30,243 nt of DNA, from the IMG/VR virus record IMGVR_UViG_3300035698_012813, positions 1 through 30,243 of that record. The stretch is one strand, 5' to 3'. The notes beneath the pieces were generated by a model that saw only the letters and a list, made by a program, of their open reading frames with translations, was not told the DNA's origin and did not search any database. Positions within the stretch are counted from its first letter, which is position 1. The number at the start of each line of letters is the position of its first letter. The position numbers and the translations under genes were made by a program. Shown here piece after piece: positions 1-30,243 of this stretch. The stretch is from a virus.

Positions 1-8
1 GGGCACCA

Positions 9-275
9 ATGAAACAATCTAAATATCAATGGAAGAGTGACAAAACTCGTATGCTCCGGATGCTCCGCGCTTCGCTGGCCGTCAAGATTAAAATGGGATG
101 GAGTCGGGAGTCCGGCGCCGGCTTCATCGTTGCTGACATTGACGGCACCCATCTTTACAATGCCTCAAAAAGAATCTGGATCAATTTTGTATGGGACCAT
201 CATCAGGTTTTTTCTACTGCTGATCTCAACCTCAGAGAGACCGAGGAGCTGATCAAATACCTTGAAACTAATTAA
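9..275 (+). CDS. Hypothetical early phage protein, 88 aa
   Basis: I do not recognise this protein. It is basic in its first 40 residues (many Lys and Arg), followed by a stretch that looks like beta-strand and a C-terminal helix rich in Glu and Leu. The ATG lies only eight bases from the window edge and no Shine-Dalgarno sequence is visible in those bases, so the true start could lie upstream or at Met15 or Met18. It is the first of three small + strand genes ending at the terminator at 885-914. The stop is followed by a GC-rich hairpin at 280-297. It is judged real because it is in the strand and direction of its neighbours and fills the space; the function is unknown. Confidence 0.55.
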   Translation: MKQSKYQWKSDKTRMLRMLRASLAVKIKMGWSRESGAGFIVADIDGTHLYNASKRIWINFVWDHHQVFSTADLNLRETEELIKYLETN

Positions 276-279
276 CCCT

Positions 280-297
280 GGCCGGCGTGTTCCGGCC
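280..297 (+). terminator. Short GC hairpin after first gene, weak terminator candidate
   Basis: GGCCGG (280-285) pairs perfectly with CCGGCC (292-297) around a six-base loop, starting five bases after the stop codon. The following bases are T-rich but interrupted (TTGTACGTTCTTT), so it would be a poor intrinsic terminator and may only attenuate. Confidence 0.4.
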
Positions 298-311
298 TTG
301 TACGTTCTTTG

Positions 312-370
312 GGAGTGTGCCGGTCGGCGATAGTACAGCCTTTCAACGCCACTGGGGGCCGGCGCACTCC
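312..370 (+). other. Long intergenic stem-loop (possible structured leader RNA)
   Basis: GGAGTGTGCCGG (312-323) can pair over all 12 positions with CCGGCGCACTCC (359-370), with one G-U wobble. The 35-base interior holds a second short stem, GGCG (326-329) with CGCC (347-350). No T-tract follows. Instead an AGGAGG ribosome-binding site (386-391) and the start of the next gene come 15 and 28 bases later. The G-U pair is compatible with selection for RNA pairing rather than a DNA palindrome. Its role is unknown: leader structure, processing site or small RNA. Confidence 0.55.
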
Positions 371-397
371 AACCTTAACACAAACAGGAGGTAGTCA

Positions 398-631
398 ATG
401 AGAACACAGTACTCAATAATTAAGAGAGCATTAAAAGAGATCCTCGAATCAAAGGAACCTCTGCTTGAGACGGTCCTTTTATCGGGGAAGGCGAACGCAA
501 TTACTTCAATCGGTTATCGCATGGGCCTGAAGGTTTGGGTGCGCCAGTGCCTGATCTCGGATCCATATACAATGAAGGTTGAAAAAATTTGGAAGGTTGG
601 AATTAAATCTCTTCCGGATAAAAGGAGATGA
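398..631 (+). CDS. Hypothetical early protein, 77 aa
   Basis: This is a small basic protein with no family I recognise. The start is well supported: AGGAGG at 386-391 lies six bases before the ATG. The N-terminal half is predicted helical (residues about 5-30) and the C-terminus is Lys/Arg-rich, which would fit nucleic-acid binding, but no known motif is visible. It is preceded by the long stem-loop at 312-370 and followed by the next gene after one base, so the two are probably cotranscribed and translationally coupled. Confidence 0.65.
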   Translation: MRTQYSIIKRALKEILESKEPLLETVLLSGKANAITSIGYRMGLKVWVRQCLISDPYTMKVEKIWKVGIKSLPDKRR

Positions 632-632
632 C

Positions 633-860
633 ATGGATATCAAAAAACATGACTGCATTAAGAACTTTCTCACTGACGATATGGGTATATCTGGCACACA
701 GGTTGTAGTCAAAGGCCACTGTGAAATCTGCTGTTACCGGATGACAATTCTCTACCGGTACATGGGCACCTATGACCGTGACACACTGAAGAAACTGGAC
801 CCCAAGCCTGGGGCCGGCAGCTCCAAGCGCAAGGGAACCAAGGCGCTCGAGATCTCCTAA
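633..860 (+). CDS. Hypothetical early protein with Cys/His cluster, 75 aa
   Basis: The start at 633 is chosen over an in-frame upstream start at 579 because AAAGGAG (621-627) is placed correctly for it and the previous gene stops at 631. Residues about 28-33 contain a His-Cys-x-x-Cys-Cys cluster that could bind zinc, though a full four-ligand site is not evident. The C-terminal 25 residues are rich in Lys, Pro, Gly and Ser and probably disordered. No family is recognised. The stop is followed within seven bases by an operator-like sequence and within 25 bases by a strong terminator, making it the last gene of the first transcription unit. Confidence 0.65.
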   Translation: MDIKKHDCIKNFLTDDMGISGTQVVVKGHCEICCYRMTILYRYMGTYDRDTLKKLDPKPGAGSSKRKGTKALEIS

Positions 861-866
861 GCCTAA

Positions 867-881
867 GACATATCTGTCACA
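867..881 (+). promoter_or_regulatory. Operator-like site A
   Basis: GACATATCTGTCACA here matches GACATATCTATCACA at 961-975 in 14 of 15 positions, and a third diverged copy lies at 933-947. The core GACA-TATC-TGTC is a partial inverted repeat, as expected for a dimeric helix-turn-helix repressor. It sits between the stop of the upstream gene and its terminator, so it is not itself on a recognisable promoter. Confidence 0.55.
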
Positions 882-884
882 ATG

Positions 885-914
885 GGGGAGGCCAGCCGGT
901 CTCCCCTTTTTTTT
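885..914 (+). terminator. Strong rho-independent terminator
   Basis: GGGGAGGCC (885-893) pairs with GGTCTCCCC (898-906) through nine pairs including one G-U, closing a four-base loop, and is followed directly by eight T residues (907-914). This is the clearest intrinsic terminator in the window and separates the first small-gene unit from the regulator promoter. Confidence 0.93.
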
Positions 915-932
915 ACGTACCCCACGTTTAGT

Positions 933-988
933 GTCTAATCTGACACAAAAAATAATACTTGACATATCTATCACACCTTTGATATGAA
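933..988 (+). promoter_or_regulatory. Promoter with two operator-like sites; predicted leaderless start
   Basis: A consensus -35 TTGACA (959-964) is followed after 18 bases by a -10-like TATGAA (983-988). Site C (GACATATCTATCACA, 961-975) overlaps the -35. Site B (933-947; inverted repeat GTGTC at 931-935 with GACAC at 942-946) lies just upstream. Transcription from this -10 would begin about 7-8 bases later, at the ATG at 996. No Shine-Dalgarno sequence precedes either candidate ATG (984 or 996). Together this suggests a leaderless message under repressor control, as known for lambda cI from PRM. Confidence 0.65.
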
Positions 989-995
989 TATCTCC

Positions 996-1250
996 ATGCC
1001 CTACCAAAATCAAATCAAAGTTAGGCTCAGGGAGATTGGTCGTAACCAAGAATGGTTGGCCAGAAAGACAGGAATCCGGCGCGACTATCTAAGTAAAATC
1101 ATCAACGGACATTTCAAACCTAATGTCTATGATGCGCTCACTATTTCCACAGCTTTAGATTCATCGAACGAATTCCTCTTCTCTCCTAAAGGGCCACCGG
1201 AGGAAACCAATGAACGGAACAGCCAGCAAGACCCAAGAATTCCATCCTAG
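996..1250 (+). CDS. Small helix-turn-helix regulator (XRE/Cro-C1 type), 84 aa
   Basis: Residues about 7-60 look like a compact Cro/C1-type DNA-binding domain. The segment with Gln18, Trp20-Leu21-Ala22 and Gly26-Ile27 followed by Asp30-Tyr31-Leu32-Ser33-Lys34-Ile35 fits the helix 2-turn-helix 3 pattern, and Asn37-Gly38 and Pro42 are typical of the loop after it. The tail (residues 64-84) is polar and probably disordered. The start is placed at 996 because the promoter at 959-988 would begin transcription there. An upstream ATG at 984 lies inside the -10 and would not be transcribed. It overlaps the next gene by 41 bases. By context it probably binds the three operator-like repeats at 867-975 and regulates itself. 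Whether it is a Cro-like lytic regulator or a repressor cannot be told, and no integrase is present. Confidence 0.85.
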   Translation: MPYQNQIKVRLREIGRNQEWLARKTGIRRDYLSKIINGHFKPNVYDALTISTALDSSNEFLFSPKGPPEETNERNSQQDPRIPS

Positions 1251-1536
1251 AGCAGAGAGGATAGATCCTCCTGTTGAGGAGATCAAGACAGATGATGTCT
1301 ACGTCGTACTCCATGAGATCAACACCCTGGCCGGCCAGCTCTTCGAGATGCAGCTCCAGATCAATGAGAAGATGATCAACTCTCCCGCCGCTACCGGTGA
1401 GAAGAGGGGCACCTGTGAAGAAGGCAGGGACACCACTCCTCGGCACCTGCCGGCCTTTGTGAAGCTCGGACGAGAGGCCATTTCCAAACTAGGTCTCATT
1501 CAGAAACTCCAGGCACATCTCAACAACCACATATAA
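1210..1536 (+). CDS. Hypothetical protein, 108 aa
   Basis: I recognise no family. The start is supported by GGAGG (1199-1203) six bases before the ATG, and the gene overlaps the regulator gene by 41 bases, so the pair is likely cotranscribed. Residues about 28-60 form a likely amphipathic helix or coiled coil (hydrophobic residues at regular spacing, rich in Glu, Gln, Leu and Ile). Residues about 85-108 look like a second helix. The middle is Gly/Thr/Arg-rich and probably a linker. It might be a small partner of the regulator or of the lysine-rich protein that follows; this is only inference from position. Confidence 0.6.
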   Translation: MNGTASKTQEFHPRAERIDPPVEEIKTDDVYVVLHEINTLAGQLFEMQLQINEKMINSPAATGEKRGTCEEGRDTTPRHLPAFVKLGREAISKLGLIQKLQAHLNNHI

Positions 1537-1547
1537 AACCGCACATC

Positions 1548-1621
1548 AAGCGCCGGTGGACCGACACGCTTGGGCTGCGCCACATCCCCCTCAGTCCGAC
1601 ACGCTCGGCCACCTGGCGCTT
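1548..1621 (+). other. Intergenic stem-loop with internal direct repeats
   Basis: AAGCGCCGGTGG (1548-1559) pairs with CCACC-T-GGCGCTT (1609-1621) with a single bulged T, and the stem continues as CCGA (1561-1564) with TCGG (1605-1608). Inside, CCGACACGCT occurs twice (1561-1570 and 1596-1605) as a direct repeat. No T-tract follows. An AGGAGG site (1636-1641) and the start of the lysine-rich gene come next. As at 312-370, a long structure sits just upstream of a ribosome-binding site. Function unknown. Confidence 0.6.
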
Positions 1622-1646
1622 ATAACTATGACCATAGGAGGTATTA

Positions 1647-2486
1647 ATGGCCAACAAGAAACCGGTTAAGAAGCCGGCAAAGAAAACAGCGAAGAAACCT
1701 ATCAAGAAAGCAGCTCCAATAACTGTAGAGAAAGAGACGGTCGGGCAGCCGATCGAAGAGTCTTTCCTCCAGGAGGAGCAGCCAAAGATGAAACAGCCCA
1801 ACCTCTATGGTGCTGCCGATCAGATCCTCAACACACTGGAGACAGGACTCACCGACTGGAGGGACACACTCAAGAAACTTATGAACAGGAAAGAGAAAGT
1901 GGAGGACCTGATTGAAGAGGCAGAGAAGATGATCGATGAATACTCTACGTCCGTGAACAACCAGGTTCAGTTGGCCCCGAAGTTAGGGGACCCTGCTCCT
2001 CCGAAGAAGAAAACTCCGGAACAAGTTGGAGAGGAATTCCTTGACAAACTGGATCCCAAACCTCAAGGGAAGAAACCGGCAGCCAAGTCAAAGAAGAAGG
2101 GCCTGGATCCTGCAGGAGATCCCATCAAAGGGACAGCCGGCAAAGGGATCAAAGAGTTCCGGACTCCCCAACTGCTGGCCACACTGGACAAGGTATGTAA
2201 AGTTGGGATGCTCCTGCAGCCTGACTTCCTGGAGGCCAGGTATGTGATCAAAGAGATCATCGGGCCCAAGGATACAGTCGTCTCTTCCATCACCATGGCA
2301 CTTGTCGATTGTCCTCCATGCTTTACGCTGCTGCTGACTACTCCGGATCCGACTGCAGAGCAGAAAGAAATGTATGTGCACAACCTGATCATGGTAGATG
2401 AAAGGATCCAAAGTATATTCATTGATAACAATGAAGGATTTGATATCTGGAGCCACAGCAACGACGAGGGATCGGATCCATACTGA
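1647..2486 (+). CDS. Lysine-rich (histone H1-like tail) protein of the recombination operon, 279 aa
   Basis: The first 25 residues are almost only Lys, Pro and Ala, like a histone H1 or bacterial HU-extension tail, which suggests nucleic-acid binding. Residues about 55-110 form a helical, acidic region. A second Lys/Pro-rich linker covers about 115-160, and the C-terminal 110 residues look like a folded alpha/beta domain that I cannot name. The protein ends in an acidic stretch followed by Ser-Asp-Pro-Tyr, the same type of tail as the SSB of this phage. AGGAGG at 1636-1641 supports the start. The stop overlaps the start of the RecT-like gene (TGATG), so the two are translationally coupled. 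By context it probably acts with the annealing protein, exonuclease and SSB on DNA; the function itself is not established. Confidence 0.75.
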   Translation: MANKKPVKKPAKKTAKKPIKKAAPITVEKETVGQPIEESFLQEEQPKMKQPNLYGAADQILNTLETGLTDWRDTLKKLMNRKEKVEDLIEEAEKMIDEYSTSVNNQVQLAPKLGDPAPPKKKTPEQVGEEFLDKLDPKPQGKKPAAKSKKKGLDPAGDPIKGTAGKGIKEFRTPQLLATLDKVCKVGMLLQPDFLEARYVIKEIIGPKDTVVSSITMALVDCPPCFTLLLTTPDPTAEQKEMYVHNLIMVDERIQSIFIDNNEGFDIWSHSNDEGSDPY

Positions 2487-3739
2487 TGGCAGCCACAAAG
2501 AAACCGGCAGCCAAGAACAGTAAGCAGACTACTTCTGCCGGCAGCTCCGGCCGACCTCAGAAGGACGCCCTTGCCAAGACAGTATCTCAACCACTGCAGG
2601 CCTTTCAGGTTGAGTCCATAGTTAAAAACACACAGGATCTCGCCATCATGGGTAAATACATGAGCGAGTCCGGCTTCTTCCCCAAGTTATCTACTGCTGC
2701 CAAGGCATGTATGGTCATCGAGAAAGGAAGGGAGCTCGGGATCCTACCTATCAGCGCCGGCCAGGTCATTCACCCCATCCCCACACAGGACGGTATCAAG
2801 CTGGCAATCGAAGCCAAGCTCTATGGCGCCATCGGCATGAACGCTGGTGTCCGGTGGAATGTTGTGAAAAAGGATGCGACCGGCTGCACACTGAAATTCC
2901 ATTCGATCGTGGACCCGACGATCCCACCTCACACTGAATCATTCACCATTGAGGATGCTGCTCGAGCTAAGTTGGCCACCAAGAGTAATTGGGTGGGGTA
3001 TCCCGAAGAGATGTGTTATAACCGGTGCCTACTTAAGGGGATGAGAGTCTTTGATCCAAGGATCTGCATGGGCCTCTATTCTGTTGAAGAAGTCAGGGAT
3101 TTTGTGAAGATGGATGATGGAGATGGAGGAGAAGTCTATGTTGTTCCGGAAGATTCCCTTGCTGAAGAAACAGCTCCTCATGAAACAGCAGCAGAGAAAC
3201 GTGGCGAGGGACCGTCCATCGATCCGCTTGTTGAAGATTTCAGTGTCATTCCCGAAGGAACTACTCAGGATCCCGACAAAGCAGAGGACCTCGGGCTTGG
3301 CCAGGCCACCGAACGCCGGCAGCAAGCAGCGATCGATCCGGATCCTCCCGATGAGGGATTCATGCCCTTCGATGATGAACCTACCACCGAAGAGCTGAGG
3401 CCTGGAACCAGGGACCTGGCGCCGGCGACTCCAACGGATCCACAGATCCTCATCTACAAAGGGATGATCATGGATTGGATGCAAGTCCAAGGATTCGCTC
3501 ATCTCTATCCTCAGTTCAAAGAGTGGCTTGCCGTCTTCCAAACATCTCGAACCCCCATGAAGAGCTTCGTTGCTCGGAATCAGTTTGGCCACTGGAGCTT
3601 AGAGTCAGGATCCAAAGAAGATCTTAAGATCCTGGCCGATAACCTCAAGTGGACGATGGACCAATTCATTGACTACTGCTTTACTGTGCTCAAGCTCGAA
3701 AGGGTAGGCTGCCACACTCCTCCAGAACCTCAGGAATAA
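2486..3739 (+). CDS. RecT-like single-strand annealing protein with long C-terminal extension, 417 aa
   Basis: The conserved core (residues about 45-207) has the pattern I know from phage RecT-like annealing proteins. It shows Glu61-Ser-Gly-Phe-Phe-Pro, then Gly81-Arg-Glu-Leu-Gly, a Ser-Phe-Thr-Ile-Glu-Asp-Ala segment (152-158), Asn168-Trp169, Tyr172-Pro173, Arg180 and an Arg-x-Phe-Asp-Pro region before Tyr198. Such proteins coat single-stranded DNA and pair complementary strands, usually with a 5'-3' exonuclease, which is the next gene. The N-terminus is Lys/Ala-rich, like that of the upstream protein. Residues about 208-417 are unusual: an acidic, Pro-rich, probably disordered linker (about 208-315), then a helical domain of about 95 residues that I do not recognise. 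The usual family members are often shorter. The role is confident at family level; the extension is unexplained. Confidence 0.82.
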   Translation: MAATKKPAAKNSKQTTSAGSSGRPQKDALAKTVSQPLQAFQVESIVKNTQDLAIMGKYMSESGFFPKLSTAAKACMVIEKGRELGILPISAGQVIHPIPTQDGIKLAIEAKLYGAIGMNAGVRWNVVKKDATGCTLKFHSIVDPTIPPHTESFTIEDAARAKLATKSNWVGYPEEMCYNRCLLKGMRVFDPRICMGLYSVEEVRDFVKMDDGDGGEVYVVPEDSLAEETAPHETAAEKRGEGPSIDPLVEDFSVIPEGTTQDPDKAEDLGLGQATERRQQAAIDPDPPDEGFMPFDDEPTTEELRPGTRDLAPATPTDPQILIYKGMIMDWMQVQGFAHLYPQFKEWLAVFQTSRTPMKSFVARNQFGHWSLESGSKEDLKILADNLKWTMDQFIDYCFTVLKLERVGCHTPPEPQE

Positions 3740-3741
3740 TT

Positions 3742-4422
3742 ATGCCAAAGAGGATCCACGATAAGCACAGAGTCTATCATCAATACAGAAACGCTGCCGG
3801 TCAGCAGGTACCCAGTGTTACCACCATCACAGGGATGCAGCTCGGAGGCTGGAAGGCAGACAACCTAAAGAGATGGGCCAATCGTATGGGCCTCCAAGGG
3901 ATCGACACTGAGAAGTACACCGATGATAAAGCAAAGATCGGAACGCTGGCTCATGCCTACTGCACCGACTATCTACTCAGAAGGAAAACACTTGAAGATG
4001 ATTACTCCAAGTCTCAGATCGATGAGGCGCGGAGATCCTTCAGGGGATTCCTTAAGTGGACCAGACTCCACAAGGTTGAGCCTCTACTTATCGAGCAGCG
4101 CCTGGTATCTGAGCAGCTCCAGTATGGTGGGTGTGCTGACATCTATGCGCGAGTAGATGGCGTCTTCGAACTCGATGATCTCAAAACAGGATCCGGAGTC
4201 TACATCGACATGATTCCACAGGTGGCTGCTTATGCTCACCTACTGGAAGAACACGGCCACCCTGTCGATCGCATCCGGATCATAAACATTCCGAGATCCG
4301 AAGATGAATCCTTCACCGATCCGGAAGTCACCTCAATGATCGAGCTCGGCTGGAAATTATTCCAACGTGCACGATACAATCACCAAGACTACCTAGATCT
4401 CAACAGAAAATGGAGAGGATAA
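3742..4422 (+). CDS. PD-(D/E)XK exonuclease (RecB/Cas4-like), 226 aa
   Basis: This is likely the 5'-3' exonuclease partner of the annealing protein. Motifs seen are Gly67-Thr-Leu-Ala-His71 in a helix, Gly129-Gly130-Cys-Ala-Asp133, then Asp146-Leu-Lys148-Thr-Gly150, and Gln160-Val-Ala-Ala-Tyr164. They fit the His, Asp, Asp-x-Lys and Gln/Tyr positions of RecB-like phage nucleases. The family digests double-stranded ends to give 3' single strands for annealing. It starts two bases after the RecT-like stop, with AGGA upstream, and is followed immediately by SSB, giving the common annealase-exonuclease-SSB cassette. Length is normal for the phage form. No helicase domain is attached. Confidence 0.85.
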   Translation: MPKRIHDKHRVYHQYRNAAGQQVPSVTTITGMQLGGWKADNLKRWANRMGLQGIDTEKYTDDKAKIGTLAHAYCTDYLLRRKTLEDDYSKSQIDEARRSFRGFLKWTRLHKVEPLLIEQRLVSEQLQYGGCADIYARVDGVFELDDLKTGSGVYIDMIPQVAAYAHLLEEHGHPVDRIRIINIPRSEDESFTDPEVTSMIELGWKLFQRARYNHQDYLDLNRKWRG

Positions 4423-4423
4423 T

Positions 4424-4819
4424 ATGGCTGACTCAAACTCACTAAACGAATTCACCTTAATCGGATTCGTTGGCAAGGATCCTGAACTCATTCAATGCAA
4501 GGATCCTGGAAGAAAATTCTGCTCAATAGATCTCGCCACTCAAGAACGATACAAAGGAAGAGAGGAGCCCAAAGTCACCTGGCATACCTGCCAAGTATGG
4601 GGGATTAAGATGGGACCCTGGGCTGCCGGTGCCGTAAAGAAAGGGATGCAGATCTGCGTCAAAGGAAAACTCTCTTCTCGTATACTTGACATCGATGGAA
4701 AAAAATTTAAACTTGTGGACCTGAAGGTAGAAGAATTCATTGTCCTCCGTCAAAAGAAAACTGCTGATCCCCAACCTCCTGCTCCTCCTGCTCCTGTAGA
4801 ACAAAAGGATCCGTACTAA
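4424..4819 (+). CDS. ssb: Single-stranded DNA-binding protein, 131 aa
   Basis: Residues about 7-108 form an OB-fold SSB domain: Phe-Thr-Leu-Ile-Gly-Phe-Val-Gly-Lys-Asp-Pro-Glu near the N-terminus, an aromatic Trp-His-x-x-x-Trp segment around residues 52-59, and Gly-x-x-Ile-x-Val-Lys-Gly-Lys-Leu around 73-82. A short Pro/Ala-rich linker leads to an acidic C-terminus ending Lys-Asp-Pro-Tyr. Cellular SSBs end in acidic residues plus Pro-Phe, the docking peptide for partner proteins; here Phe is replaced by Tyr. Three other proteins of this region end in Asp/Glu-Pro-Tyr as well. GAGAGGA precedes the start by a few bases, and the gene is the last of the recombination unit before the terminator at 4826-4919. 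Confidence 0.92.
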   Translation: MADSNSLNEFTLIGFVGKDPELIQCKDPGRKFCSIDLATQERYKGREEPKVTWHTCQVWGIKMGPWAAGAVKKGMQICVKGKLSSRILDIDGKKFKLVDLKVEEFIVLRQKKTADPQPPAPPAPVEQKDPY

Positions 4820-4825
4820 AATTAT

Positions 4826-4919
4826 GAGGGGAGCCGACCTGGACCTCCTTAGATCGCCTGGTGTCGCGCCAAGCTGTCCGTTTTCCGGACTATCCTGCCA
4901 GGGAGTGCTCCCCTCTTTT
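4826..4919 (+). terminator. Structured terminator-like element after SSB
   Basis: GAGGGGAGC (4826-4834) pairs perfectly with GCTCCCCTC (4907-4915), and TTTT follows directly. The 72-base interior can fold further: CCTGG (4857-4861) with CCAGG (4898-4902), and GTCCG (4876-4880) with CGGAC (4886-4890). An ordinary terminator has a small loop, so this may be a structured RNA whose closing stem doubles as the terminator. It ends the SSB unit, just before the next promoter. Confidence 0.65.
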
Positions 4920-4939
4920 CTCAGAACCAAGAAGGAAGA

Positions 4940-4948
4940 TGGTATAAT
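4940..4948 (+). promoter_or_regulatory. Extended -10 promoter for the replication operon
   Basis: TGGTATAAT fits the extended -10 consensus TGnTATAAT exactly. No good -35 is visible 17 bases upstream, as is usual for extended -10 promoters. Transcription would start near 4955, leaving a leader of about a dozen bases that contains the GGGGGAGG ribosome-binding site of the initiator gene at 4968. Confidence 0.65.
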
Positions 4949-4967
4949 GAAGAGGGGGAGGTAGCAG

Positions 4968-5783
4968 ATGCCAGAGTGGAGAAAGCTGTATAAAAACATC
5001 TCAGATTCAAAGAGATTGGGCGCGCTCAAGTCCGATACATCTCGACTCTTATACTCCTGGCTTATGCCGTGGACCGATTGCGAAGGCCGGTGCACAGCAG
5101 ATCCGGATCTATTAAAGGGAAAAATTTTCCCGAAAGTAAAATCAATTCGAGTGGCAGATATTCAAAGAGCTCTCAATGAGCTGCATAATTCTGACTTGAT
5201 CCAAGTGTATGCAGCCGATGGAGAATTCTACCTTCAATATCAACAACCACAATTCGATGAACACCAGAAAATCCAGAAGAAAGAGGACGGCACACCTAAG
5301 AAAGAGGCCCAAAGTAAGATTCCAATGCCAACACCCCGAGACTCTGGAGTTACTCCGGAGTCCTCTGTAGTAGATCCTCTTAGATTAGATAAGATAAGAT
5401 TAGATAAGATAAGAGAAGAGGAGAGTTCTCCGATAGTCGAAGAACCTCCACTTCCCTCTCTCACTGATATTCAACAAGTGTGGAATATATTTGCAAAGAA
5501 GTATGAACTTAAAATTCTCATATCAATTAACAAGGGATCCGAAAGAGAGAAACATCTTAAGGCTAGGTTACTTGAGAGTGCATTTAATTTTCAGAAGATC
5601 GTAGACTCTGCTGCCAAGCAGGACTTCTTCTTTGGGAAGAACGAAAGGAACTGGAAACTTACATTCGATTGGATCATAAAGAATCCAGGAAACTATGTGA
5701 AGATCCTAGAGGAAAACTATATCAACGAAGATCAGAAGAAAAGAGAATTTATAATGGAGGGTGAGAACAATGAACCGTACTGA
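4968..5783 (+). CDS. Replication initiator / replisome organizer-like protein, 271 aa
   Basis: Residues about 1-95 look like the winged-helix N-terminal domain of phage replication initiators (lambda O or replisome-organizer type). They include a Leu/Tyr-Ser-Trp-Leu-Met helix, a Cys-Glu-Gly-Arg turn, and a helix followed by a beta-wing ending in Tyr-Leu-Gln-Tyr. The family binds origin repeats and recruits a helicase or its loader, and the origin often lies inside the gene. The middle (about 100-165) is a polar linker encoded by repeats at 5340-5413. Residues about 165-271 form a helical C-terminal domain with the Trp/Phe-rich pattern typical of these proteins. It ends Asn-Glu-Pro-Tyr and overlaps the next gene by 14 bases. 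GGGGGAGG supports the start. Confidence 0.78.
   Translation: MPEWRKLYKNISDSKRLGALKSDTSRLLYSWLMPWTDCEGRCTADPDLLKGKIFPKVKSIRVADIQRALNELHNSDLIQVYAADGEFYLQYQQPQFDEHQKIQKKEDGTPKKEAQSKIPMPTPRDSGVTPESSVVDPLRLDKIRLDKIREEESSPIVEEPPLPSLTDIQQVWNIFAKKYELKILISINKGSEREKHLKARLLESAFNFQKIVDSAAKQDFFFGKNERNWKLTFDWIIKNPGNYVKILEENYINEDQKKREFIMEGENNEPY
5340..5413 (+). repeat. Iteron-like tandem repeat and inverted repeat; candidate replication origin
   Basis: ATTAGATAAGATAAG occurs twice in perfect tandem (5384-5398, 5399-5413) and is followed by a purine-rich tract. Just upstream, GACTCTGGAGT (5340-5350) and ACTCCGGAGTC (5352-5362) form an inverted repeat with one mismatch. All lie in the linker-coding part of the initiator gene, where lambda-like phages place their origin iterons. 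The repeats encode repeated Arg-Leu-Asp-Lys-Ile units, so a purely protein-level cause is not excluded. Confidence 0.6.
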
Positions 5784-6228
5784 ATTTAAAGAACAGATGG
5801 ATAAGCTCTTAATATTCTATCGGGATCCACCTCCAGGATCCAATGAGCTCTACTGGAAATCTCTATGTGAAACATCCTATAAGACATTCGAGAAAGCCTG
5901 TGATGTTATCATCAACACATACGATAAAGACTCCTTCCCTAAGCCGAAGGTCTTTAATGATGCGGTCGCTGAGGTTTCAAAGAAAGGAACTCCATCTCCA
6001 CCAGCCAACTCAATCAACTGTCCATACTGCCGTGGGATAGGACTCTCAATACTTGAGGAGAAAGGATCCTCAGGTGTTGCTCATCCATGCTCCTGCAGGA
6101 AGGGACAAACATATCAACTTTCTTTTGATAAAGCTCGGATCAAAGCAGAGGCCAGGCGTAGAGAGATGATGCCGGAGAACATAGAAGAGGAGCCTACTCT
6201 TCCAGAGACAGCTCCGGATCCATATTAG
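5770..6228 (+). CDS. Zinc-motif protein, possible helicase loader, 152 aa
   Basis: The start at 5770 is chosen because GGAGG (5756-5760) lies nine bases upstream; a GTG at 5761 directly abuts it. Residues about 1-70 are helical with Tyr/Phe/Trp and Lys-Pro residues, resembling the N-terminal region of small phage loader-like proteins that follow an initiator gene. Cys84, Cys87, Cys107 and Cys109 form a zinc-ribbon-like site. The tail is Glu/Pro-rich and ends Asp-Pro-Tyr, like SSB. Overlap of 14 bases with the initiator gene implies coupling. Loader or primosome function is inferred from position and the helical N-terminus; no ATPase motif is present, so it is not a DnaC-type ATPase. Confidence 0.6.
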   Translation: MNRTEFKEQMDKLLIFYRDPPPGSNELYWKSLCETSYKTFEKACDVIINTYDKDSFPKPKVFNDAVAEVSKKGTPSPPANSINCPYCRGIGLSILEEKGSSGVAHPCSCRKGQTYQLSFDKARIKAEARRREMMPENIEEEPTLPETAPDPY

Positions 6229-6236
6229 GGGGAACA

Positions 6237-6542
6237 ATGGACATTGTAATTTATATGAACCCCACTGACTTTGAGCACAAAACCTCACTTCCAGTTATCT
6301 ACGCATATTGGGAAATGAGGCGATATCCCAAACGCTTCGGACCTCAAGATAATATCTATATTGCTGCCAAGGGAAAGGTCCAGGGCTTCGTTGAATGTTA
6401 CGAATACAATCCAGACGGATCCACAGAAACCATAGTGTGGAGCTCCGATACATGGATGCCTCTCACTGAAGACGTCCCATGTAAACCCTTCAGGGGATTC
6501 AGATACAAATGGTGGAGGAACAATGAAAGTAATCGCACTTGA
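6237..6542 (+). CDS. Hypothetical protein, possible PUA/ASCH-like fold, 101 aa
   Basis: The ATG follows AGGGGG by four bases. The central part (residues about 36-75) has short beta-strand-like segments, including Asn-Ile-Tyr-Ile-Ala-Ala-Lys-Gly followed by Gly-Phe-Val-Glu-Cys-Tyr-Glu. This resembles the core of PUA/ASCH-like small domains that bind RNA or modified bases, but the similarity is only by eye and weak. The C-terminal Phe-Arg-Gly-Phe-Arg-Tyr-Lys-Trp-Trp is strongly basic and aromatic. It overlaps the HAD gene by 20 bases and is part of the replication operon. Function unknown. Confidence 0.65.
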   Translation: MDIVIYMNPTDFEHKTSLPVIYAYWEMRRYPKRFGPQDNIYIAAKGKVQGFVECYEYNPDGSTETIVWSSDTWMPLTEDVPCKPFRGFRYKWWRNNESNRT

Positions 6543-6882
6543 TATCGATGGTACAATTCTCAAGTTGGGAGCCTGGCAGGGGATCGATCACTTTGGAAAA
6601 CCTTTCCCTCACGCAAAGAAGTGTCTTGATTTTTTAAAGAAACAGGGATTCACTATCATCATCCACTCCTTCAGGTTAAATCCGGATATAGATGATTGGC
6701 CACTGCCACGCCTCCGGATGAACGTCGAGGATATCCTTGGCCAACATGGGATCCCTTATGACTACATCTTTACAGGGATTGGGAAACCACTGGCTGATTT
6801 TTATGTAGACGATCGAGCTGTTCACTTCACTGGAGATTGGGAGGCCACGATGAAAGAGATCATAGGGAGGGCAGCACGATGA
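6523..6882 (+). CDS. HAD-superfamily phosphatase-like protein, 119 aa
   Basis: Motif I is Asp7-Ile-Asp9-Gly-Thr11 near the N-terminus, the catalytic nucleophile and acid of HAD hydrolases. Motif II is probably Ser49 after a hydrophobic strand (Thr-Ile-Ile-Ile-His-Ser). Lys88 in Gly-Lys-Pro-Leu and Tyr94-Val-Asp96-Asp97-Arg98 supply motifs III and IV. The chain is very short, with no cap domain, so it may act on large or phosphopeptide/nucleic-acid substrates, or on nucleotides. GGAGG lies four bases before the ATG, inside the upstream gene. It shares ATGA with the RusA gene. Such minimal HAD proteins are common in phage replication regions; the substrate cannot be read from sequence. Confidence 0.85.
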   Translation: MKVIALDIDGTILKLGAWQGIDHFGKPFPHAKKCLDFLKKQGFTIIIHSFRLNPDIDDWPLPRLRMNVEDILGQHGIPYDYIFTGIGKPLADFYVDDRAVHFTGDWEATMKEIIGRAAR

Positions 6883-7283
6883 CTAATTTAATGACAGAGA
6901 TCCAACTGGAGATCCCACGAACACCGCCATCGTATAGTCAGATCATACGGATGAGGGTTAGAGATCGGATCCAGTTGAAGAAACTCTGGAGGCAAGAGGT
7001 TCAGGTTGCAGCTATGGAACTTAAAGAACTGGAAACGACAGGTCCACATGCCACATGGAAAAAGGGATTTAAAAATATAACGATCAAACAATTTCGAACG
7101 AGACTGATTAGGGATCCGGATAATTTATATGCCAGTATTAAGCCGATCATGGACGCGCTTAAACACGGTGGCCTAATCATCGATGACGACTTTAAAAATA
7201 TTCATCTCCAAGCTGTAGTCCAATCAAGGGCAACAGGTGAATCTTTAGTAAAGACTGTGATTATTATTTCGGATCCGGAATAA
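6879..7283 (+). CDS. rusA: RusA-family Holliday junction resolvase, 134 aa
   Basis: The signature is clear: Arg78-Asp79-Pro-Asp81-Asn82-Leu, then Ile-Met-Asp92-Ala-Leu, then Gly-Leu-Ile-Ile-Asp102-Asp103-Asp104. These give the acidic metal-binding residues of RusA endonucleases, which cut Holliday junctions as dimers and may clear branched DNA before packaging. The start at 6879 overlaps the HAD stop (ATGA) and has GGGAGG (6865-6870) eight bases upstream; an in-frame start at 6837 is poorer. A Pro-rich N-terminus (Pro13, Pro16, Pro17) is also typical of the family. It is the last gene of the + strand arm and its stop lies within the palindrome at 7262-7285. It ends Ser-Asp-Pro-Glu. Confidence 0.93.
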   Translation: MTNLMTEIQLEIPRTPPSYSQIIRMRVRDRIQLKKLWRQEVQVAAMELKELETTGPHATWKKGFKNITIKQFRTRLIRDPDNLYASIKPIMDALKHGGLIIDDDFKNIHLQAVVQSRATGESLVKTVIIISDPE

Positions 7284-7285
7284 TA
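7262..7285. other. Near-perfect 24-bp palindrome at the convergent junction
   Basis: The sequence is symmetric about GGATCC (7271-7276), with 11 of 12 base pairs matching and the remaining T/G position able to wobble in RNA. Both RNA strands could form an A/U-rich hairpin with a GAUC loop. It contains the RusA stop codon and ends three bases before the stop of the opposing gene. It may be a weak bidirectional terminator or a protein-binding site. Confidence 0.55.
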
Positions 7286-7287
7286 TC

Positions 7288-7446
7288 CTAATCCTTCTTG
7301 TCTGTTTTATTATGTCCAGGTGAGGAATAAAGGGACCTCTGCTGGATAACCGCATCTCTTTTATTATCATGGCAACCAACTGTCTCTCCGGTTTCTTTGT
7401 TCCGGACACAGGTCTGTGATCCTTTTCTGAATGTTTCCCACGGCAT
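7288..7446 (-). CDS. Small conserved-motif phage protein, 52 aa
   Basis: AGGAGG lies five bases before this ATG on the - strand, a very strong start. The sequence contains Cys13-Val-Arg-Asn-Lys-x-Thr-Gly-Glu-x-Val-Gly-Cys25-His, then a helix ending Gln-Gln-Arg-Ser-Leu-Tyr40. From memory, this Cys-Val-x-Asn-x-x-Thr-Gly to Cys-His spacing followed by an Ala-x-x-Gln-x-Arg-x-Leu-Tyr helix recurs in many phage-encoded small proteins and as a tail on larger phage proteins; its function is not known to me. It is the last gene of the late arm and stops four bases from the RusA stop. It overlaps no other supported gene. Confidence 0.75.
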   Translation of the reverse strand: MPWETFRKGSQTCVRNKETGETVGCHDNKRDAVIQQRSLYSSPGHNKTDKKD

Positions 7447-7455
7447 AGGTACCTC

Positions 7456-7644
7456 CTATAATACTCGTTCCACATGGCCACAAATGAGTGGACATTTCTT
7501 TACGATCTCCCATCCCAACCTCTCATACTTACAACATGCAGAGGTGAGGACGAGCTTTGCTTTTCCACAGTTAGGACAGTCCTGCTGGAGTGTCATCCCA
7601 TCACTCTCGGTCTCTGGGACCATATCAAGGCTATCGACACCCAT
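7456..7644 (-). CDS. Small zinc-ribbon-like protein, 62 aa
   Basis: Cys23-Pro-Asn-Cys26-Gly, Cys37-Cys38 and Cys51-Pro-Leu-Ile-Cys55-Gly could form one zinc site with spare cysteines, and the strands between them look like a zinc ribbon. The start is uncertain. The ATG at 7644 has no good ribosome-binding site but overlaps the stop of the upstream 45-aa peptide gene by 14 bases, so translational coupling or a frameshift from that gene is possible. An in-frame TTG at 7701 would give 81 aa, and internal Met8 or Met17 could give shorter forms. No specific role can be assigned; it belongs to the cysteine-rich cluster at the end of the late operon. Confidence 0.6.
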   Translation of the reverse strand: MGVDSLDMVPETESDGMTLQQDCPNCGKAKLVLTSACCKYERLGWEIVKKCPLICGHVERVL

Positions 7645-7768
7645 GGCAGCTCGAGCATTGTCGGCACGTGTATCTATTTTCCGATGCCTTAATGATATCA
7701 AACATGAATTTCATTTCCGTGACTTTCTTCATGGTGGGTTTCTCGTAGGACTTCTTTTTTTCTTTCAT
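7631..7768 (-). CDS. Cysteine-tailed 45-aa peptide with RiPP-leader-like motif
   Basis: GGAGG is four bases before the ATG at 7768. The N-terminal 30 residues are Lys/Met-rich and include Tyr8-Glu-Lys-Pro11-Thr-Met, a Tyr-x-x-Pro-x-hydrophobic motif that in lasso-peptide and some other RiPP leaders is bound by the RiPP recognition element. The C-terminus carries Cys35, Cys38, Cys41 and Cys44 at exact three-residue spacing. This could be a modified core peptide, a zinc site or an iron-sulphur ligand set. No RiPP maturation enzyme is seen in the window. The gene overlaps the end of the upstream 136-aa gene by 71 bases and the next by 14. It is real on start-site grounds, but its function is open. 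Confidence 0.65.
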   Translation of the reverse strand: MKEKKKSYEKPTMKKVTEMKFMFDIIKASENRYTCRQCSSCHGCR

Positions 7769-8108
7769 CTTTCCTCCAATATTGACATGCCTGGATCCGG
7801 CCATGGTGTTCAAGTATGTAGTTTTTAAAGGATCCATTCTTATGACTATCACAGTGAGAGTGATTAACCTTCACTCCCTTGTGGAATATACCACATGAGC
7901 AGCAAAGTTTCTTCTCTCCATGTATGTGCTCATATAAAACAATCGGATCATCTCGGCGCTGCTTTAGTATGGATAGGATCTCATTAATAGACCCTTTGTC
8001 TCGCCGGCCCCAAAAGAACTCAAGGAGATAATGAACATACTCTGATACCAGGTGGAATCCTACCAGGATGGTGACAAGGACGGCCCAAAGATCAGTTTGT
8101 TTTACCAT
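7698..8108 (-). CDS. Membrane-anchored Cys/His-rich protein, holin candidate, 136 aa
   Basis: Residues about 7-31 form one hydrophobic segment, likely a transmembrane helix, followed by Arg/Lys. Residues about 68-87 hold Cys-Cys-x-Cys-Gly, then His, His and Cys-x-x-His, which could bind a metal. The C-terminal 45 residues are very polar and overlap the 45-aa peptide gene, so part of this tail may be only a by-product of overlap or a frameshift. It starts inside the end of the 89-aa gene without a strong ribosome-binding site. Position after the endolysin and a membrane segment suggest a lysis role (holin or spanin-like); this is inference. Confidence 0.55.
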   Translation of the reverse strand: MVKQTDLWAVLVTILVGFHLVSEYVHYLLEFFWGRRDKGSINEILSILKQRRDDPIVLYEHIHGEKKLCCSCGIFHKGVKVNHSHCDSHKNGSFKNYILEHHGRIQACQYWRKDERKKEVLRETHHEESHGNEIHV

Positions 8109-8361
8109 TCTTCACATAGTTCCATAGGTTTCCAATGTTTTCATCGGTCCTTTCTACTGCAGTAACTAAAAACTTATGCCTCTCCACCAGCTTTGTGAGC
8201 TCCTTCCCTCTGCGTTCGCACTCTTCGCTATGACCTGGTATCATCTCGAGATCGATCTTACCGTTATTCTTTTTATCCTTGACTGCTTTCCACAAGATCC
8301 CAAGGATGATCACTATAATCACAAGGATATTTGTTATGATTCCAATTAGTTGTTCGTTCAT
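8092..8361 (-). CDS. Small single-pass membrane protein, holin/spanin candidate, 89 aa
   Basis: Residues about 5-25 are a continuous Ile/Leu/Val transmembrane helix, directly followed by Lys-Ala-Val-Lys-Asp-Lys-Lys. The rest is a charged helix rich in Glu, Arg and Lys, possibly a coiled coil, with a single Cys near residue 48. Topology N-out/C-in or the reverse cannot be decided. Phage genes of this size and shape directly after the endolysin are often holins or inner-membrane spanins. It lies 24 bases after the endolysin stop, with AAGGA upstream, and overlaps the next gene by 17 bases. Confidence 0.65.
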   Translation of the reverse strand: MNEQLIGIITNILVIIVIILGILWKAVKDKKNNGKIDLEMIPGHSEECERRGKELTKLVERHKFLVTAVERTDENIGNLWNYVKNGKTN

Positions 8362-8385
8362 GCACCTGTCCTTAATTAAATTCTT

Positions 8386-8838
8386 TTACCATCTTACGCC
8401 CTCGATCCATGAGGCCATTGGTTTTGGCACCACCAGGTAGGCATTGTCTATGTGGACAAGAGTCTTTGGAGGATTCATGTTTATGTATGAAGTGACTCCG
8501 ATCCTGAATTCAGGGAACCGGTTGTTCACCAGCTCTACAAATTCCAAACACTCCGGAGCTGTATTGAAGTCATTATCAAGGGCCCAAAAGAAATGGGGAG
8601 AGCAGCAAGCCTTTGTCTTTCCACCGAGAACTAAGTTGGCCTGGTACCTGGAGCACCGGTATCCTCCACCTTTACTGATGGGAATCGGTCTTCCCCATTC
8701 GTCCCTGCAGACCTGCCACTTCTGAAAGTTGCTGGCATAGAACGGAGTTGTCAGCAGATCCGGAGGGAGCTGGCCACAGCATGGACACTGAAACTCTTTG
8801 ATGGATATATTTATTCCTGGGAAGATGGGCTCACTCAT
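8386..8838 (-). CDS. M15-type peptidase endolysin, 150 aa
   Basis: The pattern of zinc D,D-peptidases of the M15 family is visible: Gly59-Tyr60-Arg61-Cys62 near the substrate strand, Ser80-Pro-His82 with Ala86-Leu-Asp88 (the first His and Asp zinc ligands), and Leu127-Val-His129-Ile-Asp131 (the second His). Phe16-x-Cys18-x-Cys20-Cys21-Gly near the N-terminus is often found in phage members. These enzymes cut peptide cross-links of peptidoglycan at lysis. No signal peptide is seen, so release would need the neighbouring holin candidates. The start overlaps the stop of the 1823-aa gene (ATGA) and is preceded by GAGGAG. One departure: extra Cys at 78 and 79 before the His motif. Confidence 0.82.
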   Translation of the reverse strand: MSEPIFPGINISIKEFQCPCCGQLPPDLLTTPFYASNFQKWQVCRDEWGRPIPISKGGGYRCSRYQANLVLGGKTKACCSPHFFWALDNDFNTAPECLEFVELVNNRFPEFRIGVTSYINMNPPKTLVHIDNAYLVVPKPMASWIEGVRW

Positions 8839-11800
8839 TTCTTTTTCTCCTCCTCTATATCATCCATCATCTTCTGGATAAATATTTGGATCCGATCGAC
8901 GGCCTTGTCTGCATCTTCCTCTTTCTCGAATGGCTTATCCCTCATGAGCCTATTGAATTCTTTGACTGTAAAGTTCATCCTCCACATCATTCGTTTTTCT
9001 GCCCTGTTTCTTAGGTATGGAAGAGTAAACCACCGGAAGAAGTGAGCCATCTTTCCCATGTCCTTGTGCATGGCCTCGATCGCTTGCTTCCTTTTCCCCG
9101 GGGTGTCTTCAGCTACTACCTCCAGCATCCGGAGGATCCTCTTAAGGGAATACTCAAGGATGTCGGTACCTATCTTGGCCGAAGACTCAAGGCCTGGCCG
9201 GTAGATAGGCTCACCTGCAGGATCTGTATTCTGAACCACTTCATAGATGAGCTGCAGGAAAGGATGGAAGTCCCACTTGGCCCTATCTATAAAGCCTTGG
9301 ATCTTATCGGGCTCATTGGCCAACGTCCGGAACCGGTGCCAGTATCTCATAAGCACGTTGTCCGGGCTGCTCATGTATTGGACCAGCTCTTTCTCTTCGC
9401 CGTCGCTGATCACGTCCTTGGAGTATCTCAGTCCGAACCGGTCTTTCTTATATCCCAGGACCTTTGTCATAAACCATTCTCGTATAAGCATCCCACCGAC
9501 CAGGCCTATAATGGCCTTGCCCATGGCGCGTTGATATCTCTTGGATCTGCCAGGCCCTTCCGGAATGGATCCATCGATAGGATCTTCGAAGAGATCTCCT
9601 GGAGGAAGGGCTGCGGATCCGGTGGCCTCTTTCTTTCCCTTGAACAACATCCTGCCAAACTCTTTTACCATCTCGGACTGAGCTGAGATCATCGAGATCC
9701 GGAATGAAGGAGTGAAGAGAACCTTGTTTAAGATCTTCCGTGTGGCCGGAGGGATAGAGGCATAGTCGGCATGGAGCTTGGCTGCGATCTGAGCTGCCTC
9801 CATCGGAGTGGCACCTAGACTGAGCTGGTGATGGTACGTGACCAGCCTGATCAGGTTGTCACCCCACCATGCAATCTCCCATGACCAATGATATGGATTA
9901 ATCTTCTTGAACCGTTGCCAAAAGTGATCCTTGTTTATAAGATCCTTTATCTCTTTATCAAACTGCTTCCATCCTGGAGTGAACGGAGTGGAGAATCCTG
10001 CCCAGTAGTGCATGTTCCAATAGTGTAGATCCTTGTTCTTCATGCTGAGAGCTGCACTTCGAAGAGCTCCCGGGGTCTTCCATGGAGACAATATTCCTAA
10101 CCAGAAATATTGGATTGCATCGTACATCGGAAGGAAGAGAGGATTGTAGAACTGCAGCACTTTGACAGCTCCAAGAAAAGCTCCGAGCTTAGGGTGCATG
10201 AATCCTTGTTTGGTAAGATTTCTCTCCAGCCAGGTCGTCAATGCCGGATGCCCCTTGTACCCCTTCAACGATGGATATCTTTTTGTGTCGAATGACTGAA
10301 AAGTTTTCGGAGCCTCATCTGCCGGCACGATCATCTTGTCAGTTTTGGCAGCTCTGAAGGCATCGGCAAGGGCAGACTTGAGTCCGACCTGGTGGCCGTA
10401 GGCAGCCATGACTCTTCGGGCATCGAGATCTACCGGCTTTATTTTCCCCTCTTCCAAAAGCTCTTTGGCAAAAGCCTCCATGTCTAAACTCTTTCTCTTT
10501 TTAAAGAATTCAGATATCACCTTTACACCATCGGCCGGATCCGAATCCCACCAGGCTTGCATCCAGAGCTTCGGAATGTGGACATACCTTGTTCCGGACT
10601 TCTTCAGGAATTCGATGGAGTTCTCAAGCTGCTTGATCTTGTCTCGGATCTTCTTCCCCCTTTCATTTGAAAGGCCACGCTTTTTCAATACATCATTGTA
10701 GCTTGAGATCTCACCCTTCATATATTTGATTGCACTATAGGGCCAGAGGTCATCGATGATTCCCTTCCTCTGCAGCTCTCTTCCCCATACATCAAAGAAG
10801 GTTCGGACTGCTCTCACTGGAGCATGGAACTTCGTCCTGTCTGCCGGTGTCATCTGTCCGAAGTGTCTCCTGGGAGTAGAGGCAACAAACAATATGCGCT
10901 GCCAATCAGAGTCTGAGAGATCCTTAAACTGTTTCATCATTTTTTTGATCTGATTCTTTACCTGCTCCAGGACAGCGTTTGTTCTAGGGTGAAGGGCCTT
11001 GAGTGCCAGGCCGGTCCGGTCAGCTCCCAAAGATTTAAAGTGTGGCTCGATCTGGAAGAACTTAGAGAGTTGGGGCCCATACTTTTTAATCTCGGATCCG
11101 AAAGGGAATCCGGAATAGAGCTCCGTCTTATCTTCCGTGGGATCTGTCCACTTCTGCCACTCTTCTTTTGACTTTGTTTTTACGTCTCGAATAACTTCCT
11201 TCATAAACAATTCTTGCTGCGCCGGCGATAGGATCTCACCGTACTTACCGATGAAGGCCGGACTCACCGTAAGCTTATCTTCTATCCCTAGTTTCTTCGC
11301 ATAATCTTTTATACTTTGGATCCGATCTCCAGTGATCTCTCCAAGTTTTTCAGTGTCACCAAGGGGAGTCTTCACTGAGACTTTAACGAGATAGGACTTC
11401 CCTTTAGGGGGTTTTACTTCTGTTGCTGCAGGAGATTTCTTGGGGCTTCCAGGAACGACAGGATCTTGACGTTTCTGGAGCGTCGTCTTTTTCGGCGAAA
11501 CTTTAGTAGGCTTTTGCTTGGGGATCTCCAGTTGACCAGCCTCTTTTTCAACTAAGTCTAATTGCTTTGGCGCCGGCTTCCCGAACTTGGGCACGATCGT
11601 TTTGGCCAGCTTGATTGGAGGTGTCGGTGGAGGTGGCGCTGCCGGTGCACCACTCCGTGGGGCAATCAGTTTCGGTTGAGCTTCGGCATCACTTTCTCTC
11701 CAGAGTCTCCGGATCCCCTTGTTTAATGCGTCCCTGGATCCTACTGCTGAGAGCTCCGAGAAGAGATCCACACCAAATTCTTCTTCAAATTGCTTGGCAG

Positions 11801-14306
11801 TCTTGACAGCTCTGTTCGTATAGACCGTTGGGTTTTCTACACCAGATTTCTGTGCTTCGACTACGTTGTTGTACCATTTGTGGCCAACGTAAACCATCCT
11901 CTTGAATGGATCGGCTTTCAGGGAGGGGATCGCCGTGTCCTGGACTAAGGCAAACTCAGGATCCTCTTCTATCTTATTCAAGAGCTCCTGTCTCTCGACG
12001 GCCTTGTCTACTTCATACTTCCGGATCTTCCCACCATAGGCATTTCCCTCGGCAATCTGAGCTGCATCAATCAGGACCTCATCGACATCGATGTCCGGAT
12101 TATATTTCGGTATATATTGTTTAATCATGGCCATGGCGTCGGGATCAAGTCTCCTCTCAAGCGCCGGCATGGCCTCCAGCTCTTCCATCTCAGCGACACC
12201 TCTTGCGATCTCGCGGTCCATATCTTCTTTGCCGGCCAGGTCCTCTTCTGCAATTCGAGCTTCAACTTCCTCACCTGAAGGCTCCGGTTCCGTCTTTGGT
12301 CCTGGCTTCAGAGCTGCATAGAGCTCGGAGATTGATTCATAACCAAGGGCCTCGGCCACAGTATCAGGGGATTCTCCATCCTTGTTCTTCAGCCTATTGT
12401 CAAGTTCTGTTTTATATTCTGTGATCTCCCCACCTTTTCCTGGAGATTTAATTCCACGTCCGGAGTATTCGTACACACGGTACCACTCATAAGGCACCGG
12501 CTTTGGCCACCTCCGGCCACTAACAAGGCTTATCGGCATTGAGACACGTCCTATACCTGATACTTCATACGTGGCCATTGTACGCGCTCTCCGTCGCTTT
12601 AAGGCAGCCAATTCTTTCTCTGTGTCAAGGTCCGATTGCCGGAAGATATCTGCCTCTCTCTTGGCCATAGATTCCTCGGTCATTTCTTCCGGAAGGAATT
12701 TGACAGGGATCCCCATTTCATGGGCCTCATCTAACAGATCTTCAGGACGAGCGCCGGCCTTTATTCTTTCGGCCAGGTCTGAGCTTTGAGCCTGGAAGAG
12801 CTTGTCCTCATCTGCCATCTCTTCCGGAGTTTTTTTTGGGACCAGGCCAGGCGTCGGCGCTAGAGCAGGAGTCTTCTGTAAATTTGTTATATCGAAAGAT
12901 CCATCGGGCAAGGGCTTTACGTTTATTGTGTTTGCTGCAGGGGCAGCCTCGATCTCCGGAGAGATCCCTTGTCTGGCCGTGGCGATCGCTGCCTGGATTG
13001 GATCTGTTCCTGGAGGAATGACTTCAGGTTTTGTTGTGACATCGAAGGCACCGATCCCGAGCTGAGGGATCTCTCTAGGTGGAGGTGGTTCTATTCCGGA
13101 TCTCACTGTGGCCAGAGCTGCGACCGCCGGATCCGTAAGCGGAGGAATAATCTCCGGTTTCGGAGTGGCGATAAAAGGACCAGGCCCTTTGAGCTGGCGA
13201 CCTGCAATCGTTGGGATCGGGAGCTCCGGTTGCGCTGCAGGGATCTTCTGGCCAGGCTTGATCCCGAAAGGAACTTCCGGTGTGACTCGGCCGGCTGCCA
13301 CTCCTGCTGCCCTTTCTGCTGCGGTAGGATCATAGACTCTTGGGACGGTTTCGCCTGGTGGACGGTGCGTTGGTTCGGCTTTGAACTTTGCAAAAACATT
13401 TTTTATATTCTTGGATAGACCACTGTATGCAGCCAGATCCTTCCCGATTAAATCAAATTTGGCACGAATATTATCCAGCGTCGCCTTGTCGACACCAGCC
13501 TTTTCCATTCCCTTTGTCCACTTGTTGAATCCAAATTTAAAGGATTTATAAGAAATGGCTTTGCCGGCGATTGCTGCAGCAGCTATGTCGAGACCGGTCT
13601 CTCCTAGATCCACGGCCATCCTCACCCACCAGGGAGCATCCTTTATTCCTGGGATTACCTCACTAACCCTCCGTTCTGCCAGTGGATCATACTTTGTTTT
13701 CTCAGCGACGGCGTGGCCTACGTTCTTCATTTGCTGGAAGATCTCATAGAGCGCCATGTATGGAGCAGCTCCTGGAATAGTGGCTGCAATCAAAACGGCA
13801 GGGATCTTGCCGACAATTTTCTCTGACCAATAATTGACATTGGGATCTCGGGACCAGGCATCTTGGGCCACTCTGTAGTAGCTCGGTTTCCTGGTGGCCA
13901 GCTCCCAATCAAGGCCATGAGTCTCCACAAATTTTGTGTGCTCCGGAGCAGCCGGTCCGATGGTAGGAAGAGGTTTCTTTTCCTCTGGTTCCTCCGGCTT
14001 CTTGACACCGGAGAAGACTGCAGCTCGAAGTCCAGGATCCTGCGTTAGAAATGCCGGCAGCTCTTTCTTTACAAATCCCCCGATCTTACCAAGGGCCTTG
14101 CTTAAGAATGAATCACCTGGTTCCTTTCCGAGTGGCTGGATCTCTTCTTCCGGAGCTCGTCCGAAGATATTGCCCCATGGCATATCACTTGGGATCGGTT
14201 CTTGTTCTGGCGCTGGGCCCAACTTTAGTGGATCCGGAGGAGGTGCCAGGGAATCACTTGGAGGTCTCCCGAAGATTTTTCTCCAATAGTCTTGGCCGAT
14301 GGCCAT
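8835..14306 (-). CDS. Giant internal virion / large polyvalent-type ejection protein, 1823 aa
   Basis: This is the largest gene, in the late operon between an internal-virion-like gene and the endolysin. Parts in order: two FGRxP motifs near residues 13 and 49; Ala/Gly-rich hydrophobic segments (about 165-260); a proline-rich region with a 43-residue repeat (378-455); acidic helical regions; a Pro/Lys-rich linker (about 880-970); and a large helical C-terminal half starting near a Glu-Leu-Tyr-Ser-Gly motif (about 1058). That half holds aromatic hydrophobic stretches (about 1385-1406 and 1590-1612) and ends in a Lys/Glu helix. Phage proteins of this kind (large polyvalent proteins, DarB-like or T7 gp16-like) are packed in the head and injected with DNA. 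No catalytic motif (protease, transglycosylase, polymerase) is evident to me. GAGGG precedes the start. Confidence 0.7.
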   Translation of the reverse strand: MAIGQDYWRKIFGRPPSDSLAPPPDPLKLGPAPEQEPIPSDMPWGNIFGRAPEEEIQPLGKEPGDSFLSKALGKIGGFVKKELPAFLTQDPGLRAAVFSGVKKPEEPEEKKPLPTIGPAAPEHTKFVETHGLDWELATRKPSYYRVAQDAWSRDPNVNYWSEKIVGKIPAVLIAATIPGAAPYMALYEIFQQMKNVGHAVAEKTKYDPLAERRVSEVIPGIKDAPWWVRMAVDLGETGLDIAAAAIAGKAISYKSFKFGFNKWTKGMEKAGVDKATLDNIRAKFDLIGKDLAAYSGLSKNIKNVFAKFKAEPTHRPPGETVPRVYDPTAAERAAGVAAGRVTPEVPFGIKPGQKIPAAQPELPIPTIAGRQLKGPGPFIATPKPEIIPPLTDPAVAALATVRSGIEPPPPREIPQLGIGAFDVTTKPEVIPPGTDPIQAAIATARQGISPEIEAAPAANTINVKPLPDGSFDITNLQKTPALAPTPGLVPKKTPEEMADEDKLFQAQSSDLAERIKAGARPEDLLDEAHEMGIPVKFLPEEMTEESMAKREADIFRQSDLDTEKELAALKRRRARTMATYEVSGIGRVSMPISLVSGRRWPKPVPYEWYRVYEYSGRGIKSPGKGGEITEYKTELDNRLKNKDGESPDTVAEALGYESISELYAALKPGPKTEPEPSGEEVEARIAEEDLAGKEDMDREIARGVAEMEELEAMPALERRLDPDAMAMIKQYIPKYNPDIDVDEVLIDAAQIAEGNAYGGKIRKYEVDKAVERQELLNKIEEDPEFALVQDTAIPSLKADPFKRMVYVGHKWYNNVVEAQKSGVENPTVYTNRAVKTAKQFEEEFGVDLFSELSAVGSRDALNKGIRRLWRESDAEAQPKLIAPRSGAPAAPPPPTPPIKLAKTIVPKFGKPAPKQLDLVEKEAGQLEIPKQKPTKVSPKKTTLQKRQDPVVPGSPKKSPAATEVKPPKGKSYLVKVSVKTPLGDTEKLGEITGDRIQSIKDYAKKLGIEDKLTVSPAFIGKYGEILSPAQQELFMKEVIRDVKTKSKEEWQKWTDPTEDKTELYSGFPFGSEIKKYGPQLSKFFQIEPHFKSLGADRTGLALKALHPRTNAVLEQVKNQIKKMMKQFKDLSDSDWQRILFVASTPRRHFGQMTPADRTKFHAPVRAVRTFFDVWGRELQRKGIIDDLWPYSAIKYMKGEISSYNDVLKKRGLSNERGKKIRDKIKQLENSIEFLKKSGTRYVHIPKLWMQAWWDSDPADGVKVISEFFKKRKSLDMEAFAKELLEEGKIKPVDLDARRVMAAYGHQVGLKSALADAFRAAKTDKMIVPADEAPKTFQSFDTKRYPSLKGYKGHPALTTWLERNLTKQGFMHPKLGAFLGAVKVLQFYNPLFLPMYDAIQYFWLGILSPWKTPGALRSAALSMKNKDLHYWNMHYWAGFSTPFTPGWKQFDKEIKDLINKDHFWQRFKKINPYHWSWEIAWWGDNLIRLVTYHHQLSLGATPMEAAQIAAKLHADYASIPPATRKILNKVLFTPSFRISMISAQSEMVKEFGRMLFKGKKEATGSAALPPGDLFEDPIDGSIPEGPGRSKRYQRAMGKAIIGLVGGMLIREWFMTKVLGYKKDRFGLRYSKDVISDGEEKELVQYMSSPDNVLMRYWHRFRTLANEPDKIQGFIDRAKWDFHPFLQLIYEVVQNTDPAGEPIYRPGLESSAKIGTDILEYSLKRILRMLEVVAEDTPGKRKQAIEAMHKDMGKMAHFFRWFTLPYLRNRAEKRMMWRMNFTVKEFNRLMRDKPFEKEEDADKAVDRIQIFIQKMMDDIEEEKKK
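12945..13175 (-). repeat. Two 43-residue proline-rich repeats in the giant protein
   Basis: Residues 378-420 and 421-455 repeat the pattern Phe-x-x-Thr-x-Lys-Pro-Glu-(Ile/Val)-Ile-Pro-Pro-x-Thr-Asp-Pro, then Ala-x-Ala-Thr-x-Arg-x-Gly-Ile-x-Pro. The DNA has diverged, so the duplication is not recent. It probably forms an extended spacer. Confidence 0.75.
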
Positions 14307-15259
14307 TATTTTCCCTCGATCTCCGTCCTCAATTCATTAATCCAGTAGATGTCATACCCGAGAATAAGTGCTTGTTCCCAATCAATATCCTGTCCTGCAG
14401 CAGCGTTTTCTCTGGCCATCTTATCGAATATTACATACTCCTGTTCTCCAGGAAGAATCTTTTTCCCAGTCAACTGTTCGATCTCTTTTAGCCGGCGATC
14501 GATCTTTCCAATCTTTGCTGCGATCGAGGCTTGCTGATCACTAAAGTATCTTCCTGTAGGAGCTCCGATCCCTGTGTATTTTTGGACTTGAGTGTCTCGC
14601 TCATTCCCGAGCTTTGTGATCTCAGTCTGGAGTTCCTTTCCTGTTTTCCCACCGGTGCCCTCTAGTTCAAGTTTTCCTGCAGAGGTTTCAGCCTCTTGCT
14701 GCCGGATCGGGATGGTCTGTTCGGCCACACCCACCTCTCTTGATCGAAGACCTTGCTCTGCTCTTTTGATCACGTCGCCGGCGTAGTCACCAATTATAGA
14801 TTGGACTGCATCTAATCCAAAAACACCGATCGCTTTAGACACGGCTTCCTCGGTCGGTTTCTGATTGCTCATCCTGGCCAGGATAAGTGGAAGAGCTGTT
14901 GCCTCGTAGTCTTCCATCTGTGCACCGGCCACTTCCGGAGCTGGAGCCGTAAGCTCGCCCATCGGCAATCCGGCAGCCGTTCCCCTCCGGATATATTCTT
15001 GACCTGGGAAGGGAGAGCCTTTCACTCCACCCTTAAGGACGTCGCTGTAATCTCCGAAGATGGCGTTCATGGCAGATTGACTCTGAAGTTTTTCCTGGAC
15101 TCCACCATAGGCCTCGTATTCCTTCAGCGACTTTTCCAGCCAGGCCTTTGTCTGATAATCCAGCATTTGTTTTTGGAACTTCTGCTGAGTTAAGTATGGC
15201 AGCATTTGTGCAAGAAACTTCTGTGCTCCCTCTCCAATACTTTTTAGATCTATTGCCAT
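14306..15259 (-). CDS. Internal virion-like protein, coiled coil, 317 aa
   Basis: No specific family is recognised. The sequence is almost entirely helical: a Gln/Lys/Leu-rich N-terminus (about 1-60), an Ala/Pro-rich middle (about 90-115), a long Gln/Glu-rich region likely to form a coiled coil (about 165-250), and a C-terminal helix. Such proteins commonly lie next to the giant ejection protein in podoviruses and form part of the internal core or the trans-envelope channel. It overlaps the next gene by one base (TAATG) and the previous one likewise, so translation is coupled. GGAGG lies a few bases before the ATG. There is no signal peptide. Confidence 0.6.
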   Translation of the reverse strand: MAIDLKSIGEGAQKFLAQMLPYLTQQKFQKQMLDYQTKAWLEKSLKEYEAYGGVQEKLQSQSAMNAIFGDYSDVLKGGVKGSPFPGQEYIRRGTAAGLPMGELTAPAPEVAGAQMEDYEATALPLILARMSNQKPTEEAVSKAIGVFGLDAVQSIIGDYAGDVIKRAEQGLRSREVGVAEQTIPIRQQEAETSAGKLELEGTGGKTGKELQTEITKLGNERDTQVQKYTGIGAPTGRYFSDQQASIAAKIGKIDRRLKEIEQLTGKKILPGEQEYVIFDKMARENAAAGQDIDWEQALILGYDIYWINELRTEIEGK

Positions 15260-16608
15260 TACGCACCTCCCCCTCTACCACCAATTAGGTATGGCAGATA
15301 ATAGAGCCAGCTCATATCGCCTCCGGTCCTAGATCCGGAGCCACCACCCATGAGCTGAGAAAGAATTGCTTGATTGTATGAGTTATCTCCACCACCTTGA
15401 TTCATTCCAATGTATGAAAGAAAAGCGTTCATGGCTTGTTGTCCCTCAGACCTCCGGCCGGCGCTGAGGATCTCGGGGATCTGCTCACCCTGCATGAGTG
15501 TTCCGGTTAATCCTTGGACCATGCCGGTTGTTCCCATCAGTTCAGAGAATCGTCGGTTGAGATCATCGATGGCCAGCTCACGGCGAACGTCTCCGGACTT
15601 CTCTCTTGTTTCCCTTTCGATCCTACCCATTTCAGTTGCCTCGAATCCGGATCCCAACATTCCCATTCTTGACAGATCATCTCTTGAAGATTGTTTCTGT
15701 CCTCTTTCTCCGGCCTTGACTCCCTCGATTGCATAATTTATTACAGCCTGGCGCTCCTCAGGTCTCAGCCCCCTTGGATAATCCAGGAGCTCGTTGGCCC
15801 TTTCCATGATCCTAGCGAGTAATCCTTGGAGCCCTTCACCCCACTGGAATTCTCCACCGCCACCATCTCCATCGTCGTCATCATCTGAGGGGCAGCACCA
15901 TATTCCACCTTTAGAGTCTGTGGTCCTCTTGTAGTATTTTTTGCAGACAAGATCGTATCCGACATCGGTAGCTTGGATATCTACATACTGATTTTTATTT
16001 GTGTCCCAAACAAAGTGGCCTTCCCAGTCACCGGATCTCTCAGTCCCTGGTATTTCTGCCCATGGTTCCTTTCCCTCGCCAAGGCCACCAGGAAATCCAA
16101 CTTCATTAGTCAGTTGATATCCTCCGGAGTCACAAGGATTGCCTCCTGGGATCACCTGATCTGGACAACAATATTGCTTTTCCCCGATCGTCTTCAATTC
16201 GAATCCATCTCCACATTGACTTTGGCCGAAGGGAAGCTCATGTCCACCGGCACACGGTTCTGGTCCCTCGCCACACCCATCCAAACAAAGGTTATATTTA
16301 GCTGTAGATCCAGGAACTTGTCCTCGGGCTGCGTATTCATCCTCACATTTCTTTCGGCAAGTATCTGGATCGACGCCTCCACATCGTTTCATACATATGT
16401 TATAACCCTCGGAGTTGACTGGATATTTGAGTCGACACCTGTCTTTGCAGTCCTCGTCGCCAATGACCTCATCTTCATTCGGCTTTGGAGGATCTGGCTC
16501 CGAACACTGGACTGCTCCACCGGAGCAGGGACGCGGACTGTAAAACCTCTTTATTGCCCCACTTACCCATTTCTTGCAGCAGTAAATTTCTTTATCTGGA
16601 ATTGCCAT
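15259..16608 (-). CDS. Cysteine-rich N-terminus fused to internal virion-like domain, 449 aa
   Basis: Residues 1-240 contain 20 cysteines, very unusual for a phage virion protein. They include three adjacent pairs (10-11, 147-148, 238-239) and two twin CX3C units: Cys54/58 with Cys72/76, and Cys84/88 with Cys108/112, each with Tyr-Asn before the second pair. This spacing recalls disulfide-linked helical hairpins. An Asp-run (242-246) and Gly-run follow. Residues about 255-449 have a different character: helical, Arg/Gly/Met-rich, ending in Gly-rich sequence with Tyr-Leu-Pro-Tyr-Leu-Ile. This resembles short internal virion proteins. No signal peptide or transmembrane helix is seen. AGGAGG is near the start. 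Function unknown; a surface adhesin or ejection component are both possible. Confidence 0.6.
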   Translation of the reverse strand: MAIPDKEIYCCKKWVSGAIKRFYSPRPCSGGAVQCSEPDPPKPNEDEVIGDEDCKDRCRLKYPVNSEGYNICMKRCGGVDPDTCRKKCEDEYAARGQVPGSTAKYNLCLDGCGEGPEPCAGGHELPFGQSQCGDGFELKTIGEKQYCCPDQVIPGGNPCDSGGYQLTNEVGFPGGLGEGKEPWAEIPGTERSGDWEGHFVWDTNKNQYVDIQATDVGYDLVCKKYYKRTTDSKGGIWCCPSDDDDDGDGGGGEFQWGEGLQGLLARIMERANELLDYPRGLRPEERQAVINYAIEGVKAGERGQKQSSRDDLSRMGMLGSGFEATEMGRIERETREKSGDVRRELAIDDLNRRFSELMGTTGMVQGLTGTLMQGEQIPEILSAGRRSEGQQAMNAFLSYIGMNQGGGDNSYNQAILSQLMGGGSGSRTGGDMSWLYYLPYLIGGRGGGA

Positions 16609-16617
16609 ATCGGCCTC

Positions 16618-17073
16618 CTATCCTCTGGATATTGTTCTTGTCCCCCCAGGTGTAGTTCCTGGAAAGCTTTTTGTCAGAGCGTCAGTGATGAAACTCGTAT
16701 CCATTTGTTGTCCCTCTGGCCAGCCCCAGTTTGCTCCCCTTTGCATCTGGTTCAACAAGGCCTGAAACATAACGCTGTCAGATTGGCCAGCGTAAGGACT
16801 TTGATATGGCTGCTTAAATCCTAAGATATCCATTTGTGACTTAAGATCATAGGCATCTGAGAGTGGATCCTCTTTTTTTCCGAAGAGATCTCCGAACAAA
16901 GACGCTGCGATCGCAAGGATGATGGGTAACGGATTCCCTGTGGCTGCGCTGGTTGCGCCGGCAGCTCCTATCCCACCTAATCCACCGTCACCTCCACCAA
17001 ACAGGCCTCCAGCTCCTCCATCTCCACCAAACAGGCTTCGTTCGCCTGATGAGTAATAAGGGTTTATCGCCAT
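16618..17073 (-). CDS. Glycine-rich small internal virion-like protein, 151 aa
   Basis: The start at 17073 is preferred over one at 17085 because GGAGG lies between them at proper distance, and the previous gene stops at 17075. Residues about 10-45 are Gly/Ala-rich with several Phe-Gly-Gly repeats. Residues about 47-62 are hydrophobic (Pro-Ile-Ile-Leu-Ala-Ile-Ala-Ala-Ser-Leu-Phe), possibly membrane-active. The rest is polar with Gln, Met and Asp. Podovirus ejection modules commonly start with such a small Gly-rich protein followed by larger ones, which matches the order here. No family is firmly recognised. Confidence 0.6.
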   Translation of the reverse strand: MAINPYYSSGERSLFGGDGGAGGLFGGGDGGLGGIGAAGATSAATGNPLPIILAIAASLFGDLFGKKEDPLSDAYDLKSQMDILGFKQPYQSPYAGQSDSVMFQALLNQMQRGANWGWPEGQQMDTSFITDALTKSFPGTTPGGTRTISRG

Positions 17074-17074
17074 T

Positions 17075-18460
17075 TTATCCTCCATTCATTAACATTCTAA
17101 TCTCAGAGTAAACTCTGATTACTGGCCATTTGAATTTTGGCCAGTTTAAATAATTCTCCTGTGGAGAGTCTTGTCCCTCCGGCTTTACTTCTAATGCTTC
17201 AAACGGAAACCAGGAATAAATAAATCTCTTTCCTGCTTTGTTTGATTCTTCGATCACATGAGAGAGAGAAATGATCATCTCCCCCCTGTCTCCTTGTCTA
17301 TATTGAGGAATTCCAGGACACACAAACTTACCGAAAGGAGATCCATCTGAGTTCCAGCCAAAGCCAGTCCATCCTGAATTTAGAACTGCCTCTAATCCAT
17401 GAGCATAAAATCCCTCAAGGGTAGATGCTCCATGCTGCTCAGGGATACATGGCCTTTTTTCAAACTCATCTCGACCAAGCCACACCTTGTCACAAAGAGG
17501 GCACAGATGCTTGGATCCATCTGAGTTATATCTTCCAGAATAATAGGCGATGACGAAATCTGAGAGACTGCCGTCTAATATCAAGTGGTCATAATCTGTA
17601 TGTTCAAGGATCTTATCTCCAACGTCCCGATTAAATTCAGCCACTTTATGAGCAATCGAATCTTTTCCATAATGAGCAGCTTCGTTTATCGGTTGGCCAT
17701 AGGGCTTGTAGTCCTGGCCATAGACTTCTTTGATCCATCCAATGCAGCGCACCACAAGTCCTAAAACTATCGGACGTGCGTTGGCATCGTATTTGTCTGT
17801 GATTCCATTTACGTTTCCATCTCGAGAGAAAATATAATCATTGTACCTGTCCATAAAATAGATCGGCATGAAATCTAAGCCGTATTTCTTACAATATCGT
17901 GCAAGTTTTTTAAACTGTTCCTCGAATAGAGGATTGAGAAGAGTGAAATCAACCTGCCTTGAATTAACAAACATCCATGGAGTTTGCTTGAAATGGTACC
18001 AATTTTCATCATAAGGATACCCCACCCAAAGGAAAGATCGAACACAAGAGACACCTGCGTTTGCGGTATTCCGAAAGAGGCCGTCGATATCTGCATCTGG
18101 ATTGTTCATCATCCAGGACAGCAAGCCTATATATCCAATATGGTTTTCGGAATACCTAGTCAAAGGGGAGTCTTCACTCGGATCCGGATAATCTAATGGA
18201 TTTTTGTAGAGGTGAAAAGCTTTGCCGGTTGTTGGCCATTCAACTTGGTACCAGCCATCCCTCCAGGGTGTGACAGACCCACATCCAATAGCGTTGTCTA
18301 ATACAAGATCTGGTTCACCGATCGAAAGAGGAGCTTGGCTTTCTCTCATTCGATGCCACACCTTATCACCATCTCGATAATACCAATGTAGACAATTCCG
18401 GCTGTCGTTTATGACAACCAGGTCATCTGCTCTGAACGGTAGCGGTCCTCCTGGGTACAT
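17075..18460 (-). CDS. Glycoside-hydrolase-like TIM-barrel protein, possible depolymerase, 461 aa
   Basis: Residues about 80-310 look like a clan GH-A (beta/alpha)8 barrel: a Tyr-Ile-Gly-Leu-Leu strand, Arg-Asn-x-Ala-Asn-Ala-Gly-Val-Ser-Cys-Val-Arg (130-141), Tyr-Gly-Leu-Asp-Phe-Met-Pro-Ile-Tyr-Phe, and Pro258-Ile-Asn259-Glu260, where Asn-Glu is the usual acid/base pair of the clan. A nucleophile Glu late in the barrel cannot be assigned with certainty. Residues about 320-345 hold Cys-x-x-Cys and a further Cys. It lies among tail fibre and spike genes, so a virion enzyme that cuts host surface polysaccharide is the natural reading. GGAGG is seven bases before the ATG. It has no signal peptide. 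Confidence 0.6.
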   Translation of the reverse strand: MYPGGPLPFRADDLVVINDSRNCLHWYYRDGDKVWHRMRESQAPLSIGEPDLVLDNAIGCGSVTPWRDGWYQVEWPTTGKAFHLYKNPLDYPDPSEDSPLTRYSENHIGYIGLLSWMMNNPDADIDGLFRNTANAGVSCVRSFLWVGYPYDENWYHFKQTPWMFVNSRQVDFTLLNPLFEEQFKKLARYCKKYGLDFMPIYFMDRYNDYIFSRDGNVNGITDKYDANARPIVLGLVVRCIGWIKEVYGQDYKPYGQPINEAAHYGKDSIAHKVAEFNRDVGDKILEHTDYDHLILDGSLSDFVIAYYSGRYNSDGSKHLCPLCDKVWLGRDEFEKRPCIPEQHGASTLEGFYAHGLEAVLNSGWTGFGWNSDGSPFGKFVCPGIPQYRQGDRGEMIISLSHVIEESNKAGKRFIYSWFPFEALEVKPEGQDSPQENYLNWPKFKWPVIRVYSEIRMLMNGG

Positions 18461-18472
18461 TTTTTTCCTCCG

Positions 18473-19954
18473 TTAATACATATATCCAAAAACTTCGACG
18501 TCAAAGGTCATGGCCCCACCTTGGGCCGTGTTGACCGATATCTTAAATGTTCCGGCTGCAGCTCCTCTAGGGGCTCCAGCCATAACACTCAAGGTAGAAT
18601 ATAGCGTAACCCCAGTCAATGCCACGTGTGCAGAATCCGCAATCACATCGTTTCCTGCAGCGTTCCACCCAAAAGAACATTGGGCTGTTGTCAAATTCCC
18701 AGAACAATTCCGGATAATCACATGAGTTACGACAACACTTGCTCCAGGTGGCGCCGTGAAGATCGTTGTCTGCACGGGAGGAGCTCCTGGATTGAGATCG
18801 ATCGCCGTCTTATATCCAATCAGCCCCATGTGTTCATGGCCGGTGTACCACAAGGCAAGGTTCGTAAGATCAAAGGGTTTGTTTGCACTAATATTATTGA
18901 TCTGCAGTGACTTTCCTGCTGCAGATCCATCAATAGAATAATTTCCAGCTGGAGTATAAAGAGTCGAGTTAAAAAGTGCTCCTGTAGTTCCAGATGTTCT
19001 AACAACCGCCTTTGTTCCAGCGTTCATTAATTGACAGTTGCTGATGGTTCCTAGGAGATTTCTACAGGCATACCCATTCACTCCACCAAGTATTGTAGAA
19101 TTGTAAGCATATCGATTATTCTTGAGCTCATAAATCCCATCTGTACCCCCATAAATAATCGAATTATAAATATATCCATTGGAATCCACAAAGACAATCC
19201 CATAATCTCCGGAGTACAACTCACTTGAAATTATAGTGCATTTACAGGTGTAAATTGCCCTTCCCCTTACGGCAGTTAGCCGAGAGTTTTGGATCCGGCC
19301 TTTATCTGAATCGTTTATACACCTGGAATTTGCGTTCGCATTTGTAGCCTGGACGAGGGTCAGTTTCATATCAGATCTCATAGTGTTCATAACATAACCG
19401 GATCCGGATATGATGACACAGTTCACAATAGAGCACGTGTCCTTATCTCCCACGGTTTCAGACCAAGCTCCATGAGCATTGTTATAGACGGTTCCCGTGT
19501 TTTCTATGGTGAGATTTGCAACTGTAATATTGGCAGCAGTCTTCGTGATAACGTATCCTGTGGCAAAAAGCCAGATCCTACACGAACTGGCATTTATCCC
19601 AACCAGATCAATATAAGCGGTGTCTAGGGTTAGCTGCTCATTATAGTTTCCTGGATAAACGAGAACCGTAACCCTGTTGGCTGCTGCAGGAGCAAGAGTT
19701 TTGGCTTGTGTGTATGCTGCTGCGATCGTCGCATAATCACCCTGTCCATTTACATCGGCAGTCACCATATTGACGGTTCCGACCAGGTTTCCGGCAAACT
19801 CGAGAGCTGTTTCTCCGGCATTTACGCGGGAAAAATCCTTTGCTTTACCGACAAAAGAGGCCGGAGTGTCCGTTAAGTCTAGCCAGGTACTACTGAGCGC
19901 TGCGAGGAAATCATCGATCTCCTGCTGCGTATAGTAGTGAAAATTCTTATCCAT
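18473..19954 (-). CDS. Tail spike with right-handed beta-helix (pectin-lyase-like), 493 aa
   Basis: Residues 7-16 (Tyr-Tyr-Thr-Gln-Gln-Glu-Ile-Asp-Asp) match a short N-terminal fibre motif also present in the 137-aa protein. Residues about 23-55 share the pattern Leu-Thr-Asp-Thr-Pro-Ala, Arg-Val-Asn-x-Gly-Glu-Thr-Ala-x-Glu-Phe with the 285-aa protein. From about residue 60 the sequence shows a parallel beta-helix, starting with Gly-Asp-Tyr-Ala-Thr-Ile-Ala-Ala-Ala, then a Val-x-Val-Tyr-Pro-Gly-Asn-Tyr-x-Glu motif typical of pectinesterase-like helices, and many Asn/Ser/Thr coils with Ile-Tyr-x-Ser-x-Ile. The last 100 residues look like a beta-sandwich. Spikes of this type bind or cleave surface glycans. 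Catalytic residues are not identified. Confidence 0.72.
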   Translation of the reverse strand: MDKNFHYYTQQEIDDFLAALSSTWLDLTDTPASFVGKAKDFSRVNAGETALEFAGNLVGTVNMVTADVNGQGDYATIAAAYTQAKTLAPAAANRVTVLVYPGNYNEQLTLDTAYIDLVGINASSCRIWLFATGYVITKTAANITVANLTIENTGTVYNNAHGAWSETVGDKDTCSIVNCVIISGSGYVMNTMRSDMKLTLVQATNANANSRCINDSDKGRIQNSRLTAVRGRAIYTCKCTIISSELYSGDYGIVFVDSNGYIYNSIIYGGTDGIYELKNNRYAYNSTILGGVNGYACRNLLGTISNCQLMNAGTKAVVRTSGTTGALFNSTLYTPAGNYSIDGSAAGKSLQINNISANKPFDLTNLALWYTGHEHMGLIGYKTAIDLNPGAPPVQTTIFTAPPGASVVVTHVIIRNCSGNLTTAQCSFGWNAAGNDVIADSAHVALTGVTLYSTLSVMAGAPRGAAAGTFKISVNTAQGGAMTFDVEVFGYMY

Positions 19955-20811
19955 TAAAACGGTCCTCTCGGTTGCTTCATCTGAAAGAAATCAAAGTCCA
20001 CGTCCACGGCGTTGTAAAGATTCCAGTTCGTCGCAAAGATACCACACAGCCAAACGTCCTGCAGGTCCGTAGATGTGTATTGGACGACATATGTGATCCC
20101 ATCTGTGCTGTAGGAATACTCAAGAGCATTGTCTCCGTTGCCTAATCCTATGACACGGACTCTCAGCCAGATCGGAATCGTTGTAACTGCGTTTATGTCC
20201 TGCTCTCCACCGACAAGATCCATCACCTGCAGCCCATCCTTTCCAGCTCCGACATTTCGAACTCTTCGGTAAAGCTGGCCATCGTTCCAGGCTCGGACAC
20301 CGGTCAAGTATATTCCTGCAGCAGTCTCATCGTTGACGGTCCAGGACTCGATCTTGGTAATGATTTCAAATACATTACTCAGGGGGGCCGTCATAGCCAG
20401 GGGCATATTTTCTTGACCTGTTACCCAATCCCCATTTGTTAAAGCTGCGATCACAAAAGTAAGCACAGTACCGGCCTCTGTGATGGATCCATTTCCGGCT
20501 TGATCCATCCAGGTCCAATGACGAGCTGCGTCTGAAAATGTATCTAAATATTTTGTGGCCTCATCGGAGTCCTCGAACTCGATGGCCGTCTCTCCGGAAT
20601 TCACTCGAAGAAGTTTAAGGGCCTCACCGGTATATGCAGCCGGCGTATCAGTCAAGCCAAGAAGACTTCCGGATCCGATACTTAGATCTCCGGTGGCAGT
20701 CCCGATCCAAACTATATCTGTGTCGGTACAAAAGAAAAGTCGGCCGGCCTCGATCCCACCATAGGCCACTCGGTCGGCTTCTAAACATCTGACAATTCTA
20801 AGCATACCCAT
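19954..20811 (-). CDS. Tail fibre protein, lectin-like C-terminus, 285 aa
   Basis: The N-terminus (residues about 5-45) has the Arg-Val-Ala-Tyr-Gly-Gly-Ile-Glu-Ala-Gly-Arg-Leu-Phe-Phe-Cys-Thr-Asp-Thr pattern common to phage fibre attachment regions. Residues about 50-80 carry the Leu-Thr-Asp-Thr-Pro-Ala to Gly-Glu-Thr-Ala-Ile-Glu-Phe segment shared with the spike. Residues about 90-285 are beta-rich with Trp and Phe at the end, like a concanavalin-type sandwich, which would fit sugar binding. AGGAG lies seven bases upstream of the ATG. The stop overlaps the start of the spike gene. It probably assembles with the 137- and 493-aa proteins. Confidence 0.65.
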   Translation of the reverse strand: MGMLRIVRCLEADRVAYGGIEAGRLFFCTDTDIVWIGTATGDLSIGSGSLLGLTDTPAAYTGEALKLLRVNSGETAIEFEDSDEATKYLDTFSDAARHWTWMDQAGNGSITEAGTVLTFVIAALTNGDWVTGQENMPLAMTAPLSNVFEIITKIESWTVNDETAAGIYLTGVRAWNDGQLYRRVRNVGAGKDGLQVMDLVGGEQDINAVTTIPIWLRVRVIGLGNGDNALEYSYSTDGITYVVQYTSTDLQDVWLCGIFATNWNLYNAVDVDFDFFQMKQPRGPF

Positions 20812-20820
20812 AATTATCTC

Positions 20821-21234
20821 CTATATGGAATCCTCTATGATCAGTGGAAAGCCAGCGATCGCATCCTCAAGTCTAATGAGAGCTGCCAGGGCCTGTAAAA
20901 TTGTGGAACAGGTATATGTGATCTCATCTTCGAAGTCGAGATCCAAGAGCTGGTTCTTCCAGCAGGAATTCACTATATCGTACATTAGAAAGTGATGTCT
21001 GGCCAAAGTAGTAAGACAGGTAGGCAGGATCCCAAGAGCTCCAAGGAGCGCATCGATCTCTGATTTTGTATAGTAATTAGTGAGATCATCTTCACCTGCA
21101 TTTTCATATAAGTGGATCTCCTTAACAACACCTGGCTTAAGAACTTTATCGCGGAGCTCCATTTCCTCGTTTGGTTCCTGGAGGAACTTTTGGTATTCGA
21201 TCGCATCTTTATTCCGATCTCTTGGATTTGTCAT
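20821..21234 (-). CDS. Small tail fibre-associated protein, 137 aa
   Basis: Residues 53-65 contain Asn-Tyr-Tyr-Thr-Lys-Ser-Glu-Ile-Asp-Ala-Leu-Leu-Gly, the short helix motif found in many phage fibres just before trimerised parts; a variant opens the 493-aa spike. The N-terminal 35 residues are polar and charged. The C-terminal half is helical with hydrophobic residues and three Cys. The start overlaps the stop of the 1066-aa gene (TAATG) and has only a distant GGAG, so translation is probably coupled. It is perhaps a connector between nozzle and fibres; this is inference from motif and position. Confidence 0.6.
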   Translation of the reverse strand: MTNPRDRNKDAIEYQKFLQEPNEEMELRDKVLKPGVVKEIHLYENAGEDDLTNYYTKSEIDALLGALGILPTCLTTLARHHFLMYDIVNSCWKNQLLDLDFEDEITYTCSTILQALAALIRLEDAIAGFPLIIEDSI

Positions 21235-24200
21235 TAGTCTGGAGCCACTCCATAATTGATTTTGAGATCCTTATTGAACAAAAGATCCATGCCAGATATC
21301 TTAACTTCTCCTCCGGTTTTTTCATTGTTTGTAAATTTAAGGCTTATGTACGTTCCTGGGATCCTGAGATTCTGCCTGGTCACAATATCATTCCGGAGAA
21401 CGACATTATCCGATGGAGTATATCCATTGAAGGTGGCCGTGGCGATCGCTGTTTTTAACATATCTGCATAGATATCACAGGTCAAAGTCATGGCTGCAGG
21501 GAGCTCGTATTTAAGGAACATTCTCCGGACCACATTAGCCAGCTCTCTCATCGAGATCACATTAAACCAACCGGTTTGGAAGTGAGAGGAAATTGCTGCG
21601 CCGTCATCATCATATCCGGATCCTTGAATGTAGACATTCCCTTCGGCCGTACCGGTGAGGAACATCAGGCCATCGATCTTAGTTTTTGTGCTCATGAGAA
21701 AGGTGAGATCCTGAGGGAAAGTGTAAGCAGTAAACCATCTCTTAAAATAATTATAGACGATCGTTGTGTCAGGTTCTGTGTTAGATCCTGTAGGAACAGA
21801 CATCCAGTATTCACCCTCATTGAAATTATGCCCTCCAACGATCTTGTCAAGGGCCTCCGGATTTATTGAGGCCAGAGTGACCCCCACAAGATCTGAGACT
21901 ATCGGCCGGTAACAGGAATTTCCGTTGAAGACCTCGATCCCAAAGGCAGATTTCCAAAGCATGAATTTATCACACACCTGGACGGACCATGGAGAATCGG
22001 TTCCAATGTTCTGAGAGAGAGGCTCCAACTGATATAGAGAGGCTCCAACCTTGGAAAGTCTAAACATGGAATTATTCTTAAGAATATAAAGTTTGTCACC
22101 GAAGACTTTGATCTGTTTTATCCTATCGCTTTCCCTTGCCCTTACAGGAATGAAGTTGGCGTCTGCCATTTCTTCTGAGGTCCCTGTGTTAGTCCGGTAG
22201 AGATAGTTTTCATATCCTTCAACACCGGCAATCCACAGTTTGTTATCCCAAACCTCCATGTATGGACCGATCGGGGGAACACCTCGATCGTAACTCACCT
22301 CGGATCCACCGAGCAGGGTGTTATCATCGATGATATCTGTATATGTCGTAGTGGCATTATCGTCAATATCAGCCAGCCAGTAAAACCGTTCTCCTCCAGC
22401 CGTTGTTCTATAAATTCTTCTGGAGTTGCACTTTGGATCCAAGGACGTTGGGATCGCCGTAAGTAAGATCTTCCCTCCAACTGGATCCACCTGGATTGAT
22501 TCCGGACCAGGATTGCTTTCTACTGGATAGTTTCCGGATCTTTGGAAGGTTACTACATATTTAAAAAGGCCACTGTGCCCCCATAGATTGGAAGAGTATT
22601 CAAATCCGGTGTTGTAGTCGTGGACTACAGAGAATCCAATAGTTTCATAAGCTGGTGTTGTACTGGTTCCTGTCGCTGAAAGAAGAACGAAGATCCCACC
22701 TCCACCGAGACCGTCAGAGACAATCTTAAAGGTGAAGTCGTCCTCATAGGTTACGGTGTAAGTTGAGGCTCCGGCAGCGTCGAGCTGAGTTTTTATCTCT
22801 GCTGCCATGGCTGCCGGCAAATAGGTGGCAGCTCCGAGCGTGGCCGTCAGCTCTACTCCGGCCGTCTCTTCAAAGTTCAGCTCATTATTCGTCGCACCGA
22901 TGACGATGTTCTGGGATCCTGCCGGCGTCAGCGCATTTACCGGTGGCTGAAGGCCCAAGCTGTAAACAGAATCCCCTTCAATCGTCACCATCTCATCTAA
23001 GGCAAAGGTCAGTCGACCATCATCCACGGATCCGGCTGCAACCGGCCGGTTTATTTCTTTACTCGTCGAATAGATGGACGTGTATGAATTCGTTGAGAGC
23101 TCCCTGATATGAGCTTCTCGATATTTGAATCCATAGAGGTCTCCCTTAAACTCGATGAGATCTCCGTGGCCATGATTGGCCGGAGCTGCGTTTGTGGCGA
23201 TATTTATTTCATTTACAAAGTCTGAGAGTAAGTTATCCCAATACCAAGTCTTGTAGGTCCTCGTTCCAGCCCAATCATTGAACGATGAAATGAACATCTT
23301 TCCATCATGCAGGGCGTTCCCCTGCACCATGCCAAGGGCCATGGATCCATTTTCCTCTGTCCAGGTAATGAGATCCTCGGATGAATAAATCTTATTGTCG
23401 TTTCCATCCGGCGCGACGGCTCCAACAACATTAAGAAATTTTGAAACAATAACCCAATGTTTTCCGTTGTATTCATAATGCCGAGTAAAGCCATAATCAT
23501 CAATTCCTGTGCTGGAGTAGATCTCATTAAACCGATCATAAAGCGTTGCATTGAACCGATGGATCTCCCAGGTCCATTTACCACCTCCGTCTTTTACCGA
23601 AACAGCAAGATGAAGAACATTTCCGAAAGTAAATAATTTTCCAAAATTTCCCTTGACGCCTGGCGCATATGTCTGTGCTGAATTTGTGGCCAAGGATCCG
23701 GCACCGTCGTAATTTGCGATCAGACTATATGCGTTTCCGTCATAACTCCAGACATAAAATCCAATCGTCGAGATTACCAGGATCCAGAGCTTTCCATCCC
23801 ATAGATGAAAATTAATCGCCGTCTGACCGGCTGCATTGGCTGGCATTTCCTCCGTAAAGCCCCCATCCCACCTAGCGACAAGATCATCTCCACCAAAAGT
23901 ACCGACAAGACCCATGAAGATTTCATCGGCATACGTTATTCCACAATATCCCTGATTTACGTTCGGCGCAATAGTCGGGGTAAAGGTGTCTAAAATCGTC
24001 CAGGTAACGCCATCCTCCGTCTGCATAATATCAATCGTGGCTCCTGCAGATTGGTCAAAATGACACATCTTGTCTTGATAAAGAAATGGCGCATGAGGAT
24101 CTACGAGGTAAAACGTATCCGAATCCAGCCACTGCCTGGTCCAAGTGTAGACATCTTCTCGGATAACAACTCCGGATCTTGTGACAATGATTATTTTTTC

Positions 24201-24434
24201 GGTGCCATCGGGATCCACATACCTAAAAATCCCACGGATAGGCTCACCGAAGGACGCGTAAGCTGCATCCAGCTTGGCATAACCTGGTCTTTTTATTCTA
24301 GATTTCCCATCCTTATCCGGCTTCCAATTATTGACGCTGATCACGTCCGGAAGAGGGACTTCGGAGGGTGGATCCAGCTCGTTTAACGTGCCGGCCAGAT
24401 TCCAGATGGGTAGTATGTTTCGCTCAAAGGCCAT
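21234..24434 (-). CDS. Tail nozzle / stabilization-like protein, 1066 aa
   Basis: The N-terminus, with Val-Asn-Asn-Trp-Lys-Pro-Asp-Lys-Asp-Gly and then Arg-Pro-Gly-Tyr, is like that of podovirus nozzle or DNA-stabilization proteins. The bulk is beta-rich with repeated Trp and Tyr blades (for example Lys-Leu-Trp-Ile, Trp-Val-Ile), consistent with a large beta-propeller. Residues about 515-610 form an inserted domain that is homologous to one in the adaptor (see the 24930-25205 entry). The C-terminal part (about 690-1066) returns to strands typical of a nozzle (Leu-Trp-Ile-Ala-Gly, Leu-Tyr-Ile-Leu-Lys-Asn). Its place two genes after the capsid genes and next to the adaptor supports a role in the portal-distal tail. 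GAGGAAAGGGG precedes the ATG. Length is larger than T7 gp12 (about 800 aa). Confidence 0.7.
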   Translation of the reverse strand: MAFERNILPIWNLAGTLNELDPPSEVPLPDVISVNNWKPDKDGKSRIKRPGYAKLDAAYASFGEPIRGIFRYVDPDGTEKIIIVTRSGVVIREDVYTWTRQWLDSDTFYLVDPHAPFLYQDKMCHFDQSAGATIDIMQTEDGVTWTILDTFTPTIAPNVNQGYCGITYADEIFMGLVGTFGGDDLVARWDGGFTEEMPANAAGQTAINFHLWDGKLWILVISTIGFYVWSYDGNAYSLIANYDGAGSLATNSAQTYAPGVKGNFGKLFTFGNVLHLAVSVKDGGGKWTWEIHRFNATLYDRFNEIYSSTGIDDYGFTRHYEYNGKHWVIVSKFLNVVGAVAPDGNDNKIYSSEDLITWTEENGSMALGMVQGNALHDGKMFISSFNDWAGTRTYKTWYWDNLLSDFVNEINIATNAAPANHGHGDLIEFKGDLYGFKYREAHIRELSTNSYTSIYSTSKEINRPVAAGSVDDGRLTFALDEMVTIEGDSVYSLGLQPPVNALTPAGSQNIVIGATNNELNFEETAGVELTATLGAATYLPAAMAAEIKTQLDAAGASTYTVTYEDDFTFKIVSDGLGGGGIFVLLSATGTSTTPAYETIGFSVVHDYNTGFEYSSNLWGHSGLFKYVVTFQRSGNYPVESNPGPESIQVDPVGGKILLTAIPTSLDPKCNSRRIYRTTAGGERFYWLADIDDNATTTYTDIIDDNTLLGGSEVSYDRGVPPIGPYMEVWDNKLWIAGVEGYENYLYRTNTGTSEEMADANFIPVRARESDRIKQIKVFGDKLYILKNNSMFRLSKVGASLYQLEPLSQNIGTDSPWSVQVCDKFMLWKSAFGIEVFNGNSCYRPIVSDLVGVTLASINPEALDKIVGGHNFNEGEYWMSVPTGSNTEPDTTIVYNYFKRWFTAYTFPQDLTFLMSTKTKIDGLMFLTGTAEGNVYIQGSGYDDDGAAISSHFQTGWFNVISMRELANVVRRMFLKYELPAAMTLTCDIYADMLKTAIATATFNGYTPSDNVVLRNDIVTRQNLRIPGTYISLKFTNNEKTGGEVKISGMDLLFNKDLKINYGVAPD
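22580..22890 (-). repeat. Shared inserted domain, copy in nozzle-like protein
   Basis: Residues about 515-610 of the 1066-aa protein contain Asn-Glu-Leu-Asn-Phe-Glu-Glu, Ala-Ala-Thr-Tyr-x-Pro, Ala-Glu-Ile-Lys-Thr-Gln-Leu-x-Ala-Ala-Gly-Ala, Thr-Tyr-Thr-x-Thr-Tyr and Thr-Ile-Gly-Phe. The same order is present in the adaptor (24930-25205). Confidence 0.8.
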
Positions 24435-24451
24435 GAGTCTACCCCTTTCCT

Positions 24452-25462
24452 CTAGGCTTGACCGATGGTTCTAACTGATGGCCTTTTGCCTGGTGTCGGA
24501 CCTTGAGGATTGCTCATCTTCATGGCGACCGTTCCAAGCTCTTCGGTGTAAAGTGTGTTTATCGTAGTAGCGCCTTTGTCTCCATCTCTCAGAAACCAAT
24601 ACTTGAGCACATAGTAACAGAGCAGGTCATGAGCTGCCCATGGGAGCCCTGGAGAGTCTGTATCCTGTGTGAGGTTTGCTGTCTTCCGGAAGTAATATCC
24701 AAGGAGCTGGTTTACTGCATTGGCGTTCGCGATCGGAACGATAAAGATCTCATCAATATCTTTATATCCCCATCCTTTAACGGCAGACGGAGCTGCTGTT
24801 TGTCCCTTTACTTCATGAAGAAAATTGTCTGTTGGATTCAAGTAGATCAGTGGTACCGGCTTGGCGCCGGCTTGCTGCTGCATGATGGATTCGAACATCA
24901 TAAAATTTTGGACATCGATGGCGTAGTTTCCGGCATAGTTAATAAAGCCGGCCAGATCCGTGGCAGCAAATCCGATCGTACTCCAGATCCCATTGGCGAT
25001 ATTTACGCCTGTGGCTGCAAGGAGTCCAAGAGTGGCATCGTTGGCGATCCGGAAGACTTTTCCGGAGTATGTGATCGTGTAGGTTGCTGCACCGGCAGCT
25101 TCCAGTTGAGTCTTAATTTCTGCACAGAGAGTGGTAGGAGTGTACGTGGCTGCCGTGATCGTGGCCACCAGAGCTGCTCCACCTTCATCGAAGTCGAGCT
25201 TTTGGTTCGCTGCTGTGATGACGATGTTCCCATCGATCCCGAGATCCGAAGAGATGTTGTATTCGCGCTGATTTATAACCAGGGATATATCAACCTCTTT
25301 TCTGAAATACCAGGGAACGGCATCGATCAGCGCCATCATGAGCTTTTCCTGAGCTCTGTTTATAATTGTATCGAGGTTAGCGTCAGTCCAGAGTCCAAGG
25401 GGAGCTTCTGTGAGCTCGTCCGAGAGGATCCGGATCTGATCTCTAATTTCTAGTCTGTTCAT
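24452..25462 (-). CDS. Head-tail adaptor protein with inserted domain, 336 aa
   Basis: The N-terminus (residues about 1-60) has Arg-x-Gln-Ile-Arg-x-Leu-Ser-Asp-Glu, Leu-Trp-Thr-Asp-Ala-x-Leu, Ile-Asn-Arg-Ala-Gln-Glu-Lys-Leu, then a Trp-Tyr-Phe-Arg segment. These are typical of podovirus adaptors (P22 gp4 / T7 gp11-like), which sit between portal and nozzle. Residues about 86-178 are an inserted beta domain also found in the 1066-aa protein. The C-terminus (about 200-310) resumes the adaptor pattern, with Ile-Tyr-Leu-Asn-Pro-Thr, a Tyr-Tyr-Phe-Arg-Lys strand and a final helical part with Leu-Leu-Cys-Tyr-Tyr-Val-Leu-Lys-Tyr. GGAGG lies five bases before the ATG, right after the hairpin at 25475-25508. 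Many relatives lack the insertion. Confidence 0.75.
   Translation of the reverse strand: MNRLEIRDQIRILSDELTEAPLGLWTDANLDTIINRAQEKLMMALIDAVPWYFRKEVDISLVINQREYNISSDLGIDGNIVITAANQKLDFDEGGAALVATITAATYTPTTLCAEIKTQLEAAGAATYTITYSGKVFRIANDATLGLLAATGVNIANGIWSTIGFAATDLAGFINYAGNYAIDVQNFMMFESIMQQQAGAKPVPLIYLNPTDNFLHEVKGQTAAPSAVKGWGYKDIDEIFIVPIANANAVNQLLGYYFRKTANLTQDTDSPGLPWAAHDLLCYYVLKYWFLRDGDKGATTINTLYTEELGTVAMKMSNPQGPTPGKRPSVRTIGQA
24930..25205 (-). repeat. Shared inserted domain, copy in adaptor
   Basis: Residues about 86-178 of the adaptor repeat the pattern at 22580-22890. The Ala-Glu-Ile-Lys-Thr-Gln-Leu segment is identical, and the flanking strands match closely while the DNA has diverged. This indicates a mobile beta domain reused in two neighbouring tail proteins. 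Confidence 0.8.
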
Positions 25463-25474
25463 TTAAGCCTCCAG

Positions 25475-25508
25475 ACATGGTAGGGGATCCCGAAGGACCC
25501 CCCCATGT
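25475..25508. other. Very stable cUUCGg-type hairpin between genes
   Basis: On the - (sense) strand, GGGGGTCC and GGATCCCC pair around a TTCG loop (C-UUCG-G, an extra-stable tetraloop), with one G-U. The stem continues, after a two-base bulge, as ACATGG with CCATGT. It lies upstream of the adaptor's GGAGG site. On the + strand the hairpin is followed by T5 (25508-25512) and could stop antisense transcription. Confidence 0.75.
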
Positions 25509-25516
25509 TTTTAACC

Positions 25517-25876
25517 TTATGAAGGTTTAGGTCTTTTTTGGTCAGGTTTCTTTTCCTTTGGCACTAGGTCTTGGATCTTATGGCAGACCTCTCGGGCATC
25601 AGAAGGCACCTGTTTTTCCTTGATCTTCTCTCTGAGGAGATCTTGCAGGAGATAAATTTCCGCGTCCGTAAATGAGATTTCCTTTGGGGGTCCCTGCTTC
25701 GCGTTGTCGATCCAGGCCTTACCATCACCCATGTTTTGATAGTTGACCTTTTGCATCTCCTTGACTGACAGTTTTACCTTTTCCTTGATGTCATGGCAGA
25801 TGTCAAGAGTAAGAAGATCTGCGAATTGTGGGAATATAAATCCCATATTCAGACGATCCTGAATTAAAAACTTCAT
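25517..25876 (-). CDS. Hypothetical late protein, 119 aa
   Basis: No family is recognised. Residues about 10-45 are helical (Leu-Thr-Leu-Asp-Ile-Cys, then Lys/Glu-rich). Residues about 67-90 form a helix with Leu-Leu-Gln-Asp-Leu-Leu-Arg-Glu-Lys-Ile. The last 20 residues are very Lys/Pro-rich and likely disordered. GGAGG lies four bases before the ATG. It sits between the beta-helix protein and the adaptor in the late operon, and is followed by the strong hairpin at 25475-25508. A chaperone or head-completion role is possible but not supported by motif. Confidence 0.65.
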   Translation of the reverse strand: MKFLIQDRLNMGFIFPQFADLLTLDICHDIKEKVKLSVKEMQKVNYQNMGDGKAWIDNAKQGPPKEISFTDAEIYLLQDLLREKIKEKQVPSDAREVCHKIQDLVPKEKKPDQKRPKPS

Positions 25877-25935
25877 CTTTCCTCCAGATGTATAAATTAC
25901 CCTATGGGGCTATTGCCTCTGATCCTTTCAACTTC

Positions 25936-27015
25936 CTAGGCCGGCCGTGTTGCGTATGCCGGAACGAAGTAAGGTGTTCCTGCGCCATCCATTTCGATGT
26001 AGGCATCGGGATCTGTAGTCACGATTGTATTTGTATAGGCGCCAACATAAAAGCCATTGGTTCCATCGTCGTTTTCGAAGTCGAAGACGTTTGTGATGGC
26101 CCCATTAAAGGAAATGGCGTTGATCCAGGATCCTGCTCCAGAATCAATGAAGATTCCAAATTCTCTGTTGATGTTGTAGCTGGACGTGTTGAGCAGAATT
26201 CCGTACATGGTACCGGTGGCAGACTGTGAAACATCCTGCACCTGAATACCGACAATGCTTCCGGATCCGGTGGCTCCATGATCGAGCAGGAATCGAGCTG
26301 CACATACAGAAACTACAGTAGTTCCAGATCTGGTTTTGGCGCATACCTGAATACCCTCGACAAACTCAGATGCGGATCCGGCGTCTCGAAGATCTCCAGT
26401 AAATTCAGCAGCTCGGACTCTTGAAAATCCGGCGCTGGCTGATCTGTTTGTGACGGTACATTTCATGCCGATATCCGAGTTTCCGTCGGTACCGGTCATG
26501 GCATAAGAGGAATACCGAGTCAGGCTGATTTGAAGTGCAGATTGTCGAGCTCCCTGAGTCAGGTTTGTTGCATACGCGCTTACCTCGATGAATTTTGAGT
26601 TTCCATCGATGATTTCCTCTTCGAAGAGGATCTTCCCGACAAAGGCCGTGACAGATGAATAGGCAGTAGTTCCTGCCCCAGTAAATATTGTCCCTCTTTC
26701 CTGTCCACAAGCATCAACGGTTCCGCTTATTGTTAGAGTCTTTGCTGAAGCGACCGAAAAGGATCCACCTTTCCGGATGACCAGGTGAATATTGGCAGGG
26801 ACGGTTGTGTCGTCTGAGATGGTTACGGCCCGATCCACAATGATTGTGGTGGTGTTTGTACTGGCTCTGGCTAATGCTGTGGCAAAATCCTCAAAGGTCA
26901 GAGGAGCATTTATTCCAGTTTGAGCGTCGTAGTTGTCGTAGTTATCGTGGACCTGAAGGTATGAATCCGAAACCATCATGATTTTATTCGATGAACCAAC
27001 GTGTCTTACATACAT
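25936..27015 (-). CDS. Beta-helix-like virion protein, 359 aa
   Basis: The sequence looks like a right-handed beta-helix or related beta-solenoid. Residues about 57-120 have Thr-x-Ile-Val-Asp, Ala-Val-Thr-Ile-Ser, Pro-Ala-Asn-Ile-His-Leu-Val and Leu-Thr-Ile-Ser-Gly-Thr-Val-Asp-Ala, as in the pectin-lyase fold, with rungs continuing to about 300. The C-terminus is beta-rich with Phe and Tyr. Unusually, it lies among head genes rather than with the fibres and spike, so it may be a head-attached appendage. AGGAGG is upstream of the ATG and the hairpin at 27032-27056 lies just before it. No catalytic residues are assigned. Confidence 0.65.
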   Translation of the reverse strand: MYVRHVGSSNKIMMVSDSYLQVHDNYDNYDAQTGINAPLTFEDFATALARASTNTTTIIVDRAVTISDDTTVPANIHLVIRKGGSFSVASAKTLTISGTVDACGQERGTIFTGAGTTAYSSVTAFVGKILFEEEIIDGNSKFIEVSAYATNLTQGARQSALQISLTRYSSYAMTGTDGNSDIGMKCTVTNRSASAGFSRVRAAEFTGDLRDAGSASEFVEGIQVCAKTRSGTTVVSVCAARFLLDHGATGSGSIVGIQVQDVSQSATGTMYGILLNTSSYNINREFGIFIDSGAGSWINAISFNGAITNVFDFENDDGTNGFYVGAYTNTIVTTDPDAYIEMDGAGTPYFVPAYATRPA

Positions 27016-27031
27016 AATTTGTTTACCTCCT

Positions 27032-27056
27032 GATAGAGTGGACCATCCACCCTATC
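27032..27056 (-). other. Hairpin between 129-aa and 359-aa genes
   Basis: GATAGGGTGGA and TCCACTCTATC on the sense strand pair over 11 positions (one G-U) around a three-base TGG loop. It contains the stop codon of the upstream gene and ends a base or so before the AGGAGG site of the next. There is no T-tract, so it is not a terminator. Confidence 0.7.
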
Positions 27057-27441
27057 TAATCTTGAATATTCCGTAGACCGTAAAGATCACGGAAGTGAAA
27101 GTTGCAATCACCCAGGCAAGAGAGAGCTGATCTCCCAAGTTGGATGCCACGTTGATCTTTTCATGACCGATGGCTGCCAGTTGAGTAAACGACGCAAGCG
27201 TCGAATAATGCGCTCCTGCTGGATTTTTGCTTTCCACATCAAGGTCAAAAGTCCCTGCTCCACCCACAGCCGATACATTCAGGAAGAACGATACTTCCTT
27301 AAACTGCATGACGTTTAGGATGGGATATGAAGTATTGGTCCGGTTGTCGCCAGAGGCAGTTACCGTACCACTAAACATCAGGATCTTTTTTCCCCCATAC
27401 TTAGCGAGTTCTTTCTCATTGTATTGAGTATTTCCACTCAT
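27052..27441 (-). CDS. Small head protein, beta-sandwich-like, 129 aa
   Basis: After a polar N-terminus, residues about 18-129 form alternating strands (Ile-Leu-Met-Phe-Ser-Gly-Thr-Val, Val-Ser-Phe-Phe-Leu-Asn-Val, Gly-Thr-Phe-Asp-Leu-Asp-Val-Glu, Phe-Thr-Val-Tyr-Gly-Ile-Phe-Lys-Ile), suggesting a compact beta-sandwich. It is encoded two genes after the capsid gene, where decoration proteins or head fibres are often found. GGAGG lies nine bases before the ATG, which overlaps the previous stop (ATGA). No family is firmly recognised; a decoration role is inferred. Confidence 0.65.
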   Translation of the reverse strand: MSGNTQYNEKELAKYGGKKILMFSGTVTASGDNRTNTSYPILNVMQFKEVSFFLNVSAVGGAGTFDLDVESKNPAGAHYSTLASFTQLAAIGHEKINVASNLGDQLSLAWVIATFTSVIFTVYGIFKIR

Positions 27442-27878
27442 ATTTTTTTACCTCCGTTCAATACAAAAGTCTTTGTTCGAAGAAATTTGTGTACCTTGAG
27501 CATGAAATCTCTAGTCATAAGCCGGCTTTTGAGCTCTGCTTTCACAGCCTTTTGGTGCTCTTCTTCATCGATCCCATTGAGGAATCGTTCCGGCTTGAAG
27601 TTTTGATCTCTGTCCCACTTGAGCTCAAGGAGTTTTCCCAGGATCCTGCGATCGCATGGCGCATAGTTTCCCTTGCCATCATCAACAACCATCTCTACAA
27701 CATATCCTTTTTTGAACATCTGCAGAGGAGCTGGAGTGACAACGAGGTATCTCTTTGCCTTAGGATGCCACACGACCTTTAACCTGGGATCAATCAAAAC
27801 CAACTCATCCAGGAAATACCTGGGCACAGTTGGCTTCTCGGCCCTAGTTTCTCCGATCGTAACTTTCTTAGGGTTCAT
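27438..27878 (-). CDS. Hypothetical head-region protein, 146 aa
   Basis: Residues about 24-60 show Leu-Val-Leu-Ile-Asp-Pro-Arg-Leu-x-Val-Val-Trp-His-Pro-Lys, with a following Arg-Tyr-Leu-Val-Val strand. From memory, similar sequences occur in proteins encoded directly after podovirus capsid genes, but I cannot name the family. The C-terminal half is charged and helical (Glu-Glu-Glu-His-Gln-Lys and so on). It overlaps the capsid gene by 11 bases with only a weak GCAGGG site, implying coupled translation. Unlike the neighbours it is rich in Lys and Arg. A head completion or DNA-facing role is possible. Confidence 0.7.
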   Translation of the reverse strand: MNPKKVTIGETRAEKPTVPRYFLDELVLIDPRLKVVWHPKAKRYLVVTPAPLQMFKKGYVVEMVVDDGKGNYAPCDRRILGKLLELKWDRDQNFKPERFLNGIDEEEHQKAVKAELKSRLMTRDFMLKVHKFLRTKTFVLNGGKKI

Positions 27879-29109
27879 TTATATCCTGCAGGGATCCAAA
27901 TGCTTTTCTCAGATCTGTGGCCAGGTTTCCGAAGATGTGGCCCTCAGCCTGGAATTCATTCTTTTGGCCGACCTTTTGAAGGATGTTCTGTGCGTCTCCC
28001 TTTTCCCAGGTGACGATCTTTGGATTGAGGACGTGCATGATCAAGCTGTCATTTGAGATTGCTTCGATATGCCCATCGGCAATATATTTGTCCGTAACCA
28101 GGGGGATCTCTCTACCATCATAGTAGAAAGGAAGTCCTGACCAGCCACCCCAAAACACTTTCTGATTCGGGAGAGACTTGAAGGACGTGAGGAGAGACAG
28201 CCAGACGCGCCGGATGCCTTTTGTTGTGAGCATGGCATCGACCTGAGAAAAGTCCTCAACATCGTCAAGCATCTCAGTGATAAGATCCTCAACGAGGTCT
28301 CGGCCAACTCCACCATTTCCGAAGACGTGAGCTGTCCACTCAGGATAATTGGCAACGAGTAAGCCCTGCAAACCTGCAGCAGCGTTCGGTGCCGGAGGAT
28401 CTGCGTCAGACATAATTCCTCCGATCCCCATCATTTCACCAAGACCGCACCCTTCCGATCCTGCGTAGGTGTCTTCGTTGTAGATGTATGAATCATTTGA
28501 CCATGTAACAGCAGACTTCAAGGTGAGCTGCGTATCACTATCAACTGACTCGATCTCCACAGAATCAACCTCTTGGACTCCTCCGGCCGTGTAGATGTCA
28601 ATCACCCTTTTGGCCTTGAAGAATTTTTTGAGGCTGGCGTAGTTAGGACTATCAACAACTAAAGTTGTGGTGGCGACGCCGGCGCCATTTGCTTGAGCAA
28701 TCCTTCCGGATCCGTCTCCAATAAGCTGACGACTCATGTCATTCGAGATTGTCTGCCAGATCCCTTTCTTTTCGAATTCAATGGGACTGATAGGAGTGCC
28801 GTTCATTTCAGCAGCCTCAAGTGCCAAACCGTCGAACTTGATAGTGAACATTTGAGCTCGTTTTATATATACGGTTGTCTTTGACGCATCGGACTCTGCT
28901 GCGGTAGGATACGTCGAATTCGAAGAGGCCCTTGAACTTTGTGAGGCACCCATCATCAGTTTTTGAGTTGCAAACTCACCACTGACATTGATCTGCTTCC
29001 AATCTTTTCTGGTATTGTCAAACATCTTGGAGAGTGCTCGGATCTGAGAGACTACTCCGTCGCTAATATATTCATTGAATAGATCCGATTGTGTTTGAAC
29101 ATCAAACAT
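27868..29109 (-). CDS. Major capsid protein, HK97-fold type, 413 aa
   Basis: The length and layout fit an HK97-fold capsid protein: a helical N-terminal arm (about 1-45), Gly-rich strands of the E-loop region (about 46-95), then a helical P-domain with Glu/Asp, and a C-terminal A-domain (about 230-413). The sequence includes a Lys-Gly-Ile-Arg-Arg-Val-Trp-Leu-Ser-Leu-Leu segment and, near the end, Gly-Leu-Pro-Phe-Tyr-Tyr-Asp-Gly-Arg-Glu-Ile-Pro-Leu-Val-Thr-Asp. That last pattern is common in phage capsid proteins. It is directly downstream of the scaffold gene, as in most tailed phages. GGGAGG lies eight bases before the ATG. It does not carry an obvious protease domain or propeptide. Confidence 0.85.
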   Translation of the reverse strand: MFDVQTQSDLFNEYISDGVVSQIRALSKMFDNTRKDWKQINVSGEFATQKLMMGASQSSRASSNSTYPTAAESDASKTTVYIKRAQMFTIKFDGLALEAAEMNGTPISPIEFEKKGIWQTISNDMSRQLIGDGSGRIAQANGAGVATTTLVVDSPNYASLKKFFKAKRVIDIYTAGGVQEVDSVEIESVDSDTQLTLKSAVTWSNDSYIYNEDTYAGSEGCGLGEMMGIGGIMSDADPPAPNAAAGLQGLLVANYPEWTAHVFGNGGVGRDLVEDLITEMLDDVEDFSQVDAMLTTKGIRRVWLSLLTSFKSLPNQKVFWGGWSGLPFYYDGREIPLVTDKYIADGHIEAISNDSLIMHVLNPKIVTWEKGDAQNILQKVGQKNEFQAEGHIFGNLATDLRKAFGSLQDINEP

Positions 29110-29133
29110 AGTAATTACCTCCCAATGTAAATT

Positions 29134-30243
29134 TTAAGCTTTTTTACTTTGGGCAATTTTTTCATTAAGAAACGACGTTGCTTTCGAGAATGTGGCTGCT
29201 GCCTCGGCCTTGCGTTCCTGGGGAGTCATCGGTTTGTTAGGATCAACCTCTTTTTTATTAAGAGCTGCTCCTGCAGCACCGGTTCCCTGGGGTCCACTGA
29301 CCGGAGGATTATTCTTCGCTTCGACCTTTGCCAGATACTCCTTGATGATCTGTTCTCTTTCTGCCTCAGTTTTCTTTCCAAAATCAGGATCTGCTTTAAT
29401 GTAGGAATCGAACTTCTTCTTCTCACTTTCCTGCGAGAGCTTCATGGCTGCCTCAATGGTATATTTAGGTCTTTCGTTGCCATCGAGTTCTGCCAGGAGA
29501 TCGATGATCTCCTTATCTGTGGCCAGAGGATAGTTCGGCTTGAGGCGATCGATCTCTGTATCGATCTCCACTTTTTTGTCCTTGAATAACTGAGAAAGCT
29601 GAAGTTGTTTAAGAGCTCCGACTTCTGAATTGAGCTGCTTGTTCATATCGATCATCTTGTTAAATCTTTTGGCGATGTCAACATACTGAGAATCACCCAT
29701 TTCCTCGTCTTCGGCTGTCAATGGTATGTGATCGGGATCGATCTTCGGACCACCTCCAGCGCGAGTTACGGCTCCATCCTCAGCAATATGAAGTTTGCCT
29801 TCATCGATTGCAGTCTGTAGTTTCTGTAGAATTGGCATACCCTTTTTGAAGTTTGCTGACTCGATCTCAAACGCTCGGATCTTCTCATTAAGGGACTTCT
29901 CTTTTTCAGTTAGATCTTTCCCTTTTTTGTCATGATGATATCCAAACTGAGCTGATGTCGCCAGCTTATTTATGTCGTCGATCTCTATGCTTTCACCATC
30001 CACTGAGAGAGGGAGTTTCGCCGGATTTCCATCCTTGTCAACTATCCTGTATCCCTCCCAGGGATTTGTTTGTGCAGCCTTGGGATCTTCGACTTTCTTC
30101 TCTGGATCTGCCTTTTGCCCACCTTCATCAAGCTTTGGAGGATCGAGCTTTGCAGCATCGATCTTTTCCTGCCTGACTTTTAAGAAACGATTATAGGCGT
30201 CTTGAGGATTAGAGGGTGGCGTTTCCTTTACAGGTTCCTTTAC
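29134..30243 (-). CDS. Scaffold-like protein, partial (N-terminus beyond window), at least 369 aa
   Basis: The frame stays open from the stop at 29134 through a GTG at 30003 to the right edge, with the same Pro/Lys/Glu-rich composition, so the gene starts outside. The part upstream of 30003 holds Pro/Lys/Asp-rich repeats and Asn-Pro-Trp-Glu-Gly-Tyr. Downstream are long charged helices (Glu/Lys/Leu) with coiled-coil character and a Gly/Ala/Pro linker near the end, followed by a short basic helix. A helical, acidic protein next to the capsid gene, with a basic C-terminal helix, is typical of scaffolding proteins that guide procapsid assembly. A 24-base gap separates it from the capsid gene. Confidence 0.75.
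   Translation of the reverse strand, partial: VKEPVKETPPSNPQDAYNRFLKVRQEKIDAAKLDPPKLDEGGQKADPEKKVEDPKAAQTNPWEGYRIVDKDGNPAKLPLSVDGESIEIDDINKLATSAQFGYHHDKKGKDLTEKEKSLNEKIRAFEIESANFKKGMPILQKLQTAIDEGKLHIAEDGAVTRAGGGPKIDPDHIPLTAEDEEMGDSQYVDIAKRFNKMIDMNKQLNSEVGALKQLQLSQLFKDKKVEIDTEIDRLKPNYPLATDKEIIDLLAELDGNERPKYTIEAAMKLSQESEKKKFDSYIKADPDFGKKTEAEREQIIKEYLAKVEAKNNPPVSGPQGTGAAGAALNKKEVDPNKPMTPQERKAEAAATFSKATSFLNEKIAQSKKA

What the first reader, a model, noticed from the sequence alone, without database searches (positions are those of the whole stretch)
1647..6228. Four replication/recombination proteins share an SSB-like C-terminal Asp/Glu-Pro-Tyr tail
Seen: the lysine-rich protein (ends GSDPY at 2486), SSB (QKDPY at 4819), the initiator (NNEPY at 5783) and the zinc-motif protein (APDPY at 6228) all end in an acidic residue plus Pro-Tyr, mostly after an acidic or flexible stretch. 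Known: SSB tails end in acidic residues plus Pro-Phe and dock partner proteins. Inference: the phage may use a Tyr variant of this tail on several proteins so that all bind the same partner pocket, forming or competing within one replication-recombination complex. Three of the four also share a related codon run (GGATCC followed by RTAYT), so recent copying of the tail is possible.
Basis: partly seen in the sequence, partly recalled or inferred. Interest (0 to 1): 0.78.

Follow-up and report, generated by a model that had tools for sequence, protein, structure and literature searches.

The report
Shared docking tail on phage replication proteins
Three to four different DNA-replication proteins of an uncultured phage end in the same short Asp/Glu-Pro-Tyr tag, a Tyr version of the tag that single-strand DNA-binding proteins use to grab partners; a sister phage keeps the tag on the three proteins it shares, so it is very probably a real docking signal, but what it docks to is unknown.

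Summary
P1 (ends GSDPY), SSB (QKDPY), initiator (NNEPY) and zinc-motif protein (APDPY) all end in acidic-Pro-Tyr at the stated stops. No other plausible gene in the window does, and the motif occurs once internally in about 9,500 residues. The decisive test was orthologues. In a sister phage (IMG/VR 3300005663_000142, 44-57% identical in this module) SSB ends EEDPY, the initiator ENDPY and the zinc protein SGDPY; nothing else in that 32-kb record does. The nine tail codons differ at five sites, all third positions: four synonymous, one Glu to Asp (P about 4e-4). In other phages such tails sit almost only on SSBs and end in Phe; their initiators and loaders lack them. P1 has no homologue, so its tail is untested. 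Best reading: a C-terminal docking motif that lets several replication proteins reach one SSB-tail-type pocket. The receptor (host DnaG/PriA-type, or the phage RecT-like protein) is not identified. T7 gp2.5 and gp4 are the closest precedent. New variant of a known kind, resting on two genomes.

The parts
1647..2486 (+). P1, 279 aa, Lys/Ala/Pro-rich N-terminus, unknown family; C-terminus ..GSDPY
   Evidence: no Pfam/PHROG/NCBIfam family above cut-off; no relative in IMG/VR or in the sister record
2475..2483 (+). DPY tail codons of P1 (GAT CCA TAC, stop TGA)
   Evidence: no orthologue, conservation not testable
2486..3739 (+). RecT-like annealing protein with acidic linker and conserved C-terminal domain (about residues 302-417); no DPY tail; candidate phage-encoded receptor
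   Evidence: PHROG 561 RecT-like E 1.5e-5; 57% identical in L009, C-terminal domain 64%; AlphaFold model of the C-terminal domain too poor to use (pLDDT 44)
3742..4422 (+). PD-(D/E)XK-type exonuclease, no tail
   Evidence: PHROG 298 exonuclease E 5e-31
4424..4819 (+). SSB (OB fold, Pro-rich linker), C-terminus ..QKDPY
   Evidence: Pfam SSB E 3e-15; PHROG 44
4808..4816 (+). DPY tail codons of SSB (GAT CCG TAC); sister phage GAT CCT TAT
4968..5783 (+). replication initiator / DnaD-O-like replisome organiser, C-terminus ..GENNEPY
   Evidence: PHROG 10469 E 2e-16 and PHROG 5810 E 8e-16; 52% identical in the L009 alignment
5772..5780 (+). EPY tail codons of the initiator (GAA CCG TAC); sister GAC CCA TAC; overlaps the first codons of the next gene in another frame
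5756..5783 (+). overlap element: ribosome-binding site GGAGGG (5756-5761) and ATG (5770) of the zinc-motif gene inside the initiator's last codons
   Evidence: sequence; same layout in L009
5770..6228 (+). zinc-motif protein (CPYC..HPCSC), helicase-loader position; C-terminus ..APDPY
   Evidence: 49% identical in the L009 alignment; no named family; G39P-type loader fold not shown
6217..6225 (+). DPY tail codons of the zinc-motif protein (GAT CCA TAT); sister GAT CCA TAC
6882..7283 (+). RusA-like Holliday junction resolvase, no tail
   Evidence: PHROG 34 E 3e-10

Best explanation
The [DE]PY ending is a C-terminal docking motif, a Tyr version of the SSB tail tip. This phage lineage carries it on SSB, on its replisome organiser, on the zinc-motif protein next to it (probably the helicase loader) and, in this phage, also on P1. 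Each tail should insert its Tyr ring, terminal carboxylate and one acidic residue into one SSB-tail-type pocket (a hydrophobic hole, a basic residue for the carboxylate, a basic rim). The tailed proteins would thus recruit, or hand over between themselves, the same partner at the phage origin and on exposed single strands. Shown: the motif, its restriction to these proteins in both phages, its conservation at protein level, and its absence from other phages' initiators and loaders. Inferred: that it binds a pocket, that the pocket is shared, and that it is SSB-tail-type. Unknown: the receptor. I think a host protein that normally reads SSB tails (DnaG, PriA or chi type) is somewhat likelier than the phage's own RecT-like C-terminal domain.
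For: Four proteins with the same C-terminal tripeptide against about 1e-4 internal frequency. All three orthologues in L009/G001 keep it, and no other plausible protein of that record ends so. Five differences in 27 tail nucleotides, all third positions, keep [DE]PY in all three; chance 3.8e-4. In the initiator/zinc overlap the two differences keep Glu/Asp-Pro-Tyr in the tail frame but change Asn to Thr and Arg to His in the zinc frame. In 674 mechanical ORFs from about 30 phage stretches, acid-Pro-aromatic ends sit almost only on SSBs (14 of 18 hits; two of the other four are L009's initiator and zinc protein). Precedents: T7 gp2.5 ends DEDGDF and gp4 ends SNDTDF, and acidic gp4 tails bind basic patches on the polymerase (PMC12593628). 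The HK620 SSB tail NDYPPF recruits the phage annealase Sak4 (PMC5928155). Fusing an SSB tail domain to PriB stimulates PriA (PMC8509808). The DnaG pocket reads the terminal carboxylate and acidic residues (PMC5872125).
Against: Only two genomes; no third relative with this module was found. Receptor and host unknown; no binding data. Tails are only weakly acidic (SSB: QKDPY), and Tyr in place of Phe was seen in no other SSB examined here. P1's tail is unsupported by conservation. The initiator tail shares its bases with the next gene's start, so part of its conservation could come from that gene. No complex modelling was possible; both AlphaFold models were poor.
Confidence: 0.62

Rival explanations
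1. The receptor is phage-encoded: the conserved C-terminal domain of the RecT-like protein binds [DE]PY, so SSB, initiator, zinc protein and P1 all tether the annealing protein to origin and single strands. This is a sub-case of the best explanation, not exclusive with tail docking.
For: RecT-like protein lacks the tail, sits in the same operon and has a separate C-terminal domain 64% conserved after a divergent acidic linker. Red-beta's C-terminal domain binds SSB (PMC8303780). HK620 Sak4 binds its phage SSB tail (PMC5928155). A phage receptor would explain why the lineage could switch Phe to Tyr on all proteins together.
Against: No similarity of the domain to a known SSB-binding domain; AlphaFold model unusable. 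An initiator has no obvious need for an annealase.
Confidence: 0.27
2. The tails act within each protein or on DNA-binding surfaces as acidic autoinhibitory DNA mimics, as proposed for T7 gp2.5, and not as a shared docking code.
For: Intramolecular roles of SSB tails are documented (PMC9917605; PriB-SSBc).
Against: The tails carry only one to three acidic residues near the end and one has an adjacent Lys (QKDPY); what is conserved is Pro-Tyr-COOH, not charge. The four proteins have unrelated DNA-binding domains.
Confidence: 0.1
3. The C-terminal tripeptide is a stability signal: it protects from, or directs to, host C-terminal proteases.
For: Short shared C-terminal residues on proteins made together would fit.
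Against: No known bacterial degron of this form is known to me; one partner is an SSB, where this position is the established docking tip; structural proteins of the phage lack it.
Confidence: 0.06
4. Coincidence helped by codon bias: abundant GGATCC makes Asp-Pro common, and the initiator tail is a by-product of the overlap with the next gene's start codon.
For: GGATCC 72 against 15 expected; 26 in the phase that encodes xDP, against 60 DP in all; the initiator's EPY lies over ATG AAC CGT ACT.
Against: Chance about 1e-6 or less; Tyr and the stop must follow; the sister phage keeps the tails with different codons (GAG GAT CCT TAT; GGA GAT CCA TAC; GAC CCA TAC); the overlap differences favour the tail frame.
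Confidence: 0.05

Closest known systems
Bacterial SSB C-terminal tip (SSB-Ct, E. coli DDDIPF)
   Same: Extreme C-terminus; acidic residue(s), then Pro, then aromatic with a free carboxylate; on an OB-fold SSB after a Pro/Ala-rich linker; conserved while the linker diverges.
   Different: Tyr in place of Phe; fewer acidic residues; present on two or three further unrelated proteins of the same phage.
Phage T7 gp2.5 (SSB) and gp4 (helicase-primase) acidic C-terminal tails
   Same: More than one replication protein of one phage ends in an acidic tail with a terminal aromatic residue (gp2.5 DEDGDF, gp4 SNDTDF); gp4's tails bind basic patches on the T7 polymerase (PMC12593628). From own knowledge, not read here: gp2.5's tail binds the same polymerase.
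   Different: T7 tails are long, strongly acidic, end in Asp-Phe without Pro, and are on SSB plus helicase; here they are short, Pro-Tyr, on SSB plus initiator plus zinc/loader-position protein.
Phage HK620 SSB tail NDYPPF with Sak4 annealase
   Same: A phage SSB tail docking a phage annealing protein (PMC5928155).
   Different: Only SSB carries the tail; Phe end.
SPP1 replication/recombination module (G34.1P, G35P, G36P, G38P, G39P, G40P, G44P)
   Same: Similar set of functions: exonuclease, annealase, SSB, organiser, loader position, RusA (PMC5615212).
   Different: No helicase gene seen in the window; loader identity not shown; SPP1 tails could not be read (record not held).

Membership tests
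SSB-Ct type docking tail | Extreme C-terminal position with a free carboxylate on an aromatic residue | tested here: met
   Tyr is the last residue in all four window proteins and all three L009 orthologues
SSB-Ct type docking tail | Penultimate Pro and terminal Phe | tested here: not met
   Pro met, Phe replaced by Tyr in all seven; none of the other SSB tails examined here ends in Tyr
SSB-Ct type docking tail | Cluster of acidic residues before the Pro | tested here: inconclusive
   One acidic residue always directly before Pro; further acids vary (NDEGSD, VEQKD, EGENNE, ETAPD; L009 VEED, GEND, SGD)
SSB-Ct type docking tail | Conserved against a diverging linker | tested here: met
   8/9 tail residues identical against 14/45 upstream, Fisher P 0.002; all nucleotide differences at third positions
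SSB-Ct type docking tail | Binds SSB-tail pockets of partner proteins | not testable with these tools
   no complex modelling or binding assay available; host unknown
SSB protein family (PF00436) for 4424-4819 | OB-fold SSB profile above the curated cut-off | tested here: met
   56.5 bits against cut-off 26
DnaD/O-like replication initiator for 4968-5783 | Profile match over N- and C-terminal regions | tested here: met
   PHROG 5810 over residues 20-251, PHROG 10469 over 165-259
G39P-type helicase loader (PF11417) for 5770-6228 | Profile or fold match to G39P-like loaders | tested here: inconclusive
   No Pfam hit; hhalign against six loader-position proteins, one of them a PF11417 member, probability 1%; AlphaFold pLDDT 45; only gene position agrees

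The most novel reading that the evidence does not exclude
A phage lineage runs a private C-terminal docking code: SSB, origin-binding initiator, helicase-loader-position protein and an extra basic protein all carry the same Tyr-terminated tip, read by one receptor whose pocket prefers Tyr over the host's Phe. The phage could then assemble or hand over its origin, loader and single-strand machinery through one site without competing with host SSB.
Probability: 0.3. Interest if true: 0.75.

Novelty: new variant of a known kind. Interest (0 to 1): 0.56.

Why it matters
SSB tails are the hub code of bacterial replication and repair. A lineage that puts one tip on its SSB, its initiator and its loader-position protein would show that the code is portable in nature, and gives a short, peptide-sized handle to find the receptor and to ask how phages recruit or insulate themselves from the host replisome. 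The Phe-to-Tyr change makes pocket specificity directly testable.

Tried and rejected
Shared-codon/recent-copy argument: rejected. Chance: rejected. More relatives: eight IMG/VR scans and two GTDB scans gave one sister phage with the module (L009) and one partial relative (L045/G002, 25 kb) that shares structural genes but whose fragment does not hold the replication module. Phage records: no zinc-protein relative; initiator relatives are distant and tail-less. AlphaFold of the zinc protein and of the RecT-like C-terminal domain: pLDDT 45 and 44, so no fold searches were run. P1 against L004's tailed protein: unrelated; that one is RecT-like. Host identification: no tRNA, no prophage, no relatives drawn for a virus record. 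SPP1 record not held.
Full report
Observation. The four C-termini are real and at the stated places: P1 1647-2486 ..GSDPY, SSB 4424-4819 ..QKDPY, initiator 4968-5783 ..NNEPY and zinc-motif protein 5770-6228 ..APDPY. Among 31 plausible proteins of the window these are the only ones ending in [DE]PY; the tripeptide occurs once elsewhere in 9,506 residues.

What the proteins are. SSB is a clear SSB-family member. The initiator matches DnaD/O-like replication initiator families. The gene at 2486-3739 is RecT-like, 3742-4422 an exonuclease and 6882-7283 RusA-like. The set resembles the SPP1 module of exonuclease, annealase, SSB, organiser, loader and RusA (PMC5615212), without a visible helicase. 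The zinc protein sits where loaders sit and overlaps the initiator's end, as loader-position genes do in Moorella and Faecalibacterium phages. Profile comparison and modelling did not confirm a G39P-type loader, so 'loader' is a positional guess. P1 has no family.

The decisive test. One sister phage was found: L009/G001, IMGVR_UViG_3300005663_000142. Its RecT-like protein, exonuclease, SSB, initiator and zinc protein are 57, 57, 47, 44 and 47% identical to the window's by BLAST. Its SSB ends VEEDPY, its initiator GENDPY and its zinc protein SGDPY; no other plausible protein of the record ends in [DE]P[YF]. RecT-like protein and exonuclease lack the tail in both. P1 is absent there. A third relative (G002) shares only structural genes on its fragment, none with the tail.

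Selection on the tail. The 27 tail nucleotides differ at five positions between the phages, all third positions: four silent and one Glu to Asp. Random placement of five changes keeps all three motifs in 0.04% of trials. Eight of nine tail residues are identical against 14 of 45 just upstream under a generous alignment (Fisher P 0.002). The initiator tail is written over the start of the next gene: GAG AAC AAT GAA CCG TAC TGA and ATG AAC CGT ACT GAA share bases. In the sister the two differences keep Asp/Glu-Pro-Tyr but change Asn to Thr and Arg to His in the zinc frame. Two events are few, but both favour the tail. These tests treat sites as independent and come from a single pair of genomes.

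Copying rejected. GGATCC occurs 72 times in the window against 15 expected; 26 copies lie in the phase encoding xDP, and the window has 60 DP dipeptides. The sister uses other codons for the same residues. Common descent of one tail by recent DNA copying is therefore not indicated.

How unusual. In 674 mechanical ORFs of about 30 phage stretches, 18 end in an acid-Pro-aromatic tail. Fourteen are SSBs (one by PHROG); the rest are L009's initiator and zinc protein, a RecT-like protein in L004 (..NPDEPF) and one small ORF. Initiators and loader-position proteins of six other phages lack tails, while most SSBs seen end in Phe. None of the other SSB tails examined ends in Tyr. The host's own SSB tail is unknown, so the Tyr may be the host's version or the phage's own.

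Mechanism. Invariant features are one acidic residue, Pro, Tyr and the free carboxylate; charge beyond that varies. This fits a pocket that reads the C-terminus, as in DnaG, where Arg452 meets the terminal carboxylate and basic residues meet the acids (PMC5872125), better than bulk DNA mimicry. A tail is portable: fused to PriB, the SSB C-terminal domain stimulates PriA (PMC8509808). A phage SSB tail can recruit a phage annealase (HK620, PMC5928155). In T7, SSB and helicase both carry acidic-Phe tails, and the helicase tails bind the polymerase (PMC12593628). I therefore infer one shared pocket. A host SSB reader (DnaG, PriA or chi type) and the RecT-like C-terminal domain are the leading receptors. 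The second is plausible because Red-beta's C-terminal domain binds SSB (PMC8303780), but it is unproved here.

Verdict. It is a new variant of the SSB-tail kind. The weakest points are two genomes, an unknown receptor and an unsupported P1.

Noticed in passing
L004 25-879: A RecT-like protein (PHROG 148, E 2.6e-5) of another phage ends ..NPDEPF after an acidic stretch, like an SSB tail, while that phage's SSB ends ..NDLPL.
   Followed up: partly
L012 8719-9741; L033 7308-7994: Two other phage annealases (RecT, ERF) end in acidic stretches with terminal Phe (..EGEDPGLF, ..GDQSDF), weaker versions of the same theme.
   Followed up: no
window 1-30243: GGATCC occurs 72 times against 15 expected from dinucleotide shuffles, and GATC-containing words are generally common, in contrast to the usual avoidance of restriction palindromes in phages.
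   Followed up: partly
window 5756-5783; L009 9640-9653: The ribosome-binding site and start codon of the zinc-motif gene are embedded in the initiator's last codons in both phages.
   Followed up: yes
window 21234-24434 and 24452-25462: Two neighbouring structural proteins share a domain of about 100 residues (43-51% identity across the sister phages), suggesting duplication.
   Followed up: no
window 6237-6542; L009 1561-1872: A 101-aa protein, 68% identical between the phages, sits right after the zinc gene in the window but about 8 kb away in L009: gene shuffling around the module.
   Followed up: no
L046/L047 (IMGVR_UViG_3300032731_001196): A third relative shares the structural genes (major head protein 92% identical) and carries large proteins upstream of them at L046 5770-7341 and 8370-10415 (terminase/portal position) that the window fragment lacks.
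   Followed up: no
window 18473-19954: Only the first 25-45 residues of this protein are conserved in the relatives, whose proteins are much shorter (209-210 aa): an exchangeable, probably host-contact, protein.
   Followed up: no
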